Source: Aeromicrobium sp. Root495 (GTDB taxonomy: Bacteria > Actinomycetota > Actinomycetes > Propionibacteriales > Nocardioidaceae). Taken from it: 64,000 nt of DNA. The translations under genes were made by a program, and so were the position numbers. The notes beneath the pieces are model-generated. The model saw only the letters and a program-made list of their open reading frames with translations. It was not told the origin of the DNA and ran no database searches. Numbering within the stretch: the first letter of the stretch is position 1; every line of letters begins with the position of its first letter. Location of the stretch: the NCBI RefSeq assembly GCF_001426755.1, contig NZ_LMFJ01000002.1, positions 348,038 through 412,037 of the forward strand, read 5' to 3'. Below are positions 1 to 64,000 of this stretch, piece after piece.

Positions 1-64
1 TCGAGAGCGACGGCATGAGTCCCTCATGGTTCGCTCGCTGGCGCTCGCTCATGCGCAGCTCTCC

Positions 65-1207
65 CTAGCCTCGGCGCTTCATGTATAGCGTGAACGCGCG
101 GTGCAGCACGCGGTTGAGCGGGAGGTCCCACTCCCCGAGGTACTCCACCGCCTCGCCGCCCGTTCCCACCTTGAACTGGATGAGACCCACGTGCGAGTCG
201 TCGGCGTCGAGGGTGTCGGTGATGCCGCGCAGGTCGTAGACGGTGGCACCGGCCGCAAGGGCGTCGCGCATCATCTGCCACTGCACGGCGTTGGAGCCGC
301 GGACGTCGCGCTTGGCCGTCGTGGACGCGCCGTACGAGTACCAGGCGTGCTGCCCCACGCGCACGAGCGTGGTGGCGGCGACGAGGTCGCCCTCGTGGTG
401 CGCGAGGTAGAGCGCCATGCGACTCGGGTCCTCGCCGTTGAGCGCGTCCCACATCGTCTCGAAGTAGTGGAGCGGTCGCGGCGTGAAGTGGTCGCGCTCG
501 GCGGTCTCGGTGTAGACGCGGTGGAAGTCGGCCAGCTGCTCGCGGCTGCCGAGGGTGACCTCGACGCCGGCCTTGGCCGCCTTCTTGATGTTGCGGCGCC
601 AGAGCTGGTTCATCCCGGCGAGGACCTCGTCCTCGGTCTTGGGGGTTCCGTCGTCGTGCGCCAGCGGTAGCTGGAAGTTGTACTTGGGCTGGCCGGCGGA
701 GAACCCACCCTCAGTGGGGAGCTCGGACCAGCCCAGGCTGCTCAGACGGCCGGCCACGGCGAGGGCATCCTCGTCGAGGACGTCGGCGGGGACGTCGGAG
801 AGCGTGCCGAGCGCAGGGTCGGCGACAGCCTGCTTGACCGTGCCGGCGTGCCACCGACGTGTGACGACGGGCGGGCCGATGCGGATGCCGAAAGCGCCCT
901 GCTTCGTGAGGTGCTGGGCGAGCGGGCTCAGCCACGCGCCGAGGTCGGGGTCGGTCCAGTCGATGTCGGGACCCTCGGGCAGGTAGGCCAGGTAGCGCTT
1001 CACCTTGGGCACCTGGCGGTAGAGGACGAGCGCGGAGCCGACCAGGCGATCACCCTGGAACCAGCCCACGGACTCGCCCCGCCACTCCCGCTTCACCTCG
1101 GCCCACGCGGGAGTCTGGAGGAAGCTGACCGACGGCCGCGAGTCGACGAAGCGTCGGTGCTCGGCGGCGTCGATGGTCCGGACCACGAGCTGGGCTGACG
1201 TCACCAC
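65..1207 (-). CDS. FemAB/FemX-like peptidyltransferase (GNAT-fold)
   Basis: 380 aa. It resembles the FemAB/MurM family, which transfers amino acids from aminoacyl-tRNA onto the lipid II peptide to build peptidoglycan cross-bridges in the cytoplasm. The N-terminal part (SFLQTPAWAEVKREWRG, about residues 28-44) and the later stretches WRRNIKKAAKAGVEV (about 204-218) and YDLRGI (about 320) are typical of the duplicated GNAT folds. Length fits single-chain actinobacterial members. The start is GTG at 1207 or the adjacent GTG at 1204. It is divergent from the siderophore-interacting gene. Family membership is fairly sure; the amino acid transferred cannot be told. A general GNAT acyltransferase is the alternative. 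Confidence 0.85.
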   Translation of the reverse strand: MVTSAQLVVRTIDAAEHRRFVDSRPSVSFLQTPAWAEVKREWRGESVGWFQGDRLVGSALVLYRQVPKVKRYLAYLPEGPDIDWTDPDLGAWLSPLAQHLTKQGAFGIRIGPPVVTRRWHAGTVKQAVADPALGTLSDVPADVLDEDALAVAGRLSSLGWSELPTEGGFSAGQPKYNFQLPLAHDDGTPKTEDEVLAGMNQLWRRNIKKAAKAGVEVTLGSREQLADFHRVYTETAERDHFTPRPLHYFETMWDALNGEDPSRMALYLAHHEGDLVAATTLVRVGQHAWYSYGASTTAKRDVRGSNAVQWQMMRDALAAGATVYDLRGITDTLDADDSHVGLIQFKVGTGGEAVEYLGEWDLPLNRVLHRAFTLYMKRRG

Positions 1208-1245
1208 CCGAGGCTACCAACGGACCTGTGCTGCGCCCGCCGGCC

Positions 1246-1264
1246 ATCAGTTAGGCTGTCCTAA
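1246..1264. promoter_or_regulatory. DtxR/IdeR-type iron box
   Basis: TTAGGCTGTCCTAA at 1251-1264 matches 12 of the last 14 positions of the DtxR/IdeR consensus TTAGGTTAGGCTAACCTAA; the first five positions (1246-1250) fit poorly. It lies 49 bp before the GTG of a siderophore-interacting flavoprotein, where an iron-dependent repressor would block transcription when iron is plentiful. Two similar boxes precede other iron genes in the window. Confidence 0.7.
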
Positions 1265-1312
1265 CACGGTGCAGGACGCCGATGCCACCACGCAGTCGAG
1301 GGAAGGTCTCCC

Positions 1313-2194
1313 GTGAACACGTACGCCGCCACGGTCCGCAGCCGCAAGCAGCTGTCGCCGCACCTGGTCACCATCACGCTGGGTCTGGACGCGTTCCCCA
1401 CCACCGGCATCCCCGACGAGTACGTCCGGATCCTCATCCCGGCTGCCGGAGAGGAGCTCGTGCTCCCCCAGATCGGCGACGACTACTCCTGGACCTATCC
1501 CGAAGGAACGGTGGAGCCGGCGGCGCGGGTGTACACGATCTCCGACCACCGGATGGTCGAGGGACGGGTCGAGGTCGACCTCGACGTCGCGCTCCACGAC
1601 GAGGGTGTCGGCTCGGACTGGGCCCGCACCTGCGCCGCGGGTCAGCGGGTGGGCATCGTCGAGCCGCACGGGCTGTACAAGGCCGCCGCCGACGTCGCCT
1701 GGCAGCTCCTGGTCTGCGACATCACGGGTCTCCCGGCCCTGGCGCGCATCCTGCGGTGCCTCGGTCCCGACCAGCGGGCCGACGTCGTCGTGGTGCTGAC
1801 CGACGCCGCCGACCAGATCGCCCTGCCGAGCCTCGCCGACGTCTCCGTGCGGTGGGTGGTGGTGGACCGCGTGGTCGACGTCTCCGACGCCCTGGCCGCC
1901 GCCGTGCTCGAGGCCGAGCTGCCCGCCGAGGGCCCACGCTACGTCTGGCTCGCGGGCGAGGCCCGCTCCAGCCGCACCGTGCGCCGCCACCTGCGCCGCA
2001 CGCTCGGCTGGCCGCAGTCCGACTTCTACACGTGCGGCTACTGGCAGGTCGACGCCGAGAAGTGGCTCGCCCGCTACGAGGAGGTGGCCGACGAGGTCAT
2101 TGCCGAGGCGGCCGAGGTGCAGCGGTCCGTGGGCGACGACGAGGGCGCCTACCTCGATGCCCTCGACGACATCTACGAGCGCGTCGGCCTCTAG
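1313..2194 (+). CDS. Siderophore-interacting protein (FAD-dependent ferric-siderophore reductase family)
   Basis: 293 aa. Family members are cytoplasmic flavoproteins that reduce ferric siderophores with NAD(P)H to release iron. The N-terminal FAD-binding barrel carries RVYTI (about residues 70-74), the counterpart of the family RxYT motif. VDLDVALH follows at about 84-91, and the C-terminal NAD(P)H domain ends with the typical YTCGYWQVDAEKW (about 239-251). The GTG start has a GGAAGG ribosome site 8-13 bp upstream. The iron box just upstream supports iron-repressed expression. The C-terminus extends about 40 residues past the usual GYW motif with an acidic helix. Substrate siderophore unknown. 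Confidence 0.88.
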   Translation: MNTYAATVRSRKQLSPHLVTITLGLDAFPTTGIPDEYVRILIPAAGEELVLPQIGDDYSWTYPEGTVEPAARVYTISDHRMVEGRVEVDLDVALHDEGVGSDWARTCAAGQRVGIVEPHGLYKAAADVAWQLLVCDITGLPALARILRCLGPDQRADVVVVLTDAADQIALPSLADVSVRWVVVDRVVDVSDALAAAVLEAELPAEGPRYVWLAGEARSSRTVRRHLRRTLGWPQSDFYTCGYWQVDAEKWLARYEEVADEVIAEAAEVQRSVGDDEGAYLDALDDIYERVGL

Positions 2195-2231
2195 GGCGCA
2201 TGGTCCGTGCGCTGCGGGGTACGTGCCTGGC

Positions 2232-2381
2232 ATGACTGCTCAGCCCGAAGAAGCGCCCGCGCCCGATCCCGACACCGGCACCTCCCAGGAGGAGGCGGAC
2301 CCGCCCACCGAGTCCACGCAGCCGCTGGACCGGGCTGTCGAGCCCGGCACCGAAGTGATCGAGGCAGGCGCCCATGCCTGA
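2232..2381 (+). CDS. Small acidic disordered protein (hypothetical)
   Basis: 49 aa, beginning MTAQPEEAPAPDPDTGTSQ. It is rich in Pro, Glu, Asp and Thr with no hydrophobic core, so it is probably disordered. Its stop overlaps the next start in ATGCCTGA (2374-2381), the arrangement expected for translational coupling to the SRPBCC gene. No strong ribosome site is visible before the ATG. It could be a real leader-like protein or only an open frame; no homolog is recognised. Confidence 0.4.
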   Translation: MTAQPEEAPAPDPDTGTSQEEADPPTESTQPLDRAVEPGTEVIEAGAHA

Positions 2382-2808
2382 CGTCGAGCGCACGGTCACC
2401 ACGACGGCGCCCCTCTCCACCGTGTTCACCTACCTCTCGGACTTCACGAACACCGAGGAGTGGGACCCACCCACCGTCAGGACGACGCGTGAGAGCGGCG
2501 ACGGCGGACCCGGCACCGTGTACCGCAACGTCTCCAAGATCCTGGGTCACGAGACCGAGGTGGAGTACACGGTGGAGCAGGTCGTCCCCGACCAGCTCTT
2601 CCAGCTGCGCGGCAAGGCCACGGGCGTCGAGCTCCTCGACACCATGACGTTCGAGTCTGTGCCCGAGGGCACCAAGGTCACCTATCACGCGGAGTTCATG
2701 CCGCAGGGCGCCGCCAAGCTGGGCGAGTTCCTCCTGCCGCCCGCACTCAAGAAGCTGGGCGACGACACGGCCGAGAGCCTCGAGAAGGCGCTCGCGAAGC
2801 TCGGCTGA
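2374..2808 (+). CDS. SRPBCC family protein (polyketide cyclase/START-like)
   Basis: 144 aa. The helix-grip fold opens with the characteristic VERTVTTTAPLSTVFTYLSD and W at TEEWDPP (about residues 27-33), followed by beta strands and a long C-terminal helix (about 120-142, KKLGDDTAESLEKALAKLG). SRPBCC proteins bind hydrophobic ligands in a central cavity; in actinobacteria many are uncharacterised. No catalytic residues can be assigned. The start overlaps the preceding 49-aa frame by 8 nt. It converges on the HNH gene with about 30 bp between stops. Confidence 0.8.
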   Translation: MPDVERTVTTTAPLSTVFTYLSDFTNTEEWDPPTVRTTRESGDGGPGTVYRNVSKILGHETEVEYTVEQVVPDQLFQLRGKATGVELLDTMTFESVPEGTKVTYHAEFMPQGAAKLGEFLLPPALKKLGDDTAESLEKALAKLG

Positions 2809-2838
2809 CCGGTGATGTGGCCGGCCCTCTGACCTGGC

Positions 2839-3306
2839 TCAGCCCGCTGGCTGCGTGAGCGCCGGGGGCAGCCAGGCCAGTCCGGGCGAGGGGGGAGCCG
2901 GCACGAACCGCAGCACCATGCCCGCCTCCTCCGGGGTCCGGTCGGCCTTGCGATGGTTGCAGCGCAGGCACGCCGCCACGGCGTTCTCCCACGTGAGACC
3001 GCCTCCGCGGCTCCGCGGCACCACGTGGTCGACGGTCTCGGCCGACCCGCCGCAGTAGGCGCACGACCGGTCGCGAGCCTTGATGGCCGACTTGGTGCAC
3101 AGGTGTCCGCGGCGGTGGATCCACCGCGCCACGACGTACTTCACGAGCCGCAGGACCCGCGGACGCGGGAACGGCCCGAACGACTCGTCGTCGCTCTCCT
3201 CGACGACGGCCACCTCGCGCACCAGCATCTTGATGGCGTGGCGCAGCGACACGCGTTGCAGGGGTTCATAGCTGGCATTGAGGACCAGCACGGAGCCATC
3301 AGTCAT
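2839..3306 (-). CDS. HNH endonuclease family protein
   Basis: 155 aa. The C-terminal half is a zinc-ribbon HNH domain: Cys82/Cys85 (CAYC) and Cys113/Cys116 (CLRC) form the zinc site, and His94 in DHVVPRSRGG, Asn108 in WENAV and the NHRK motif (117-120) form the beta-beta-alpha metal active site. The N-terminus (VLVLNASYEPLQRVSLRHAI) is the standard lead-in of the common stand-alone actinobacterial HNH protein. All catalytic positions are present, so it is probably an active nuclease acting on DNA. No restriction or CRISPR partner is nearby. Divergent from the ATP-grasp operon across 131 bp. Confidence 0.88.
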   Translation of the reverse strand: MTDGSVLVLNASYEPLQRVSLRHAIKMLVREVAVVEESDDESFGPFPRPRVLRLVKYVVARWIHRRGHLCTKSAIKARDRSCAYCGGSAETVDHVVPRSRGGGLTWENAVAACLRCNHRKADRTPEEAGMVLRFVPAPPSPGLAWLPPALTQPAG

Positions 3307-3437
3307 CGCTACGACCTTTCGGCGTACTGGAGCCAGGCTAGCCGTTGAAGCCTCAGAACTCGCGGGAGTCGGCGCGATTGGATATCAAGGGACGAGCGCG
3401 AAACATCCAGGAGACATCGCCGACCTAAGGTGAAGAC

Positions 3438-5075
3438 GTGACTGAGACGCACCTGTTCGACGACTACGGTCCGGTGTCGGGGTTCGACGAGATGTACGGC
3501 GGTGCGGAGGTCAGGTCGGAGTACCAGGCCGTCCACGCGGCGTTCTCGGCCATGGGTGACGACGAGATCCGGCTGCGCGCCGACTCGCTCGCCTCGGCCT
3601 ACCTCGAGCAGGGGGTCACGTTCGGCGTCGGCGGCGAGGAGCGGCCCTTCCCGCTCGACATCGTGCCGCGCATCATCGAGGCCGCCGACTGGCGGCACGT
3701 CGACACCGGTGTCCGGCAGCGGGTCAAGGCCCTCGAGGCCTTCCTGGCCGACGTCTACGGACCGGGCGAGGTGTTCGCCGACGGCGTGGTCCCGCGGGAG
3801 ACCGTCCTCACCTCGCCGCACTACCACCGGGTCGTGAGCGGCATCGAGCCTCCCAACGGCGTGCGCGTGCACATCTCGGGCATCGACCTCATCCGCGACG
3901 GCAACGGTGAGTTCCGGGTGCTCGAGGACAACTGCCGCGTCCCCTCCGGCGTCTCCTACGTCATGACCAACCGGCCGGCCATGTCGGCCGCGCTCCCCGA
4001 GGTCTTCGCCGACCACCGCATCCGGCCGGTCCAGCAGTACTCGCGCAACCTGCTCGCGGCCCTGCGCGCCGCAGCGCCGTCGGGCGTGAGCGACCCCACC
4101 GTCGTGGTCCTCACCCCCGGCGTCTTCAACTCCGCCTACTTCGAGCACACGCTGCTCGCGCGCACGATGGGCGTCGAGCTCGTCGAGGGGCGCGACCTCG
4201 TGTGCCGGCAGGGCCGGGTGCTCATGCGCACCACGCGTGGCCTGGAGCCGGTGCACGTCATCTACCGCCGCATCGACGACGAGTTCCTCGACCCGATGCA
4301 GTTCTTCCCCGAGTCGGTGCTCGGCGTGCCGGGACTCATCAACGCGGCGCGGGCCGGCACGGTCACCATCGCCAACGCGGTGGGCAACGGTGTCGCCGAC
4401 GACAAGCTCATCTACACGTACGTGCCCGACCTCATCCGGTACTACCTCAACGAGGAGCCCATCCTCCAGAACGTCGACACCTGGCGCCTGGGCGAGGCGG
4501 AGCAGCGCGAGGAGGTGCTCGACCGGCTCGACGAGCTGGTCCTCAAGCCGGTCGACGGGTCCGGAGGCAAGGGCATCGTGATCGGCCCCGCCGCCTCCCG
4601 CGAGGAGCTCGACGAGCTGCGCGGCAAGATCCACGCGGACCCCCGCGCCTGGATCGCCCAGCCGGTCATCTCGCTCTCCACGGTCCCCACGCTCGTGGAG
4701 AAGGGCATCCGCCCGCGCCACGTCGACCTCCGTCCGTTCGCCGTCAACGACGGCGACGACGTCTACGTCCTGCCCGGCGGTCTGACCCGCGTGGCGCTCC
4801 CGGAGGGCGAGCTCATCGTGAACTCCAGCCGCGGCGGAGGGTCCAAGGACACCTGGGTGCTGGCCGACCCGTTCGTCCCGGCCGACCCCAAGGACACCGT
4901 CGACGAGGACGAGGAGGCCGAGAAGGCCAAGCGCGCCCGCAGCGCCTCCGACGAGACCGGCGAGATCCCGCGCGTCACCCAGACCCAGAGCCAGGCACAG
5001 GGCCGGACGCAGGAGCAGACGCGCCAGAGCCAGACCCAGCAGCAGTCCCAGAGCCAGGACGGGGAGGTGGCCTGA
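3438..5075 (+). CDS. Circularly permuted ATP-grasp protein (CP_ATPgrasp_2)
   Basis: 545 aa. First gene of a three-gene operon with an alpha-E protein and a transglutaminase. Visible ATP-grasp features are RVLEDNCRVPSGVSYV (about residues 161-176), the ATP-binding LKPVDGSGGKGIVIGP (about 370-385) and RPRHVDLRPF (about 424-433). The family is predicted to form a peptide-type amide bond with ATP; the product is unknown. The last 60 residues are unusual: an acidic/lysine linker (about 480-500) followed by a Gln/Ser/Thr tail with repeated TQ, SQ pairs that lies outside the fold. The stop overlaps the next start (TGATG), indicating coupling. Family is certain; substrate unknown. Confidence 0.9.
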   Translation: MTETHLFDDYGPVSGFDEMYGGAEVRSEYQAVHAAFSAMGDDEIRLRADSLASAYLEQGVTFGVGGEERPFPLDIVPRIIEAADWRHVDTGVRQRVKALEAFLADVYGPGEVFADGVVPRETVLTSPHYHRVVSGIEPPNGVRVHISGIDLIRDGNGEFRVLEDNCRVPSGVSYVMTNRPAMSAALPEVFADHRIRPVQQYSRNLLAALRAAAPSGVSDPTVVVLTPGVFNSAYFEHTLLARTMGVELVEGRDLVCRQGRVLMRTTRGLEPVHVIYRRIDDEFLDPMQFFPESVLGVPGLINAARAGTVTIANAVGNGVADDKLIYTYVPDLIRYYLNEEPILQNVDTWRLGEAEQREEVLDRLDELVLKPVDGSGGKGIVIGPAASREELDELRGKIHADPRAWIAQPVISLSTVPTLVEKGIRPRHVDLRPFAVNDGDDVYVLPGGLTRVALPEGELIVNSSRGGGSKDTWVLADPFVPADPKDTVDEDEEAEKAKRARSASDETGEIPRVTQTQSQAQGRTQEQTRQSQTQQQSQSQDGEVA

Positions 5076-6001
5076 TGCTGAGCCGCATCGGTGAGTCGCT
5101 CTTCTGGATCGGCCGCTACCTCGAGCGGGCCGACGACACCGCCCGCATCCTCGACGTCCAGCTGCAGGTCCTCGTCGAGGACCCCTCCATCGACGAGGCC
5201 ACCTCGTGCGAGCAGCTGCTCCAGGTCATGGGGGTCGACGACTACTCCGGCACCGTGAACCGCTGGACCATCCTCGACCTCCTGGCTCACAACCCCGACT
5301 CGGGCACCTCCATCGCTGCGGCCATCGACGCCGCCCGCGAGAGCGCCCGCGGCGCCCGAGAGACGCTCTCCACCGACATGTGGACGGCCATCAACACCAC
5401 GTGGCGCGGTCTGCCGGCCGCCCGCTCCAAGCGTGCGCCCGACCTCTTCGCCTGGGTGCGCAACCGGGCCGCCATGATCAACGGCATCGCCGACTCCACC
5501 ATGACGCGCGACGAGGGCTGGAACTTCTTCATGCTGGGGCGGAGCATCGAGCGGGTCGACATGACCGCCCGCCTGCTCTCCACGGCGGCCCTCGCGGCGG
5601 GTGCCCAGCTGGCCTGGCCCACCACGCTGCGGGCCTGCGGAGCTTACGAGGCCTTCATCCGCGCCTACCGCGGGCTCGACGGCGACCGCCAGGCCGCGGA
5701 GTTCCTGCTCCTCGACCGCTGGTTCCCGCGCTCGGTCGTCAGCTCGCTCCTCGAGGCCGAGCGTGCGCTGGGCCGGCTGGAGGCGCGCGGCCAGCGGTCG
5801 GGCTTCACGGACGAGGCCCAGCGACTCCTGGGCCGGGCCCGCACCGAGCTCGAGTACCGCCCCCTCACCGAGATCATCGAGGAGATGCCCACCGAGATGG
5901 AACGCATCCAGCGCAGCTGCGCCGCCGCGAGCGACGCCGTGAGCACCCGGTACTTCTCCCGCGCGGAGTCCCACGCCTGGACCGGCGGGGTGCTCCTGTG
6001 A
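5075..6001 (+). CDS. Alpha-E domain-containing protein
   Basis: 308 aa, all-helical. The N-terminus MLSRIGESLFWIGRYLERAD is the hallmark of the alpha-E family (formerly DUF403), and the second half repeats the theme at FFMLGRSIERVDMTARLL (about residues 152-169). The family is consistently encoded beside circularly permuted ATP-grasp and transglutaminase-like genes and is thought to be a partner in peptide-bond chemistry. The ATG shares one base with the upstream TGA, and its own TGA overlaps the following GTG (GTGA), so all three genes are probably translationally coupled. Biochemical role not established. Confidence 0.9.
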   Translation: MLSRIGESLFWIGRYLERADDTARILDVQLQVLVEDPSIDEATSCEQLLQVMGVDDYSGTVNRWTILDLLAHNPDSGTSIAAAIDAARESARGARETLSTDMWTAINTTWRGLPAARSKRAPDLFAWVRNRAAMINGIADSTMTRDEGWNFFMLGRSIERVDMTARLLSTAALAAGAQLAWPTTLRACGAYEAFIRAYRGLDGDRQAAEFLLLDRWFPRSVVSSLLEAERALGRLEARGQRSGFTDEAQRLLGRARTELEYRPLTEIIEEMPTEMERIQRSCAAASDAVSTRYFSRAESHAWTGGVLL

Positions 6002-6870
6002 ACCAGGCGAGCACCGGGACCGGACGGCCCGAGTCGATGCAGCTCCGCATCCGTCACACCACGGGGTACCAGTACGCCGAGGGGGCGGCGGCGTCGTACA
6101 ACGAGGCGCGTATGACGCCCCTCACCACGAGCGACCAGTACGTGCTGCGCTCACGGCTCGACGTCACGCCCACGGCCTGGTCCGTGGAGTACCGCGACTA
6201 CTGGGGCAGCACCGTCACGAGCTTCGAGGTGCACGAGCCGCACGAGACCCTCTCGGTCGTCTCCACCAGCACGGTCGAGACGTCGGCCCACACGCAGGAG
6301 CCCGGGGAGGTGGCGTGGGACGACCTCGCCGCGGTGCAGGACGAGTGGTGCGAGTACCTCGTCGCGTCGCGTTGGGTCGAGCCGCCGGCCGACCTCGTCC
6401 CCGAGCTGGAGCGCCTCCGGGCAGCGTCCGGGACGCCCGGTGCCTACGCCACCGCTGTCTCCGACCTGGTCCACGAGCGCATCACCTACCTGCCGGGTGC
6501 CACCGAGGTGTCCTCCACGGCGAGCGACGCCTGGGCCGCAGGAGCCGGCGTCTGCCAGGACATGGCCCACCTCGTGGTGGGCGCCCTGCGCTGGGCGCGC
6601 ATCCCGGCCCGCTACGTCTCGGGCTACCTGCACCCGTCCACCGACCCCGTCGTCGGGGAGACGGTGGAGGGCGAGTCGCACGCGTGGGTCGAGTGGTGGG
6701 ACGGCGACTGGGTCGCCCACGACCCGACCAACGCCATCACCCCCGGGGCGCGGCACGTCATCGTCGGACGCGGTCGCGACTACGCCGACATCCCGCCCCT
6801 GCGCGGCATCTACTCCACGCAGGGCGAGTCCGAGCTCTTCGTGAACGTCGAGATCACGCGCCTGCGCTGA
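5998..6870 (+). CDS. Transglutaminase-like family protein
   Basis: 290 aa. An N-terminal beta domain (MQLRIRHTTGYQYAEG, from residue 14) precedes the transglutaminase-like core. The catalytic triad is visible: Cys in AGAGVCQDMAHL (about residue 185), His in ESHAWVEWW (about 226) and Asp in HDPTNAI (about 241). These proteins are papain-fold peptidases or amidases. GTG 5998 overlaps the alpha-E stop by 4 nt; ATG 6037 is an alternative 13 codons later. Third gene of the ATP-grasp/alpha-E/transglutaminase operon, where it may trim or transfer the peptide made by the partners (inference). Its end overlaps the convergent MOSC gene by 17 nt. Confidence 0.9.
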   Translation: MNQASTGTGRPESMQLRIRHTTGYQYAEGAAASYNEARMTPLTTSDQYVLRSRLDVTPTAWSVEYRDYWGSTVTSFEVHEPHETLSVVSTSTVETSAHTQEPGEVAWDDLAAVQDEWCEYLVASRWVEPPADLVPELERLRAASGTPGAYATAVSDLVHERITYLPGATEVSSTASDAWAAGAGVCQDMAHLVVGALRWARIPARYVSGYLHPSTDPVVGETVEGESHAWVEWWDGDWVAHDPTNAITPGARHVIVGRGRDYADIPPLRGIYSTQGESELFVNVEITRLR

Positions 6871-7408
6871 CGCTGCGGCCACGACGCCGGGGAAGCTCCT
6901 CGGGGCTCAGCGGCACGACGTCGAGCAGACGGACGGGACCGACCTCCAGCACCCCGTCGTCGAGCGGCTCGGTGCGGATGCCCGCGTGCCGACGCAGGCC
7001 GCGGTGCGAGCCCTCGGCGTACACGACGTCCATCCAGGCGCAGGGGTTGGCGCGGGTGAGCGAGCGGAACCGGGCGGGACCGTGTCCTGCGTCGATCGTG
7101 AAGGTCGTGTGGAGCAGCGACTCCACGTCCACGCCGGAGAGCACCACGTTGCGCCGGGCCAGGCGGGTGTCCACGGTCTCCACACCCAGGGGCACGAGCA
7201 CGGACTCCAGCTCCTCACGGCTGACGAAGGTCACCGCCGCCCGGCGGTGCCGGGCGCCGAAGTACCGGTCGCCGACGATCCCGCGGTGCGCCCGGACGTC
7301 GACCCGGGTGGGCGCCTCGTCGACGCCCTCGCCCATGGGCGCGACGCCATCGGTCGGGCGGCCGGCGTACCGGTGGCCCGGCGAGACGACGAGCTCGAGG
7401 ATCTCCAC
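6854..7408 (-). CDS. MOSC domain-containing protein
   Basis: 184 aa. The MOSC fold, found in molybdenum-cofactor sulfurases and YiiM/YcbX-type proteins, carries sulfur or binds Moco ligands. Visible features are GIVGDRYFG (about residues 44-52), the ARRNVVLSGVDV segment (about 83-94) and NPCAWMD (about 120-126), whose Cys occupies the position of the conserved MOSC cysteine. Stand-alone MOSC protein; no Moco biosynthesis gene lies nearby. Its substrate cannot be told from sequence. Confidence 0.85.
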   Translation of the reverse strand: MEILELVVSPGHRYAGRPTDGVAPMGEGVDEAPTRVDVRAHRGIVGDRYFGARHRRAAVTFVSREELESVLVPLGVETVDTRLARRNVVLSGVDVESLLHTTFTIDAGHGPARFRSLTRANPCAWMDVVYAEGSHRGLRRHAGIRTEPLDDGVLEVGPVRLLDVVPLSPEELPRRRGRSVSAGA

Positions 7409-7417
7409 GCCGCCAGG

Positions 7418-8968
7418 CTACGGACGAGGCCCTTCGGCCAGCACGGCCACCTGGGTGGCCTCGGCGCGCCCGCGCAGGGTGACCGGCTCCGAGGCGACCC
7501 AGTGGCCGGCCTCGTCGTCGCCGGCCTTGTCGACCGTCTCCTGCATCACGAGGAGCTGCCCGGGCACCTTCTTGGCCAGGTCGGTGAGGCGCGACGCGGA
7601 GTTCACGGCGTCGCCGATCACGGTGTACTCGAATCGTGTGGTGTCGCCGATGTTCCCGGCCACGACCTCGCCGGTGGCCACTCCGATGCCGGCTCCCACC
7701 TCGGGCACCTCGGCGGCCAGGCGGGTCGCCATGGTCCGGGCCGCGGACAGCGCGCGCTCGGCGTGATCGGGCAGGTCGACGGGGGCACCGAAGATGGCCA
7801 GCACGGCGTCGCCCATGAACTTGTTGACGAGCCCTTGGTGCGCCGCCACCTCCTCCACCACGACCCCGAAGAACCGGTTGAGCACGCCCACGACCTCGGT
7901 GGGCGAGTGCTCCGTGGCGTAGGTCGTGGACGAGACGAGGTCGACGAAGAGGACGGAGACGAAGCGCGTCTCCCCGCCCAGCTCGACGTCGCCGCGCGAG
8001 GCGGCCTCGGCCACCTCGCGACCGACGTGACGTCCGAACATGTCACGGATGGCCTCGCGCTCACGGAGCCCCGCGACCATGTCGTTGAAGCCGGCCTGGA
8101 GCATGCCGAGCTCCGTGCCGTCGTAGACCACGACCTCGGTGTCGTAGCTGCCGTCGCGCACCTGCGGGAGCGCGTCGGTGACCGAGCGCAGCGGGTTGAC
8201 GACGGAGCGGGCGGTGAGCGCGGTGACGAGCAGGCCGAACAGCAGGATGACGCCGGCGAGCCCGAGGACGACGATCGCGAACTGGTTGGACGACGCCTCG
8301 GGGAACGTGAGGACCACGAGCGCACCCACGACGAGCCCGAGGACGGGTGCCGCGGTGCCGAGGCCCCAGAAGATGAGCAGGCGACGCTGCACGCCCATGC
8401 CGGAGGGCCGCACGTGCTCGTGACCCTCGAGGGCCTGGGCCGCGACGGGGCGCAGGACGAACTCGGCGATGAGGTAGGCGATGGTGCTCACCACGAGACC
8501 GGCGATGACCACCGCGAAGGCGACGCTCAGGACGGCCTTGGGCTGGAGCAGCAGCGCGAGGACGGTGTAGAGCACCGCCGCGACGCCCCACAAGGAGGCC
8601 TGCATGACGCTGAGACGCCACGGGAGCCGGAGCGCGGCGCGGCGCTCCGCGTCCGTCGGGTCCTCCTCGGCGATGGCCCAGCGCAGGCCGCGGATGGCGC
8701 TCACGGTGCCGTAGGTGGCGCCGAACAGCACGGCCACGAGGACGTAGGTGGGCGTCGCGATGGTCATCGCGATGCCGAACTCGTGGTTGATCTCCTCGCC
8801 GGGGATGATCACCACGGTGAGCGCGGCCACCACGACGGCGCCCACCACGTTGGTCACGATGAGGAGCACGGTCAGGAGCACCTGGACCCGGACGCGGAGC
8901 CGGCGGGTGCCCTGGTCGGCCGTCCCGAGCAGCAGGGACCCGAAGGCCGAGGACTGCTGTTCCGTCAT
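7418..8968 (-). CDS. Membrane adenylate/guanylate cyclase with HAMP domain
   Basis: 516 aa. About six N-terminal membrane segments (residues about 25-255) lead into a HAMP region (TARSVVNPLRSVTDALPQV, about 252-270) and a class III cyclase catalytic domain. Metal-binding Asp residues are in LFVDLVSS (about 341-348) and KFMGDAVLAIFG (about 382-393). Substrate and transition-state residues are in FEYTVIGDAVNSASRL (about 444-459). The layout matches mycobacterial Rv1318c-Rv1320c-type cyclases, so it probably makes cAMP in response to a membrane signal. Divergent from the aldo/keto reductase. A second, soluble cyclase is at 45384. Confidence 0.9.
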   Translation of the reverse strand: MTEQQSSAFGSLLLGTADQGTRRLRVRVQVLLTVLLIVTNVVGAVVVAALTVVIIPGEEINHEFGIAMTIATPTYVLVAVLFGATYGTVSAIRGLRWAIAEEDPTDAERRAALRLPWRLSVMQASLWGVAAVLYTVLALLLQPKAVLSVAFAVVIAGLVVSTIAYLIAEFVLRPVAAQALEGHEHVRPSGMGVQRRLLIFWGLGTAAPVLGLVVGALVVLTFPEASSNQFAIVVLGLAGVILLFGLLVTALTARSVVNPLRSVTDALPQVRDGSYDTEVVVYDGTELGMLQAGFNDMVAGLREREAIRDMFGRHVGREVAEAASRGDVELGGETRFVSVLFVDLVSSTTYATEHSPTEVVGVLNRFFGVVVEEVAAHQGLVNKFMGDAVLAIFGAPVDLPDHAERALSAARTMATRLAAEVPEVGAGIGVATGEVVAGNIGDTTRFEYTVIGDAVNSASRLTDLAKKVPGQLLVMQETVDKAGDDEAGHWVASEPVTLRGRAEATQVAVLAEGPRP

Positions 8969-9020
8969 GGCGTCCCGTCTGTTCGTGCGAGGTGTGGCCC
9001 CCGACGCTAGCGTCGATCCT

Positions 9021-10094
9021 ATGAGCGAAGAGCGCTATTACGCCGATCCCGTGCCCGAGACCCACCGTCCGTACGTCGCCGCGGAGGATCGTTACACCCA
9101 CCTGGACTACCGGCGAGTGGGCACGAGCGGCCTGCTCCTGCCCCCCATCTCGCTGGGCCTGTGGTGGAACTTCGGCGACGACCGGCCGTTCGAGACCCAG
9201 CGCGAGGTCCTGCGTCACGCGTTCGACCGAGGCATCACGCACTTCGACCTCGCCAACAACTACGGCCCGCCCTACGGCTCGGCCGAGGAGAACTTCGGCC
9301 GCATGATGCGGACCGACTTCAAGCCCTACCGTCACGAGCTCGTGCTGTCGTCCAAGGCCGGCTGGGACATGTACCCCGGTCCCTACGGCAAGCTCGGCAG
9401 CCGCAAGTACCTCCTGAACAGCCTCGACGAGTCGCTCCAGCGGATGAGCGTCGACCACGTCGACATCTTCTACTCGCACCGGGCCGACTCCGGCACGCCC
9501 GTCGAGGAGACCATCGGCGCGCTCGACACCGCCGTCCGCCAGGGCAAGGCCCTCTACGTCGGCATCTCCTCCTACTCGCCCGAGCGCACCGCCCGCGCCG
9601 TGGCGGTGGCCAAGGAGCTCGGCACGCCGCTCGTCATCCACCAGCCCTCCTACGCGATGGTGAACCGCTGGATCGAGGACGGTCTCCTCACGGTGCTCGA
9701 CGAGCACGGGCTGGGATCCATCGGGTTCTCGCCCCTCGCGCAGGGCCTGCTCACGAGCAAGTACCTCGGCGAGGAGCCCGGTGAGCGCTCCGGCCGTCGG
9801 GGCTCCTTCACCGACGACGTGCTCACGCCCGAGAACGTCGAGCGGCTGCGCGGACTCAACGCCATCGCCGAGGAGCGCGGGCAGTCGCTCGCCCAGATGG
9901 CGCTGTCGTGGACCCTGCGTCCCGGTGGGGTCACGTCGGCCCTCATCGGCGCCTCCTCGGTGGAGCAGCTCGACGAGAACCTCGCGGCCGCGGCCAACGT
10001 CGAGTTCAGCGACGATGAGCTCGCGCGCATCGACGAGCTGTCGGGCACCACGGAGGGCGTCGACATCTGGAAGGTCTCCTCGGTCGTCGAGTGA
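9021..10094 (+). CDS. Aldo/keto reductase, YghZ (L-glyceraldehyde-3-phosphate reductase)-like
   Basis: 357 aa. NADPH-dependent TIM-barrel reductase. The catalytic tetrad is visible: Asp and Tyr in [12 protein letters not shown] (about residues 74-85), Lys in SSKAGWDM (about 112-119) and His in FYSHRADS (about 150-157). The sequence around [17 protein letters not shown] resembles E. coli YghZ and potassium-channel beta-like reductases. The ATG was chosen because [18 protein letters not shown] is the family N-terminus; the longer frame runs back through the divergent cyclase gene. Physiological substrate unproven. Confidence 0.9.
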
Positions 10095-10110
10095 GGCCGG
10101 GGGGCGGGGA

Positions 10111-10141
10111 TTGGCCTTTCGCCCTGGCATCCCCGTAGACT
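10111..10141 (+). promoter_or_regulatory. Candidate promoter of the rpsF operon
   Basis: TTGGCC (10111-10116) and TAGACT (10136-10141) resemble -35 and -10 elements, though the 19-bp spacer is long. They sit about 80 bp before rpsF, upstream of the folded leader. Proposed from spacing and sequence only. Confidence 0.35.
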
Positions 10142-10164
10142 TGTCCGGTTGCCACTCGGCAGCA

Positions 10165-10211
10165 CCTCCTGTTGCAGAGAGAAGTCTGCAGCCGCTTCAG
10201 TCCGAAGGAGG
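10165..10211 (+). promoter_or_regulatory. rpsF leader with hairpin and anti-Shine-Dalgarno
   Basis: CCTCCT at 10165-10170 is the exact complement of the rpsF ribosome site AGGAGG at 10206-10211. Between them TGCAGA (10173-10178) pairs with TCTGCA (10185-10190) around the loop GAGAAG. Pairing of the outer strands would hide the ribosome site. In many bacteria the S6:S18 complex represses its own rpsF leader; whether this leader carries that motif needs a covariance search. Confidence 0.45.
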
Positions 10212-10218
10212 ACGCACC

Positions 10219-10515
10219 TTGTCGTTGCGTCAGTACGAAGTCATGGTCATCCTGGATCCCGATCTCGATGAGCGCACGGTCGCTCCGAGCCTCGAGACCT
10301 TCCTCAACGTGGTCCGTCAGGACGGCGGAACCGTCGACGAGGTCGACGTCTGGGGCAAGCGTCGCCTGTCCTACGAGATCAACAAGAAGAACGAAGGCAT
10401 CTACGCCGTGCTGCAGCTCTCCGCCGAGCCCGCCACGGTCAAGGAGCTCGATCGTCAGCTGGGTCTCAACGAGTCCGTCGTGCGCACCAAGGTGACGCGC
10501 CCGGACGTCAAGTAG
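10219..10515 (+). CDS. rpsF: 30S ribosomal protein S6
   Basis: 98 aa. S6 binds the 16S rRNA central domain with S18 during platform assembly. The family N-terminus [19 protein letters not shown] is followed by [18 protein letters not shown] (about residues 50-67). The TTG start at 10219 was chosen because AGGAGG (10206-10211) is 7 nt away; a TTG at 10225 is possible but poorly spaced. First gene of rpsF-ssb-rpsR-rplI. Confidence 0.96.
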
Positions 10516-10548
10516 TCCTCTGACCTGATTCAAGGCCCGCTTGTGGAC

Positions 10549-10581
10549 GACGTCGCCCGCGACGTCTGAACCGTGCGGTTC
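10549..10581 (+). other. Two tandem hairpins between rpsF and ssb
   Basis: GACGTCG (10549-10555) can pair with CGACGTC (10560-10566), and GAACC (10568-10572) with GGTTC (10577-10581). No U-run follows, so this is more likely a processing or attenuation element inside the operon than a full terminator. Confidence 0.4.
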
Positions 10582-10621
10582 ACTGGCATCGACCACCACC
10601 CACCTCTCGAAAGGCCCCGAC

Positions 10622-11173
10622 ATGGCAGGCGAGACCGTCATCACCGTCGTCGGCAACATCACGGACGACCCCGAGCTCAAGTTCACCCCGTCCGGTGCGG
10701 CCGTCGCCAACTTCACCGTGGCGTCGACCCCGCGTTCCTTCGACCGCCAGACCAACGAGTGGAAGGACGGCAACCCGCTGTTCATCCGCTGCTCGGTGTG
10801 GCGCCAGATGGCTGAGAACGTCGCAGAGTCGCTGCAGAAGGGCCAGCACGTCATCGTGCAGGGCGCACTCAACGTGCGTCAGTACGAGCGCCAGGACGGC
10901 GGACGTGGCACGAGCGTCGAGATGAACGTCTACGAGGTGGGTGCGTCCCTGCGCTTCGCCACGGCCAAGGTCACCAAGGCCAACCGCTCCGGCGGTGGCG
11001 GTGGCGGCGGCTTCGGTGGCGGCAGCGGTGGCGGCGGCGGCGACTTCGGTGGGGGCAGCGCTCCCTCCGGTGGCGGCGCGGCAGCCAACCCGTGGTCCAC
11101 GCAGCCCGCGGCCGGCGGCAACGCCGGTGGGAACGATGCCTGGGGCGGCTCGCCCGAAGAGCCCCCCTTCTGA
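10622..11173 (+). CDS. ssb: Single-stranded DNA-binding protein
   Basis: 183 aa. OB-fold (about residues 1-115, [20 protein letters not shown]) that coats single-stranded DNA in replication, recombination and repair. The tail is a long Gly-rich linker (about 120-165) ending SPEEPPF, the acidic-Pro-Phe tip that recruits partner proteins; the usual form is DDIPF. The ATG follows an AAAGG ribosome-site remnant. Located between rpsF and rpsR as in most actinobacteria. Confidence 0.97.
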
Positions 11174-11212
11174 TCACCACCCGTTTTTTGAGCAAGATCC
11201 TCAAGGAGAACC

Positions 11213-11449
11213 ATGGCTAAGCCCGTTGTCCGGAAGCCGAAGAAGAAGAGCAACCCGCTCGCGGCCGCCGGCGTCACCACGATCAACTACAAGGACACCG
11301 CGCTCCTGCGCAAGTTCATCTCGGACCGCGGCAAGATCCGCGCGCGCCGGGTGACCGGTGTCAGCGTCCAGGAGCAGCGTCAGATCGCCAAGGCCATCAA
11401 GAACGCCCGCGAGATGGCGCTCCTGCCGTACACGTCCAGCAGCCGCTGA
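11213..11449 (+). CDS. rpsR: 30S ribosomal protein S18, cysteine-free form
   Basis: 78 aa. Partner of S6 in the 30S platform. [26 protein letters not shown] is nearly invariant. The zinc-ribbon cysteines of classical S18 (KKKVCxFC near residue 12, and NC after RRVTG) are absent: here the text reads [11 protein letters not shown] and VTGVSVQEQ. It is thus a zinc-independent (C-) S18 in the main operon position. AGGAGAA precedes the ATG. Confidence 0.96.
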
Positions 11450-11463
11450 GAGAGGAAGAGATC

Positions 11464-11913
11464 ATGGCAAAGCTCATCCTCACGAACGAGGTCACCAACC
11501 TCGGAGAGCCCGGCGACATCGTCGAGGTCAAGGACGGATACGCGCGCAACTATCTGCTGCCGCGTAACGTCGCCATCCGCTGGAGCAAGGGCGCGGCCAA
11601 GCAGGTCGAGTCCATCAAGGCTGCCCGCGAGGCGCACGCCGTGCACGACCTCGAGGACGCCAAGCAGATCAAGGGCCGCCTCGAGGCCGACGCCGTCAAC
11701 GTCTCGGTCCGCGCCGGTGAGGGTGGCCGTCTCTTCGGCGCCGTCACGGTGACCGATGTCGCCGAGGCCCTCGCGGCCATCGGCGTCACGGTCGACAAGC
11801 GTCGCATCGAGACCGGCAACCCCATCAAGTCGCTCGGCTCGCACGAGGTCAGCGTCCGCGTCCACCCCGAGGTCGTCGCCCAGGTGCGCCTCAACGTGGT
11901 CGCCTCCAAGTAA
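11464..11913 (+). CDS. rplI: 50S ribosomal protein L9
   Basis: 149 aa, the full usual length. Binds 23S rRNA at the base of the L1 stalk. The N-terminal domain [20 protein letters not shown] and [15 protein letters not shown] (about residues 24-38) is conserved. A long connecting helix follows (about 40-75), then the C-terminal domain with GRLFGAVT (about 90-97). AGAGAGGAAG lies just before the ATG. Last gene of the operon; a strong terminator follows. Confidence 0.97.
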
Positions 11914-11922
11914 GGCTCCGCA

Positions 11923-11963
11923 GAGCGGGGCCCGGATCCGTCCGGGCCCCGCTCGCGCCTTTT
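11923..11963 (+). terminator. Rho-independent terminator after rplI
   Basis: A perfect 14-bp stem (11923-11936 with 11941-11954, GAGCGGGGCCCGGA arm) closes a TCCG tetraloop and is followed shortly by TTTT (11960-11963). It ends the rpsF-ssb-rpsR-rplI transcript. Confidence 0.9.
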
Positions 11964-11968
11964 CCACC

Positions 11969-13636
11969 ATGAGTGCCCCCCGCACCCGCCTCCACCGCTG
12001 CGTCGCCGCGGTGATGCTGGCGACCCTCGTGACCGGGTGCTCGCTGTTCGGCTCCGACGACGAGCCCGTCGCATCGGGGTCGCGTGACCGGGTCACGAAG
12101 CTGCCCGTCACCGACACCGACCGCACGAAGCTGTCGTCGGTCCGTGACGGCGGCACGCTTCGCCTGGCCGTGCGGTCGCTCCCGCAGAACTTCAACCCCG
12201 TCCAGGTCGACGGGCTGCTCGGCGACGCCGCCAGCGTGCTCGAGCCGACGGCCGGCAACGCCGTCCGTCTGGAGGACGACGGCTCCTGGTCGACCGACCC
12301 CGACTACGCGCGATCGGTCGAGGTCGTCGACGAGGACCCGCTCACCGTCGAGGTGAAGCTCAACCCCGAGGCCGTCTGGCAGGGCGGGTCTCCCATCACC
12401 TCCGCGGACATGGAGGCGTACTGGAAGGTCATGAGCGGCGCGGAGTCCAAGGCCGAGGTGGGGACCTCCGAGGGCTGGGACGACATCGAGGACGTCGACA
12501 AGGACGGCAAGCTCTCGTACCGCGTGGTGTTCGACGAGCCCCGATCCGACTGGCCCCTGTACGTCTACCCGCGCCTGGCCTCGGTCGTCTCCGAGGACCC
12601 CAAGATCTTCAACAACTACTTCAAGCGCCGTGCCGTGTCCTCCAACGGCCCGTTCGTCGTGCGCTCCATCGTCGAGAAGACCGGCACCATCACGCTCGTG
12701 CGCAACCCGCGCTGGTGGGGCGCCGCACCACGGCTGAACCGGATCGTGTTCCGCACCGCTGCGCCCGACGTCGCGGCCAAGGCCTTCGTGGCCGGCGAGC
12801 TCGACGCCGTCGACCTCACCGAGGAGACGGCGCGCTCCGTCCTGAAGGGGGCCCCTGACGACACCGTCGTGCGGCGCACCTCGGGCACGGGCACCGCGCA
12901 GCTGACGCTCAACGCCGGTCAGGGCGCCCTGCGCGACGACGAGGTCCGACGCGCCCTGCGGCTCGCGCTCGACCGCCCGGCTCTCGCCAAGGCCCAGGCC
13001 GCGCGGCTCGGGACGCTCGCCACCACGGCCGACAGCCTGCTCGTGGCGCCCGGCCAGCCCGGCTACCGCGCCCGCCAGGTGCCTTCGCCCGACGGGAGCC
13101 GGGCGAAGGCGGTGCTCGCCAAGGCCGGCTACTCGGCGTCGAAGCCGCTCACGCTCAGGCTTCGCATCCCGGCCGACGAGCCCACGGTCGCGAGTCGTGC
13201 TGCTGCCCTGGCGGCCCAGCTGAAGACGGTGGGTGTCGTCGTCGAGGTCTCCACCGTGCCGGCCGAGCGGTTCTACACCGACGTCCTGCTGCCCCTCGAC
13301 TTCGACCTGACGCTTCTCACGTGGGACGGCACGCCACTCGGCGTCCGCCCCGCCGAGCTGCGCTTCCGTCCCAAGGACTCGCCGCTCAACTTCACCGGTG
13401 TCGCCGACGACCACGCCAAGCTCTGGGACGCCGCCTCGGAGGAGCTCGACACCGCCGCCCGGTCCAGGGCGGTCCAGAAGCTCGATGACGCCCTCCTCGA
13501 CGACGACGTCAGCATCCCCTTGCTCGCGGTCCCGCAGGTCATGGCGCTGCGCCCGCAGGTGGCCAACCTCGGCGCCCACGCCCTCGCCCCCGTCGACTGG
13601 ACCCGCGTCGGCCTGCGCACGACGAAGAAGGACTGA
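11969..13636 (+). CDS. Peptide/nickel-type ABC transporter substrate-binding lipoprotein (family 5)
   Basis: 555 aa. A signal peptide ends in lipobox VTGC (Cys24), so the protein is anchored outside the membrane. The mature part has the family 5 solute-binding fold: VEVKLNPEAVWQGGSPITSADMEAYW-type entrance (about residues 128-153, shown in part) and WDGTPLG (about 452-458). The family binds oligopeptides or similar ligands and hands them to an ABC permease. No permease or ATPase gene is adjacent, so it may be an orphan receptor. The ATG lies only 6 nt after the rplI terminator U-run and no clear ribosome site is visible, which suggests a leaderless or very short-leader message. Confidence 0.88.
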   Translation: MSAPRTRLHRCVAAVMLATLVTGCSLFGSDDEPVASGSRDRVTKLPVTDTDRTKLSSVRDGGTLRLAVRSLPQNFNPVQVDGLLGDAASVLEPTAGNAVRLEDDGSWSTDPDYARSVEVVDEDPLTVEVKLNPEAVWQGGSPITSADMEAYWKVMSGAESKAEVGTSEGWDDIEDVDKDGKLSYRVVFDEPRSDWPLYVYPRLASVVSEDPKIFNNYFKRRAVSSNGPFVVRSIVEKTGTITLVRNPRWWGAAPRLNRIVFRTAAPDVAAKAFVAGELDAVDLTEETARSVLKGAPDDTVVRRTSGTGTAQLTLNAGQGALRDDEVRRALRLALDRPALAKAQAARLGTLATTADSLLVAPGQPGYRARQVPSPDGSRAKAVLAKAGYSASKPLTLRLRIPADEPTVASRAAALAAQLKTVGVVVEVSTVPAERFYTDVLLPLDFDLTLLTWDGTPLGVRPAELRFRPKDSPLNFTGVADDHAKLWDAASEELDTAARSRAVQKLDDALLDDDVSIPLLAVPQVMALRPQVANLGAHALAPVDWTRVGLRTTKKD

Positions 13637-13659
13637 GTCGGAGCTCAGAAGCAGGTGCA

Positions 13660-13679
13660 TTAGGGTTGCCTTACCTTAA
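13660..13679. promoter_or_regulatory. DtxR/IdeR-type iron box
   Basis: TTAGGGTTGCCTTACCTTAA. The first 19 bases match the DtxR/IdeR consensus at 14 of 19 positions. The site is directly before the ribosome site (AAGGAGG, 13680-13686) of a siderophore-interacting gene, so repressor binding would cover the promoter or early transcript region. Confidence 0.65.
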
Positions 13680-13692
13680 GAAGGAGGCGACC

Positions 13693-14514
13693 GTGGCCAA
13701 GGCCAGCAAGCTCGTGAAGCCGGACCGCACGCGACTCATCAAGCTGCAGGTGCTCCGCACCGAGCGGATCTCCACCCACTTCCAGCGGGTGACCGTGGGT
13801 GGCGGCTCCATCGAGCACTTCGTGCCGATGGGCTACGACCAGTGGTTCCGGCTCTTCATCCCCACGACCGACGACGCGGCGCTCGACCGGCTGCCCGACA
13901 AGGTCAGCACGATCGGCTACCTCAAGTACCTGCGCATCAACGCGGAGATTCGGCCCGTCCTGCGCAACTACACGGTCCGGGCGTACCGGGCCGAGGGTCC
14001 GCAGGGCCCGGAGATCGACATCGACCTCGTCCTGCACGGAAGCGCCGCCGACGGCACGGCGGGACCGGGCTCCTCCTGGGCCGAGACGTGCGTCGAGGGC
14101 GACTGGATCGGGATCGTCGACGAAGGTCTCGTCTTCGACCCGGGTGTGGGTCAGGACGACGTGCTGCTCGTGGCCGACGAGACGGGCGTGCCGGCCGTCG
14201 CCGGTGTGCTCGCGTCTCTGCCCGACGACGCCCAGGGCCTCGCGGTCCTGGAGGTCCAGGCCGACGACGACGTGCTCGACCTGCCCGGTCCGCCCGGGGT
14301 GGAGCAGCGCTGGATCGTCCGTGGGCCCGATGCCGTACCGGGTGCCCAGGCCCTGGCCGAGGTGGAGAAGCTCGACGTCCGACCCACGTGGCACGCCTTC
14401 GCGGTGGGCGAGTCCGGACTCGCGACAGGAACCCGTCGCCACCTCGTGGCCCGGGGCCTGGCGAAGGACCGGGTCAACTTCTGCGGCTTCTGGAAGATCG
14501 GCGTCGCGGGCTAG
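13693..14514 (+). CDS. Siderophore-interacting protein (ferric-siderophore reductase family)
   Basis: 273 aa from GTG 13693. This start is preferred over the upstream TTG at 13666, which lies inside the iron box; AAGGAGG is 6 nt before the GTG. FAD-binding motif RNYTVRAY (about residues 89-96), IDIDLVLHG (about 107-115) and the C-terminal FCGFWKIG (about 263-270) identify the family. Expected to reduce ferric siderophores in the cytoplasm. Followed 30 bp later by a paralog on the same strand, probably one iron-repressed unit. Confidence 0.9.
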   Translation: MAKASKLVKPDRTRLIKLQVLRTERISTHFQRVTVGGGSIEHFVPMGYDQWFRLFIPTTDDAALDRLPDKVSTIGYLKYLRINAEIRPVLRNYTVRAYRAEGPQGPEIDIDLVLHGSAADGTAGPGSSWAETCVEGDWIGIVDEGLVFDPGVGQDDVLLVADETGVPAVAGVLASLPDDAQGLAVLEVQADDDVLDLPGPPGVEQRWIVRGPDAVPGAQALAEVEKLDVRPTWHAFAVGESGLATGTRRHLVARGLAKDRVNFCGFWKIGVAG

Positions 14515-14544
14515 CCAGACGAACCGCCCTACTAGGGTCGTCCT

Positions 14545-15351
14545 GTGCCCAGGCTGCGACGAGAGACCACGACGCACGTCGCCGTCCTTCGGGCCCTCAC
14601 CGTGGCGGCGGTCCGTGACCTGACGCCGGGCATGCGACGCATCACGCTGGCCGGTGAAGAGCTCCGCGAGCGCGAGCACGACGGGGTGGTCCTTCCGGCG
14701 TTGAGCTCGCCGGGCTTCGACGACCACGTCAAGGTCTTCGTGCCGTTGCACGGTGCCGAGCTCCCGGTCCTGCCCCACCAGCGGGTCGACGGGCTCGACT
14801 GGACCACCGAGGGCACCCGGCCGACGGCGTCGGACTACACACCGCGCCGGATCGACCTGCCGGCCGGCGAGATCGACCTCGACTTCGTGCGGCACGGCCA
14901 CGGGAACGCAGCCGGGTGGGCCGAGCGGGCCACCGTGGGTGCACCGGCCTGGATCGCGGGCCCGACCATCGGGCAGGCGCTTCCACACGACGTGGACTGG
15001 TTCATGGTGGCGGGCGACGAGACGGCCCTCCCGGCCATCGGGCGGCTGCTCGAGGAGCTCCCGGCCGGCGCCCGGGTGCAGGCCGTCATCGAGGTGTCCG
15101 ACGCGGGCGACGAGCAGGAGCTCCCGACACGGGCCGACGCCCACGTCACCTGGTTGCACCGCGACGGCGCGGAGGCCGGTGCCACGACCTTGCTCGCCGA
15201 TGCCGTGCGCGACGCCACCTGGTGGGACGGCGAGGTCTACGCCTGGATGGCGGGCGAGTCCTCGGCCGCCCGCGCCGTGCGCACGTTCTGGCGCACCGAG
15301 CGTCACGTCCCGCGCGACTGCCTCGACGTCTCCGGCTACTGGCGCCGCTGA
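14545..15351 (+). CDS. Siderophore-interacting protein, second paralog
   Basis: 268 aa. The FAD-binding segment reads SDYTPRRIDL (about residues 94-103), where the family Tyr-Thr pair is kept, then IDLDFVRHG (about 111-119). The NAD(P)H domain ends DVSGYWRR at the C-terminus, the standard family ending. GTG start 30 bp after the previous gene, without its own iron box, so probably co-transcribed. Three such proteins in one window imply different siderophores or redox partners (inference). Its stop is at the edge of a folded intergenic element. Confidence 0.88.
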   Translation: MPRLRRETTTHVAVLRALTVAAVRDLTPGMRRITLAGEELREREHDGVVLPALSSPGFDDHVKVFVPLHGAELPVLPHQRVDGLDWTTEGTRPTASDYTPRRIDLPAGEIDLDFVRHGHGNAAGWAERATVGAPAWIAGPTIGQALPHDVDWFMVAGDETALPAIGRLLEELPAGARVQAVIEVSDAGDEQELPTRADAHVTWLHRDGAEAGATTLLADAVRDATWWDGEVYAWMAGESSAARAVRTFWRTERHVPRDCLDVSGYWRR

Positions 15352-15471
15352 CGGTCTGCCACGGTCCCACGGCACGCTGGGGTGTCGGCGCGACGCCCCA
15401 CGGCAAGTATCGACTCCGCACGGCTTGCAGGCCGTGGGGAGTCAAGTTCTCCGTGGGACCGTGGTGAACCG
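15352..15471. other. Intergenic element predicted to fold as a three-way junction
   Basis: The whole gap between two convergent stops is self-complementary. A perfect 14-bp outer stem (15359-15372 with 15451-15464) extends outward through two G-T wobbles to CGGT/ACCG (15352-15355 with 15468-15471). Inside are two hairpins: TGGGGTGTCG/CGACGCCCCA (15378-15387 with 15391-15400) and GACTCC..CACGGC/GCCGTG..GGAGTC (15412-15424 with 15431-15443, one G-G mismatch, loop TTGCAG). There is no U-run on either strand. It could be an elaborate bidirectional terminator, a structured RNA or a REP/MITE-like element. Confidence 0.55.
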
Positions 15472-15472
15472 G

Positions 15473-16795
15473 TCAGGAGCCGGTGACGAGCCACGCGTCG
15501 GAGCGCTGGCGGAGCCACAGGGTGACCAGCCGCGCCGCGATGTAGCCGCCGTAGGCCACCCACAGCCAGGTGAAGCTCGCCCCGAGGTGTCCGACCAGAA
15601 GGGCCAGCGGGACGTAGGGGACGAGGGCGAGGAGGCCGGCCCACGCGAGGTACACCGCGTCGCCGGCCCCGATGAGGATGCCGTCCAGCACGTAGACCAC
15701 GCCGGCCGGCACCTGCACGAGAGCCGCCACGAGGAGGGCCGGCGCCAGGACGTCGGCCACGGCCCCGTCCCCCGGAGCGAAGACCGACCCGGCGAAGGGC
15801 ACGAGGCCGGCCATGACCACGGCGGCCACCGCGCCGCAGCCGAGCCCCCAGCCGACCATGCGACGGGTCAGGTCGCGGGCCAGCGTGCGGTCCCCCGCCC
15901 CCAGCGCATGACCCACGAGGGTCTGCGCCGCGATGGCTATGGCGTCGAGGGCGAAGGCGAAGAACGTCACGAGCGCGGTCACCACCTGCTGCGCCGCCAA
16001 GGGCGCGTCGCCGAGCCCCGCGGCGACGGCCGTCCCCAGCACGAGACCGGCCCGCAGCGCCAGGGTCCGCACGAACAGCGGCACCCCGTCGAGGCCCGCG
16101 CGCAGGACGGCGCCGGCCCGGACCCGCAGCGGTGCGCCCGAACGACGGGCGCCGCGGACCACCACCGCGGTCAGCCACAGCGCTCCGAACCACTGCGCGA
16201 GCACCGTGCCCACGGCGGAGCCGGTGATCCCCCAGCCGGGCCGGTCGGCGACGCCGTGGACGAGCGCGAGGTTGAGGACGACGTTCAGGAGGTTGGCCAC
16301 CACCGTGACGACGACCGGGGTGCGTAGGTCCATCACGCCGCGCAGGGCCCCCGTGGCGGCCAGCGCCACCAGGAGCGCCGGCACTGCGAGGGAGGACACG
16401 ACGAGGTAGCGCTCGGCCCGGTCGGCGACGGCCGAGGAGCTCGAGAGGGCCTGGGCGAGCGGGCCGGCCGACGCCGCCAGCGCCCCACCCAGGACGACGC
16501 CCAGCCCGCCCGCCAGCCAGATGCCGCTCACGGCGTAGGAGTACGCGCCGGCGGTGTCGCCCGCTCCCCGCCTCCGGGCGACCGTCGCGGTGCTGCCATA
16601 GGCGAGGAAGACACACAGACCCACGACGGTGGACAGGACGACCGACGCGGCGCTGAGGCCGCCGAGCGAGGAACGCCCGAGGTGCCCCACGATCGCCGTG
16701 TCCGCCAGCAGCATGAGCGGCTCGCTCACGAGGGCGAAGAAGGCAGGGACCGCGACGGCCACGATCTGGCGGTCCGTGCTCCGAGGACTAGGCAC
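15473..16795 (-). CDS. MATE family multidrug/metabolite efflux transporter (DinF-like)
   Basis: 440 aa, about 12 membrane segments in two homologous halves. The MATE opening IVAVAVPAFFALVSEPLMLLADTAIVGHLG (residues about 10-39, quoted in two parts: IVAVAVPAFFALVSEP and LADTAIVGHLG) is clear. Uses an H+ or Na+ gradient to expel drugs or metabolites; actinobacterial DinF-type substrates are unknown. The GTG at 16795 has GAGGTGG upstream. A longer frame reaching 17026 adds 77 residues of non-membrane, low-quality sequence from the dnaB upstream region and is not credible. Confidence 0.9.
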   Translation of the reverse strand: MPSPRSTDRQIVAVAVPAFFALVSEPLMLLADTAIVGHLGRSSLGGLSAASVVLSTVVGLCVFLAYGSTATVARRRGAGDTAGAYSYAVSGIWLAGGLGVVLGGALAASAGPLAQALSSSSAVADRAERYLVVSSLAVPALLVALAATGALRGVMDLRTPVVVTVVANLLNVVLNLALVHGVADRPGWGITGSAVGTVLAQWFGALWLTAVVVRGARRSGAPLRVRAGAVLRAGLDGVPLFVRTLALRAGLVLGTAVAAGLGDAPLAAQQVVTALVTFFAFALDAIAIAAQTLVGHALGAGDRTLARDLTRRMVGWGLGCGAVAAVVMAGLVPFAGSVFAPGDGAVADVLAPALLVAALVQVPAGVVYVLDGILIGAGDAVYLAWAGLLALVPYVPLALLVGHLGASFTWLWVAYGGYIAARLVTLWLRQRSDAWLVTGS

Positions 16796-17215
16796 CTCGG
16801 ACCACCTCGACCTGTGGATGACCGGGCTTCCGGGCGTGTCGTGTCGACATGTCGATGCCGCCGACGGGGTCGAGCCGGAAGATGTGAATCTTTCTTCGCT
16901 CCACATGCTGTGTGCGACGTCTGCGCAGGTCAGAGGGGGTAGACGATCGTCCAGCTCTCCTTCGTCCACAGGTTGGTCCACCAGGTGTGCACAGGCCCCA
17001 CGGCGTTTTCCACAGAACCACGCCAACTGTCCACAGGGGGTGTGCGAACCGGGCTTTCATCGCTCTCCGCACCCGCCTAGTGTGACGCGTCGGAGGCGAT
17101 CTCCGCGCGGGGGCGCGAGAGTGTCCGAAGTCCTCCGTACCGTGCTGAGCAGGTGCCGTGCACGGGTCCCGGTCCGGGCCAGCCCGGACCACTGTCGATG
17201 AGGAGCTGTCTGCCT
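16796..17215. promoter_or_regulatory. Non-coding region upstream of dnaB with DnaA-box-like sites
   Basis: 420 bp without a credible gene. It holds four 8-of-9 matches to the DnaA box (TTGTCCACA or TTATCCACA): TCATCCACA (16813-16821, minus), TCGTCCACA (16962-16970), TTTTCCACA (17006-17014) and CTGTCCACA (17027-17035), the last three within 74 bp. A weaker CTGTGCACA lies at 16986-16994. The density suggests DnaA binding, perhaps regulating dnaB; it is not the canonical oriC, which lies at dnaA-dnaN. Confidence 0.4.
17171..17190 (+). other. Hairpin in the dnaB leader
   Basis: GGTCCGGG (17171-17178) and CCCGGACC (17183-17190) form a perfect 8-bp stem with a 4-nt loop, 26 nt before the dnaB GTG. 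No U-run follows; an attenuator or mRNA-stability role is possible. Confidence 0.45.
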
Positions 17216-18631
17216 GTGAGCGTGTCCGACCTCTACCCCGAGGCCCCCGAGCAGGAGGAGCGCGGAGCACCGAGTCGCGTGCCCCCGCAGGACATCCCCG
17301 CGGAGCAGAGCGTGCTGGGCGCCATGCTCATGAGCAAGCAGGCCATCGACCCCGCTGCCGACGTGCTCCAGGGTCGCGACTTCTACCGCCCGGCCCACGA
17401 GCTGGTCTTCGAGGTCATCACCGACCTCGCCGGTCGGGGCGAGCCCGCCGACGCCATCACCGTGGCTGCCGAGCTCCAGCGTCGTGGCGAGATCGTCCGG
17501 GTGGGTGGCGCCCCGTACCTCCACACGCTCGTGGCCTCCGTGCCCATCGCCTCCAACGTCGACTACTACGCCCAGATCGTCCGCGAGAAGGCCGTGCTCC
17601 GCCGCCTCATCGAGGTCGGCCAGAAGATCGCCGGCCTGGGCTGGGCCGAGGAGGGCGAGGTCGAGCACCTCGTCAGCACGGCGCAGGCCGAGGTGCTCGA
17701 CGTCGACGGCGGCAGCGGCACCGACGACTACCGCGCCATCGCCGACCTCATGCCGCGCACCGTCCAGGAGATCGAGGACATCCAGGGTCGCGACGGCGAG
17801 ATGGCCGGCCTGCCCTCGGGCTTCCCCGACCTCGACAAGCTCACCACCGGCTTCCGCGGCGGCCAGATGATCGTGGTCGCGGCGCGTCCCGGTGTCGGCA
17901 AGTCCACCCTCGGGCTCGACTTCTGTCGCGCGGCCTCCATCAAGCACGGCATCCCGTCGGCCATCTTCAGCCTGGAGATGACGGGCGAGGAGATCGCCAT
18001 GCGCCTGCTCTCCGCCGAGGCGAGGGTCGCCATCCACCACATGCGTGGCGGCGGCATGACCGACCCCGACTGGGATCGCATCGGCCAGGTCATGACCCGC
18101 GTGCAGAGCGCCCCCATCACCATCGACGACTCGCCCAACATGACCATGCCCGAGATCCGTTCCAAGGCCCGACGCATCGCCAAGACCGTCGACGGCAAGC
18201 TCGGTCTCATCGTCCTCGACTACCTGCAGCTCATGACGTCGGGCAAGCGGGTCGAGAACCGTCAGGTCGAGGTCTCGGAGTTCAGCCGTCAGATCAAGCT
18301 CCTGGCCAAGGAGCTCGACGTGCCCATCGTGGCCATCAGCCAGCTGAACCGAGGCGCCGAGCAGCGCACCGACAAGACCCCGCAGCTCTCCGACCTGCGT
18401 GAGTCGGGCTCCATCGAGCAGGACGCCGACATCGTCATCCTGCTCAACCGGCCCGACACCCACGGTCACGGCGAGTCCGAGCGCCCCGGCGAGGCCGACG
18501 TGATCGTGGCCAAGAACCGTTCCGGACCCGTCAACAAGGTCGCCGTGAGCTTCCAGGGCCACTACTCGCGCTTCACCCCCATGGCCCGCGAGGCCGAGGT
18601 CCCCGGCGCCGCCGCCGGCGAGTTCTACTGA
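17216..18631 (+). CDS. dnaB: Replicative DNA helicase DnaB
   Basis: 471 aa. Hexameric 5'-3' helicase that unwinds the fork. The N-terminal domain begins at RVPPQDIPAEQSVLGAML (about residues 21-38). The RecA-like domain has Walker A ARPGVGKST (223-231), Walker B LIVLDYLQLM (about 331-340) and ISQLNRGAEQR (about 378-388). Length matches the intein-free form; no intein is inserted. The GTG at 17216 has GAGGAGC about 9 nt upstream; an ATG at 17198 is possible but would add six atypical residues. Confidence 0.97.
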   Translation: MSVSDLYPEAPEQEERGAPSRVPPQDIPAEQSVLGAMLMSKQAIDPAADVLQGRDFYRPAHELVFEVITDLAGRGEPADAITVAAELQRRGEIVRVGGAPYLHTLVASVPIASNVDYYAQIVREKAVLRRLIEVGQKIAGLGWAEEGEVEHLVSTAQAEVLDVDGGSGTDDYRAIADLMPRTVQEIEDIQGRDGEMAGLPSGFPDLDKLTTGFRGGQMIVVAARPGVGKSTLGLDFCRAASIKHGIPSAIFSLEMTGEEIAMRLLSAEARVAIHHMRGGGMTDPDWDRIGQVMTRVQSAPITIDDSPNMTMPEIRSKARRIAKTVDGKLGLIVLDYLQLMTSGKRVENRQVEVSEFSRQIKLLAKELDVPIVAISQLNRGAEQRTDKTPQLSDLRESGSIEQDADIVILLNRPDTHGHGESERPGEADVIVAKNRSGPVNKVAVSFQGHYSRFTPMAREAEVPGAAAGEFY

Positions 18632-18643
18632 TCGACCGTCCGG

Positions 18644-19795
18644 TCACGGCCCGGAGGCCGGGGTTCCCACCCGGCCGAACGCCCGCGCGCTGACGAGCAC
18701 GAAGGGCACGAGGACGAGCGGCACGAGGAACGCCCAACGCAGTGCGCCGCCCTCGGCCACCGCGCCGATGACCCCGCCGCCGAGGATCGCTCCCACGTAG
18801 TTGGCGATGTTCATCCGGGCGATGGCCACGTCGAGCGACGGCGCCGGCACCGAGGCTGCCAGTGCGGCGAAGGCCAGGGGGGCCAGCACGGCGGTGCCGA
18901 GAGCCGCGAGGAAGAACGCCGCGATCGCCACAGCGGGGTCCTGCGCCAGCACGACCGCGAGGTAGCCGAGCGTGCCCACCGCGGTGCCACCCACGACGAC
19001 GCGGACGAGTCCCAGCCTCTGCACCAGGTGGTCGCCCGAGAACCGGGAGACGAGGGCCCCCACCTGGTAGGCCGCGTACGCGAGAGGCGCCACCGTGGTG
19101 GAGGCGTCGAGCGCGTCCTCGAGGTAGACGCTGCTCCACGTGAGCGAGCCGGTGTCGGCGGCGTAGAACAGCAGGATCACGAGCCCGAAGACGAGGACCG
19201 GGCGCCACGGCAGCTGCAGGCCCTGGGCGGACAGGCCCGGGTCGTGCTCCTGGCTCCGGATGAAGTGCGGCCCGCTCACCGCCACGACGGCGAGCACGAC
19301 GACGCCGACGACCGGGAGGTTGGCGGCCAGCGGGACGTCGAGGGCCGCGGCGAGCGAGGCGTACCCGGCGCCCACGATGCCGCCCACGCTCCACATGCCG
19401 TGCAGGCCCGTCATGAGGCTCCGGCCGTAGGCGGCCTGGACCCGGACGCCCTGCATGTTCATGGTGGCGTCCACGCCGCCGAGTCCGAGGCCGTAGACCA
19501 CGAACCCGAGATACAGCACGGCCATGGACGGCGCGAGGCCGATGACGGCGGCACCCAGGGCGATGGTCCCGAGCGCGAGCCGGAAGGCCACGGCACTGTC
19601 GCGTCGCTCCGCCACGACGCCGGCCAGCACGCTGCCCACCCCGGACACCACGGCGACGAGCACGAGGATCACGGTCACGAGGCCCTCGTCGAACCCGAAC
19701 CGGTCCTGCTGACGGGGAGTCTGCGTCACGATCGCGGCGAACACGAAGCCCTGCAGGAAGAACCCCGCCGAGATCGCAGCCCGCGTCCGTGTCAC
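18644..19795 (-). CDS. MFS transporter
   Basis: 383 aa from GTG 19795, about 12 membrane segments. The pattern GFFLQGFVFAAIVTQTP at the N-terminus, GSVLAGVVAERRDS after the second helix (cytoplasmic loop 2-3 motif) and NMQGVRVQAAYGRSLMTGLHG (quoted as NMQGVRVQAAYGRS) in the middle resemble the fucose/YbjJ-like MFS subgroup. Substrate unknown. An ATG at 19858 would add 21 residues of unremarkable sequence. Convergent with dnaB, 12 bp between stops. Confidence 0.85.
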   Translation of the reverse strand: MTRTRAAISAGFFLQGFVFAAIVTQTPRQQDRFGFDEGLVTVILVLVAVVSGVGSVLAGVVAERRDSAVAFRLALGTIALGAAVIGLAPSMAVLYLGFVVYGLGLGGVDATMNMQGVRVQAAYGRSLMTGLHGMWSVGGIVGAGYASLAAALDVPLAANLPVVGVVVLAVVAVSGPHFIRSQEHDPGLSAQGLQLPWRPVLVFGLVILLFYAADTGSLTWSSVYLEDALDASTTVAPLAYAAYQVGALVSRFSGDHLVQRLGLVRVVVGGTAVGTLGYLAVVLAQDPAVAIAAFFLAALGTAVLAPLAFAALAASVPAPSLDVAIARMNIANYVGAILGGGVIGAVAEGGALRWAFLVPLVLVPFVLVSARAFGRVGTPASGP

Positions 19796-19893
19796 CTGCG
19801 CAGCGTAGGACGCCGGGAGGCCAACGGCGACGTCACAGGCGACAGCCGTCTGGTTCATGCCGGAGTCATGGCTTCCTTCGTTAGGCTCCACCC

Positions 19894-20577
19894 GTGAGCA
19901 TGCTGATGACCCTGGCCCTGGAGACCACCACGGTCCCCGACTCGGGCCTGACGGGGTTCGTGGCCGACCTCATCAACGACATGGGGCTCCTCGGCGCCGG
20001 TCTCGTGCTCGCGATCGAGACGATCTTCCCGTTCCTGCCCAGCGAGGTGGCGCTCCCGCTCGCCGGCTTCACCGCGAGCGTCCCGGGGAACTTCAGCTAC
20101 GTCGGCGTCATCGTGGCCACGACCATCGGGTCCGTCGTCGGCGCGTGGGTCCTGTACGGCCTGTCGCGCGCCTTCGGCCGCGACCGCACCCGCGCCTGGA
20201 TGCTCAAGGTCCCCCTCGTGACGGCCAAGGACATCGACAAGGGCGAGGCGTGGTTCGAGCGCAACGACTCGCGCGCCGTCTTCTTCGGCCGGATGGTGCC
20301 GGGCGTCCGCAGCCTCGTCTCGGTCCCGGCCGGCGTCGAGAAGATGGACTTCTGGCGGTTCACCGTCTACACCACCGCGGGCAGCCTCATCTGGAACCTC
20401 ATCTGGGTGACCGCCGGGTACCAGCTGGGCAGCAACTGGACCGAGGTCGAGAAGTACGCCGGCTACCTCAAGTACGCGCTCGTCGTCGCCGTCGCGGCCG
20501 GTCTGGGCTGGTTCCTCTGGACCCACCTCAAGTCCCGTCGCGGTGCTGCCGAGGGCCCGGTCGAGCCCACCGAGTGA
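19894..20577 (+). CDS. DedA family membrane protein
   Basis: 227 aa, about five membrane segments. DedA proteins are undecaprenyl-phosphate or lipid flippase-type transporters. Family signatures: ETIFPFLPSEVALPLAGF (about residues 42-59), the glycine-rich helix TIGSVVGAWVLYGLSRAFGR (about 76-95) and FFGRMVPGVRSLVSVPAG (about 129-146). GTG start. Its stop overlaps the next start in GTGA. Confidence 0.92.
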   Translation: MSMLMTLALETTTVPDSGLTGFVADLINDMGLLGAGLVLAIETIFPFLPSEVALPLAGFTASVPGNFSYVGVIVATTIGSVVGAWVLYGLSRAFGRDRTRAWMLKVPLVTAKDIDKGEAWFERNDSRAVFFGRMVPGVRSLVSVPAGVEKMDFWRFTVYTTAGSLIWNLIWVTAGYQLGSNWTEVEKYAGYLKYALVVAVAAGLGWFLWTHLKSRRGAAEGPVEPTE

Positions 20578-21470
20578 GCTCGCCCCGGCGCATCGCGTCG
20601 CTCCTGCCGTCGGCCACCGAGATCGTCTACGCGCTGGGGCTCGAGGACCGGCTCGTCGCCGTCACCTTCGAGTGCGACGAGCCGGAGCGGGCCCGGCTCG
20701 ACCACACGGTCGTCGTCTCCGGTGCCGACACCTCGCAGATGACTCCGGCCGAGATCGACGCCTACGTGCGGGATCAGCGTGCCGCCGGCGCCGACCTCTA
20801 CACCCTCGACGAGGGAGCGTTCGGCGCCCTCGCGCCCGACCTCGTGCTCACCCAGGACCTGTGCCGGGTGTGCGCCCTCCCCACGGGCCAGGTCGACGCC
20901 GCCCTCGACCACCTGGGCTGCAAGGCCGACGTGGTCACGCTCGACCCACACACGCTCGAGGAGGTGCTGGCGAGCATCGGTGACGTCGCTGTCGCTGCCG
21001 GCGTCCCGCAGCGCGGGCACGAGCTCGTCGCGACGCTGCGTGGCAGGCTCGACGCGGTGGCGCAGGCGGTGGCCGGCCGGCCGCGGCGTCGCGTCGCGGT
21101 GGTGGAGTGGGTGGACCCGCTGTTCTGCGGCGGGCACTGGATCTCCGACATGCTCGCCGCTGCGGGCGGCGAGCCCGTGGCAGGTCATCCCGGCGCGGCC
21201 TCCGGCCCCACGTCGTGGGAGCGCCTGCGCGAGTCCCGGCCTGAGGTCGTGGTCGTGGCGCCGTGCGGCTTCGGTCTCGAGGGCGCCGCGGAACAGGCGC
21301 GCAGCGTGCTGGCGCAGGTTCCGGGCGCGGAGGTCTGGGCCATCGACGGCGACGGGCTGGTGGTCCGTCCGGGCCCGCGGCTGGTCGACGGCGTCGAGGC
21401 CATGGCGAGCATCGTGCACCCGGGAGTCGTGCCGGCCGCTGCGGGTGTGCGTCGCGTCGTCCCGGACTAG
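20574..21470 (+). CDS. BtuF-like cobalamin/iron-complex binding protein without a signal peptide
   Basis: 298 aa. Periplasmic-binding-protein fold type III (BtuF/FhuD family): RIASLLPSATEIVYALGL at the N-terminus, LVLTQDLCRVCAL (about residues 84-96), PRLVDGVEAM near the C-terminus. It starts directly at the fold, with no signal peptide or lipobox, so it is probably cytoplasmic and not a transport receptor. GTG overlaps the DedA stop by 4 nt. Such soluble members occur widely in actinobacteria; function unknown. The CxxC in LCRVCAL is notable. Confidence 0.82.
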   Translation: MSSPRRIASLLPSATEIVYALGLEDRLVAVTFECDEPERARLDHTVVVSGADTSQMTPAEIDAYVRDQRAAGADLYTLDEGAFGALAPDLVLTQDLCRVCALPTGQVDAALDHLGCKADVVTLDPHTLEEVLASIGDVAVAAGVPQRGHELVATLRGRLDAVAQAVAGRPRRRVAVVEWVDPLFCGGHWISDMLAAAGGEPVAGHPGAASGPTSWERLRESRPEVVVVAPCGFGLEGAAEQARSVLAQVPGAEVWAIDGDGLVVRPGPRLVDGVEAMASIVHPGVVPAAAGVRRVVPD

Positions 21471-21480
21471 CCTCGGGAGC

Positions 21481-22947
21481 ATGAGCAACCCCACTGAAGA
21501 GAGCGTCCTGCAGTCCGTCCACCCGCAGCTGTTCATCGGCGGTCAGTGGCGTGACGCCGAGGGCGGCAAGACCTTCTCGGTCGAGGACCCCTCCACCGGG
21601 CGCGAGCTCGTGCAGGTGGCTGACGCGAGCGTGGCCGACGGCAAGGCGGCCATCGACGCCGCCGTGGCCGCGCAGGCCGGCTGGGCCGCCACCCCACCGC
21701 GTGACCGCGGCGAGATCCTGCGGAAGGCGTTCGAGACCGTCACCGAGCGCACCGACGAGCTGGCGCTGCTGATGACCCTCGAGATGGGCAAGCCCCTCAA
21801 GGAGAGCAAGGCCGAGATCGCCTACGGCTCGGAGTTCTTCCGCTGGTTCTCGGAGGAGGCCGTGCGCATCTCGGGCCGTTACTCGGTGGCCCCCAACGGC
21901 GCCACGCGCCTGCTCACCCTCAAGCAGCCCGTCGGGCCGTGCCTCATGATCACGCCCTGGAACTTCCCGCTCGCCATGGGCACGCGCAAGATCGGCCCGG
22001 CCGTCGCGGCCGGCTGCACCATGGTGGTCAAGCCGGCGGGACTCACGCCGCTGACCATGCTGTGGCTCGCGCAGGTGCTGGCCGACTCCGGCCTGCCCGA
22101 CGGGGTCCTCAACGTCGTCACCACCACGACCACGGGCGACGTCATGGAGCCGATCATCCGCGACCCGCGGTTGCGCAAGCTCACCTTCACCGGCTCCACC
22201 GAGGTGGGTCGTTCGCTCGTCGAGCAGAGCGCCGAGGGCCTGCTGCGGGTCTCCATGGAGCTGGGCGGCAACGCCCCGTTCCTGGTGTTCGACGACGCCG
22301 ACCTCGACGCTGCGGTGGACGGGGCGATGCTCGCCAAGATGCGCAACATCGGCGAGGCCTGCACGGCCGCCAACCGCTTCATCGTCCACGCCGACGTCGC
22401 CGACGAGTTCGGCCGCAGGCTCACCGAGCGCATGGAGGCGCTCAGCGTGGGACGCGGCGTGAGCGAGAGCGTCGACGTCGGACCGCTCGTGGAGGAGAAG
22501 CAGCGCACCAAGGTGGCCGAGCTCGTCGACGACGCGGTGTCGGCCGGGGCGACCGTGCTCACCGGCGGCCAGGTGCCGGACGGGGAGGGCTGGTTCTACC
22601 CGCCCACCGTCCTCACCGACGTCCCCGACACTGCGCGGCTGCGCCAGGAGGAGATCTTCGGCCCGGTGGCCCCCATCTTCACGTTCACCGAGGAGGCCGA
22701 GGCGCTGCGCATGGCCAACGACACCGAGTTCGGGCTCGTGGCCTACGCGTTCACCCGCGACCACGCCCGCGTCGTCCGGGTGTACGAGGGGCTCGAGACC
22801 GGAATGGTCGGCATCAACCAGGGCATCGTCTCCAACCCGGCCGCCCCCTTCGGCGGCGTCAAGGCCTCCGGCTTCGGCCGCGAAGGCGGAGCCGAGGGCA
22901 TCGAGGAGTACCTCGAGACCAAGTACGTCGGCCTCGGCGGCCTCTGA
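21481..22947 (+). CDS. NAD(P)-dependent succinate-semialdehyde-type dehydrogenase
   Basis: 488 aa. Aldehyde dehydrogenase superfamily, GabD-like: oxidises succinate semialdehyde (or a related aldehyde) to the acid. Catalytic Glu in MELGGNAPF (about residue 260) and Cys in GEACTAANRF (about 294). Cofactor loop FTGSTEVGRSL (about 237-247) and the oxyanion region MITPWNFPLAMG (about 156-167) are present. The gabT partner is not in the window, so the gabD assignment is by sequence resemblance only. Confidence 0.88.
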   Translation: MSNPTEESVLQSVHPQLFIGGQWRDAEGGKTFSVEDPSTGRELVQVADASVADGKAAIDAAVAAQAGWAATPPRDRGEILRKAFETVTERTDELALLMTLEMGKPLKESKAEIAYGSEFFRWFSEEAVRISGRYSVAPNGATRLLTLKQPVGPCLMITPWNFPLAMGTRKIGPAVAAGCTMVVKPAGLTPLTMLWLAQVLADSGLPDGVLNVVTTTTTGDVMEPIIRDPRLRKLTFTGSTEVGRSLVEQSAEGLLRVSMELGGNAPFLVFDDADLDAAVDGAMLAKMRNIGEACTAANRFIVHADVADEFGRRLTERMEALSVGRGVSESVDVGPLVEEKQRTKVAELVDDAVSAGATVLTGGQVPDGEGWFYPPTVLTDVPDTARLRQEEIFGPVAPIFTFTEEAEALRMANDTEFGLVAYAFTRDHARVVRVYEGLETGMVGINQGIVSNPAAPFGGVKASGFGREGGAEGIEEYLETKYVGLGGL

Positions 22948-22969
22948 CCCCTACCGGCCGGGTCAGAGG
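22941..22969. terminator. Bidirectional terminator built on two stop codons
   Basis: CCTCTGACCC (22941-22950) pairs perfectly with GGGTCAGAGG (22960-22969) around a 9-nt loop. The stop codon of the dehydrogenase lies in one arm and that of the convergent ABC exporter in the other. No U-run, as is common in high-GC actinobacteria. Confidence 0.65.
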
Positions 22970-24948
22970 GGGACGTCGGCGCGGCGGTCGTCGCGGTTCC
23001 GCACGGTGGAGCCGTCGACGAGCCGGACGCCGTCGGTGAAACGCTGCTCGATCTGGCCCGACCCGAACTGCTCCACGTACAGACGCGCGTAGAGCCCACC
23101 CGCCGCCAGCAGCTCGTCGTGCGTGCCGTGCTCGACGAGCCGACCGTCCTGCAGCCCGAAGATCACGTCGGCCGAGCGGATGGTGGAGAGCCGGTGCGCG
23201 ATCGCGATGGTGGTGCGTGAGTGGGTGGCGCGCTCGAGCGCCTCCTGCACGAGCCGCTCGGTCTCGGAGTCGAGCGCCGACGTGGCCTCGTCGAGGATCA
23301 GGATCCGGGGGTCGGCGAGGAGCACCCGCGCGATGGCGATGCGCTGCTTCTCACCGCCCGAGAGCCGGAAGCCGCGCTCCCCGGTGATCGTCTCGTAGCC
23401 CGTGGGGAAGCTCATGATGCGCTCGTGGATGTTGGCGTCGCGCGCGGCCTGCTCGATCTCCTCGGCCGTGGCGCCCGGCTTGGCGTACGCCAGGTTGTCG
23501 CGGATGCTGCCGTGGAAGAGGTACGGCTCCTGCGTGACCATCCCGACCGCACCGGTCACCGAGTCGAGCGTCAGGTCGCGCACGTCGTGACCGTCGACCA
23601 GCACGGCACCGCGCGTGACGTCGTAGAAGCGCGGCACGAGGTAGGTGGTGGTGGTCTTGCCCGACCCCGACGGTCCGACGATCGCCGCCAGCTGGCCGGG
23701 CTCGATCATCATCGAGACCTGCTGCAACGCCCACCCGGGCTCGTCCTGCGGAGCGGGGGTGGGCATCACGGCGCCGTCCTCGGCGAAGCGGTCGCCGGAG
23801 CGCCCGCCGGACAGCTCGCGCGGCTCGGGGTAGCGGAACCACACGTCACGCAGCTCCACCCGACCCTCCACGCGCTCGGAGGGGAGCACCTGGGCACCGG
23901 GCTTCTCCACGATGGCCGGCTCGAGGTCGAGGTACTCGAAGATCCGGCGGAACAGGGCGAGCGACGTCTGCACGTCGAGCGTGACCCGCATGAGCTGCAG
24001 GAGCGGCATCTGCAGCCGCGCCTGGAGCGTCGTGAAGGCCACGATGGTGCCCGCCGAGAGCGACGTGGTCCCGCCGCTGATCATGAGTCCCGCGGCCAGG
24101 TAGATGAGGGCGGGCGTGATGGCGAAGAACGTCTGCACGGTGGCGAAGAAGGTGCGACCCGTCATGGCCTGGTCGACCTGCAGACGCACCTGCTCCCGGT
24201 TGGCGTCGCGGTACCGCTCCGTCTCGGACTCGGCCCGGCCGAAGACCTTGGACAGCAGGATGCCCGAGACGCTGAGCGCCTCCTCGGTGATGGCTGTCAT
24301 CTCCGACAGCGACTCCTGCGTACGGCGGGCCAGGCGTTGGCGCCGGCGCCCCACGCGCAGCTGCACGGCGATGAAGACGGGCATGAGCACGAGCGTCAGG
24401 ATCGTGAGCTGCCACGAGAGCAGCAGCATCGAGACGAAGGCCGCGGCGACGGTCACCGAGTTCTGCAGGATCGACGTCGCCGTGTCGGTCAGGACCGTCC
24501 GCACGCCCGCGACGTCGTTGGCCAGCCTCGACTGGATGGCACCGGTCTTGGTGGCGGTGAAGAACGCGAGCTCCATCTTCTGCAGGTGCTCGAACAGCTC
24601 GCTGCGCAGGTCGGCCATGGCCGAGTTGCCGATGGTGGAGGTGAGCCAGTTCTGGCCCACGGAGATGAGCGCGGTGATGACCGGGATGAGGCACATGAAG
24701 CCCACGAGCCACGCGAGCAGGTCGAGGCGCGGCTCGCGGTCGGGCGGGAAGAGCGCGTCGTCGAACACGGCCTTCGTGAGGAACGGCAGGACCGACGTGA
24801 GGGCCGCCGCCACCACGACGGCGAGGCCGACGAGCACGAGCCGACCTCGGTAGGGCCGCAGGAGCCGGGCGATGCGCCCGAGCACGGGGGAGCCGGCCGC
24901 TGTGAGGTCGGCGTCGCTCAGGTGCGTGACCTGGGCCCCGCGGGGCAT
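22963..24948 (-). CDS. ABC exporter, fused permease and ATPase (MsbA/MDR-type half transporter)
   Basis: 661 aa. Six membrane helices (about residues 30-350, RIARLLRPYRGRLVLVGLAV onward) followed by an ATPase domain: Walker A IVGPSGSGKTTT (about 435-446), Q-loop MVTQEPYLFHG, signature LSGGEKQRIAIARVLL and Walker B ILILDEATSALD. An insertion of about 50 residues between the halves (GGRSGDRFAEDGAVMPTP) is Gly/Pro-rich. Works as a dimer to export lipids, drugs or peptides. ATG shares one base with the stop of the upstream YbaY-like gene, so they are coupled. Confidence 0.93.
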   Translation of the reverse strand: MPRGAQVTHLSDADLTAAGSPVLGRIARLLRPYRGRLVLVGLAVVVAAALTSVLPFLTKAVFDDALFPPDREPRLDLLAWLVGFMCLIPVITALISVGQNWLTSTIGNSAMADLRSELFEHLQKMELAFFTATKTGAIQSRLANDVAGVRTVLTDTATSILQNSVTVAAAFVSMLLLSWQLTILTLVLMPVFIAVQLRVGRRRQRLARRTQESLSEMTAITEEALSVSGILLSKVFGRAESETERYRDANREQVRLQVDQAMTGRTFFATVQTFFAITPALIYLAAGLMISGGTTSLSAGTIVAFTTLQARLQMPLLQLMRVTLDVQTSLALFRRIFEYLDLEPAIVEKPGAQVLPSERVEGRVELRDVWFRYPEPRELSGGRSGDRFAEDGAVMPTPAPQDEPGWALQQVSMMIEPGQLAAIVGPSGSGKTTTTYLVPRFYDVTRGAVLVDGHDVRDLTLDSVTGAVGMVTQEPYLFHGSIRDNLAYAKPGATAEEIEQAARDANIHERIMSFPTGYETITGERGFRLSGGEKQRIAIARVLLADPRILILDEATSALDSETERLVQEALERATHSRTTIAIAHRLSTIRSADVIFGLQDGRLVEHGTHDELLAAGGLYARLYVEQFGSGQIEQRFTDGVRLVDGSTVRNRDDRRADVPL

Positions 24949-25244
24949 CAGTCGTCGACCCGGCGCAGGATGAGGTCCTCGCGGATGGAGACGAGCTCGG
25001 GGGTGCCCCACACGCCGACGTCGGTGCGCAGCATGGCCCACAGCCGCAGCGTCTCGGGCTGGGGGGCGAGCACGGCATCGACGACGAGCTCGAACGGCGT
25101 CTCGCCGGCGTTGGCCAGCACGGCGGTGGCCGCGAGGACCTCGCCGTCGTTGGTCACGAGCTTCACGGTGAGCACGGAGCCGTCGGGCAGGGCGATCTTC
25201 TCGCGGATGCCTGCCGTGCCGGAGAGGGTGAGGAGGGTGCTCAT
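24948..25244 (-). CDS. YbaY-like (YscW family) small protein
   Basis: 98 aa from ATG 25244. The sequence SGTAGIREKIALPDGSVLTV followed by a PFELVVDA segment and a final strand matches the YscW/YbaY beta-sandwich usually found as an outer-membrane lipoprotein or pilotin-like domain in Gram-negatives. Here it has no signal peptide. A longer frame to 25334 adds 30 residues without family similarity. Coupled to the downstream ABC exporter gene (TGATG). Family assignment is by pattern and moderately sure; role unknown. Confidence 0.7.
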   Translation of the reverse strand: MSTLLTLSGTAGIREKIALPDGSVLTVKLVTNDGEVLAATAVLANAGETPFELVVDAVLAPQPETLRLWAMLRTDVGVWGTPELVSIREDLILRRVDD

Positions 25245-25254
25245 GGCGTCGATG

Positions 25255-26094
25255 CTAGGTCCTGGCCGCACGCAGCGCGTCCTCGAGCGACCGGGCCGGT
25301 CGACCGAGGACGGCCTCGACGGCGCCGGACACACCCTCGAGCTCGCCGTCGCGGATCGCGGTGTAGGTGCTCACCCACGCCTCCACCTGCCAGTCGGGCG
25401 CGCCGAAGTGGGCGCGGCTCGCGTGCGCCTCCTCCTCGGTCTCGTCGTGGAAGGTGACGGTGGAGCCCAGGACCTGGCTGAGGGTCTGTGCCGCCTCGGC
25501 GAGGGTGAAGGCCTGCGGCCCGGTGAGGTCGTGGACCGCACCCAGGTGGGAGCCCGGGTCGACGAGGACGGCCGCGGCCACCTCGGCGACGTCGCGCTGG
25601 GACACGGCGGCCACCCGGCCCTGGCCCGCGGGGCCGCGGATCACGCCGTTCTCGTCGGCGAAGTGCGGGAAGATCTCGCTGTAGAAGTTGTCGCGCAGGA
25701 ACGTGAAGTCGAGCCCCGCGTCGCGGATGATCTCCTCGGTGGCGCCGTGGTCGCGGCCCAGCGTGAAGGTGGAGTCGCCGCCGGCGCCCACGAACGAGGT
25801 GTAGACGACGTGCTTCACGCCGGAGTCGGCAGCGGCTTCCACGACGGTCCGGTGGTCCTCCACACGGTGGTCGCTCTCGTGGGCCGACACGAGCAGCAGG
25901 ACGTCGACCCCGGCCAACGCCTCGCGCAGGGCGGCGCCCTGGTCGTACGCGCACTCCCAGAGGCTGAAGCCCAGGTCGGGGGCCCGCGACGGGTCGCGCA
26001 CGAGCAGCCTCGCCTCGTGCCCGGCCTCGGCCAGGTGGCGCGCGGCGAGTCCGCCGATCGTTCCGGTCGCGCCCGTGAGCGCCAAGGTGGTCAT
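25255..26094 (-). CDS. NAD(P)H-binding SDR/NmrA-type protein
   Basis: 279 aa. Atypical short-chain dehydrogenase with the N-terminal dinucleotide motif TGATGTIGGLAARHL (about residues 7-21). VVYTSFVGA (about 96-104) supplies the SDR-type active-site strand, but the classical YxxxK is absent, as in NmrA and quinone-oxidoreductase 2 relatives. FTLAEAAQTLSQVLG (about 177-191) is the familiar C-terminal segment. Likely a redox sensor or quinone reductase. It lies 10 bp upstream of the YbaY-like gene on the same strand. Confidence 0.85.
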   Translation of the reverse strand: MTTLALTGATGTIGGLAARHLAEAGHEARLLVRDPSRAPDLGFSLWECAYDQGAALREALAGVDVLLLVSAHESDHRVEDHRTVVEAAADSGVKHVVYTSFVGAGGDSTFTLGRDHGATEEIIRDAGLDFTFLRDNFYSEIFPHFADENGVIRGPAGQGRVAAVSQRDVAEVAAAVLVDPGSHLGAVHDLTGPQAFTLAEAAQTLSQVLGSTVTFHDETEEEAHASRAHFGAPDWQVEAWVSTYTAIRDGELEGVSGAVEAVLGRPARSLEDALRAART

Positions 26095-26134
26095 GCCAGC
26101 ACAACTCCGCGCAGGCCCCGCAGCATTCCCGGGC

Positions 26135-28279
26135 TCAGCGTCCGAACCGGCGCAGCCGCAGGCTGTTCGTCACCACGAACACCGAGCTGAACGCCATGGC
26201 CAGGCCGGCCACCATGGGGTTGAGGTAGCCCGACATCGCGAGCGGGATGGCGGCCACGTTGTACGCGAAGGCCCAGAACAGGTTGAGCCGGATGGTGCGC
26301 AGCGTGGCCCGCGAGAGCCGCACGGCGGTGGCCGCGGCCCGGAGGTCGCCCGACGTGAGGGTCAGGTCGGAGGCAGCCATCGCCACGTCGGTCCCGGTGC
26401 CCATCGCGATGCCGAGGTCGGCGGCGGCAAGGGCGGCCGCGTCGTTCACGCCGTCGCCCACCATGGCCACCACATGACCCTCGGCCTGCAGGCGCTGCAC
26501 GGTGCGCAGCTTGTCGTCGGGGGTCACCTCGGCCTCCACCCGGTCGATGCCGACCTGGCGGGCCACGTCGTTCGCCACCTGGGCGTTGTCGCCCGTGAGC
26601 AGCACCGGCTCGAGGCCGAGCTCGCGGAGCTCCTGGACGGCGCGGGCCGACGACTCCTTCACGGCGTCCGCGACCGAGATGGTCCCGATCGCCCGACCCT
26701 GGGACTCGACGGCCACCACGGTGCCGAGGTCGCCCTCGGGGACGGTCACGCCCAGCCAGGAGGGCCGCCCGACCCGGACGTTCGCTCCGTCGACGACGCC
26801 GCTCACGCCCTGGCCCGGGTGGTTCTGGAAGTCGCTCACCGGGGCGAGGTCCTCGGCCGCAGCCGTGATGGCGCGGGCGACGGGGTGCTCGGAGCCGTGC
26901 TCCAGGCTCGCCGCCACGCGCAAGAGCTCGTCGCGCGAGACACCGTCGGCGGGAGAGACCTCGGCGACGGTCATGACGCCGGTGGTGACGGTGCCGGTCT
27001 TGTCGAGGACGACGGTGTCGACGGTGCGCGTGGACTCGAGCACCTGCGGACCCTTGATGAGGATGCCCAGCTGGGCGCCGCGACCCGTGCCCACCATGAG
27101 GGCCGTGGGCGTCGCGAGCCCCAGGGCGCAGGGGCACGCGATGATGAGCACGGCGATCCCTGCGGTGAAGGCCTGCAGCAGGCTGCCGCCCAGCAGGAGC
27201 CAGGCCCCGAACGTGGCGAGGGCGAGCCCGATGACGACGGGCACGAACCAGGCCGAGACCCGGTCGGCCAGGCGCTGGACGTCGGCCTTGCCCTCCTGCG
27301 CCTCCTCGACGAGACGCGCCATCTGCGCGAGCCGGGTGTCCGAGCCGACGGCGGTGGCGCGCACCACGAGCAGCCCGTCGGTGTTGACCGTGCCGCCGGT
27401 GACCTCGTCGCCGGCGGTCTTGTCGACCGGGAGCGACTCCCCGGTGATCATCGACTCGTCCACGCTGGAGGCGCCGGAGACGACGACGCCGTCCGTCGCG
27501 ATGCGCTCGCCCGGGCGGACCGTGATCTCCTCGCCGACCTCCACGTCGACGGACGGCTGCAGCTCCATGAGCGCCCGCAGCGCCGCGCTCGAGCGGTGCT
27601 TGGCGTCGGCCTCGAGGTAGTGGCCGGCGAGCACGAAGACCGTGACGGCCGACGCGACCTCGAGGTAGATCTCGTGCGTGCCGCTGCCCTGCGCCAGCCA
27701 GCTCCAGTGCATCGTCATGCCGGTCATGCCGGCGTCGCCGAGGAAGAGCGCCCAGAGCGACCACAGGTACGCGGCGCCCACGCCCACGCTGACGAGGGTG
27801 TCCATCGTGGCGGCGCCGTGGCGCGCGTTGAGCGCGGCTGACCAGTGGAAGGGGTAGGCGCCCCACGTGACCACGGGGGTGGCCAGGGCGAGCGCGATCC
27901 ACTGCCAGTAGTCGACCTGCAGGGCCGGGACCATGGAGAGCAGCACGACCGGGACGGTCAGCACCACGGAGACCCGGAGGCGGTCACGCATGGACTCGGC
28001 GCCGTGCAGGCCGGCGTGGCCGGCCCCGTGCTCGTCGTGCTGCTTGCCCTCCTCGTGGAGGTGCGCGGTGTACCCGGTCTTCTCGACGGTCTCGACGAGG
28101 AGAGCGGGATCGACGGTGCCGTCGGTGGTGACGATCGCCTTCTCCGTGGCGTAGTTGACCGACGCCTCCACACCCTCGAGGCGGTTGAGCTTCTTCTCGA
28201 TGCGCAGTGCGCACGAGGTGCAGCTCATCCCGCCGATGTCGATGCGGTGCTGGGTGTCGGTGCTGTGGGTGCTGCTCAT
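26135..28279 (-). CDS. copA: Copper-exporting P1B-type ATPase
   Basis: 714 aa. Pumps Cu(I) out of the cytoplasm. An N-terminal metal-binding domain with GMSCTSC (about residues 14-20) precedes eight membrane helices. [19 protein letters not shown] carries the CPC copper-transport motif (about 385-403), DKTGTVTTG the phosphorylated Asp and [10 protein letters not shown] the hinge. A His-rich linker ([13 protein letters not shown], about 73-85) follows the metal domain. The ATG is 8 bp after the copZ stop; the upstream csoR and its operator indicate copper-induced expression. Confidence 0.95.
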
Positions 28280-28287
28280 GGTGGCTC

Positions 28288-28524
28288 CTAGGCGAGCGGC
28301 AGGTCGCGGTCGCCGGCGAGCGCGTAGCCCGCCTCGTCGACCGCGGCCGCGACGGCCTCGCGGCTCAGGGTGGTGTCGCTGGTGACGTGGACGGTGGAGG
28401 TGCCGCCGGCGACGAGGTCGACGGTGACGTCCTGCACGCCGTCGAGGGCGGAGACCTCCTCGGTGACCGCGCCGACGCAGTGCGCGCACGTCAGTCCGGT
28501 GACCTTCCAGGTGCTGGTGCTCAT
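28288..28524 (-). CDS. copZ: CopZ-like copper chaperone (HMA domain)
   Basis: 78 aa. A single heavy-metal-associated domain with the Cu(I)-binding loop GLTCAHCV (about residues 9-16) and the ferredoxin-like fold, ending with [15 protein letters not shown]. It carries copper to CopA. Encoded between csoR and copA on the same strand, in the usual order csoR-copZ-copA. Confidence 0.92.
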
Positions 28525-28549
28525 GGTGGTTCCTCTCGTGGGTGGACGC

Positions 28550-28858
28550 TCAGGACCGCACGAGGCGGGCTATGGCGTCGGTGGCTTCCTTGACCTTGAT
28601 CTCCGCCTCCGGACCGCCGGCCCGGGCGGCGTCGACGACGCAGTGCGCCAGGTGCTCCTCCAGGAGCTTGAGCGCCACGGCCTCGAGGGCCTTGGTGGTG
28701 GCGCTGACCTGGGTGAGGACGTCGATGCAGTACGTGTCCTCCTCGACCATGCGCGTGATGCCCTTGACCTGCCCCTGCACGCGCGCGAGGCGCTTGAGGA
28801 CGGCGGCCTTGTCGTCGCTGTAGCCGGGGTGGGCGCTGTGGTCGTGCGTCTCGGTCAT
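28550..28858 (-). CDS. csoR: Copper-sensing transcriptional repressor CsoR
   Basis: 102 aa, all-helical. The Cu(I) site is complete: Cys44, His69 and Cys73 have the same spacing as Cys36-His61-Cys65 of M. tuberculosis CsoR. RLARVQGQVKGITRMVEED (about residues 23-41) is the family signature helix. Apo-CsoR binds the palindrome just upstream and releases it on copper binding. First gene of the copper module. Confidence 0.95.
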   Translation of the reverse strand: MTETHDHSAHPGYSDDKAAVLKRLARVQGQVKGITRMVEEDTYCIDVLTQVSATTKALEAVALKLLEEHLAHCVVDAARAGGPEAEIKVKEATDAIARLVRS

Positions 28859-28867
28859 GCCTCAACC

Positions 28868-28884
28868 ATACCCCTGGGGGGTAT
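28868..28884. promoter_or_regulatory. CsoR operator
   Basis: ATACCCC-TGG-GGGGTAT is a perfect 7-bp inverted repeat of the known CsoR operator type (G-tract flanked by ATA/TAT), 10 bp before the csoR ATG. It is also about 45 bp from the divergent thioesterase gene, which could share it. Confidence 0.85.
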
Positions 28885-28928
28885 CCCCTTCAAGTCGCGA
28901 CCGGGGACCCCGGGTCTAGGCTCGCGGC

Positions 28929-29357
28929 ATGAGTGAAGTTCCTGGACTGGACGGAGTGCTCGGCGTCGAGCACGTGAAGGTGACCGCGGACGAGGTGGTG
29001 GTCCGGTTCACGATCACCGACCAGCACCTGCAGCCCTTCGGCATCCCGCACGGCGGCATCTACTGCGCGGTGCACGAGTCGACGGCCTCCGTCGCCGGCC
29101 AGGTGTGGCTCGGCACGAAGGGCGTGGTGGTGGGAACCAACAACTCCACCGACTTCATCCGCCAGGCCAAGCCGGGCGACACGATCACCGTCACCGCGAC
29201 CCCCATCCACCGCGGCCGCTCGCAGCAGCTGTGGCACCTGGACTCGGTGAACCAGGACGACAAGCTCATCGCCCAGGGGCAGGTGCGCCTGGCCAACCTC
29301 GACCAGGAGATCCCGCCCGAGGCGCTCGCCAAGTTCACCGGCGCGATCCCCGAGTGA
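28929..29357 (+). CDS. PaaI-type hotdog-fold thioesterase
   Basis: 142 aa. Single hotdog domain hydrolysing acyl-CoA thioesters in the cytoplasm. The PaaI-type active region HLQPFGIPHGGIYCAVHEST (about residues 37-56) supplies the catalytic Asn/Gly loop and helix; VVVGTNNSTDFIRQAKPGD (about 68-86) is the dimer-strand motif. ATG start; divergent from csoR. Specific substrate unknown. Confidence 0.9.
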   Translation: MSEVPGLDGVLGVEHVKVTADEVVVRFTITDQHLQPFGIPHGGIYCAVHESTASVAGQVWLGTKGVVVGTNNSTDFIRQAKPGDTITVTATPIHRGRSQQLWHLDSVNQDDKLIAQGQVRLANLDQEIPPEALAKFTGAIPE

Positions 29358-29363
29358 CCCGCT

Positions 29364-29418
29364 GGGTGTGACGTTCCGGGGGTCGGATCACCGATTCCAC
29401 CCCTCAAACGTCACACCC
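29364..29418. terminator. Long imperfect hairpin after the thioesterase gene
   Basis: GGGTGTGACGTT (29364-29375) pairs perfectly with AACGTCACACCC (29407-29418). GGGGT/ACCCC (29379-29383 with 29399-29403) and CGG/CCG pairs continue inside. It is placed just after the thioesterase stop and 150 bp before serA. No U-run. Terminator is most likely; a REP-like repeat is an alternative. Confidence 0.55.
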
Positions 29419-29568
29419 ACGGGGTCGGCGAGGGCGAGTAGACTGAGCGTGTCGTCGCGACTGGCGCTGAGGTGGACACCCACCAGGGAGCGACGACGAG
29501 CACGACGTCGGGACCGTCCGCCTGGGCCCCGTGTCAGCCCGCTATCCATGCTGACCGGAGGAACAGAG

Positions 29569-30822
29569 ATGATGATGTCCATGACCCGCACGACGCCGCT
29601 CACCCCGCCCGTGGCCGATGCCGACGTGAAGGTTCTCCTGCTCGAGAACATCCACACCGACGGCGCCGACCTGCTCCGCGACAAGGGCTACCAGGTCGAG
29701 ACCCGCGACGGCGCCCTCGGCGAGGACGACCTGATCGAGGCCATCCAGGGCGTGCACCTGCTCGGGATTCGCTCCACCACGTACATCACCCCCAAGGTGC
29801 TCGACGCCGCGCAAGACCTCCTGGCCATCGGCGCGTTCTGCATCGGCACCAACCAGATCGACCTCGAGGCCACCAGCGAGCGTGGCATCGCCGTGTTCAA
29901 CGCGCCCTACTCCAACACGCGCTCCGTCGTGGAGCTGGCCATCGCCGAGATCATCTCCCTCGCGCGCCGCCTCCACGAGAAGACCACCGACATGCACGCC
30001 GGCGTGTGGAACAAGTCGGCCGCAGGGAGCCACGAGGTCCGCGGCCGCACGCTCGGCATCGTCGGCTACGGCAACATCGGCAGCCAGCTCTCCGTCATCG
30101 CCGAGGCGCTCGGCCTCAAGGTCATCTTCTTCGACATCGACGACAAGCTGGCGCTCGGCAACGCGCGCCGCTGCGCCTCCATCGAGGAGCTGCTGAGCGA
30201 GGCCGACGTCGTCTCGCTCCACGTCGACGGACGACCCGGCAACGCCGGCCTGTTCGGTGCCGAGCAGATCAAGCTCATGAAGCCGCGCTCGCTCTTCCTC
30301 AACCTGTCCCGCGGCATCGCGGTCGACACGGTGGCCCTGCGCGAGGCCATCGAGTCCGGCCACATCGCCGGCGCTGCCATCGACGTCTTCCCCATCGAGC
30401 CCAAGCGGCAGGGCGACGAGTTCGAGTCCGAGCTGCGTGGCCTCAAGAACGTCATCCTCACGCCGCACGTCGGCGGCTCCACCGAGGAGGCCCAGCAGGA
30501 CATCGGCCGGTTCGTCGCCTCCAAGCTCAAGGGGTATGCGGCCTTCGGGTCCACGTCGCTCAGCGTCACGTTCCCCGAGCTCACGCTGCCGGCCGGCGTC
30601 GACGTCCATCGCCTCGCGCTCGTGCACCAGAACGCGCCCGGCGTGCTGGCCAGCATCAACGCGGTGCTCGGCGAGCACGCCGTCAACATCGAGAAGCAGT
30701 CCCTGGCCACGCGCGGCCAGATCGGCTACGTCGTCACCGACGTCGCGCAGACCGTCCCCGACGCGGTCCTCACCGAGCTGGCCGGCCTGCCGGAGACGAT
30801 CAGCCTGCGCCAGATCAGCTGA
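29569..30822 (+). CDS. serA: D-3-phosphoglycerate dehydrogenase
   Basis: 417 aa. First step of serine biosynthesis, 3-phosphoglycerate to phosphohydroxypyruvate. The NAD domain has GIVGYGNIGSQLSVIAEALG (about residues 163-182). Catalytic Arg in DVVSLHVDGRPGNAGLFG, Glu in DVFPIEP and His in LTPHVGGSTEEAQ are present. A C-terminal ACT domain (about 345-417, ALVHQNAPGVLASIN) gives serine feedback, as in the short E. coli-type enzyme rather than the long mycobacterial form. GGAGG is 7 nt before the first of three ATGs. Confidence 0.95.
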   Translation: MMMSMTRTTPLTPPVADADVKVLLLENIHTDGADLLRDKGYQVETRDGALGEDDLIEAIQGVHLLGIRSTTYITPKVLDAAQDLLAIGAFCIGTNQIDLEATSERGIAVFNAPYSNTRSVVELAIAEIISLARRLHEKTTDMHAGVWNKSAAGSHEVRGRTLGIVGYGNIGSQLSVIAEALGLKVIFFDIDDKLALGNARRCASIEELLSEADVVSLHVDGRPGNAGLFGAEQIKLMKPRSLFLNLSRGIAVDTVALREAIESGHIAGAAIDVFPIEPKRQGDEFESELRGLKNVILTPHVGGSTEEAQQDIGRFVASKLKGYAAFGSTSLSVTFPELTLPAGVDVHRLALVHQNAPGVLASINAVLGEHAVNIEKQSLATRGQIGYVVTDVAQTVPDAVLTELAGLPETISLRQIS

Positions 30823-30855
30823 CCCGGCTGAGCCGGCACGGTCGGCTGCCGGGTC
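30821..30855. terminator. Hairpin terminator between serA and DUF808 gene
   Basis: GACCCGGC (30821-30828) pairs with GCCGGGTC (30848-30855), and AGCCG (30831-30835) with CGGCT (30843-30847), with only a 2-nt bulge between. It begins inside the serA stop codon and serves both convergent genes. Confidence 0.6.
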
Positions 30856-30861
30856 GTCCGG

Positions 30862-31788
30862 TCAGTGCTTCTTCTTGATCGGGAGGAAGTGCAGGACGGT
30901 CACGACGACCGCTCCGACCACGGCCCCCACCACGGCGGAGGCCGCGGTGTTGGTGAGCCAGGCCAGGGCGCTGCCGAGCGTGCCGTGCACGGCGTGGTGC
31001 ACCTCCTCCTCGAGGTGGTGCACCAGGTCGTACGGTCCGTTCCAGCCCAGGTCGTCGGCCCCGACGAGCAGGATGTGCCCGCCCACCCAGAGCATCGCCA
31101 CGATGCCGACGGTGGCCAGGGTGGCCAAGACCTTGGGCATCGCCTTCACCAGTCCGCGGCCGACGGTCTGGGTGAACGTCGACTTCTTCTGCGCCAGGGC
31201 GAGGCCGATGTCGTCCATCTTCACGATGATCGCCACGACGCCGTAGACGAGCGCGGTGATGGCTGCTGCCACCACGAGCAGGATGGCCGCGCGGGTCAGG
31301 AAGGGCTCGCCGGAGACCTCGTTGAGCGAGATGACCATGATCTCGGCCGACAGGATGAAGTCGGTACGCACGGCGCCGGCCACGACGGTGTCCTCGTCGA
31401 CGGCCTCGCCCGAGGCGGCCTCCTCCTCGTGGCCGGAGATCTTCTCCCAGATCTTCTCGGCGCCCTCGAACGCGAGGTACGTGCCGCCGACCATGAGGAT
31501 GGGCGTCAGCAGCCACTCCGCGAACTGGCTGAGGACGAGCGCCGCCGGGAGGATGAAGAAGATCTTGTTGCGCAGCGACCCCTTGGCGATGCGGGCGATG
31601 ACCGAGAGCTCGCGCTTGGGGTCGAGGCCCTGCACGTACCGGGGTGTCACGGCGGTGTCGTCGACCACCACGCCTGCGGCCTTGGCGCTGGCGCGGCCGG
31701 CCGCCGCACCCACGTCGTCGACCGAGGCCGCGGCGAGCCGAGCCAGTGCCGCGACGTCGTCCAGCAGCGCGACGAGCCCGCCGCTCAT
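30862..31788 (-). CDS. DUF808 family inner-membrane protein (YedI-like)
   Basis: 308 aa. The family opening GGLVALLDDVAALARLAAAS and DDTAVTPRYVQGLDPKRELSVI (quoted in part as DDTAVTPRYVQGL) is conserved, followed by about four to five membrane segments and KMDDIGLALA. A His/Glu-rich loop HHLEEEVHHAVHG (about residues 254-266) could bind metal. Function unknown; E. coli YedI is the best-known member. Confidence 0.92.
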   Translation of the reverse strand: MSGGLVALLDDVAALARLAAASVDDVGAAAGRASAKAAGVVVDDTAVTPRYVQGLDPKRELSVIARIAKGSLRNKIFFILPAALVLSQFAEWLLTPILMVGGTYLAFEGAEKIWEKISGHEEEAASGEAVDEDTVVAGAVRTDFILSAEIMVISLNEVSGEPFLTRAAILLVVAAAITALVYGVVAIIVKMDDIGLALAQKKSTFTQTVGRGLVKAMPKVLATLATVGIVAMLWVGGHILLVGADDLGWNGPYDLVHHLEEEVHHAVHGTLGSALAWLTNTAASAVVGAVVGAVVVTVLHFLPIKKKH

Positions 31789-31826
31789 CGGATGCTCCGG
31801 TGGGCGGCGGGCTCGGTCGGCAGGCT

Positions 31827-31844
31827 GCTGGTCATGCGACCAGC
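31827..31844. other. Short hairpin downstream of the DUF4389 gene
   Basis: GCTGGTC (31827-31833) and GACCAGC (31838-31844) form a 7-bp stem with a 4-nt loop, 14 bp past the DUF4389 stop on the minus strand. Possible terminator. Confidence 0.4.
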
Positions 31845-31857
31845 GTAGAGGTTTTGA

Positions 31858-32481
31858 CTACTTGAACGAGAACGGCGGGTACTCGTCGGTCGCGAGGAAC
31901 ATGTAGGCGTTGAGGCGGTTGATCCACCGCGTGAAGCCCAGCAGGTACGACAGCAGACCGGCGGGCCACCGGCCCAGGATGATGACGGCGAACCAGCCGA
32001 TGAACAGCACGACGTAGAGCACCAGGATCAGCACGTAGAGCACGATGATGTGCGGGATCACGAGCAGACCGCGGAAGAAGATGCTGATCCGGCTGCGGTT
32101 CTCCAGCTGCGGCACGAAGTCGACGCGGACGTCGGGGTCCTTGCCGTTGTCGGCGAAGGTCAGGTCGAAGTCGAAGGGCGGGTAGCTCTCGCGCGTGAAG
32201 AACAGGAACGTCGAGACCCTAGTGGAGTAGCGCGTGTTGAGGGCCACGAACTGGACCACGAACTCCGGGACCTTGCCGGTGATGATGCCGGCGAACCAGC
32301 CCACCACGACGACGACGGTCGTGACGAGGTTGATGAAGTACAGGACGATGAAGTGCGGGATGGCGAGGAGCCAGTGCACGAGGGGGCGCCAGCGCGCGAC
32401 GCGCTCCGGCAGGTTGAACGTGGTGGTGACGGGATAGGCCGAGCCGGCGGACGGCGGCTGCAGCGGGTCATTCGATGACAT
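31858..32481 (-). CDS. DUF4389 domain-containing membrane protein
   Basis: 207 aa from ATG 32481, which has GGAGG upstream. Two similar halves each hold the pattern RPLVHWLLAIPHFIVLYF / RGLLVIPHIIVLYVLILVL, two membrane helices and an amphipathic turn ending in TRxSYPPFDF or TDEYPPFSF. The internal duplication and the YPPF motif identify the family. Function unknown. Divergent from the first EEP gene. Confidence 0.88.
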   Translation of the reverse strand: MSSNDPLQPPSAGSAYPVTTTFNLPERVARWRPLVHWLLAIPHFIVLYFINLVTTVVVVVGWFAGIITGKVPEFVVQFVALNTRYSTRVSTFLFFTRESYPPFDFDLTFADNGKDPDVRVDFVPQLENRSRISIFFRGLLVIPHIIVLYVLILVLYVVLFIGWFAVIILGRWPAGLLSYLLGFTRWINRLNAYMFLATDEYPPFSFK

Positions 32482-32604
32482 GGGTCCTCCGATGGATGCG
32501 GGTCGGGCGCAGGCTATCGGCCCGAGGCCGCCTGCGCGAGGGGCACGGCGACCTGATTCGCGCAATCGGCCGTGGCAGCGCAGGTTCGGGCCTAGTGTTG
32601 GCCC

Positions 32605-34143
32605 GTGAATGTCTCGGGAGTCACAGGTCGTCGTTCCATCTTCGCCGCGCTGCTCGCCGGCGTCCTGGTGACGGGGCTGCTCGCGGCCTCGCCCGCCGAG
32701 GCGGCCGAGTACGGCATCAAGACTGCGCCGTCGAGCTTCCAGGTGGCGAGCAAGTCGCCCACGCGGATGACGTTCAGCTGGAAGCGACCCATCTCCAAGG
32801 GTGTCCAGCGCGTCAAGTACACGGTCACGATCGCCGGCAACCGCGACATGAATCGCGACGCCAACTACGAGGTGAAGACGAGCTACGGCTACACCCGGAC
32901 CTCCACCCGGACGACGACCCGGGACAAGTCCCCCATCTTCGGCATCAACCAGCCGACGCTCTACGGCTACGGCGCCCGCATCTGGGTCAACGTCGTCACG
33001 AGCACTCTCGGCCCGAAGAAGTACCGCAAGGCCGACCCGCAGAAGGCCAGCAACCGCTACAGCGCGGGACTCCAGCCCGCCAACCCGAAGGACCCGGCGA
33101 GCGACCTCAAGGTCACGCCCACGTGCAAGGGCTTCACGGCTCGCTGGAACAGCATGCCCGCCGGCGCGCGAGGCATGAAGGTCGAGGTCACCGACCTCAA
33201 GACGCTCGCCAAGCAGTCCTTCGTGGGGTACGAGCCCGCCCGGTCGCTCGCCGTCTCCAGCCTGCCCTCGTCCACCACCTACTCCGTCCGGGCCCAGGCC
33301 ACGAGCGTCAAGCAGCGCAGCGGGTGGACCGCTGCCCAGACGATCACCACCACGACGTGCGCGTCCGACGTGGTGCGGGTCGGCAGCTACAACGCCCTGG
33401 TGTGGCGCGAGGGCAAGGCGGCAGCCTGGGGCACCCGGGCGCCGCTCGTGGCCGCCGGCATCACGTCGGCCAACCTGGACCTCGTCGGTCTGCAGGAGAC
33501 GTCGGCGAGCAGCGGACCCTCGGGTCCCCAGCTCGACACGCTCATGTCGAAGCTCGGCCGGTCCACGTGGCGGGTCGCCGACGACACCCTCGGCGGCGTG
33601 CACCTCATCTACAACAAGGACCGGCTCTCCACCGTCGGCGCCTCGCAGACCGACGACCGGCTGGACGGCGTCGCCGTCGCCCAGGCCTTCCGCGCCGGAC
33701 CCCGGGAGCCGGCCTTCGTCGCGGTCAGCCTTCACAGCACGGCCGGACTGAAGAGCCAGGTGGTCATGGCCAAGGGCCTGGCCGAGAGCGTGAAGACAGC
33801 GGAGAAGCTCCCCGCCGACACCCCGGTGGTCTTCGTGGGCGACGTGCTCCTGCGCGACAAGGAGGAGACGCGGACGGTGGTCCGCGCCGAGCTCAGCAAG
33901 ACCATGTCCGACGCGGAGTACTACAAGCCGGGACGGGCCCTCGACCTCTACAACTCGCGCAACGCGCTGATCCGGTGCCCGCGTCCCATCTCGGGCATCA
34001 AGGTCGACGGGATCTTCAGCAGCGACGCGGTCGCGGTCACCTCCTGGTCCATGCCCAAGTACGGGTTCTCGAGTGGCTGCTTCCGCGGGGTGTTCCCATC
34101 GGACCACAACCTCCTGACCGCGAACGTGTGGCTCGGGCGCTGA
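32605..34143 (+). CDS. Secreted EEP-family nuclease/phosphatase paralog 1 (Asn-less)
   Basis: 512 aa. Signal peptide cut near ASPAEAAEYG (about residue 33). Two fibronectin-III-like regions (about 40-150 and 165-250) precede an endonuclease/exonuclease/phosphatase domain (about 257-512). Visible active-site residues: Asn263 (GSYNALVW), Glu298 (GLQET), His in VSLHS, Asp413 in VGDVLL, and DHN in PSDHNLL near the end. The GDxN asparagine is replaced by Leu415, so activity may be changed or lost. Pairs of Cys (CPRP, GCFRG) suggest extracellular disulfides. First of three tandem paralogs. Confidence 0.87.
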   Translation: MNVSGVTGRRSIFAALLAGVLVTGLLAASPAEAAEYGIKTAPSSFQVASKSPTRMTFSWKRPISKGVQRVKYTVTIAGNRDMNRDANYEVKTSYGYTRTSTRTTTRDKSPIFGINQPTLYGYGARIWVNVVTSTLGPKKYRKADPQKASNRYSAGLQPANPKDPASDLKVTPTCKGFTARWNSMPAGARGMKVEVTDLKTLAKQSFVGYEPARSLAVSSLPSSTTYSVRAQATSVKQRSGWTAAQTITTTTCASDVVRVGSYNALVWREGKAAAWGTRAPLVAAGITSANLDLVGLQETSASSGPSGPQLDTLMSKLGRSTWRVADDTLGGVHLIYNKDRLSTVGASQTDDRLDGVAVAQAFRAGPREPAFVAVSLHSTAGLKSQVVMAKGLAESVKTAEKLPADTPVVFVGDVLLRDKEETRTVVRAELSKTMSDAEYYKPGRALDLYNSRNALIRCPRPISGIKVDGIFSSDAVAVTSWSMPKYGFSSGCFRGVFPSDHNLLTANVWLGR

Positions 34144-34198
34144 CTGCCTGAGCCCCTCAGCGGGTGCGGCGTCGATGTGAGCGACGTAACGTCGAAGG

Positions 34199-35764
34199 AT
34201 GACGCGCACTCGGGCGAGCCGTCTTGTCGGCTCCATCACCTCAGCACTGATCGCTGCCAGCCTGCTCGTGGCCACGCCCGCGCAGGCCGCGGAGTACGGA
34301 CTGAGCGAGCCGGCCACGGGCTTCCGGACCGACTTCTCCACGTCGTCGCGCATCCAGTTCTCCTGGGAGCGAGCGGTGTCGCGCGTCAAGCAGCGCGTCG
34401 ACTACCAGGTCTCGATCGCCGGGAACCGTGAGATGCGCAAGGACTCCAACTACCAGTACAAGCTCATCAAGGGCTACTCCAAGACGTCGACCCGCAGCTC
34501 GAGCCGTCAGTCGGCGATCTTCGCGATCAAGGTGCCGCGCCTCCATGCGATGGGCGCTCGGATCTGGGTCCGCGTGCGCGCGGTGACGCCGTCGGGCAAG
34601 TACCACCGCGAGGACCCGCAGAAGGCCAGCAACCGCTACAGCGACGGCCTCCTGCCCAGCACCCCGTCGGCCGCCGGTCTGCAGGTGACGCCGTCGTGCA
34701 AGGGCTTCGCCGCTCGCTGGAGCGGCACCCCGCCGACCAACTCTCGCGGTGTGGCCGTGGGGTACCGCGAGGTGCTGGCCACGGGCGCCCTGGGCACGGA
34801 GAAGTACTACACGGGCCTGGAGCCGTCGGAGTCGGCGACGCTGTCAGGGCTCAAGGAGAACACCACGTATGTCGTGCGGGCCAAGGCCACGGCTGTCCGC
34901 CAGCGCAGTGGCTGGACGTCGGGCGAGCAGCGGGTGCGCACCAGCAGCTGCAGCGATCCCTTGCGCATCGGCTCCTACAACTCCCTCGTGGACACCGCCA
35001 CGGGCGTGGCGTCCTGGACGTCCAAGCGCGCGGCGCAGTCTGCGGCGGTCATCCGCGACAACGTCGACCTCGTGGGCGTGCAGGAGACCCGTCGCGTGAG
35101 CGGTCAGCTCAGCACGCTCCTCGACAAGCTGGGCCGAAGCACGTGGTCCCTCGCCGACGGCTCCCTCGGGGGCGTCCACGTGCTGTATCGCAGCGACAAG
35201 GTCGAGAAGATCAGTGAGCCGCTCTACAACGCGGTCGACCGCTCGTACCTCTCCAGCTCGTACAACGCGATCGCCGTGGCGCAGGCCTTCCGCACGAAGG
35301 ACGGCAGCCGGGCGCCCTTCGTGCTCGTGAGCCTGCACGCCTCCACCAGCACGAGCGACGCCAACCAGGCGGCGCAGGCGGAGAAGGCCACGCTCCTGGC
35401 CAAGGTGCTGAAGGAGCGGCGCAACCTCGATGCCGCCACTCCGGTGGTGGTGGTGGGCGACGTCAGCCTGGCCACGGGCGACGACCGGCGGACGGCCGTG
35501 CGCCGAGCCCTGGGCGAGTACCTGGGCAACGCCGAGTTCTTCTACTCGGGCCGGTCCCTCGACCTCTACAACTCCCGCAACGCCCTCATCAGGTGCCCCC
35601 CGCGCGTCTCCGGGGTGAAGGTCGACGGGATCTTCGGGAGCGATCGGGCCGCGATGAGCGCCTGGTGGATGCCCAAGTACGGATTCTCGAGCGGCTGCTT
35701 CCAGCGGGGCTTCCCGTCGGACCACAACCTCATCGCCGGGAAGTTCTGGTTCCCGGGATCCTAG
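34199..35764 (+). CDS. Secreted EEP-family nuclease/phosphatase paralog 2 (Asn-less)
   Basis: 521 aa, the closest relative of the preceding gene: signal peptide ending TPAQAAEYG, shared EDPQKASNRYSDGLLP in the fibronectin-like region and KYGFSSGCFQRGFPSDHNL at the C-terminus. EEP residues Asn (GSYNSLVD), Glu (VGVQETR), His (VSLHAS), Asp421 (VVGDVSL) and DHN are kept; Ser423 replaces the GDxN asparagine. Only 55 bp after paralog 1, so a recent tandem duplication followed by divergence is likely. Secreted; substrate unknown. Confidence 0.87.
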   Translation: MTRTRASRLVGSITSALIAASLLVATPAQAAEYGLSEPATGFRTDFSTSSRIQFSWERAVSRVKQRVDYQVSIAGNREMRKDSNYQYKLIKGYSKTSTRSSSRQSAIFAIKVPRLHAMGARIWVRVRAVTPSGKYHREDPQKASNRYSDGLLPSTPSAAGLQVTPSCKGFAARWSGTPPTNSRGVAVGYREVLATGALGTEKYYTGLEPSESATLSGLKENTTYVVRAKATAVRQRSGWTSGEQRVRTSSCSDPLRIGSYNSLVDTATGVASWTSKRAAQSAAVIRDNVDLVGVQETRRVSGQLSTLLDKLGRSTWSLADGSLGGVHVLYRSDKVEKISEPLYNAVDRSYLSSSYNAIAVAQAFRTKDGSRAPFVLVSLHASTSTSDANQAAQAEKATLLAKVLKERRNLDAATPVVVVGDVSLATGDDRRTAVRRALGEYLGNAEFFYSGRSLDLYNSRNALIRCPPRVSGVKVDGIFGSDRAAMSAWWMPKYGFSSGCFQRGFPSDHNLIAGKFWFPGS

Positions 35765-35780
35765 GAAGACAATCCCGGGA
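35751..35780 (+). terminator. Hairpin overlapping the end of EEP paralog 2
   Basis: TCCCGGGAT (35751-35759) pairs with ATCCCGGGA (35772-35780), a perfect 9-bp stem with a 12-nt loop that contains the TAG stop. It probably ends the transcript before paralog 3, which has its own TTTGACC (35791 region) promoter-like sequence. Confidence 0.5.
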
Positions 35781-35885
35781 TTCGGGGGACCTTTGACCCG
35801 GGTGGGCGTACGCTGACGAGGCTGGGTCCACCCTCGGGAGGACGGGTCCCGGCCTGCATCGTCCTCCGTACCTTGAGAGTTCGCG

Positions 35886-37814
35886 ATGTCGCTCCGTACC
35901 CTGTTCCGCCGCACCGCCGTCCCGGTCGCGGCCGCCGTCATCCTCGGTGCGGTCGCCGCCGTCCCGGCCGAGGCGGCGGTCGGTACGGTCGCCAAGCCCA
36001 CCCTGTACCAGGCGACCGTGGCCTCACCGGGCATCAAGGTCAGCTGGAAGGCCGTCTCCAGGGCCACCTCGTACCAGGTGCAGTACTCGACCTCGAGCGC
36101 CTTCCGCGGAGCGGTCACCAAGTCCCCCGGCAAGGTCACGAGCTACGTCGTGAAGGGCCTGACGCCCAAGAAGAAGTACTACTTCCGGGTGCGGGCCAAG
36201 ACCACTGCCTCGGTCGGCCGCTGGTCCCTGGCCGTGGCCAAGACGCGTCAGACCAACAAGCTGCTGGGCACCCCGACGGGCTACGCCGTCGTCGGCGACG
36301 GCGCGGACCTGATCGTGAAGTGGGTTCGCCCCAAGTCGTCGAACACCGACACCCCGATCTCCTACCGCCTCGCGCTCGGTGACTACCGCCAGGTGGACGA
36401 CAAGATCCTGACCGATCCCGAGGACGGACGGACCCGGTACTACCGATCGGGCTCGCTCAGGACCTCGAGCGCGGCCCCCAAGCTCCGGGTGAAGGGCGCG
36501 CCCGCGCTCACGCTGAACGGCTTCGGTCGGGCGGTGTACGTGCAGATCCTCTCGCAGAACTCCGACGGCAGCTGGAAGAGCGACGGCGGCAAGGCCGCGA
36601 CCCGCACGGCGTTCGGCGTCGTGCCTGCAGAACCCGACACGACGGCCGGCATCACGGCGACGGCCGGTTGCACCAACGTGGTCGTCCGCTGGAACAAGGG
36701 CATCCCGGCGAACGCCACCGGCCTCGAGGCCCGCGTCTACGACGCCGTCGGCGCTCTCGTGACGACCGTCCGCGGGAACGCGGTGTCCGAGTCGGTCAAC
36801 GTCCCGGGGCTCAAGGCCGGCAGCTCCTACCTCGTCGAGGCCCGAGCCACCAACGCCGACAAGTCGAGCGTGGGCTGGTCGAACCGCGTGGCCGTCACCA
36901 CGGCGAGCGCGTGCGCCGCGGCGATCAAGGTCGGCACGTACAACATCGTGAAGAACGACATCGCAGGCGTGCCGAGCTGGAGCTCGCGCCGCGCCCGGGT
37001 GGCCCAGATGATCAAGGACAGCGGCGCCGCCGTGGTCGGCCTCCAGGAGACGCGGTTCGGCGACAAGTGTGACCCGGCGGACCAGCAGCTGAACCAGCTG
37101 CTCAGCTCGCTCGGCGGCACGTGGCGGTCGGAGAACAACGGCAGGAACGTCGACGGCTGCAACCGCGTGGGCAAGATCAATGCCTTCCGCGCCGGTGTCC
37201 ACCTCGTCTACGACACCACGAAGGTCGCGCCGGTCGACGGCCTCGTGGCCAAGGGCGTCAATCCCGACGGTCAGACCGACAAGGAGTACGCGGTCGGTCA
37301 GGTCTTCCAGACCCTGGACGCGGCCCCGACGAAGTTCGTCGCGGTGACGCTGCACACCGACTCCACCCTGGGCTCCTCCTACACGCAGGCGCAGAAGGAG
37401 GCGTACTGGAAGATGCAGGCGGGCAAGGCGCTCGGCCTGGCCGCGGAGCTTCGCTCCGACGCCGGTCTGCCGGCCACGGCCCCCACGCTGATGGTCGGGG
37501 ACTTCAACCTGCAGCGCTCGGAGTGGAACGACACCCCCGTCCGTGCCGGTCTCGGCGCCCAGCTCACCGACGCTCGCAGCTGGAACCCGGCGGTGCCGTT
37601 CACCCGGCTCAACTCCCAGAACGACTTCCAGCAGTGCGGCCACGCGGGAGAGGTCGGCGTCAACGTGGACGGCATCTTCTCCCAGGGCAGGGCCAGCGCC
37701 ACCGGCTGGAAGATGATGCTTCCCGGGGACGGCTCCTTCGCGCAGGGCTGCTACGACGAGGTGCCGCCGTCCGACCACAACATGCTCGTGGGGACGTTCG
37801 TCCTCGGGTCCTGA
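35886..37814 (+). CDS. Secreted EEP-family nuclease/phosphatase with fibronectin III repeats (paralog 3)
   Basis: 642 aa. Signal peptide ends near VPAEAAVG. A canonical fibronectin III domain (TSYQVQYSTSSAF, about residues 57-69; YYFRVRAKTT, about 99-108) and two further FN3-like regions lead into the EEP domain (about 350-642). Here the catalytic set is complete: Asn in VGTYNIV, Glu in GLQETRFG, His in TLHTDS, Asp539-Phe-Asn541 in VGDFNLQ, Asp in VDGIF and DHN in PSDHNML. It is the probable active ancestor-like member of the trio. Its stop abuts the convergent sirtuin stop directly. Confidence 0.88.
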   Translation: MSLRTLFRRTAVPVAAAVILGAVAAVPAEAAVGTVAKPTLYQATVASPGIKVSWKAVSRATSYQVQYSTSSAFRGAVTKSPGKVTSYVVKGLTPKKKYYFRVRAKTTASVGRWSLAVAKTRQTNKLLGTPTGYAVVGDGADLIVKWVRPKSSNTDTPISYRLALGDYRQVDDKILTDPEDGRTRYYRSGSLRTSSAAPKLRVKGAPALTLNGFGRAVYVQILSQNSDGSWKSDGGKAATRTAFGVVPAEPDTTAGITATAGCTNVVVRWNKGIPANATGLEARVYDAVGALVTTVRGNAVSESVNVPGLKAGSSYLVEARATNADKSSVGWSNRVAVTTASACAAAIKVGTYNIVKNDIAGVPSWSSRRARVAQMIKDSGAAVVGLQETRFGDKCDPADQQLNQLLSSLGGTWRSENNGRNVDGCNRVGKINAFRAGVHLVYDTTKVAPVDGLVAKGVNPDGQTDKEYAVGQVFQTLDAAPTKFVAVTLHTDSTLGSSYTQAQKEAYWKMQAGKALGLAAELRSDAGLPATAPTLMVGDFNLQRSEWNDTPVRAGLGAQLTDARSWNPAVPFTRLNSQNDFQQCGHAGEVGVNVDGIFSQGRASATGWKMMLPGDGSFAQGCYDEVPPSDHNMLVGTFVLGS

Positions 37815-38606
37815 TCAGGTTCCGACCAGGTCCGTCCACGCGGCGAGGGTCTCGGCGCACCCCGCGTCGAGCTTGACGGTCGCGAGGTCGTCGCCGCGGG
37901 TCGTGCCGCGGTTGACGATCACGACCGGGATGCGGAGGGCGTGCGCGCGACGCACGAACCGCAGACCGCTCATGACGTGGAGCGACGAGCCGAGCACCAG
38001 CAGCGCGCGGGCGGACTCGGTGAGGTCGAAGCAGTGCTGCACGAGTGGCTTGGGCACGCTCTCGCCGAAGAACACCACGTCGGGCTTGAGCCGTCCACCG
38101 CACGCCTCGCACGGAGCCACCACGAAGCCGGCGGTCTCGTCGAGCTCGGCGTCGCCGTCGGGGGCGAAGTCGGCCGCGTGCTCGGTCCAGCCGGGGTTCA
38201 GCGCGTCGAGTCGGGCCTGCACGTCGGCCCGACGGGTCCGCGCGTCGCAGTCGATGCAGCGCACCCGGTCGATCCGGCCGTGGAGGTCGATCACGTCCTG
38301 GTGGCCGGCCGACTCGTGCAGACCGTCGATGTTCTGGGTGATGAGTCCGTGGAGCCGACCCTCGCGCTGCATCGCCACGAGCGCGTGGTGGGTGGCGTTG
38401 GGCTCGGCCGTGCCCATCTTGCTCCAGCCCACGTGGGCCCGGGCCCAGTACCGCTGGTGGGCCTCCGGCGTCGCGATGAATTCCTGGTACGTCATGGGGC
38501 TGCGGGGCACCGAGCCCGGACCGCGGTAGTCGGGGATGCCCGAGTCGGTGGACACGCCGGCGCCCGTCAGCACCAGCACCCCCGTCTCGGGCAGGACGTC
38601 GTTCAC
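37815..38606 (-). CDS. Sir2 family NAD-dependent protein deacylase
   Basis: 263 aa. Removes acyl groups from lysines using NAD. NAD-binding GAGVSTDSGIPDYRG (about residues 16-30), TQNIDGLH (about 89-96), catalytic His in DLHGRI (about 108) and two zinc Cys pairs (CIDC about 117-120, CEAC about 166-169). The 45-residue span between Cys pairs is longer than in CobB. VLGSSLHVMSG supplies the ribose-binding loop. Lacks the Tyr/Arg pair of desuccinylases as far as can be seen, so probably a deacetylase. Confidence 0.92.
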   Translation of the reverse strand: MNDVLPETGVLVLTGAGVSTDSGIPDYRGPGSVPRSPMTYQEFIATPEAHQRYWARAHVGWSKMGTAEPNATHHALVAMQREGRLHGLITQNIDGLHESAGHQDVIDLHGRIDRVRCIDCDARTRRADVQARLDALNPGWTEHAADFAPDGDAELDETAGFVVAPCEACGGRLKPDVVFFGESVPKPLVQHCFDLTESARALLVLGSSLHVMSGLRFVRRAHALRIPVVIVNRGTTRGDDLATVKLDAGCAETLAAWTDLVGT

Positions 38607-38689
38607 CCCTCCAGGGTAGGTCGCGACGTGTGACCGTTCCGCTCGAACCGAGCACGTTCCAGGTGCATCGCCACTGACCGGGCGGCGGG

Positions 38690-39220
38690 CTACTGCGCCA
38701 GCTCGATGAGCTTCTTGACCGTCGTGAGGTTGCGGCCGGTGCCCTGGACGCCCAGCATCTTGGCGATGCGGGGAGCCGTGAGCTTGGACTGGGCGGCGCC
38801 CTCGCGGTACCGGATGTGCAGGTCCTGTCCGATGACCTTCACGTCCTCGTGCTCCCAGCCGTGGGACTCGAACGCCTCCACCGCCTCGGGGAGGGGGATG
38901 CCGGTGAGGGCGTAGACGTAGGAGAACCTGGCCTCCACCACCTCGAACGGGTGCGCGTCGAGCGCACGGCGAAGGTCGTCCGCGGAGCGCGAGACGACCT
39001 CGCGGAAGTAGCCGAACCGGTCCTCGATGGCCTTCTCCAGGGCGCGGTCGAACGCGTCGGTGTCGACCGGCGGCGTGCAGATCAGGTTGCCGGACGCGAT
39101 GTACGTGCTCACGTCGGCGGCCCCGAGCGACTCGGCGATCTCTCGCAGCTCGGCCATGGGCAGCTTGGCGCCGCCGACGTTGACGGCGCGGATCAGGACG
39201 ACGCGACGGGACACGGGCAC
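38690..39220 (-). CDS. DUF1697 domain-containing protein
   Basis: 176 aa. The N-terminus RRVVLIRAVNVGGAKLPMAELR and TYIASGNLICTPP (about residues 39-51) are the family signatures, and RIAKMLGVQGTGRNLTTVKKL (quoted in part as GTGRNLTTVKKL) closes the domain. Widespread, uncharacterised cytoplasmic protein. Lies 1 bp downstream of the small membrane protein gene on the same strand. Confidence 0.9.
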   Translation of the reverse strand: MPVSRRVVLIRAVNVGGAKLPMAELREIAESLGAADVSTYIASGNLICTPPVDTDAFDRALEKAIEDRFGYFREVVSRSADDLRRALDAHPFEVVEARFSYVYALTGIPLPEAVEAFESHGWEHEDVKVIGQDLHIRYREGAAQSKLTAPRIAKMLGVQGTGRNLTTVKKLIELAQ

Positions 39221-39221
39221 C

Positions 39222-39572
39222 TCAGCGGGTCATGAGGAAGACGAACAGGACGGTGACCGCGGCCAGGGCCGCCAGGCCCAGCAGGGCCCATGGCCAGGAG
39301 GCCCGGTCGCGGTGGGTCGTGCGGACGATGACGAGGGGGACGACGACCACGAGGACCACCAGCAGGACCCAGTAGCCGACGAGCGTCGAGCCGAAGTAGC
39401 CCATGTCGCACACGCGCGGCTCGTCGTCGACCGAGCCGCACGAGTCGGTCATGAAGACCGAGGTCACGGCGAGGAGGGCGAGGACCGCACTGGCCAACAG
39501 CTGCACGACGTAGAGCGACCACGACACCGTCCGGTCGACGGGTCGTGGCCGATGCTCCACGTTCTGGTTCAT
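39222..39572 (-). CDS. Small membrane protein (hypothetical)
   Basis: 116 aa with three membrane segments (about residues 18-40, 65-85 and 92-114). The loop after helix 1 contains two cysteines (DSCGSV and PRVCDMG) that could form an extracytoplasmic disulfide. No family recognised. Ends 1 bp before the DUF1697 gene, suggesting co-transcription. Confidence 0.7.
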   Translation of the reverse strand: MNQNVEHRPRPVDRTVSWSLYVVQLLASAVLALLAVTSVFMTDSCGSVDDEPRVCDMGYFGSTLVGYWVLLVVLVVVVPLVIVRTTHRDRASWPWALLGLAALAAVTVLFVFLMTR

Positions 39573-39604
39573 CCGGCGAGCCTAGGGGCTGCACCGGGGC
39601 GGCG

Positions 39605-39859
39605 TCAGGCCCTTCGGGCGACCTGACGGTAGATGAGCAGCGCCACGATGGCGCCGATGATGGACAGGATGAGTCCCGCGGCGTTGAAGTCGAGGATCTT
39701 GCCGTCGTTGAAGAGTGCCGCGATGGCGCCTCCGACGAACGATCCGACGATGCCGAGGATGGTGGTCGCGACGATTCCCATGGAGTCGTCACCCGGCACG
39801 AGCGCGCGAGCGAGCAGTCCGGCGATGAATCCGACGACGATGAAGATGATGATTCCCAT
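39605..39859 (-). CDS. GlsB/YeaQ/YmgE family stress-response membrane protein
   Basis: 84 aa from ATG 39859. Three hydrophobic helices with the family pattern GFIAGLLARALVPGDD (about residues 9-24), GIVGSFVGGAIA (about 36-47) and a C-terminal GLILSIIGAIVALLIY. Usually linked to general stress; mechanism unknown. Lies just upstream of the small membrane protein gene. Confidence 0.9.
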   Translation of the reverse strand: MGIIIFIVVGFIAGLLARALVPGDDSMGIVATTILGIVGSFVGGAIAALFNDGKILDFNAAGLILSIIGAIVALLIYRQVARRA

Positions 39860-39912
39860 CCCGCCAACGTAGGGGTGATCCGCCCGGTCCGCCTGTCGGC
39901 GACCGGTGCCGG

Positions 39913-41061
39913 CTACCGGACGCGGTGCGGGTGCTCCGTCTCGCGGTCCTGGAACGTCAGGATCGCCGGGTTGAGCACGTGTCCGCCGCGGATCTCGGTG
40001 GCCCGACGCAGGGTCTCGTCGCCCTCGCACGCCTCGGGTCCGCTGAGCACGGTGCGCAGGAACGGCAGGAGCGCCGCGCTGTTCTCCCAGGTGGCCGACG
40101 CCCACAGGTAGGACGGGCTGTGGTCGACCGCGTAGTAGAGGACGTGGTCGCCCACGGTGAAGGCCGGGTCGTCGAAGCCGGTGGGCCGGGCCCAGCTGAA
40201 GCCCATCCCCTCGTCGCACGAGACGTCGACGATGAGGCTGCCGCGGCGGAAGGCGGCGAGGTCGTCCTCGACGAGGTAGGTGACGGGGTCGAGCGGGTCC
40301 TGCAGGGTGCAGTTGACGATGATGTCGTTCTCGGCGAGGTAGGCGGCCAGCGGCTCGCGCCCGCGCTCGGTGATGACGCTCATGGAGGTCTGGTCGGGCG
40401 CAGGGTCGATCTGGCGGATCCGCACCGAGTGGATGGGCGATCCCACGGCGGCGACCTCACGGTTGGTGAGGACGGCCACCTCGTGCACGCCGTGTGCGTT
40501 GAGCGCGGTGACGGCCCCCCGGGCCGTGGCGCCGAAGCCGATGACGATGGCCGAGAGCCGGCGCCCGTAGTCGCCGGTGATGCCGGCCAGCTGCATGGCG
40601 TGGATGACCGAGCTGTAGCCGGCGAGCTCGTTGTTCTTGTGGAACACGTGCAGGCCCACGCCACCGGCGCTCGTCCAGTGGTTCATGACCTCGAAGGCCA
40701 CGAGGGTGAGCTCGCGGTCGATCGCGACCTGGGTGAGGGCGGTGTCCTGCACGCAGTGCGGCCAGCCCCACAGCGTGGCACCCGGCCGCATCGCCTCGAC
40801 GTCGGCGAGCTGCGGCTTGGGCAGCAGCACGACGTCGGACTCGGCGATGAGCTCCTCGCGGGAGGCCATGCCGGCCACCAGTCCGGACAGCTCGTCGTCA
40901 GGGAAGCCGAAGCGCTCGCCGTAGCCGTGCTCGAGGCGGATGACGGCGCGGACGTCGTCGTCGAGGTTGGCCAGGTGGTCCGGGTGGAGCGGGAGGCGGT
41001 GCTCGTTCTCCTTGGCGGAGGTTCCGATGACGCCGAGCGTGCGAAGCGACGAGCCGCTCAT
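39913..41061 (-). CDS. N5-(carboxyethyl)ornithine synthase-like / alanine dehydrogenase-related enzyme
   Basis: 382 aa. Alanine dehydrogenase/saccharopine-type dehydrogenase fold: the N-terminal KENEHRLPLHPDHLANL (about residues 17-33) carries the Arg of the substrate site. HWTSAGGVGLHVFHKNNELAGY is in the middle, and the Rossmann motif VIGFGATARGAVTAL is at about 170-184. The best match by pattern is carboxyethylornithine synthase, which condenses pyruvate with ornithine using NADPH. Exact amino acid partner is unproven. Confidence 0.8.
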   Translation of the reverse strand: MSGSSLRTLGVIGTSAKENEHRLPLHPDHLANLDDDVRAVIRLEHGYGERFGFPDDELSGLVAGMASREELIAESDVVLLPKPQLADVEAMRPGATLWGWPHCVQDTALTQVAIDRELTLVAFEVMNHWTSAGGVGLHVFHKNNELAGYSSVIHAMQLAGITGDYGRRLSAIVIGFGATARGAVTALNAHGVHEVAVLTNREVAAVGSPIHSVRIRQIDPAPDQTSMSVITERGREPLAAYLAENDIIVNCTLQDPLDPVTYLVEDDLAAFRRGSLIVDVSCDEGMGFSWARPTGFDDPAFTVGDHVLYYAVDHSPSYLWASATWENSAALLPFLRTVLSGPEACEGDETLRRATEIRGGHVLNPAILTFQDRETEHPHRVR

Positions 41062-41131
41062 GGTGGTCCTTCAGGTGGAGCGCCTGGACGGCGCTGTGCT
41101 GCGACCCTACGCGCCCGGACCGCCCTCGGGA

Positions 41132-43180
41132 TCAGAGCCGTGCCGCGAGCTCCGTGGCCTGCTTGATGGCGCGCTTGGCGTCGAGCTCGGCGGCGACGTC
41201 GGCGCCACCGATCACGTGGACCGGGGTGCCTGCGGCCTCGAGCGGCTCGACGAGCTCGCGGACCGACTCCTGACCCGTGCAGAGGACGATCGTGTCGGCC
41301 TTGATGAGCATCTCGAGCGGCTCGGACTTCTCGGTGTCGCGGACCGTGACGTGCAGGCCGTCGTCGTCGATCCGGTCGTACGAGACGCCCTTGATCATCT
41401 CCACGCCGGAGTCCTTGAGCGTGGCGCGGTGCACCCAGCCCGAGGTCTTGCCGAGGCCCTTGCCCAGCTCCGTGGTCTTGCGCTGCAGGAGGTAGACCCG
41501 GCGCCGCGCGGGCGCCCGCACCTTGGTGCCGAGGCCGCCCCGCTCACCGCCGTCGGCGAGGGAGGGGTCGACGACGCCCCAGCGCTCCATCCAGTGCTCC
41601 ACGGTCTCGTCGGGGTCGTGCAGCAGGAACTCGCTCACGTCGAACCCGATGCCTCCGGCGCCCAGGACGGCCACGGTCTCGCCGACGGGGACCCGCTCGC
41701 CGACGACCTGCTGGTAGGTCACGACGGAGGGGTGGTCGACGCCGGGGATGGTGGGCACGCGCGGCTCCACGCCGGTGGCCAGGACCACCTCGTCGAAGCC
41801 GCGGAGCGTCTCGACGTCGGCACGGGTCTCGAGGTGCAGGCGGATGCCACGCACCTCGATCATCCGGGTGTAGTAGCGGATCGTCTCCTTGAACTCCTCC
41901 TTGCCGGGGATCTCCATGGCCAGCTTGAACTGACCACCGATCTCCGGGGCGGACTCGAAGAGGTCGACCTCGTGGCCGCGGCCGGCCAGCTCGACGGCGG
42001 CCGCGAGGCCGGCCGGGCCGGCACCCACGACGGCGATCTTCTTGGCCTGGCGCGTGGGCAGCAGGACCAGCTCGGTCTCGAAGGCCGCGCGGGGGTTCAG
42101 CATGCAGGTGGCGCGCTGGTTCTTGAACGTGTGGTCGAGGCACGCCTGGTTGCACGCGATGCACGTGATGATCTCGTCGGCGCGGCCCTCGGAGGCCTTC
42201 TTCACGAACTCGGGGTCGGCGAGGAGGGGGCGGGCCATGGAGATGAGGTCGGCCTGGCCGTCGGCCAGGATCTGCTCCGCGACCTCGGGGGTGTTGATGC
42301 GGTTGGACGCGACGACGGGCACGTTCACGGCCTCGCGCAGCCGTCCGGTGAGCGGCGCGAAGGCGGCGCGCGGCACCGACGTGACGATGGTGGGGATCCG
42401 CGCCTCGTGCCAGCCGATGCCGGTGTTGATGATCGAGACTCCGACCTCCTCCAGCCGGTGTGCGAGCTCGATCGTCTCCTCCCAGCTCTGGGCGTCGTCG
42501 ACGAGGTCGAGGACGCTCATGCGGTAGAGCACGATGAAGTCGTCGCCCACGAGCTCGCGGGTGCGCTTCACGATCTCGACGGGGAACCGCATGCGTTTCT
42601 CGGCGGTGCCGCCCCAGGCGTCGGTGCGGTTGTTGGTGCGCGCCGTGATCATCTGGTTGATGAGGTAGCCCTCGGAGCCCATGATCTCGACGCCGTCGTA
42701 GCCGGCCCGCTTGGCCAGGGCCGACGCCTTGGCAAAGTCGGTGGCCGTGCGGTCGATCTCCTTGGCGCTGAACGCGCGTGGCTTGAAGGGCGAGATGGGC
42801 GACTTGCGGGTCGACGCGCTCTTCACGAACGGGTGGTAGCCGTACCGGCCGGCGTGCAGCACCTGCATCGCGATCTTGCCGTCGTGCTCGTGCACCGCGT
42901 CGGTGACCGTCTTGTGGCGGTCGGCGATCTTGGTGCTGTTCATCGTCCCGCCGAACGGCAGGAGCCAGCCCGTGCGGTTGGGGGAGATGCCGCCGGTGAT
43001 GCTGAGCGCCACGCCGCCCTTGGCCCGCTCGGCGAAGTAGGCGGCCCACTTCTCGAGGTCCTTGGCCTTGTCCTCCAGCTTGGAGTGGATCGAGCCCATG
43101 ATGACGCGGTTGCGCAGCGTCGTGTGGCCGAGGTCGAGGGGGCTGAGGAGGTGCGGGTACTGGGTCGACTGGTCGGTCAT
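41132..43180 (-). CDS. fadH: NADPH-dependent 2,4-dienoyl-CoA reductase (FadH-like)
   Basis: 682 aa. Needed to degrade unsaturated fatty acids. An N-terminal old-yellow-enzyme TIM barrel with FMN (LLSPLDLGHTTLRNRVIMGS-type start, HAGRYGYHP about residues 106-114) leads to the 4Fe-4S cluster motif CIACNQACLDHTFKNQRATC (about 334-353). C-terminal FAD/NADPH domains follow with VVGAGPAGLAAAVELAGRGH (about 382-401). Full family length. Divergent from a small membrane gene with almost no space between. Confidence 0.93.
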   Translation of the reverse strand: MTDQSTQYPHLLSPLDLGHTTLRNRVIMGSIHSKLEDKAKDLEKWAAYFAERAKGGVALSITGGISPNRTGWLLPFGGTMNSTKIADRHKTVTDAVHEHDGKIAMQVLHAGRYGYHPFVKSASTRKSPISPFKPRAFSAKEIDRTATDFAKASALAKRAGYDGVEIMGSEGYLINQMITARTNNRTDAWGGTAEKRMRFPVEIVKRTRELVGDDFIVLYRMSVLDLVDDAQSWEETIELAHRLEEVGVSIINTGIGWHEARIPTIVTSVPRAAFAPLTGRLREAVNVPVVASNRINTPEVAEQILADGQADLISMARPLLADPEFVKKASEGRADEIITCIACNQACLDHTFKNQRATCMLNPRAAFETELVLLPTRQAKKIAVVGAGPAGLAAAVELAGRGHEVDLFESAPEIGGQFKLAMEIPGKEEFKETIRYYTRMIEVRGIRLHLETRADVETLRGFDEVVLATGVEPRVPTIPGVDHPSVVTYQQVVGERVPVGETVAVLGAGGIGFDVSEFLLHDPDETVEHWMERWGVVDPSLADGGERGGLGTKVRAPARRRVYLLQRKTTELGKGLGKTSGWVHRATLKDSGVEMIKGVSYDRIDDDGLHVTVRDTEKSEPLEMLIKADTIVLCTGQESVRELVEPLEAAGTPVHVIGGADVAAELDAKRAIKQATELAARL

Positions 43181-43206
43181 GAGGCGTGCTCCTGTTTCAT
43201 GGGGGA

Positions 43207-43452
43207 GTGATCTCGAAGCTCTCGGCGCGGCTGCTCGTGGTGGCCGGTCTGTTCAACGTCGTCATCTGGCCGCGCTTCGCGAAGGCCGTCACCGACGACG
43301 ACCGTGCGTGGGCGGGCGAGCACTGGCACAGCACGCCGCAGTCGTTCTTCTGGGTGCACGCCGTGCTGATCGTGACGGCCATGCTGCTCGGCGTCGTGGT
43401 GCTGGTGATCGGCGTGAAGGCTCTGCGTCATCGCTCGGCCCCCAAGGCCTGA
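43207..43452 (+). CDS. SCO4848 family membrane protein
   Basis: 81 aa from GTG 43207; a GTG at 43186 would add seven residues. Two membrane helices surround the conserved IIWPxF-type stretch (VVIWPRFAKAV), DDDRAW and TPQSFFWVHAVLIV. Matches the actinobacterial SCO4848 family by pattern. Function unknown. Its 3' end overlaps the convergent PadR gene by 25 nt. Confidence 0.75.
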   Translation: MISKLSARLLVVAGLFNVVIWPRFAKAVTDDDRAWAGEHWHSTPQSFFWVHAVLIVTAMLLGVVVLVIGVKALRHRSAPKA

Positions 43453-43967
43453 AGGATTTCGTCGCACCACGCGAGCCCGGTCTCCTCGGCGAGGATCCCG
43501 CCGCGCAGCACGAGCCAGGACCCGAGCTGGTCCTGCGGCACGTGCTCGGCGTCGGGGTAGAACCGCTGGGAGCTCTCGGAGTAGTAGGCGAGCTTCTCCT
43601 CGTGCTGGACCCGGCGCGCCCGCACGCTGGCGACCACGGCGTCCCGGTCGCCGAACGGCAGGGCGCGAAGCTTCACCGCGAGCTCGCTGCGCAGGACCTC
43701 GGGCGGTGTGGGGGTGGCCGAGAAGCGGGCCAGCTCGAGGCGGCCGTCGGCGGTGATGGCGTAGACCTTCTTGTCGGGCCGGCCGTCCTGCTCGACGAGA
43801 CTGGCCTCCACGAGCTGCTGGGCCTCCATGCGCCCGAGCACCTTGTAGATCTGCTGGTGGCTGGCCTTCCAGAAGTTGCCGATGGAGGCGTCGAAGCGGC
43901 GCGCCAGGTCGTAGCCGCTCGCGGAGCGTTCCGCGAGCGAGACGAGGATCGCGTGCTCGAGGGCCAT
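43428..43967 (-). CDS. PadR family transcriptional regulator
   Basis: 179 aa from ATG 43967 (ATG 43988 would add seven residues). The winged helix begins at LEHAILVSLAERSASGYDLA and continues through HQQIYKVLGRMEAQQLVE; KKVYAITADGRLEL is the wing. A C-terminal helical domain (about residues 95-175) is of the Vir_act_alpha_C type that mediates dimerisation. The direct repeat TGCATCG-AGT-TGCATCG lies just upstream of the ATG and may be its operator. Ligand unknown. Confidence 0.9.
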   Translation of the reverse strand: MALEHAILVSLAERSASGYDLARRFDASIGNFWKASHQQIYKVLGRMEAQQLVEASLVEQDGRPDKKVYAITADGRLELARFSATPTPPEVLRSELAVKLRALPFGDRDAVVASVRARRVQHEEKLAYYSESSQRFYPDAEHVPQDQLGSWLVLRGGILAEETGLAWCDEILQALGAER

Positions 43968-44066
43968 GGCGGGAACCGTACTATGCATCGAGTTGCATCG
44001 CTACCTGTGCCGGACGTTGCCTGAACCCCGTTGGACGGTGGATGCGCCACCGAATGGGCAATCATA

Positions 44067-44083
44067 CGGTGGAAGATCCACCG
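44067..44083. other. Hairpin downstream of the IMPase gene
   Basis: CGGTGGA-AGA-TCCACCG (7-bp arms, 3-nt loop) lies 10 bp past the IMPase stop on the minus strand, between it and padR. Likely a terminator for the minus-strand transcript. Confidence 0.45.
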
Positions 44084-44092
44084 CCCGGCGGA

Positions 44093-44809
44093 TCAGAGCA
44101 GGGAGACGAGGTGCTCGACGGTCTCCGGCACGCCGGCGACGACGAGGTCGTCCTGCCACTGCACCGCAGCACCGGCCTCCACGGCCAGGAGGAGTCCTGC
44201 CCCCAGGTCCCAGGCGCTCGCTCGGCTCGCCACGACGGCGTCCGTCCCGCCGGAGACGAGGAGGGCCCAGTCAGCGGTCGGCGCGCCGGTGAGGAGCATC
44301 CGCCCGGTCCGTCCCTCGACGAGGTCGCGGACCGGGACGTGCCCACCCAGCCAGGAGACCGTGGCCTCGGTCAGCGGCCGGGGCTCCCGGACGCGCAGCG
44401 CCACGCCTTCGCGCCACGCACCCTCACCGTCGACGGCGGAGCACGTGCGGCCGTTGACCGAGTCGTGCGCGACGCCCACGACGGTCCGTCCGCCGCGCTG
44501 CACCGCGAGGCTGACGCCGAAGAGCTCCAGGTCGATCGCGTAGTTGCCCGAGCCGACCAGGGGATCGACGATCCACACCACGTCGGCCTCGGCGGGTCCG
44601 TGAAGGCCGGACGCCTCGCTCAGGACCGCGTGCCCCGGGAACCGGGCCGCGACGGCGTGGACGATGCGTCGCTCGACGTCGACCTCGATGGGCGGGTCCG
44701 GGTCCCAGCCCTCGCCCTTGGCCCGGCGGGCCAGCTCGCCGGCGCCCCGCGCGAGCGACACGGCCAGGTCCCGCACGGCGGAGAGGTCGAGGGCCTCGGA
44801 CTGGCTCAT
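44093..44809 (-). CDS. Inositol monophosphatase family protein with altered metal site
   Basis: 238 aa from ATG 44809. IMPase/FBPase fold, phosphatases needing Mg2+. Metal ligands seen: Glu65 in VLSEASG, Asp82 in WIVDPLVGSGNYA and Asp201 in ASAWDLGAG. The family motif is DPxDGTxN; here the second Asp is Val85 and Thr is Ser87, so one Mg ligand is missing. This could lower activity, change the substrate or leave a binding-only protein. A longer frame to 45013 is unlikely. Confidence 0.82.
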   Translation of the reverse strand: MSQSEALDLSAVRDLAVSLARGAGELARRAKGEGWDPDPPIEVDVERRIVHAVAARFPGHAVLSEASGLHGPAEADVVWIVDPLVGSGNYAIDLELFGVSLAVQRGGRTVVGVAHDSVNGRTCSAVDGEGAWREGVALRVREPRPLTEATVSWLGGHVPVRDLVEGRTGRMLLTGAPTADWALLVSGGTDAVVASRASAWDLGAGLLLAVEAGAAVQWQDDLVVAGVPETVEHLVSLL

Positions 44810-44917
44810 GGACCCATCGTGGCAGTCCGTCCCCGGCCCCACGGCCGTTCGTCGACCCGGACCGGACACCAGGAACGGGCGCGAGTCTGACGCGACTGGG
44901 TGGACAGCCCCAGACGT

Positions 44918-44934
44918 CGGTGACAAGATCACCG
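44918..44934. promoter_or_regulatory. Palindrome resembling a CRP half-site pair
   Basis: CGGTGA-CAAGA-TCACCG is a perfect 6-bp inverted repeat 45 bp before the cyclic-nucleotide-binding gene. CRP sites are TGTGA-N6-TCACA; here the spacer is 5, so the match is suggestive only. Confidence 0.3.
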
Positions 44935-44979
44935 CGGGAGAGGGCACCACCGGCATCGCCGGAGACGAGAGGAACCAGC

Positions 44980-45387
44980 ATGGCCAAGGCCGATCCAGAA
45001 GTTGTCGCGGCACTCAAGAAGGTCACCGATTTCGACGACGCCACCATCAAGGCGCTCGTTTCGCACGGTCGCCTCGTCAACGTGCCCGCGCGCTGGTCGC
45101 TGATGGCGGAGTACACGCCCGCAGACAAGGCGTACATCCTCCTCGAGGGCGAGGTCGTGATCCGCAAGGACAACCAGGACATCGCCGAGCTCGGCCCGGG
45201 AAGCTTCCTGGGCGAGATGGCGCTCGTGAACCACAAGCTCCGCAGTGCCTCCGTCTTCGCGCTCACGCCCATCCGGGCGCTGCACTTCACCGACGAGGCC
45301 ATCGCCGAGCTCACAGCTGAGAACCCGCACTTCTCCTCGGCGCTGCAGAAGGCGGCCGAGGAGCGCGCCGCCCGCGACGCAGGTTGA
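44980..45387 (+). CDS. Cyclic nucleotide-binding domain protein
   Basis: 135 aa from ATG 44980 (GAGAGGA upstream). A single cAMP-binding beta-barrel: LVNVPARWSLMAEYTPADKAYILLEGEVVI (about residues 31-60, quoted as AYILLEGEVVI) and the phosphate-binding cassette PGSFLGEMALVNHKLRSAS (about 73-91) with its Gly-Glu and Arg. It has no DNA-binding domain, so it is probably a cAMP sensor acting on a partner. The stop overlaps the TTG of the following cyclase gene (TTGA). Confidence 0.9.
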   Translation: MAKADPEVVAALKKVTDFDDATIKALVSHGRLVNVPARWSLMAEYTPADKAYILLEGEVVIRKDNQDIAELGPGSFLGEMALVNHKLRSASVFALTPIRALHFTDEAIAELTAENPHFSSALQKAAEERAARDAG

Positions 45388-46466
45388 CCGAGACGCCGAA
45401 GGAGACCGGACCGTCCGACGACGGTCCGGCCTCCTTCGCGTTCGACCCCGCGCTGCTGATCGACGTCGCGGCCGAGTACCTGCTGGGTGAGGAGCCCTCG
45501 CTCACGCAGGCCGAGGTCGCCGAGAGCGCCGGCGTCGACCTCGAGACGGCCTGGGCCCTGTGGCGCTACCTCGGCTTCGCCCCGCTCGACGACGACCGGC
45601 CGGCGTTCACGCAGGCCGACGTCGAGGCCGTGCGCATCACGCAGCGCCTCACCGAGCTGCAGATCCTCGACCCCGAGGTCGTGCCGCAGTTCGTGCGCGC
45701 GATGGGCCGCACCTTCGCCCGGCTCGCCGACTGGCAGACCAGGCTCCTGCTCACGTCGCTCACCGACGCCACCAACGGAGAGCCGCCGCTGGAGGTCCTC
45801 ACCGAGGTGATCCCCATGGTCCAGGAGGTGCAGGGCTACATCTGGCGCCGACACCTCATGGACCGTGCGAGCCGCCTCGTCATGCAGACCTCGAGCGACA
45901 CCACCACGGCTCCCACGGCGGTCGGGTTCGTCGACATCGTCGGCTACACGTCGCAGAGCCGGCGCCTCGAGCCGCGCGACCTCGCCGAGATGGTCGAGTG
46001 GTTCGAGCGGGTCGTCACCGAGCTCGTGCTCGACCACGGTGGGCAGGTCATCAAGACCATCGGCGACGAGGTGCTCTATACCGTCGACGACCCCATCGCG
46101 GCCGCCCGCCTCGCGCTCGCCCTCGTGGAGCGCCACGACCAGGACGAGCGGTTCCCCGAGGTCCGCGTCGGCACCGCCTACGGCCCGGTCATCGCCCGGC
46201 TCGGCGACATCTTCGGCGCCACGGTGAACCTCGCCTCGCGCCTCACGTCCATCTCACGACCGGGCCGGGTCCTCATGGACACCGAGCTGTCGCAGCGGGT
46301 GCGCGAGCACGACGAGGAGTTCCGCGTGCGCCGCACCCGCCGCACGTCGGTCAAGGGGTACGAGCACCTCGAGCCCTGGGCGCTCAAGCGTCCGAAGGTG
46401 CGCTCGTCGCACGACCGTCATGGTCGGCACGACGACGAGCAGGACGAGGATCCAGACGACGACTGA
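45384..46466 (+). CDS. Soluble adenylate/guanylate cyclase with N-terminal regulatory domain
   Basis: 360 aa. An N-terminal helical domain (about residues 20-165) with HTH-like TQAEVAESAGVDLETAWALWRYLG (quoted as TQAEVAESAGVDLETAW) precedes the class III cyclase domain (about 172-345). Metal Asp residues in VGFVDIVGYTS and KTIGDEVLYTV; GATVNLASRLTSISRPG provides the Asn and Arg for catalysis. The tail is acidic/His-rich. TTG start overlaps the upstream stop by 4 nt, tying cAMP synthesis to the cAMP-binding partner. It overlaps the convergent monooxygenase gene by 83 nt. Confidence 0.9.
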   Translation: MTETPKETGPSDDGPASFAFDPALLIDVAAEYLLGEEPSLTQAEVAESAGVDLETAWALWRYLGFAPLDDDRPAFTQADVEAVRITQRLTELQILDPEVVPQFVRAMGRTFARLADWQTRLLLTSLTDATNGEPPLEVLTEVIPMVQEVQGYIWRRHLMDRASRLVMQTSSDTTTAPTAVGFVDIVGYTSQSRRLEPRDLAEMVEWFERVVTELVLDHGGQVIKTIGDEVLYTVDDPIAAARLALALVERHDQDERFPEVRVGTAYGPVIARLGDIFGATVNLASRLTSISRPGRVLMDTELSQRVREHDEEFRVRRTRRTSVKGYEHLEPWALKRPKVRSSHDRHGRHDDEQDEDPDDD

Positions 46467-47502
46467 CCGCTCGTGCGGCCACCCGTCCGGCGCGGTTGGC
46501 GCCGATCGTGGAGGCCGAGGGTCCGTAGCCCACCATCTGCACGCGGGGGTCGGCCACCGCGGTGGTGGACGTGTCGAGGGTGCTGCCCAGCTGGATGCCG
46601 CCACGCTGGGAGCGCAGGTGAAGGGGCGCCAGGTGCTCCACGTCGGGTCGGAAGCCGGTGGCCCACAGGATCACGTCGACCCGTTCGAACGAGCCGTCGG
46701 CCCATCGCACGCCGTCGGGCTCGACGCGGGCGAACATGGCTCGGCGCTCGTACGCGCCGAGCCGCTCCGCCTCGGCCTCCTGGGGTCGCAGCATGAGACC
46801 GGTGACGCTCACGACGCTGCGGGGCGGATAGCCCGCCCGGACCCGCTCCTCCACGAGGGCGACGGCGCTGCGGCCCGCCTCGGGGTCGAAGGGTTCCTCC
46901 CGCCAGACCGGCTCGCGACGGGTGACCCACAGCGTGTCGGTGAGCGGCCGGAGGGCGCCGAGGAACTGGACGGCCGACGCACCCCCGCCCACCACCAGCA
47001 CCCGCTTGCCACGGAAGTGCTCGGGTCCCGGGTACTCGACGGTGTGGAGCTGCTCGCCGCGGAACGTCTCCTGCCCGGGGTAGCGCGGGACGAACGGACG
47101 CCGCCAGGTGCCGGTGGCGTTGACGAGGGTCCGGGTGGTCCAGGTGCGGTCGTCGTCTGCGGTGACCACCAGGAGACCGTCCTGGTCGTGGACCCGCCGG
47201 ACCCGGACCGGGCGGAGGACCGGTAGACGGTGGGCCGCCTCGTACGCGGCGAAGTACGACGGGACGAACCGGTTGGCCCGCTCGGTCCCCTCGGCCGGTG
47301 GCACCGGGGCGTCGGGGAGGTCGGCCACGCGGTGGACGTCGGCCATGGTCAGGGCGTCCCAGCGGTGTCGCCAGGCGCCGCCCGCGGTGGTGTCGGCGTC
47401 GAGCACGACGTGCTCGATCCCGCGCCGCGTGAGGTGGTACGACGACGACAGCCCGGCCTGGCCGGCACCGATCACGAGCGAGTCGAGGACGTCCACGCCC
47501 AC
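46384..47502 (-). CDS. Flavin-containing monooxygenase-like FAD/NAD(P) oxidoreductase
   Basis: 372 aa. FAD motif VIGAGQAGLSSSYHL (about residues 10-24), the WRHRWDAL segment after the first strand and a second Rossmann motif VLVVGGGASAVQFLGAL (about 167-183) for NADPH; ATGFRPDV (about 281-288) is the conserved ATG motif. Similar proteins oxidise amines, sulfides or ketones. The FMO fingerprint FxGxxxHxxxY is seen in part as FRGEQLHTVEY. Substrate unknown. GTG 47502 or 47496 is the start. Confidence 0.87.
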   Translation of the reverse strand: MGVDVLDSLVIGAGQAGLSSSYHLTRRGIEHVVLDADTTAGGAWRHRWDALTMADVHRVADLPDAPVPPAEGTERANRFVPSYFAAYEAAHRLPVLRPVRVRRVHDQDGLLVVTADDDRTWTTRTLVNATGTWRRPFVPRYPGQETFRGEQLHTVEYPGPEHFRGKRVLVVGGGASAVQFLGALRPLTDTLWVTRREPVWREEPFDPEAGRSAVALVEERVRAGYPPRSVVSVTGLMLRPQEAEAERLGAYERRAMFARVEPDGVRWADGSFERVDVILWATGFRPDVEHLAPLHLRSQRGGIQLGSTLDTSTTAVADPRVQMVGYGPSASTIGANRAGRVAARAVSRRLDPRPARRRADHDGRATSAPSDA

Positions 47503-47542
47503 GTCAACACCGACGGCACCCGCCCTATGCCCACCGGCTGGT

Positions 47543-48334
47543 TCAGGCGCGGCGGATGGTCTCGTCGATGACGCGGGTGACTAGCTCGGGGTCGTCGATG
47601 ACCGGGACGTGGCCGCAGCCCGGCAGCGGCACGTGGTGGGCGCCGGGGAGGCGGTCCTTGGCCGTGGCCGACTGCGAGTACGGCAGGATCCGGTCCTTCG
47701 TGGCCCACGCGATGGTGGTGGGCACCGGGACCTGGCGGTCGAACTTGTACGTGACGCCCTGCTTGGCCGTGCGCTCGAAGGCCGTGGCGTGCTTGAGGCC
47801 CAGGGCGTCGCCGAGCGCGCCCTCGGCGCTCTGGCGCTCCGGGTGGGCGTAGAGCAGGAAGCCCGACGCCGAGCGGCCGAACGACGTCCCAGCCACGGCG
47901 CGCAGGACCGGCAACGGCGAGATGAACGCGACGATCCGCAGCACGAGCAGCGCGAACAGGGCCTGGAAGCGGCTGACGGGCCCGAAGAAGCCGGCCGGGC
48001 TGAGCGCCGTGACGGACGAGACCATCCCGCGCGAGCCCAGCTCGAGGGCGATCGCGCCGCCCAGCGAGTTGCCCACGACGTGCGGCTTCACGACGCCCCA
48101 CTCGTCGAACTGGCCGGCGAGGTGCTCCACCGCGTTCTCCATGGAGTACGCGACACCGCCTGCGAAGGCCGGCGACTCGCCGAACCCGGAGAGGTCGGGC
48201 GCGATGACGTCGTACCGCGTGGCGAGGTCGTCGAGGATCGGGTCCCAGATCTGGCGGCGGTGGCCGATGCCGTGCAGCAGCACGAGGGGCGGGCCGGAGC
48301 CCTGGCGCGTGTAGGCGAGGTCGGGGTGCTTCAT
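47543..48334 (-). CDS. Alpha/beta hydrolase
   Basis: 263 aa from ATG 48334. The oxyanion motif LVLLHGIGHRRQIW (about residues 17-30), nucleophile Ser in VVGNSLGGAIAL (about 86-97), acid Asp in ATKDRILP and the C-terminal catalytic His in GCGHVPVIDDP give a complete triad. Similar to meta-cleavage hydrolases and lipid esterases. Divergent from the CaiB-type gene; a shared inverted repeat lies in the gap, so both may be regulated together. Confidence 0.9.
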   Translation of the reverse strand: MKHPDLAYTRQGSGPPLVLLHGIGHRRQIWDPILDDLATRYDVIAPDLSGFGESPAFAGGVAYSMENAVEHLAGQFDEWGVVKPHVVGNSLGGAIALELGSRGMVSSVTALSPAGFFGPVSRFQALFALLVLRIVAFISPLPVLRAVAGTSFGRSASGFLLYAHPERQSAEGALGDALGLKHATAFERTAKQGVTYKFDRQVPVPTTIAWATKDRILPYSQSATAKDRLPGAHHVPLPGCGHVPVIDDPELVTRVIDETIRRA

Positions 48335-48390
48335 GACATCAGATGATGGCACGGATCCGCCGCTCGCATACCGCCGGTATGCGAACCCGG

Positions 48391-48421
48391 TTGACAACTG
48401 TGACACCAACACTGTCACAAT
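48391..48421 (+). promoter_or_regulatory. MerR-type promoter with TGTGACA-N7-TGTCACA operator
   Basis: -35 TTGACA (48391-48396) and -10 CACAAT (48416-48421) are separated by 19 bp, the long spacer typical of MerR-activated promoters. TGTGACA (48399-48405) and TGTCACA (48413-48419) form an inverted repeat inside that spacer. The expected transcript start falls at the GTG of the CaiB gene (48428), implying a leaderless message. Related repeats are at 51639-51660 and 54889-54909. Confidence 0.6.
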
Positions 48422-48427
48422 GGAACT

Positions 48428-49612
48428 GTGACGATCGATTCCCCGACCCCCTCCAGCCCCTCTCGACCGGGCCCGCTCGCGGGCGTCCGCGTCGTGGAGC
48501 TGGCCGGCATCGGCCCCGGCCCCTTCGCCGCCATGATGCTCGCCGACCTCGGCGCCGAGGTCATCCGCGTCGACCGTCCGCAGGGCCCCGGGCTCAGCCT
48601 GGCCCCGGCCGAGCGCGACATCCTCGGCCGCGGCCGGCCCAGCGTCGCCATCGACCTCAAGGCCGAGGGCGGCATCGACCTCGTGCTCGACCTCGTGGCC
48701 AAGGCCGACATCCTCCTCGAGGGCTACCGGCCCGGCGTCACGGAGCGTCTCGGCCTCGGACCCGACGTCTGCCTGGAGCGCAATCCCGCCCTCGTCTACG
48801 GACGGATGACGGGCTGGGGCCAGGACGGTCCCCTCTCGCAGAGCGCGGGCCACGACATCAACTACATCTCCGTCGCCGGTGGCCTGGAGTCCCTGGGCCG
48901 CCGCGACGCCGGCCCAGCCTTCCCGCAGAACCTCCTGGGCGACTTCGGCGGCGGCTCGCTGTACCTCGTCGCGGGCTGTCTGGCAGCGCTCACGCACGCG
49001 CGCTCCACGGGCCAGGGCCAGGTCGTCGACGCCGCCATCACCGACGGCGTCGCGCACCTCATGGCGATGGCCGTCACGATGCAGCAGAACCAGGTGTGGG
49101 ACGGTCGGCGCGGCACCAGCATCCTGGGCGGCGCCGCGCCGTTCTACGACGTGTACGAGACGTCGGACGGGCGTTGGATGTCGGTCGGCGGTCTCGAGCC
49201 CCAGTTCTGGGACGCCACCGAGAAGCTCCTGGCCGAGGCCGGGTTCGCCGACCTGCCCGACCGCAACGACCCCACGCAGTGGCGCGCGCTGCGCACGCGG
49301 CTGGCCGAGGTGTTCGCCGCGAGGACCCAGGCCGAGTGGGCCGAGATCTTCGAGGGCACCGACGCGTGCATCGCCCCGGTGGTCCCGCTCGTCGAGGCCT
49401 ACGAGCACCCCCACAACGTCGCTCGCGGCACGTACGTGGAGCGCGACGGCCTCACCCAGCCCGCGCCGGCCCCCCGGTTCTCGGCCACGCCCGCCGAGCT
49501 CACCACCGCACCCTCGCGCACCGGGGCCGACACCCGCGCGGCCCTCAGCGCGTGGGGCATCGACGACGTCGACGGCCTCGTCGCGCGCGGCGTCGCCGTC
49601 CAGAACGACTGA
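48428..49612 (+). CDS. CaiB/BaiF CoA-transferase family, alpha-methylacyl-CoA racemase-like
   Basis: 394 aa. PLAGVRVVELAGIGPGPFAAMMLADLGAEVIRVDRP (quoted as ELAGIGPGPFAAMMLADLG, about residues 24-42) is characteristic of alpha-methylacyl-CoA racemases. GHDINYISVAGGLESLGR (about 141-158) contains the His/Asp region used by the racemase (HDINY). Racemases convert 2R- to 2S-methylacyl-CoA so that branched or sterol side chains can enter beta-oxidation. Followed 42 bp later by an acyl-CoA dehydrogenase gene, consistent with that role. Confidence 0.88.
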   Translation: MTIDSPTPSSPSRPGPLAGVRVVELAGIGPGPFAAMMLADLGAEVIRVDRPQGPGLSLAPAERDILGRGRPSVAIDLKAEGGIDLVLDLVAKADILLEGYRPGVTERLGLGPDVCLERNPALVYGRMTGWGQDGPLSQSAGHDINYISVAGGLESLGRRDAGPAFPQNLLGDFGGGSLYLVAGCLAALTHARSTGQGQVVDAAITDGVAHLMAMAVTMQQNQVWDGRRGTSILGGAAPFYDVYETSDGRWMSVGGLEPQFWDATEKLLAEAGFADLPDRNDPTQWRALRTRLAEVFAARTQAEWAEIFEGTDACIAPVVPLVEAYEHPHNVARGTYVERDGLTQPAPAPRFSATPAELTTAPSRTGADTRAALSAWGIDDVDGLVARGVAVQND

Positions 49613-49653
49613 CCAGACCCGACCAGCCTCGATCCCGAGACGAAGGAACCATC

Positions 49654-50796
49654 ATGAAGCGCACCATCTTCGACGCCGACCACGAGTCGTTCCGCGACAC
49701 CGTCCGCACCTTCTGCGAGAAGGAGATCGCCCCGCACCACGACGAGTGGGAGAAGGAGGGCATCGTTCCGCGCGAGGTCTGGGAGAAGGCCGGCGCGCTC
49801 GGCCTGCTCGGCTTCATGATGCCGGAGGAGCACGGCGGAGGCGGAATCGACGACTTCCGCTACAACGCGATCCTCACCGAGGAGATCACGCGCATCGGCG
49901 CGAGCGGCGTCGGCTTCGTGATCCAGACCGACCTCGTCTCGGGCTACCTGCTCTCGTACGCCACCGAGGAGCAGAAGGAGCGTTGGTTCCCCACGTTCTG
50001 CTCGGGCGAGATGATCACGGCCATCGCCATGACCGAGCCGGGCACCGGCTCGGACCTCCAGGGCATCAAGACGACGGCGCGCCTCGAGGGCGACGAGTGG
50101 GTCATCAACGGCTCCAAGACCTTCATCACCAACGGCATCAACGCCGACCTGGTCCTCGTGGTCTGCCAGACCGACGCGTCGGCCGGCGCCATGGGCTTCT
50201 CGCTCATCGCCGTCGAGCGCGGCGCGGCCGGGTTCGAGCGTGGTCGCAACCTCGACAAGATCGGCCTCAAGGCCCAGGACACCGCCGAGCTGTACTTCGA
50301 CGACGTCCGGGTGCCCGCCACCAACCTCATCGGCGAGCAGGGCCACGGCTTCATCTACCTCATGGAGAAGCTGCCGCAGGAGCGCCTCTCGATCTCCGTC
50401 GTGGCCGCGGCCGCGTGCCGCCGGGTCCTCGACCTCACGCTCGACTACGTGAAGGAGCGCAAGGCGTTCGGCAAGCCGATCGGCTCGTTCCAGAACTCGC
50501 GGTTCGTGCTGGCCGAGCTGGAGACCGAGGCGCAGATCGCCCAGGTCTTCGTCGACGAGTCCATCACGCGCCACAACGCCAAGGAGCTCACGGTGCAGGA
50601 CGCCGCCATGGGCAAGTGGTGGACCACCGAGCTGCAGAAGAAGACCGTCGACCAGTGCCTCCAGCTGCACGGTGGCTACGGCTACATGAGCGAGTACCCC
50701 ATCTCCAAGGCGTACCTCGACACCCGCATCCAGACGATCTACGGCGGCACGACCGAGATCATGAAGGAGATCATCGGCCGCGGCCTGGGTCTCTGA
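49654..50796 (+). CDS. Acyl-CoA dehydrogenase
   Basis: 380 aa. FAD enzyme making the alpha-beta double bond of acyl-CoA. Signatures: AIAMTEPGTGSDLQGIKTTA (about residues 124-143), the QLHGGYGYMSEYPISKAYLD stretch (about 332-351) and the final IYGGTTEIMKEIIGRGL. The catalytic base is probably the Glu in GGTTEIM. GAAGGAACC precedes the ATG. Probably co-transcribed with the CaiB-type gene. Confidence 0.94.
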   Translation: MKRTIFDADHESFRDTVRTFCEKEIAPHHDEWEKEGIVPREVWEKAGALGLLGFMMPEEHGGGGIDDFRYNAILTEEITRIGASGVGFVIQTDLVSGYLLSYATEEQKERWFPTFCSGEMITAIAMTEPGTGSDLQGIKTTARLEGDEWVINGSKTFITNGINADLVLVVCQTDASAGAMGFSLIAVERGAAGFERGRNLDKIGLKAQDTAELYFDDVRVPATNLIGEQGHGFIYLMEKLPQERLSISVVAAAACRRVLDLTLDYVKERKAFGKPIGSFQNSRFVLAELETEAQIAQVFVDESITRHNAKELTVQDAAMGKWWTTELQKKTVDQCLQLHGGYGYMSEYPISKAYLDTRIQTIYGGTTEIMKEIIGRGLGL

Positions 50797-50820
50797 CCCG
50801 CCGCTCCGAGGAGCTCACCG

Positions 50821-50853
50821 AGCACGCCCTGGCCCGACGGGTCAGGGCGTGCT
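50821..50853. terminator. Hairpin terminator after the acyl-CoA dehydrogenase gene
   Basis: AGCACGCCCTGGCCC (50821-50835) pairs with GGGTCAGGGCGTGCT (50839-50853) with one G-T wobble and a 3-nt loop. The stop codon of the convergent MerR gene is in the right arm. Confidence 0.7.
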
Positions 50854-51579
50854 GTCGTCCTGGCCCTGGATGCGTGCCTGGTGCTCGCCGTACGCGCGCT
50901 CGACGGAGGTCTCGAGCGCGCGGGCCAGCACCACGCCGATGCTCGTGCTGGCCAGCTCGCGCAGCCGCTCGATGAGCGCCGCGGTCTGGGCCACCTCGTC
51001 GCCGCGGGGCACCCAGGCATCGCCGTGCTCGGCGACGAGGTGCTCGACGGCAGTGTCGACGAAGAGGTCGGCGACGTGGTCGAGGGCCGGGGTGAGCCGG
51101 ACCTGGAGGTCGATGATCTTCTCGGCGGGCCAGCCGAGGGCGACGGCCTCCTGGAAGGTGTCGAGCAGGGCCTGGCTGAGGAACGTGACCCGGTCGTCGT
51201 CGGCCACGGCCCAGCCGGAGGCCATGACGCGCTCCAGGTGGTCCTCGCTGCCGAGCAGCTCCACCGCCTCGTCGTGGGACATGACGACCGGCACCTCGTC
51301 GCGCCACGACCGCGTGATGGCCTGCTCCAGGTCGATGACCCCGCTCAGCCCGACGCCGCGATCCCACGCGCCCAGCAGCTCCTGGATCTGCGCCGACGCG
51401 TAGCCGCGGTTGAGGAGGGACAGCACACGTCGCAGTCGGCGCAGGTGCTGCTCGGAGTACATGCCCACGCGGCCCAGGACGCGCGGCGGGTGGAGCAGGC
51501 CGCGGTCCTGGTAGGCGCGGATGTTGCGCACCGTGGTTCCGGCGGCCCGGGCCAGCTCGTCGATCCGGTACTCGGTCAC
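50842..51579 (-). CDS. MerR family transcriptional regulator (1)
   Basis: 245 aa from GTG 51579, chosen for the GGGAGG 6 nt upstream. The N-terminal MerR winged helix YRIDELARAAGTTVRNIRAYQDRGLL (quoted as IDELARAAGTTVRNIRAYQD) is complete; the C-terminal two-thirds (about residues 85-245) is a helical ligand domain without metal cysteines. Divergent from the AurF-like gene, with the inverted repeat at 51638-51661 between them, so it probably regulates that gene and itself. Confidence 0.9.
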   Translation of the reverse strand: MTEYRIDELARAAGTTVRNIRAYQDRGLLHPPRVLGRVGMYSEQHLRRLRRVLSLLNRGYASAQIQELLGAWDRGVGLSGVIDLEQAITRSWRDEVPVVMSHDEAVELLGSEDHLERVMASGWAVADDDRVTFLSQALLDTFQEAVALGWPAEKIIDLQVRLTPALDHVADLFVDTAVEHLVAEHGDAWVPRGDEVAQTAALIERLRELASTSIGVVLARALETSVERAYGEHQARIQGQDDSTP

Positions 51580-51637
51580 GGCCGACCTCCCGGGGGCTTG
51601 ACGTGGCGCGTTCACGATGCGACTGTACCGGGAGAGC

Positions 51638-51661
51638 ATGTGACATCGCTCGATGTCACAT
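51638..51661. promoter_or_regulatory. Perfect palindrome between MerR (1) and AurF genes
   Basis: ATGTGACATCG-CT-CGATGTCACAT has perfect 11-bp arms and a 2-bp centre. It contains the half-sites TGTGACA and TGTCACA seen at two other promoters in the lipid region. Likely operator for a MerR regulator. Confidence 0.7.
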
Positions 51662-51683
51662 GAGCGATGACAAGGAGATCGTC

Positions 51684-52703
51684 ATGACCGCCGAGCTGAG
51701 TGAAGACGTCGAGACGCCCGAGCTGCCGCAGGACATGGACCGTCAGGAGTACGCCGACGTCCTGCGCATGCTGTCGCAGGCCTCCGTCGACCGTCACTTC
51801 GACGCCTTCGTCGACGTCCCGTGGGACGACCCCGACTTCGCCGTCGACCCGCACGACCCGCGCTGGGTGCTGCCGCCCAACAGCGACCCGCTCGGCGCCC
51901 ACCCCTGGTACCAGGCGCTCCCGCTCGAGCGTCAGATCGAGATCGGCCGCTGGCGCCAGGCCAACATCCTCAAGGTCGGGCTGCAGTTCGAGAACATCCT
52001 GATCCGCGGCATCATGCAGTACGTCTTCAGCCTGCGGAACGGCTCGCCCGAGTACCGGTACCTCACGCACGAGGCCACCGAGGAGTGCCACCACACGCAG
52101 ATGTTCCAGGAGACCGTCAACCGCATCGGGATCGACGTCCCCGGCATGCCCGGCTACATGAAGATCGCCGCGCCACTCATCCCCATGCTGGCGTCGGTCG
52201 CACCCGTGGGCTTCTTCATCGCGGTCCTCGCCGGCGAGGAGCCCATCGACCACACGCAGAAGGCCATCCTGCGCGACGGCCACGAGATGCCGCCCGTCAT
52301 GACCCGCATCATGCAGATCCACGTGGCCGAGGAGGCGCGTCACATCTCGTTCGCGCACGAGTACATCAAGCGCCGCGGACCGCGCATGGGCCGCCTCGAC
52401 CGCTGGACCACGGCCATCATGTTCCCGGTCATCATGCGCGTCGCGTGCGACCTCATCATGGTGCCGCCGAAGTCGTTCCGGAAGGAGTTCGACATCCCGC
52501 GCTCGGTCATGAAGGACCTGTACTGGCGGGCGCCGGAGTCGCGCGTGCGTCTCTCCGAGCTCTTCTCCGACGTGCGGATGCTCGCCGAGGAGGCGGGCCT
52601 GATGAACAGGGTGTCGCGCCGCGTCTGGAAGCTCCTGCGCATCGACGGTCGCACGTCCACGTACCGCGGCGAGCCCGCTGCGGCGTTCGACGCGGCCGCC
52701 TGA
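51684..52703 (+). CDS. AurF-like diiron oxygenase
   Basis: 339 aa from ATG 51684, which has AAGGAG at ideal distance; ATG 51660 lies within the palindrome. Ferritin-like four-helix bundle with two iron-binding clusters, EATEECHHTQMF (about residues 130-141) and HVAEEARHISFAHEYI (about 213-228), matching ExxH/EExRH pairs. AurF-type enzymes oxidise aryl amines or hydroxylate substrates; actinobacterial homologs of unknown substrate are common. The next gene, 1 bp away, encodes a probable electron donor. Confidence 0.88.
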   Translation: MTAELSEDVETPELPQDMDRQEYADVLRMLSQASVDRHFDAFVDVPWDDPDFAVDPHDPRWVLPPNSDPLGAHPWYQALPLERQIEIGRWRQANILKVGLQFENILIRGIMQYVFSLRNGSPEYRYLTHEATEECHHTQMFQETVNRIGIDVPGMPGYMKIAAPLIPMLASVAPVGFFIAVLAGEEPIDHTQKAILRDGHEMPPVMTRIMQIHVAEEARHISFAHEYIKRRGPRMGRLDRWTTAIMFPVIMRVACDLIMVPPKSFRKEFDIPRSVMKDLYWRAPESRVRLSELFSDVRMLAEEAGLMNRVSRRVWKLLRIDGRTSTYRGEPAAAFDAAA

Positions 52704-52704
52704 C

Positions 52705-54096
52705 GTGCCGCACGTCGTCACCCAGAGCTGCTGCGCCGACGCCTCGTGCGCCCACGCGTGCCCGGTCAACTGCATCCACCCCACGCCCGACGAGCCCGAC
52801 TTCGGCCTGTCCGACATGGTCTACGTGGACCCGTCGTCGTGCGTCGACTGCGGCGCGTGCGTGACGGCGTGCCCCGTGGGCGCCATCTCGGCACACACCC
52901 GCCTCCTGCCGGGTGAGCTGCCGTTCATCGAGCTCAACGCCGCGTACCACCGCGAGGCCTCGGGACCGAGGCCGCTGCAGGCCCCCGTGCCGAGCATCCC
53001 GCGGCTGGAGCGGGCGGGGCGCGCGAGCGTCGTGGTGGTCGGTGCCGGCCCCGCAGCCCTCTACACCGCAGCCGAGCTCGTCAAGAACGAGCAGGTCGAC
53101 GTCACGGTGCTCGAGCGGCTCGACGTCCCGCACGGTCTCGCCCGGTTCGGCATCTCGCCCGACCACACCCGCACGCGCCGCATCCGCGGCCAGCTCGACC
53201 GCATCCTCGACCACCCCCGCGTCACGCTGCGCACGGGTGTGGAGGTCGGCCGCGACGTCTCCCTCGACGACCTCCGGGCCGAGCACCACGCCGTCGTCCT
53301 GGCCACGGGCGCCACCCTGCCCCGTCGGCTCGCCGTCCCAGGGGCGGACCTGCCCCAGGTCACGACGGCGTTCGAGCTCGTCACGTGGTGGAACGGCCAT
53401 CCCGAGGCCGTCCGTCCGGTGCTGGAGTCCGAGCGCGCCGTGGTGGTGGGCGCCGGCAACGTTGCCCTCGACGTCGCTCGGATGCTCACGGCCTCCCCGG
53501 AGGTGCTGCGGCGCGCGGAGCTCAGCAGCACGGCCCGTCAGGTGCTGGCCGAGTCGTCCGTCAGGCATGTCGACGTCGTCGCCCGCGGCACGGCCATGGA
53601 TGCCGCGTTCACCACGCCGGAGCTCGTCGGTCTCGTGGCCCTCGAGCACGTGGTGGTCAGGGTCGACGGTCTGGAGGAACGTCCCGCCGGCCTCACCGGT
53701 CTCGCCGAGCAGCGGTGGAACCTCCTGGCGCAGCTGGCCGCGCGGCCCGAGGGCGGCGAGCGCACCATCACGCTGCGCTTCGGCCAGACCCCCGTGGAGG
53801 TCGTGGGCGACGGCCGTGTCGCCGGCGTGCGCGTGCGCGCGGCCGACGACACCGTGAGAGCGCTCCCGGCCGGCCTGGTCGTCGCTGCGATCGGTCAGGT
53901 GGCCCACGAGCCGGTGGAGCACAGCGCGGGACGCGTCCTCGCTCCCGAGAGCGGCACGGCCGAGCCGGGCCTGTACTGCGTGGGCTGGCTCAAGCGCGGC
54001 GGTCGCGGCTTCATCGGCAGCAACCGGGCCTGCGCCCGGGAGACCACCCGCTCGGTGCTCGACGACGTGAACGCCCTCGCCCGCACCGTGGCCTGA
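52705..54096 (+). CDS. Ferredoxin-fused FAD/NADP oxidoreductase (FprB-like)
   Basis: 463 aa. An N-terminal 7Fe/8Fe-type ferredoxin domain (CCADASCAHACPVNC about residues 9-23; CVDCGACVTACPVG about 49-62) is fused to a ferredoxin-NADP reductase domain: VVVVGAGPAALYTAAEL (about 107-123), LATGATLPRRL and VVVGAGNVALDVARML (about 246-261). Similar to mycobacterial FprB. GTG start 1 bp after the AurF stop, so it should pass NADPH electrons to the diiron enzyme through the built-in Fe-S domain (inference). Confidence 0.9.
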   Translation: MPHVVTQSCCADASCAHACPVNCIHPTPDEPDFGLSDMVYVDPSSCVDCGACVTACPVGAISAHTRLLPGELPFIELNAAYHREASGPRPLQAPVPSIPRLERAGRASVVVVGAGPAALYTAAELVKNEQVDVTVLERLDVPHGLARFGISPDHTRTRRIRGQLDRILDHPRVTLRTGVEVGRDVSLDDLRAEHHAVVLATGATLPRRLAVPGADLPQVTTAFELVTWWNGHPEAVRPVLESERAVVVGAGNVALDVARMLTASPEVLRRAELSSTARQVLAESSVRHVDVVARGTAMDAAFTTPELVGLVALEHVVVRVDGLEERPAGLTGLAEQRWNLLAQLAARPEGGERTITLRFGQTPVEVVGDGRVAGVRVRAADDTVRALPAGLVVAAIGQVAHEPVEHSAGRVLAPESGTAEPGLYCVGWLKRGGRGFIGSNRACARETTRSVLDDVNALARTVA

Positions 54097-54099
54097 GCC

Positions 54100-54858
54100 T
54101 CAGCGGTCGGTCTTGCGCCGGATCGTCTCGCGCTTCTCGTCGTCGACGGCGCCCTCGTACGCGGTGACGAGCGCCTGCACCGTGAGGGGCTTGAAGCGCT
54201 CCACCATGGCGGTGAGCATCTCCGGCGGGTGGCCCGAGTCCCTGAGGTGCGGCCACACCATGGTGCGGAACAGCTCGGTGAGCTCGTGCGCGAGCGCCCG
54301 GCCGTGCTCCGTGATGACCCGGCGCGACGCGTGCGCGGCCTCCACCGGGAGCCCGGCCTCCAGGAAGCCGATGCCCACGGCGAGGTGGGCGGGGGAGACC
54401 CGGAAGACGTCCTCGGTGGGCGTGGGCTCCACGATGCCGATGGCCACGAGGATCTCGAGGGCGTCGTCGTCGAGGGTGCGTCCGGCGCGTGTCTCCAGCT
54501 CGGAGCGGTCGATCGTCTCGGGCAGCTCCGGCGTCCAGGGCGCGAGCAGCGTGCGGTGCAGCGCCACCTGCTCCGGCGAGGCCTCGGCCGGGATGCGCTC
54601 GAGGTAGCCCTCGATGGCCGACAGCGTGAAGCCGTGCGCCTGGAGCTCCCGCACCAGCTCGAGGCGGGCGATGTGGTCGGGCCCGTAGTAGCCGTTGCGC
54701 CCCTCGCGCCGCGGCGGCGGGATGAGCCCGCGGCCGGCATAGAAGCGCACGGTGCGCACCGTCATCCCGACGCGTGCGGCGAGCTGCTCCACGCTCATGG
54801 TCTCGGCGGGACGGTCCGCGTCGGCCGACGCGGTCGACTCGTGTGACGTCGTGGTCAT
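54100..54858 (-). CDS. MerR family transcriptional regulator (2)
   Basis: 252 aa from ATG 54858, with AAAGGAG upstream. MerR winged helix [27 protein letters not shown] (quoted as [20 protein letters not shown], about residues 22-41) and a helical effector domain of the same general length as MerR (1), though the sequences differ clearly. Divergent from the thiolase gene with a TGTGACA-like repeat between. Convergent with the FprB-like gene, 3 bp between stops. Probably controls the beta-oxidation operon. Confidence 0.9.
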
Positions 54859-54888
54859 CACGCACTCCTTTCCACCCCAGGCTGGAAC

Positions 54889-54911
54889 TCTGACAGTCAT
54901 GGTGTCACAAT
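54889..54911 (+). promoter_or_regulatory. TCTGACA-N7-TGTCACA operator and -10 element of the thiolase operon
   Basis: TCTGACA (54889-54895, 6 of 7) and TGTCACA (54903-54909) repeat the motif of the other two sites; CACAAT (54906-54911) is the same -10 as at the CaiB promoter. The -35 (CTGGAA region, 54882-54887) is weak, which suits an activator-dependent promoter. Confidence 0.5.
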
Positions 54912-54964
54912 CGACTCACGCCGTCCCCACGGCGCACCGACTCACCTGTCTGCGAGGACTTCAC

Positions 54965-56176
54965 ATGACCGAGGCATTCGTCTACGACGCCATCCGTACG
55001 CCGCGCGGTCGCGGCAAGAAGACCGGCTCCCTGCACGAGGTCAAGCCGATCTCGCTGCTGACCGGCCTGCTCGACGAGCTCAAGACCCGCAACCCCGACC
55101 TCGCGCCCAACGAGATCGACGACGTCATCCTCGGCGTCGTCAGCCCCGTGGGCGACCAGGGCGCCGACATCGCGCGCACCGCCGTGCTGGCCGCCGGCTT
55201 CGGCGAGCAGGTCGCCGGCGTGCAGCTGAACCGCTTCTGCGGCTCGGGCCTGGAGTCCATCAACCAGGCCTCCGCCCGCGTGAAGTCGGGCTGGGAGGAC
55301 CTCATCGTCGCCGGCGGCGTCGAGTCCATGAGCCGCGTGCCCATGGCCTCCGACGGCGGCGCGTGGGCCATGGACCCCAAGACCGCGCTCGAGACCGACT
55401 TCGTGCCCCAGGGCATCGGTGCCGACCTCATCGCCACGCTCGAGGGCTTCAGCCGCACCGACGTCGACACGTTCGCCGCCGAGTCGCAGGCGCGTGCCGC
55501 CAAGGCCATCGCCAACGGCTACTTCGACAAGTCGGTCATCCCCGTCAAGGACATCAACGGCCTGCCCGTCCTCGACCACGACGAGTTCGTGCGTGAGGGC
55601 ACCACGGTCGAGAGCCTCTCGAGCCTGGGCGCCTCGTTCGCGGGTCTCGGCGACTTCGGCTTCGACGCGGTCGCGCTCGAGAAGTACATCACCGTGGAGA
55701 AGATCAACCACGTGCACCACGCGGGCAACAGCTCGGGCATCGTCGACGGCGCCTCGCTCGTCCTCATCGGCAACGAGAAGGCCGGCGAGCGTCACGGCCT
55801 CACCCCCCGCGCCCGCATCGTCTCCACCGCGGTCATCGGCTCCGAGCCCACCATCATGCTGACGGGCCCCGGCCCGGCCGCCCGCAAGGCGCTGGCCAAG
55901 GCCGGCCTGCAGCCCGACGACATCGACCTCATCGAGATCAACGAGGCCTTCGCGGCCGTCGCCATGAAGCTCATGCGCGACCTCGACGACTACCCGCACG
56001 AGCAGACCAACGTCAACGGCGGCGCCATCGCCATGGGTCACCCCCTCGGCGCCACCGGCGGCATGATCCTCGGCACGCTGGTCGACGAGCTCGAGCGTCG
56101 CGAGAAGCGTTACGGCCTGGCCACGCTCTGCATCGGCGGCGGCATGGGCATCGCCACCATCGTCGAGCGCATCTGA
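54965..56176 (+). CDS. Acetyl-CoA C-acyltransferase (thiolase)
   Basis: 403 aa. Cleaves 3-ketoacyl-CoA in the last beta-oxidation step. Active-site Cys in [15 protein letters not shown] (about residue 94), His in [18 protein letters not shown] (about 358) and second Cys in [10 protein letters not shown] (about 388) are present. [13 protein letters not shown] is the conserved loop. GAGGA before the ATG. Followed by the multifunctional dehydrogenase, so the pair acts as FadA-FadB type complex. Confidence 0.95.
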
Positions 56177-56211
56177 CATCCCCCGAACTGATTTCCAGGA
56201 GAGACACACGT

Positions 56212-58398
56212 ATGACTGAAGCAGTGCGCTACGAGGTCGAGGGCGGCATCGTCAACCTCGTCATCGACGACCCCAGCCAGAACGCCAACACCATGAACGC
56301 GGCCTACGCCGAGTCCATGGAGAAGGCCGTCGACCGGCTCCGCGACGAGATCGCAGCCGACGCCGACTCCATCAAGGGCGTCATCATCAGCTCGGGCAAG
56401 AAGACCTTCTTCGCCGGTGGTGACCTGAAGCTCATGACCCAGGCCGGACCGGACGACGCGCAGCGTCTGTTCGACGAGGTCGAGGGCATCAAGGCCACGC
56501 TCCGCAAGCTGGAGACGTCGGGCAAGCCCGTCGTCGCGGCCATCAACGGCGCTGCGCTCGGCGGCGGCCTCGAGATCGCGCTCGCGGCGCACCACCGCAT
56601 CGCGGCCGACGTCCGCCTCGAGCTGGGCCTCCCCGAGGTCAGCCTCGGCCTGCTCCCGGGTGGCGGTGGCGTCACGCGCACCGTCCGCATGTTCGGCATC
56701 CAGGACGCGCTCATGAACGTGCTGCTCCAGGGCCCCCGCATGCAGCCCGCCAAGGCCAAGTCGCTCGGTCTCATCGACGAGATCGTCCCCGCCGACGAGC
56801 TGCTGTCGGCGGCCAAGGCGTGGATCGAGTCCGTGCAGGGCGACGAGGACGCGGCCACGCAGCCGTGGGACCGCAAGGGCTACCGCATGCCCGGCGGCAC
56901 GCCGTCCAACCCCAAGCTCGCCGCCTCGCTGCCCGCCTTCCCGGCCGCTCTGCGCAAGCAGACCAAGGGAGCGCCCTACAAGGCGCCGCGCAACATCCTC
57001 TCGGCCGCGGTCGAGGGTGCGCAGGTCGACTTCGACACCGCGAGCCGCATCGAGTCGCGCTACCTCGTCGAGCTCATCGTCGGTCAGCAGTTCAAGAACA
57101 TGACGCAGGCCTTCTTCTTCGACCTGGGCGCCATCAACGCGGGCAAGTCCCGTCCCGACGGCATCGAGCCCACCAAGGCCGAGAAGATCGCCGTCATCGG
57201 CGCCGGCATGATGGGCGCGGGCATCGCCTACGTCTCGGCCAAGGCCGGCTTCCAGGTCGTGCTCAAGGACGTCGAGCTCGCCGCCGCCGAGAAGGGCAAG
57301 GCGTACAGCCAGAACATCGTCGACAAGGCGGTGGGCCGCGGTCGCCTCACGCAGGAGAAGGCCGACGAGCTGCTGGCACGCATCACCCCCACGGCCGACT
57401 ACGCCGACCTCGAGGGTGCTGACTTCGTCATCGAGGCCGTCTTCGAGTCGGTCAAGCTCAAGCACGAGGTCTTCGGCGAGCTGCAGAAGGTCGTCAAGCC
57501 CGACGCCCTGCTCGGCTCCAACACCTCCACGCTCCCCATCACGATCCTCGCCGAGGGCGTGGAGCGTCCCGACGACTTCATCGGCATCCACTTCTTCTCG
57601 CCCGTCGACAAGATGCCGCTGGTGGAGATCATCGCCGGTGAGAAGACGTCGGACGAGGCCATCGCGCGCGTCATCGACTACACGAAGGCCATCAAGAAGA
57701 CGCCCATCGTCGTCGGCGACAGCCGTGGCTTCTTCACGAGCCGCGTCATCGGCACGTTCGTCAACGAGGGCATCGCGATGCTCGCCGAGGGCGTCTCGCC
57801 GGTCAGCATCGAGCGGGCCACCACGCAGGCGGGCTTCCCGGCCCCCGTGCTCCAGCTGAGCGACGAGCTCAACCTCGAGCTCATGGTCAAGATCCGCAAC
57901 GAGTCCAAGGCTGCGGTCGAGGAGGCCGGCGGCGTGTGGCCCGAGAACGCGGCCGAGAAGATCATCGACACGATGATCGAGATCGGTCGCCCGAGCCGCC
58001 TCAAGGGCGCGGGCTTCTACGAGTACGTCGACGGCAAGCGCACGGGACTGTGGAGCGGCCTCGCCGAGCAGTTCCCCGTGGCCGCCGAGCAGCCCGACTT
58101 CGAGGACCTCAAGGAGCGTCTGACGTTCATCATGAGCCTCGAGACGATCAAGTGCCTCGACGAGGGCGTCCTGCGCACCGTCCCGGACGCCAACATCGGC
58201 TCGATCTTCGGCATCGGCTTCCCGGCCCTGCAGGGTGGCGCCATCCAGTACGTCAACGGATACGAGGCGGCCGACGGCCGCATCGGCATCCAGGCGTTCA
58301 CGGAGCGTGCCCAGGAGCTGGCCAAGAAGTACGGCGAGCGGTTCGAGCCCCCGGCTCTCCTGCTCGAGAAGAGCGCGAAGAACGAGACCTTCGTCTGA
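56212..58398 (+). CDS. Multifunctional beta-oxidation protein (enoyl-CoA hydratase / 3-hydroxyacyl-CoA dehydrogenase)
   Basis: 728 aa. An N-terminal crotonase domain (about residues 1-290; oxyanion loop SSGKKTFFAGGDLK, GAALGGGLEIALA, catalytic Glu in LPEVSLGLLPGGGG) is fused to a 3-hydroxyacyl-CoA dehydrogenase. NAD motif VIGAGMMGAGIAYVSAKAG (about 327-345), catalytic His in GIHFFSPVDKMPLVEI and GFFTSRV (about 506-512) are visible. Hydrates enoyl-CoA and oxidises the product. AGGAGAG 12 bp upstream of the ATG. FadB/FadJ-like. Confidence 0.95.
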   Translation: MTEAVRYEVEGGIVNLVIDDPSQNANTMNAAYAESMEKAVDRLRDEIAADADSIKGVIISSGKKTFFAGGDLKLMTQAGPDDAQRLFDEVEGIKATLRKLETSGKPVVAAINGAALGGGLEIALAAHHRIAADVRLELGLPEVSLGLLPGGGGVTRTVRMFGIQDALMNVLLQGPRMQPAKAKSLGLIDEIVPADELLSAAKAWIESVQGDEDAATQPWDRKGYRMPGGTPSNPKLAASLPAFPAALRKQTKGAPYKAPRNILSAAVEGAQVDFDTASRIESRYLVELIVGQQFKNMTQAFFFDLGAINAGKSRPDGIEPTKAEKIAVIGAGMMGAGIAYVSAKAGFQVVLKDVELAAAEKGKAYSQNIVDKAVGRGRLTQEKADELLARITPTADYADLEGADFVIEAVFESVKLKHEVFGELQKVVKPDALLGSNTSTLPITILAEGVERPDDFIGIHFFSPVDKMPLVEIIAGEKTSDEAIARVIDYTKAIKKTPIVVGDSRGFFTSRVIGTFVNEGIAMLAEGVSPVSIERATTQAGFPAPVLQLSDELNLELMVKIRNESKAAVEEAGGVWPENAAEKIIDTMIEIGRPSRLKGAGFYEYVDGKRTGLWSGLAEQFPVAAEQPDFEDLKERLTFIMSLETIKCLDEGVLRTVPDANIGSIFGIGFPALQGGAIQYVNGYEAADGRIGIQAFTERAQELAKKYGERFEPPALLLEKSAKNETFV

Positions 58399-58427
58399 GC
58401 CGCTCCTGAGCCGGTCTCACCCGGTTC

Positions 58428-58474
58428 GTGACAGAGCCGCCCGATCCCACGCAGGGATCGGGCGGCTCTGTCAC
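58428..58474. terminator. Perfect 21-bp hairpin terminator
   Basis: Arms 58428-58448 and 58454-58474 (GTGACAGAGCC...GATCCC) are perfectly complementary around the loop ACGCA, 30 bp past the beta-oxidation operon. No U-run. Confidence 0.8.
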
Positions 58475-58526
58475 ATCTGGAGCCGGTCACGCGCGAGACC
58501 GACCTCACTGACGAGGGCAGGCAAAC

Positions 58527-58545
58527 CTCAGTTAGGCTGACCTTT
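58527..58545. promoter_or_regulatory. DtxR/IdeR-type iron box
   Basis: TTAGGCTGACCTTT (58532-58545) matches 11 of the last 14 consensus positions; the five bases before it fit weakly. It is 29 bp before the siderophore-binding lipoprotein gene and resembles the box at 1251. Confidence 0.65.
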
Positions 58546-58573
58546 GTTCCGCCCCCACTCTCGAAGGACCGTC

Positions 58574-59569
58574 ATGACGGCTCGCCGCCTCCTGCCCCTC
58601 GTCGCCGGCCTCGTGGCCGCCCTCACGCTCACCGCGTGCGGCTCCGACGACACCTCGTCCGCCTCCGGCGACGACGCCTGGTCGTACACGTCGGCCAACG
58701 GCGACACGATCACGCTCGACCACAAGCCGAAGCGCATCATCGCCAGCGCGGCCGAGGCCGCCGGCCTGATGGCCTTCGGCATCAAGCCGGTCGGCATCTA
58801 CTACGCGCAGGGCGAGGACTGGGAGCCCGGCCTCCAGGGCAAGGACCTCTCGGGCATCAAGGTCATCGGCAAGGAGTGGGGCAAGATCGACGCCGAGGCC
58901 GCCGCCGCGCTGAAGCCCGACCTCATCGTGGCCGACTGGTGGCCCGCGCAGAAGGAGTACCAGGGCTTCGAGGAGGGCGCCGACGCCGCCTCCATGAAGG
59001 TCCGCAAGCTCGCACCGGTCATCGGGGCCAACCAGCAGGGCTCGCTGCTCGAGGTCGTCGAGTGGTACGAGGGCTTCGCCCAGAGCATGGACGTCGACAC
59101 CGAGTCCACGAAGTACGCGAGCGACAAGAAGGCCTTCGACCAGGCCAAGGCCGATTTCCGGGCCGCGGTGAAGGCTCGCCCCGACGTCTCCGCCCTCGCG
59201 GTCTCCCCGGCCGACGACCTCCTCTACGTGGCCGTGCCCAAGTACTCGACCTCGCTCACCGACTTCAAGGCCTGGGGCCTGGACGTCGTGGTCCCCGACT
59301 CGCCCAAGGCCGACTTCCCCTACTGGGAGTACCTGAGCTGGGAGAAGGCCGACAAGTACCAGGCCGACCTGCTGATGCTCGACGACCGGGGCTACGAGAA
59401 CACCATCAAGACGGGCGAGCGTCAGCCCACGTGGGACAAGATCAAGGCCGCCAAGGCTCGTGAGTACACGCCGTGGCCCGGGTACTGGATCCACACGTAC
59501 GCCGACTACACCGAGCAGCTCACGACGCTGACCGCCGCCGTCGAGAAGGCCGACGCGAACCTCGCGTGA
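58574..59569 (+). CDS. Iron-siderophore ABC transporter substrate-binding lipoprotein
   Basis: 331 aa from ATG 58574. Signal peptide with lipobox LTAC (Cys22). FhuD/FepB-type fold: KPKRIIASAAEAAGLMAFGI (residues about 47-66) and LKPDLIVADWW (about 115-125). Binds a ferric siderophore outside the membrane and passes it to the two permeases that follow. First gene of an iron-boxed four-gene operon. Confidence 0.92.
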   Translation: MTARRLLPLVAGLVAALTLTACGSDDTSSASGDDAWSYTSANGDTITLDHKPKRIIASAAEAAGLMAFGIKPVGIYYAQGEDWEPGLQGKDLSGIKVIGKEWGKIDAEAAAALKPDLIVADWWPAQKEYQGFEEGADAASMKVRKLAPVIGANQQGSLLEVVEWYEGFAQSMDVDTESTKYASDKKAFDQAKADFRAAVKARPDVSALAVSPADDLLYVAVPKYSTSLTDFKAWGLDVVVPDSPKADFPYWEYLSWEKADKYQADLLMLDDRGYENTIKTGERQPTWDKIKAAKAREYTPWPGYWIHTYADYTEQLTTLTAAVEKADANLA

Positions 59570-59576
59570 GGACCGC

Positions 59577-60635
59577 ATGACCACCACGACCCGTCCCCCG
59601 ACCCCGTCACCCGCGCCCGCGCGGGCCGGGGCGGTGGCCGACGTCGCGCGCATCACGGGCCTCGTCGTGCTGACCGGCGTGCTGGTCGTGGTGGCCTTCG
59701 CGAGCATCACCCTCGGGACGCGCGGTGTGGGCGTGTCCACGATCATCCGCTCGTTCACCGACTACGACCCCGACTCCACGGCCCAGACGGTCATCCGCGA
59801 GCTGCGGGTCCCGCGCACCATCATCGGGATCCTCGCCGGGATGGCGCTGGGCCTCGGCGGAGCCCTCCTGCAGGGCGTCACCCGGAACCCGCTCGCCGAC
59901 CCGTCGATCATGGGCACCACCAACGGTGCCTCGGCCGCCATCGTCGTCACGATCATGGTGTTCGGGGCCCAGTCGCTGCACACCTACGTGTGGTTCGGCT
60001 TCCTCGGGGCCGCGGCCGCCACCTTCCTCGTCTACGCCGTGGCGTCCTTCGGTCGGGAGGGCGCCACGCCGGTCAAGCTGGCCCTGGCCGGTGCTGCGGT
60101 GTCGGCGGGGCTCTACTCCCTCATCACCGGCATCGTCATGACCAACCTCGACGCCCTCAACGAGATGCGGGTCTGGCAGGTGGGGTCGCTCGCGAGCCGG
60201 GGCTGGCCGATCCTGCACCAGGTCTGGCCGTTCTTCGTCGTGGGGATCCTGGCCGCGCTCGTGACCGCGCGCTGGCTCAACGGTCTCGCGCTGGGCGACG
60301 ACATCGCCACGGCGCTCGGCCAGCGGGTGGCCCGCACCCGCGGGCTCGTCTTCGTGATCGTGACCGTGCTGGCCGGCTCGGCCGTCGCGGCGTGCGGGCC
60401 CATCGTGTTCGTGGGACTCGTGGTGCCCCACCTGGCGCGTGCCATCTGCGGCCCCGACTACCGCTGGACGTTGCCGTACACGCTCCTGCTCAGCCCCATC
60501 CTCCTGCTCGCCGCCGACATCGTCGGACGGCTCGTCATGCGCCCGGGTGAGCTCCAGGTCGGCGTCGTCCTCGGCGTGATCGGCGCCCCCGCCTTCATCC
60601 TCCTCGTCCGTCGCCGGAACCTGGCCGAGCTGTGA
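59577..60635 (+). CDS. FecCD-type iron-siderophore ABC permease (1)
   Basis: 352 aa, about nine to ten membrane helices. IRELRVPRTIIGILAGMALGLGGALLQGVTRNPLADP (quoted as LRVPRTIIGILAGMALGLGG) and GPIVFVGLVVPHLARAICG (about residues 265-283) are family signatures. Seven bp after the binding-protein gene. Confidence 0.94.
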   Translation: MTTTTRPPTPSPAPARAGAVADVARITGLVVLTGVLVVVAFASITLGTRGVGVSTIIRSFTDYDPDSTAQTVIRELRVPRTIIGILAGMALGLGGALLQGVTRNPLADPSIMGTTNGASAAIVVTIMVFGAQSLHTYVWFGFLGAAAATFLVYAVASFGREGATPVKLALAGAAVSAGLYSLITGIVMTNLDALNEMRVWQVGSLASRGWPILHQVWPFFVVGILAALVTARWLNGLALGDDIATALGQRVARTRGLVFVIVTVLAGSAVAACGPIVFVGLVVPHLARAICGPDYRWTLPYTLLLSPILLLAADIVGRLVMRPGELQVGVVLGVIGAPAFILLVRRRNLAEL

Positions 60636-60645
60636 GGACGACGTC

Positions 60646-61719
60646 ATGACCGATCTCCTCGACCGTCCCGCCGACCAGCCGGCGGCCCCCGAGCCCACCG
60701 TCCGGGTGCGGCGCGGACGTCGTTTCCGCCAGGCACGGGTCGTCGTGGTGACGACGATCCTCGGCGCCGTCGCGTTCGCGCTCTTCGTGGCCACCATGAT
60801 GATCGGCAGCTTCCCGGTCTCGGCCTGGGAGGTCATCGCCTCCACCTTCCGCCTGCAGGACGATCCCTCGATCGACTTCATCGTCCGCGACCTCCGCCTG
60901 CCCACGGCTGTCACGGCGCTCGCCGTCGGTCTCGCGCTGGGCATGTCGGGCCTGATCTTCCAGAAGCTGCTGGGCAACCCCCTCGCCTCGCCCGACTTCG
61001 TGGGCATCTCCTCGGGCGCCAGCATGTTCGCGGCGGTGGCCATCATCACCTTCCACGCGAGCGGCCTGGTGGTCTCGGGCGTCGCGCTGCTCGGGGCGGT
61101 CCTGTCGGCCGGCGCCATCTACCTGTTCGCGTGGCGCGACGGCGTCACGGGCTACCGCTTCGTGCTGATCGGCATCGGCGTGAGCGAGTTCTTCGTGGCC
61201 ATCACGGGCTACGTGATCGCCCGCGCCCAGGTGAGCGACGCACGCGCCGCGATGTCCTGGCTCGTCGGCTCGGTGGGTCAGGCCGGGGCGACCGAGCTGC
61301 GGATCCTGCTCGTCTCCCTTGCCGTGCTGCTGCCGTTGTCGCTGCTGATGGGTCGTCAGCTCGGCGTCATCGAGCTGGGCGACGACGCCGCCCAGGGCCT
61401 CGGTCTGCGCGTGCAGGCGGCCCGCCTCGGGCTCCTCACGGTGTCGGTCCTGCTCGTGGCGCTGGCCACCGCAGCGGCCGGTCCGGTCGCCTTCGTCGCG
61501 CTCATCGCCGGTCCCATCGCCGTCCGGCTCCTCCGCGGCCAAGGCTCGGGGCTGCTCGCGGCCGCCTTCGTGGGCGCGATCATCGTGCTCCTCGCCGACC
61601 TCGTCGCGGCGCACGCCCTGCCGGCGGCCCTGCCCACGGGCGTGGTCACCGGCGGCATCGGCGCGCCCTACCTCATCTGGCTCCTCGCCACCGTCAACCG
61701 GGAAGGACGCGGCGGATGA
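60646..61719 (+). CDS. FecCD-type iron-siderophore ABC permease (2)
   Basis: 357 aa. Same topology as the first permease, with which it forms the transport channel: RDLRLPTAVTALAVGLALGM (about residues 83-102), LGNPLASPDFVGISSG and AGPVAFVALIAGPIAVRLL (about 276-294). ATG overlaps nothing upstream (10-bp gap) but its TGA overlaps the ATPase ATG (ATGA). Confidence 0.94.
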   Translation: MTDLLDRPADQPAAPEPTVRVRRGRRFRQARVVVVTTILGAVAFALFVATMMIGSFPVSAWEVIASTFRLQDDPSIDFIVRDLRLPTAVTALAVGLALGMSGLIFQKLLGNPLASPDFVGISSGASMFAAVAIITFHASGLVVSGVALLGAVLSAGAIYLFAWRDGVTGYRFVLIGIGVSEFFVAITGYVIARAQVSDARAAMSWLVGSVGQAGATELRILLVSLAVLLPLSLLMGRQLGVIELGDDAAQGLGLRVQAARLGLLTVSVLLVALATAAAGPVAFVALIAGPIAVRLLRGQGSGLLAAAFVGAIIVLLADLVAAHALPAALPTGVVTGGIGAPYLIWLLATVNREGRGG

Positions 61720-62525
61720 CCTCTCACGACCTGCGGGCCGAAGACCTCACCCTCGGGTACGCCGACGTCGACATCGTGTCCCACCTCGACGTCCAGGTGC
61801 CCGACGGCAGGATCACCGTCATCGTCGGTGCCAACGCGTGCGGCAAGTCCACGCTGCTGCGTGGGCTCGCGCGGCTGCTCAAGCCCCGTTCGGGTGCCGT
61901 GCTGCTCGATGGCAAGGCCGTCCAGGACCTGCGCAGCGTCGACGTGGCCAAGGTCGTCGGCCTCCTGCCGCAGACCCCGGTGGCTCCCGACGGGATCACG
62001 GTCGCCGACCTCGTCGGACGTGGCCGTTATCCGCACCAGGGTTTCTTCCGCCGCTGGAGCCCCGAGGACGACGCTGCGGTCGAGGCCGCGATGGAGGCCA
62101 CGGGGACGGCCGACCTGGCCGAGCGTCCCATCTCGGCCCTCTCGGGCGGCCAGCGCCAGCGCGTCTGGGTGGCCATGGCGCTCGCGCAGGACACCGACCT
62201 CGTGCTGCTCGACGAGCCCACGACCTACCTCGACATCACGCACCAGGTGGAGCTGCTCGACCTGCTCACCGACCTCAACCGTGCGCACGGCAAGACGATC
62301 GTCATCGTGCTCCACGACCTCAACCTCGCGTGCCGCTACGCCGACCACCTCATCGCCATGAAGTCGGGCGCGATCGTCCGCGAGGGCGCGCCGCAGGACA
62401 TCATCGACGCCGACCTCGTGTCCGACGTCTTCGGGCTCTCGTCCGACATCGTCCCCGACCCCGTGAGCGGCACTCCGATGGTCGTCCCCCGCGGCCGCCA
62501 CCACGTCGCCACCCCCGCCCTCTGA
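61716..62525 (+). CDS. Iron-siderophore ABC transporter ATP-binding protein
   Basis: 269 aa from ATG 61716, coupled to the permease by ATGA. Walker A VGANACGKSTLL (about residues 35-46), signature LSGGQRQRVW (about 142-151), Walker B LVLLDEPTTYLDI (about 162-174) and switch His in IVLHDLNLA. FepC-type. Completes the importer. Confidence 0.95.
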   Translation: MTSHDLRAEDLTLGYADVDIVSHLDVQVPDGRITVIVGANACGKSTLLRGLARLLKPRSGAVLLDGKAVQDLRSVDVAKVVGLLPQTPVAPDGITVADLVGRGRYPHQGFFRRWSPEDDAAVEAAMEATGTADLAERPISALSGGQRQRVWVAMALAQDTDLVLLDEPTTYLDITHQVELLDLLTDLNRAHGKTIVIVLHDLNLACRYADHLIAMKSGAIVREGAPQDIIDADLVSDVFGLSSDIVPDPVSGTPMVVPRGRHHVATPAL

Positions 62526-62530
62526 CCCCC

Positions 62531-62644
62531 GGTCGGTTTACCACGGGGGGTTGGTAGACCGACCCATACCTCCGGAAGCTTCCGTAGGGATGGGTCAGGT
62601 TGCCGAGGGGAGGACGGTTTGCATAGTTACCGTGGTAAACCGTC
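62531..62644. other. Structured intergenic region with nested inverted repeats
   Basis: Three overlapping pairings: a 12-bp stem 62531-62542 with 62553-62564 (GGTCGGTTTACC arm, one G-T); a 36-bp near-palindrome 62561-62596 centred on CGGAAGCTTCCG; and a 13-bp pair CGGTTTACCACGG (62534-62546) with CCGTGGTAAACCG (62630-62642). The first and third exclude each other, as in attenuators. GTTACC-GTG-GTAAAC (62626-62640) also looks like a repressor site. No gene is present. Confidence 0.5.
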
Positions 62645-62695
62645 GGTCGGGCGGGGGCCACGCGGTGTTCATCTCACGTCCCTAGCGTCGGGAGC

Positions 62696-63391
62696 ATGAG
62701 TGAGTCCCTCGGCCTGCGGGCGCGACGACGTCTGGCGCGGGCCATCTACACACCGCCCCCGCCGCCCGCCCCTCCGCGCGACCCCGAGCTCGTGGCGCTC
62801 GACCGGCTCGAGCGGGAGTGGAAGGGCGGCCCCGTCCGCGACGAGCGCATCAACGAGCACCTCTCGCTCATGCTCGACAAGGCCGGCGTCACCGGCGGCC
62901 AGGTGCTCGAGATCGGCGGCCGCGGCTACCCCCGCGGCCAGGTCTTCGGCGACGCCTTCACGTACCGCAACCTCGACCTCGTCGACACCGGCGAGGGCAC
63001 CATCGTCGGCGACATCACCGGCTGCCCCGAGATCGCCGACGAGACCTTCGACGTCGTCCTCAGCGTCGACGTCTTCGAGCACATCGACCGACCCTGGCTG
63101 GCCGGCGAGGAGATGGTGCGCATCCTGAAGCCGGGCGGGCTGGTCTACACCTCGACGCTCTTCAGCTGGCGCTACCACCCGTGCCCCATCGACTTCTGGC
63201 GCTACACCCCCGAGGCCCTGGCCTTCCTGATGACCGGCACGGACACGATCGACCAGGGCTTCGACCTCACCGAGCGTCGCCGCGACGTCCGCAAGAAGGC
63301 GGCCGAGGACCCCATGCGCATCGACGAGCTCGGTGGCTGGCGCGAGAACGTCCGGGTCTTCCACGCCGGCGTGAAGCCGGACCGCCCGTGA
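62696..63391 (+). CDS. SAM-dependent class I methyltransferase
   Basis: 231 aa. SAM-binding motif VLEIGGRGYPRG (about residues 69-80), YRNLDLVD (about 89-96) and the SVDVFEHIDRPWLAGEEMVRILKPGG stretch (quoted as VFEHIDRPWLAGEEMVRILK, about 124-143) identify the methyltransferase 11/25 type. A Pro-rich segment (TPPPPPAPP, residues 19-27) precedes the domain. Substrate unknown; nothing in the context suggests one. Confidence 0.87.
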   Translation: MSESLGLRARRRLARAIYTPPPPPAPPRDPELVALDRLEREWKGGPVRDERINEHLSLMLDKAGVTGGQVLEIGGRGYPRGQVFGDAFTYRNLDLVDTGEGTIVGDITGCPEIADETFDVVLSVDVFEHIDRPWLAGEEMVRILKPGGLVYTSTLFSWRYHPCPIDFWRYTPEALAFLMTGTDTIDQGFDLTERRRDVRKKAAEDPMRIDELGGWRENVRVFHAGVKPDRP

Positions 63392-63417
63392 CGTTCGGCC
63401 TGCCTACCATGGTGGGC

Positions 63418-64000
63418 ATGGCTGACGAAGTTGTCCTGCGCGACGGAACCATCCGCCTCGCCGTGTCGTCCCACGGTGCCGAGCCCCAGTCGTTGCGGGC
63501 TCCCGACGGGACGGAGCTGCTCTGGGGCGGCGGAGCCCCGTGGAAGCGGCACGCCCCGGTCCTCTTCCCCATCATCTGCCGGGTGCCCGAGGACAGCGTG
63601 GTGGTGGCGGGCGACCGCTACCCGATGCCGCAGCACGGGCTGGCGCGCGACCACGACTTCCAGGTCATCGAGGTGGGCGGCGACCGCGCCACGTACGTCC
63701 TGCGCACGGACAGCACGACCCTCGACCACTACCCGTACGACTTCACCCTGGCGGTCGCCTACACCGTGGCCGACGGCACCGTGACCATCACGTACGACGT
63801 GGAGAACAACGGCCCCTCCGAGATGCCCTACTCGCTCGGCTGGCACCCGGCCTTCCGCTGGCCGCTCGGCGAGGAGGGTGAGCACGTCATCACCTTCGAC
63901 GAGCGGGAGCCGGCACCGTTCCGCCGCGTCGCCGACAACCTCCTCGCACCGCAGGAGCACGAGAGCGTCGTGATCGACCGCAGGCTCGTCGTGCGCCGGG
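63418..64000 (+). CDS. Aldose 1-epimerase family protein (5' part, cut by window end)
   Basis: At least 194 codons, open to the window edge. Galactose-mutarotase-like beta-sandwich: HGAEPQSLRAPDGTELLWGG (residues 19-38), FPIICRVP (about 51-58), catalytic His in MPQHGLARDHDF (about 71-82) and LGWHPAFRWPLG (about 141-152). LacX-like, acting on a sugar or sugar phosphate. ATG 63418 starts 26 bp after the methyltransferase stop. Confidence 0.88.
   Translation, partial: MADEVVLRDGTIRLAVSSHGAEPQSLRAPDGTELLWGGGAPWKRHAPVLFPIICRVPEDSVVVAGDRYPMPQHGLARDHDFQVIEVGGDRATYVLRTDSTTLDHYPYDFTLAVAYTVADGTVTITYDVENNGPSEMPYSLGWHPAFRWPLGEEGEHVITFDEREPAPFRRVADNLLAPQEHESVVIDRRLVVRR

Follow-up and report, generated by a model that had tools for sequence, protein, structure and literature searches.

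What occupies the gap between two convergent genes of Aeromicrobium sp. Root495, and why does all of it fold? The question arises from the window, a 64,000-nt stretch of DNA corresponding to G000:C2:348038-412037, where G000 denotes this 3.58-Mb Aeromicrobium genome. According to the sequence and its open reading frames (ORFs), the stop-to-stop gap measures 121 nt (15352-15472): the TGA of the forward-strand gene ends at 15351, and TCA, the stop of the reverse-strand gene, begins at 15473. The upstream neighbour (14545..15351, +) encodes a siderophore-interacting protein (Pfam SIP and FAD_binding_9), and the convergent downstream neighbour (15473..17026, -; start codon uncertain) encodes a MATE efflux protein (Pfam MatE). 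Both genes lie outside the folded element, and their stops abut it. The ORF 13666-14514, adjacent to 14545-15351 on the same strand, appears similar to the latter (siderophore-interacting) by sequence.

The initial annotation described the gap as a three-way junction with stems of 14, 10, and 12 pairs and proposed a structured RNA, a REP/MITE-like element, or a complex bidirectional terminator as its possible nature.

The folded gap and its copies in the genome

The minimum-energy fold of the gap was indeed a three-way junction, with 15, 10, and 13 pairs in the outer stem and the two hairpins, close to the annotated numbers. The folding energy was -83.1 kcal/mol on the forward strand (z -8.6; none of 200 shuffled sequences folded as well) and -76.7 kcal/mol on the reverse strand (z -8.1). 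The outer stem is formed by 15 continuous pairs between 15357..15371 and 15452..15466 and is extended, beyond a 1-nt mismatch, by four pairs between 15352-15355 and 15468-15471. The left arm is the terminal inverted repeat of the element, as indicated by the fold and by identical ends in other copies; the right arm, defined by the fold and the alignment, carries the terminal CCGTGGTGAACCGG immediately preceding the stop codon of the convergent gene. The first internal hairpin (15378..15400, +) has 10 pairs and a 3-nt loop, with a few further pairs extending its stem, and alignment with other copies placed it in the window copy only. The second internal hairpin (15412..15443, +; 13 pairs with one internal mismatch) is the core hairpin, common to all copies of types A and B described below. 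An Rfam scan of the window returned no family match for the gap; the sole match in the window was a ZMP/ZTP riboswitch (RF01750) at 29447-29534 (+), with 54.6 bits and E 4.1e-6.

A search for further copies in the genome was positive. Scanned for the terminal motif CCGGTTYACCACGG with at most one mismatch, G000 gave 55 sites vs. 4 for the reversed pattern, and reading of the single copies gave about 33 dispersed hairpin-rich elements of three sequence types, A, B, and C. The terminal arms are common to the three types and the core hairpin differs. Type A, to which the window gap belongs, is related to type B, and the core of type C is GACCCATMCCTMCGGAAGCTTCCGKAGGKATGGGTC. The copies span about 80-122 nt and end in CCGGTTTACCACGG when aligned; full copies of about 90-122 nt have both arms, and half copies have one. 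The gap itself (15352..15472; G000:C2:363389-363509) is a full type-A copy, as judged from the ORFs, the fold, the copies elsewhere, and the empty sites of two relatives. The terminal-motif scan also located a second element in the window, a full type-C copy of 111 nt (62533..62643), which is 94.5% identical to a copy in the opposite orientation at G000:C1:403480; such identity suggests recent copying. Another copy, of type B (G000:C1:1846673-1846754), adjoins one of the nuclease genes described below and carries three direct 20-nt units GACGCCCCACGGGAAAGTGT before its hairpin.

The gene context of 20 copies was determined with a simple codon-composition gene caller. Nineteen of them were located at most 16 nt from a stop codon. 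Eleven lay between convergent genes, five between tandem genes, and four had one side not called; none of the 20 was found between divergent genes or within a called gene.

Comparison of the copies revealed compensatory changes in the core hairpin. In 15 copies of types A and B, 95% of its positions were paired, four pairs were changed on both sides, and the covariation score was reached by none of 500 shuffles. Covariation was weaker in the outer stem, where the arms are almost invariant and covarying changes were limited to the inner three pairs. This pairing cannot separate a function of RNA from a function of DNA, since the arms of a mobile element would remain complementary even if no RNA folding were involved. 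When 84,980 species genomes, own genome excluded, were searched for the core hairpin as an exact pattern, none matched, because the cores are genome-specific. The type-B consensus retrieved only fragments from 57 relatives, and the terminal motif alone revealed carriers among congeners. A stand-alone structured RNA is disfavoured by the absence of an Rfam match and by sequence types that differ between genomes while the architecture stays constant.

AbiEi-like genes between inverted copies of the element

Several congeners contain pairs of inverted end motifs with a spacing of about 1.25 kb; in G000, the interval contains the gene of a putative AbiEi-like nuclease. The first such gene (C1:2698870-2699856) encodes a 329-aa protein with an AbiEi_4 winged-helix N-terminus and is bracketed by type-C copies. 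The second (C1:1846784-1847758), 56% identical to the first, is bracketed by type-B copies; each gene is thus enclosed by inverted copies of its own element type. The partner gene sits outside the window. For type A, to which the window gap belongs and which is close to type B, no bracketed nuclease gene was identified in G000.

The N-terminal half of the protein matches AbiEi models, and by the models of PADLOC the bracketed proteins would be labelled AbiEi. In the C-terminal half, residues of the PD-(D/E)XK catalytic type are conserved: E206, D239, and E250-x-D252-G-x-x-K256 are invariant in sets of 47 and 12 homologs, as is a further motif, E274-K-x-R-E-D-x-x-R282. Profile comparison linked the protein to homologs that pass the cut-off for DUF559 (hhalign probability 99.5), which we take to be a member of the PD-(D/E)XK superfamily. 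The invariant residues, this link, and the superfamily membership together point to a PD-(D/E)XK-like C-terminus. In the close homologs, Pfam detects the nuclease domain only weakly. A sequence-profile search of solved structures (PDB) gave a single chance match (E 0.6), NCBIfam had no match to the protein, and no relative of it was found in viral contigs.

Neither of the two bracketed genes has an AbiEii partner. The only AbiEii toxin gene in G000 (C1:954554-955207) adjoins an AbiEi homolog at C1:955692-956072, in a locus spanning C1:954554-956072. The flanks of this homolog contain no inverted repeat (bracketing score 22, the score being that of the highest-scoring inverted repeat that a gene's left and right flanks form together).

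Candidates for a conventional mobilising enzyme were also sought. The Y1 transposase family PF01797 had zero matches in the whole G000 genome, while the controls were positive. Among inverted ends enclosing more than 200 bp within about 3 kb, no conventional transposase was found in G000; they enclose only the two nuclease genes and a 2.4-kb stretch between a third inverted end pair (C1:51913 / 54513), which carries genes of a MarR-like regulator, an MFS transporter, and a small protein.

Bracketing and dispersal beyond this genome

The bracketing score was computed for 47 homologs within the genus (30 close and 17 intermediate). They scored 43-150, and 46 of the 47 exceeded every control. The controls were 46 window genes with 250/300-bp flanks (maximum 31) and, for 700-bp flanks, two sets of 120 random 950-bp segments, one from the window (maximum 44) and one from related contigs (maximum 45). 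Among 20 distant homologs, 15 exceeded all controls and five had no repeats above control. Outside the genus, in other Actinomycetes, 22 of 26 homologs scored 46-145, the lowest three (46-49) being marginal, and four had no repeats above control; shuffled flanks reached at most 40. A cross-locus control for the outside-genus set contained two very high values, which we guess to come from orthologous loci, and was not relied on.

The bracketing repeats differ in sequence from lineage to lineage. Strong folding is common among them: the median z of 42 gene-flanking repeats was -4.5, and 33 of the 42 were below -3. With the flanking elements joined as one query, the flanking element proved to be dispersed in all 16 Aeromicrobium genomes tested, and among the matches listed for these genomes most were to the genome's own element. 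The same dispersal was found in 10 of 10 genomes from other genera of Actinomycetes. The numbers of matches, 7-63 per genome, overstate the numbers of copies, as palindromic elements match both strands.

Site comparison and the origin of the copies

Two relatives carry the same convergent gene pair as the window without the element. In an Aeromicrobium MAG (first protein 72% identical), the stops are arranged as TGA-GCC-TCA, and in a Propionibacteriales MAG (first protein 70% identical), as TGA-CGG-TCA, with 3 nt between the stops in each case. Either this lineage therefore acquired the window element, or two losses removed it elsewhere. CGG is present at both edges of the window copy, and the empty sites of the relatives at this one locus hold CGG or GCC; in this single case, the CGG might be a target duplication. 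With about 33 copies in the genome, their defined ends, and these empty sites, the REP/MITE-like option of the initial annotation was borne out.

We consider it probable, at roughly 0.7, that the copies are short non-autonomous mobile elements mobilised by the AbiEi-like nuclease, in a manner analogous to REPIN-RAYT with an unrelated enzyme. The gap would be one such non-autonomous copy, composed of terminal inverted arms and one or two hairpins, and the autonomous form would be the nuclease gene between two inverted copies of the same element. The nuclease would recognise its own element type, with the winged helix at the duplex ends and/or through the folded hairpins (cruciform or single strand), and would cut there. 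The element would then be copied, by transposition or by break-induced gene conversion, to new positions shortly after stop codons or to sites already occupied by another type. Copies would survive mainly between convergent genes, because an insertion there breaks nothing, and may there end transcription on both strands.

Sites in close relatives showed that the type of element can vary at one place. The flanking DNA of three genomes, G005, G028, and G065, is about 92-97% alike, with one flank at 84%. At two orthologous sites (L332 and L337), G005 and G028 have one type and G065 has a different type of its own; at a third (L333), G005 and G065 share one type and G028 has the GGTTTACCACGG type. 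At each of the three sites, the type matches one present in that genome. In a fourth genome, G059 (about 80%), the L333 site consists of 9 nt only. The differing types may reflect either insertion hotspots or the conversion of one type into another. Tandem arrays, in which palindrome and hairpin units alternate, were observed at L332, L338, and L339 of G005, and the number of tandem units at L332 and L338 differs from that in relatives. At one locus of G065 (L352), the two flanks come from different copies (L336/L334), which lie about 17 kb apart in G005: the left flank is that of one copy and the right flank that of the other. This junction is probably the product of recombination between repeats.

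Such sites bear on a homing-like process, which we regard as rather unlikely as the full account. The nuclease would cut sites holding another element type or hairpin-prone gene ends, repair would copy its own type in, and the copies would then be converted sites instead of insertions in the classical sense. The presence at three orthologous sites of different types, each matching one found in that genome, fits this process; insertion hotspots would also give different types at one site. Conversion of existing elements alone is insufficient for the sites where relatives have no element (3 nt at the window locus, 9 nt in G059), unless these are losses. Within the preferred reading, mobilisation by the nuclease, site conversion is a possible part of the pathway.

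A conventional transposase could instead have spread the copies as ordinary MITEs, two of which happen to enclose the AbiEi-like gene as a passenger. The small size of the copies, their terminal inverted repeats, their dispersal, and the occurrence of half copies all fit a MITE, and the enzyme activity of the AbiEi-like protein is putative. We nevertheless judge this improbable: the inverted ends in G000 enclose just the two nuclease genes and the stretch with the MarR-like regulator, the MFS transporter, and the small protein, and a passenger would hardly be the same enzyme family, repeatedly bracketed across genera by unrelated repeats.

If the copies were bidirectional terminators or structured 3' UTRs that selection retains and duplication multiplies, no dedicated enzyme being involved, this would account for a location right after stops and between convergent genes, for strong folding of both strands, and for the compensatory changes in the core hairpin. 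The hairpins, however, have no clear adjacent U-tract, relatives with the same gene pair have empty sites, close relatives differ in sequence type at the same site, and the repeats are linked to one enzyme family across the whole class. Terminators as the primary explanation thus have little to commend them; a role in bidirectional termination may still arise as a by-product of their location. It is very improbable that the flanking repeats are operators of AbiEi-type autoregulation and the dispersed copies their regulon: the N-terminal half matches AbiEi models and, AbiEi of Streptococcus agalactiae is described as binding inverted repeats in its own promoter (PMC7319586), but the repeats here flank the gene on both sides, the copies sit at gene 3' ends (of the 20 examined, 19 are at most 16 nt from a stop and none separates divergent genes), the AbiEii partner is absent, and the homolog that does have AbiEii is without repeats.

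Among known systems, the mobile elements proposed here most resemble REP/REPIN sequences, short palindromes scattered through the intergenic space on the downstream side of genes, in many cases between convergent or tandem ones, which flank the single-copy gene of a cognate enzyme and come in genome-specific types matched to that enzyme (PMC3733652 and PMC8266576). The likeness to REPIN-RAYT is one of architecture only, in that dispersed elements also flank a cognate enzyme gene. RAYT (TnpA_REP) is a Y1 HUH tyrosine transposase, whereas the protein here combines AbiEi-like sequence with a PD-(D/E)XK-like domain; REPs are single hairpins of 20-40 nt with a GTAG or CGTC tag, whereas the present elements measure about 80-120 nt and have long inverted arms. 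The GTAG tag was absent from the aligned element copies. CGTC-tagged REPs, which had no dedicated transposase according to a 2013 survey (PMC3733652), are likewise dispersed palindromes without a known Y1 partner; they differ in architecture, with 8-9 bp stems and the CGTC tag, and are reported from Proteobacteria and four other phyla. MITEs share the small size, the lack of coding sequence, the dispersal in many copies, and the terminal inverted repeats, but G000 yielded no candidate parent, an insertion sequence that shares the ends and encodes a conventional transposase. AbiE type IV toxin-antitoxin systems share the AbiEi-like N-terminal half and the binding of inverted repeats by AbiEi, but the bracketed genes are solitary, have no AbiEii, and encode a C-terminal nuclease-like domain between bracketing repeats. 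The Y1 enzyme of REP-RAYT, the conventional transposase between matching ends of a MITE (in G000), and the toxin partner of AbiE are all missing. In open PMC papers, we found no description of it and nothing linking AbiEi with DUF559 or with such repeats.

We lean towards a wider proposition, with somewhat less assurance than towards the mobilisation proposed above: across Actinomycetes, solitary AbiEi-like PD-(D/E)XK-like proteins may mobilise genome-specific hairpin repeats, as an independently evolved counterpart of REPIN-RAYT able to swap types at a site. REP-like repeats are common in bacteria and have so far been linked to Y1 tyrosine transposases (PMC3733652). If true, the present proposal would explain widespread proteins now labelled as AbiEi antitoxins or defence proteins and would provide a testable route by which hairpin repeats arrive at gene ends in actinobacterial genomes.

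Follow-up and report, generated by a model that had tools for sequence, protein, structure and literature searches.

Putatively secreted Fn3-EEP paralogs of Aeromicrobium sp. Root495 that lack the GDxN asparagine and keep the other catalytic residues

The 64-kb window (the whole stretch of DNA analysed here) contains three intact open reading frames arranged in tandem on the forward strand, each coding for a protein with an Fn3 or Fn3-like module and a C-terminal EEP (endonuclease/exonuclease/phosphatase) domain. P1 (positions 32605–34143, GTG start) is 512 aa long, P2 (34199–35764) 521 aa and P3 (35886–37814) 642 aa; P1 and P2 are separated by 55 bases, and P2 and P3 by 121. All three N-termini were judged by eye to carry a Sec-type signal (a basic start, a hydrophobic stretch and an AxA-like site), and visual inspection of the three showed no surface anchor. 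The preliminary description of this DNA had recognised three tandem secreted EEP paralogs and suggested that they act at the surface or outside the cell; the paralogs themselves are confirmed, and the putative secretion signals agree with extracellular action, but the anchor that the surface part would call for was not seen. Both flanking genes lie on the reverse strand, one coding for a DUF4389 protein (31858–32481) and the other for a SIR2 family protein (37815–38606), and these are the conserved left and right neighbours of what appears to be an insertion site. There are no tRNA genes within the window, and no sigma-70 promoter-like site was found, which is a weak test in a GC-rich genome.

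The genome was searched for further EEP proteins and gave 11 matches at an E-value of 0.01. One of these, P4 (C2:180541–182058, reverse strand), lies about 200 kb from the cluster, shares 46% identity with P1 and reads GDFY at the motif. Three further Fn3-EEP genes stand in tandem at C1:284.7–289.4 kb, and all three have GDFN. Neither P4 nor this second trio figured in the preliminary description. A maximum-likelihood tree of 34 rows places P1–P4 in one clade (support 100/100), within which P1, P2 and P4 form a nested clade (100/99) with P3 as its sister.

P4 differs from the clustered genes in its surroundings. Its GC3 is 0.73, whereas P1 and P2 have about 0.94, and it is situated in a low-GC stretch (0.60–0.67) that begins near C2:169,000 and extends beyond C2:206,000; P4 is therefore probably carried by an island or was brought in by one. 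The same stretch also encodes a DNA methyltransferase, an SMC/Rad50-like ATPase, a DUF6791-ThiF protein and an RHS-repeat protein, and there is no tRNA gene near P4. The methyltransferase, AAA/SMC-like and ThiF neighbours match defence-related PADLOC models; P1, P3 and P4 were themselves scanned against the PADLOC defence models, with no match at an E-value of 0.01.

Each of the four proteins was compared with the relevant Pfam families. The fn3 family (PF00041, cut-off 25 bits) is matched above its cut-off by P1 (26.6) and P3 (63.1) and below it by P2 (20.8) and P4 (23.2). The fibronectin-like modules described previously are thus supported, upstream of the EEP domain, by scores above the cut-off in P1 and P3 and by weaker matches in P2 and P4. 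Scores against Exo_endo_phos (PF03372, cut-off 24.5 bits) lie close to the cut-off throughout, at 24.1 for P1, 24.9 for P2, 24.4 for P3 and 22.8 for P4.

A model of the P1 EEP domain, built from four input sequences (mean pLDDT 65, pTM 0.73), clearly predicts the EEP four-layer fold; a full-length model of P1 was poor (mean pLDDT 55) and was left out of the analysis. Compared with solved structures, the domain model has Z-scores of 20.5 with 3g6s, 20.1 with 3mpr, 19.6 with 4c1r, about 18.9 with Tdp2 and about 16 with DNase I, and a profile of the EEP alignment matches 3g6s (E 2.9e-20) and 4c1r (E 3.2e-13). Structure prediction of the active site, put forward previously as a check, thus gives a clear fold but no usable geometry at the Asn site, since the loops at about 183–217 and 235–250 of the model have pLDDT values below 50. 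Five residues conserved in P1, P2 and P4 (R452, K466, K485, R423 and D447) were considered as stand-ins for the Asn; most lie in these low-scoring loops, and none is claimed.

Seven catalytic residues (N263, E298, H377, D413, D468, D500 and H501 in P1 numbering) are present in all of P1–P4, which for P1–P3 agrees with the preliminary description. The Asn of the GDxN motif is a different matter. In P1 the motif reads GDVL, with Leu415 encoded by CTC (33847–33849); in P2 it is GDVS, with Ser423 encoded by AGC (35465–35467), a single transition away from AAC; and in P4 the position is Tyr. P3 keeps GDFN, with Asn541 encoded by AAC (37506–37508), and the codons of the three clustered genes confirm the substitutions reported earlier for the first two. 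Three of the four family members consequently lack the Asn, each with a different replacement. Leu, Ser and Tyr are chemically unlike one another, which argues against a single new catalytic residue at this position. Two cysteines, Cys458 and Cys492 (P1 numbering), are common to P1–P4 and rare in the rest of the alignment. To our knowledge, the GDxN Asn is regarded as a residue that DNase I, APE1, Tdp2 and CCR4-like enzymes cannot do without, and among the titles and abstract openings consulted we found no description of natural EEP proteins without it. With this residue replaced by Leu, Ser or Tyr, P1, P2 and P4 are on sequence grounds not classed as conventional EEP enzymes of the DNase I/APE1 type.

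The conservation of the Asn was examined in an alignment of 40 EEP rows, seven of which were left out of the counts (one with a frameshift, three incomplete ones, and three distant EEPs of other types from the same genome). It is present in 30/30 reference homologs, P3 among them. Ten columns are invariant in these 30 references and eight are kept by all of P1, P2 and P4, the exceptions being the GDxN Asn and an Arg column in which P2 alone has Lys. When columns conserved in at least 27 of the 30 are taken, P1, P2 and P4 keep 14 of 17; the third exception is an Arg replaced by Gln in all three and also in P3.

A wider survey gives a similar result. An order-level search gave matches in 78 of 293 genomes, and 109 places (29 + 80) out of more than 150 listed were examined; together with the first alignment these make 163 rows, with Asn in 154, gaps in two and something else in seven. 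The seven are P1, P2, P4, L132 (GDFS), L173 (GDLS), L035 and one segment that is not properly EEP-aligned. L132 is an intact, secreted-looking Propionibacteriales protein of 362 residues with every other catalytic residue present, and L173, also from Propionibacteriales, is truncated in its survey row but has a full intact ORF that carries the remaining motifs. The protein L035/L066 of an Aeromicrobium MAG is not counted as a loss, as a 1-base insertion and a 1-base deletion relative to L063 bracket its GDFN site. The credible losses in the 163 rows are accordingly those of P1, P2 and P4 together with L132 and L173. On the tree L132 and L173 group with each other and with Asn-bearing relatives, apart from P1, P2 and P4, which indicates that the Asn has been lost at least twice. 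Its presence in 30/30 references and 154/163 surveyed rows points to constraint on this residue across the wider subfamily, including P3, and its absence is not random among homologs: it marks the clade of P1, P2 and P4.

Identity to P1 of P2, P3 and P4 ranges from 33 to 47% in the N part of the EEP domain and from 35 to 63% over the last 80 aa. The C-termini of P1 and P2 had been called near-identical, which is an overstatement: over the last 80 aa 49/81 positions (60%) are identical, compared with 45–47% elsewhere, and the figure for P1 and P3 is 30/81. Among P1, P2 and P4 identity in this part is 60–63%. Gene conversion of the C-termini was considered and rejected, since third-base identity at fourfold sites is near that expected from base composition, being 12/22 for P1–P2 (expected 9.0), 10/20 for P1–P4 (6.9) and 9/20 for P2–P4 (6.7). 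The probability that the seven catalytic residues would remain unchanged across P1, P2 and P4 is about 9e-5 with gamma-distributed rates and 4e-6 without, a rough estimate that uses the mean EEP rate, taken from the same alignment, and a P1/P2/P4 tree length of 1.77 changes per site. With the other catalytic residues all kept and fourfold-site identity near chance, the comparison indicates that protein-level selection, and neither decay nor gene conversion, maintains the active site in P1, P2 and P4.

The family appears to be restricted to this lineage. With P1 as the query at an E-value of 0.001, matches were found in 11 of 49 genomes of the genus set, none of them above 65 bits outside its own genome. 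In the family set, P1 at 1e-15 matched 3/341 genomes, namely its own and two with matches at 31–32% identity, and P3 at 1e-20 matched only its own (1/341); no ortholog was found in either set. A four-row profile matched 7 of 394 genomes in a draw from the class at 1e-12, its own genome included. No match was obtained in plasmids for P1 or P3, or in phages for P1. A pattern derived from the P1/P2/P4 alignment has no match in genome_contigs or viral_contigs, and the EEP alignment A3 pattern and a looser EEP pattern have none in viral_contigs. The pattern VDGIF..W..SDHN occurs in six stretches of genome_contigs and in none of viral_contigs; two of the six have a DGIF-bearing ORF, and these two ORFs come from Aeromicrobium MAGs and belong to a different subfamily.

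The SIR2 gene is present in 44 of the 49 genus genomes, and its locus was read in 29 relatives. In 12 of these DUF4389 follows SIR2 directly, on the same strand and at a distance of 101–212 bp; in one it is 1,294 bp away, and in 16 it is absent within 1.5 kb. Such short distances in these 12 suggest that the 5.2 kb P1–P3 cluster, whose site is unoccupied in many relatives, was inserted specifically in this lineage. No direct or inverted repeats pair the edges of the cluster, and the repeats that are present are either due to the similarity of the paralogs or short and fortuitous.

P1, P2 and P4 are most likely to be metal- and phosphate-binding paralogs, as predicted from their retained residues, in which hydrolysis is changed or strongly reduced; P3, which keeps the full site, is probably the cluster's conventional, active enzyme. 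For P1 and P2 the preliminary description had offered a new substrate, an inhibitory role or a binding role as candidate fates. The reading we prefer, to which we assign a probability of roughly 0.4, is that P1, P2 and P4 retain metal-dependent phosphoester chemistry outside the cell in an altered or strongly reduced form. On this reading a lineage-specific duplicated branch of Fn3-EEP proteins gave up the Asn that holds the attacking water, while selection maintained Asn263 and Glu298 (the metal site), Asp413 (the general base) and the two histidines together with their partner residues (His377, Asp468 and Asp500-His501; P1 numbering). Outside the cell, the three proteins would then still engage a divalent metal together with a phosphate ester and may hydrolyse the ester with altered specificity or rate, candidate substrates being extracellular nucleic acid, a sugar phosphate or another phosphodiester. 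A protein that merely bound its ligand would have less use for the general base and the two His-Asp pairs than one that catalyses a reaction, which argues for retained chemistry. The seven unchanged catalytic positions, the protein-level selection on the C-terminal part, the match of the P1 model to solved EEP enzymes and the Asn loss with all else kept in L132 and L173 also speak for this reading.

How much chemistry might be retained can be gauged from APE1. Asn212 of that enzyme, together with Asp210, positions the attacking water, and its mutation costs about 7000-fold in activity, according to one study (PMC13192912); a second cites losses of 10^4–10^5-fold for removal of the Asp210 and Asn212 side chains (PMC3852660). 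If the effect of the Asn is valid here, P1, P2 and P4 should hydrolyse poorly, and with losses of such severity altered catalysis may mean almost none. The three chemically unlike replacements likewise speak against the preferred reading.

That the lost Asn is essential in APE1, according to these papers (PMC13192912, PMC3852660), also favours a somewhat unlikely alternative, in which P1, P2 and P4 are catalytically dead binders (pseudoenzymes) whose retained metal/phosphate site would bind nucleic acid or some other polyanion outside the cell, with a role in the matrix, as decoys or alongside P3 as its partners. Their EEP domains are more basic than that of P3 (pI 9.2–9.7 versus 6.1), and the basic residues R452, K466 and K485 (P1 numbering), conserved in the three, are Q, N and L in P3. 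Basicity is not distinctive, however, as the charge of 36 other EEP rows spans −17 to +29 (median 3.5), and a dead binder has no need for the general base Asp413 or for the Asp468-His501 pair, yet all of these are retained.

A bolder proposal, which we consider doubtful, is that EEP enzymes have at least twice evolved hydrolysis that does without the Asn, either by a rearranged mechanism or with a substrate that supplies the missing contact. Less probable again is that the Asn is simply dispensable for the substrate of this subfamily, P1–P4 all being ordinary enzymes of similar activity; independent losses in two lineages with all else kept, and three different replacements that suggest an unconstrained position, would fit such an explanation, but it sits poorly with the conservation of the Asn in the references and in the survey. 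That P1, P2 and P4 are decaying duplicates, with the Asn loss as early pseudogenisation, is very improbable: the family is lineage-restricted, with orthologs not found in the sets searched, but the ORFs are intact, GC3 is about 0.94 in P1 and P2, and the three paralogs keep the same seven catalytic residues and have C-terminal parts that are 60–63% identical while their fourfold sites agree about as often as chance predicts.

What is new, as far as sequences can indicate, is a branch of an EEP subfamily that has shed one catalytic residue; L132 and L173 are a second, independent case. Paralogs that occur in nature with the Asn alone missing, more than once and with the rest under selection, are a ready set for probing its role, with P3, whose site is intact, as a control within the same gene cluster. 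P1, P2 and P4 also bear on whether secreted proteins of the nuclease fold can act as binding or matrix proteins.

Among known systems, the Bacteroides proteins 3g6s (BVU_0621) and 4c1r (the mannosyl-6-phosphatase BT3783) are among the solved structures that fit the P1 EEP model most closely, at identities of about 16–23% that are too low for a transfer of substrate; 3g6s has GDFN in the profile alignment, unlike P1, P2 and P4. The branch of DNase I, APE1, Tdp2, CCR4 and nocturnin shares the fold and the catalytic set of Asn, Glu, His, Asp, Asp and Asp-His, and the water-positioning GDxN Asn of APE1 is the residue absent from P1, P2 and P4. Among the secreted Fn3-EEP proteins of Actinomycetes (PF00041 + PF03372), a close parallel in architecture is the trio at C1:284.7–289.4 kb, which resembles P1–P4 in its signal peptide (by eye), Fn3 module, C-terminal EEP domain, NSxN-type loop and PSDHN end, and P1–P3 in its tandem arrangement. 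Unlike P1, P2 and P4 it keeps GDFN, and it offers a good internal contrast to them.

The fourth paralog, P4 (GDFY; contig C2:180541-182058, minus strand), lies inside an island of the Root495 genome, C2 ~169,000-206,000 (stretches L098, L023 and L099), where GC content is 0.60-0.67 as against 0.70-0.74 outside, and which extends at least to ~206,000 on the right. The island also encodes a DNA methyltransferase, an SMC/Rad50-like ATPase, a DUF6791-ThiF protein, a STAND-like ATPase with TPRs, a protein kinase and an RHS-repeat protein, and is possibly a defence or mobile island. A PETase-like hydrolase (L098:8134-9243; PF12740, 367 bits) adjoins its left edge, on the outside.

SIR2 and DUF4389 genes flank the P1-P3 cluster. 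Among 29 genus relatives (L069-L097), DUF4389 is adjacent to SIR2 in 12 and none was seen in 16; the stretch following SIR2 differs among them, and genes may turn over frequently at this site.

The Root495 genome has a further tandem Fn3-EEP trio at C1:284.7-289.4 kb (L024:4664-9359); all three members have GDFN, and the ends of two neighbouring genes overlap at 7596-7599.

Two other Propionibacteriales EEP proteins (L210:8212-9300 and L211:806-2806) carry GDFS and GDLS with all remaining motifs present, and represent a second, independent loss of the catalytic Asn.
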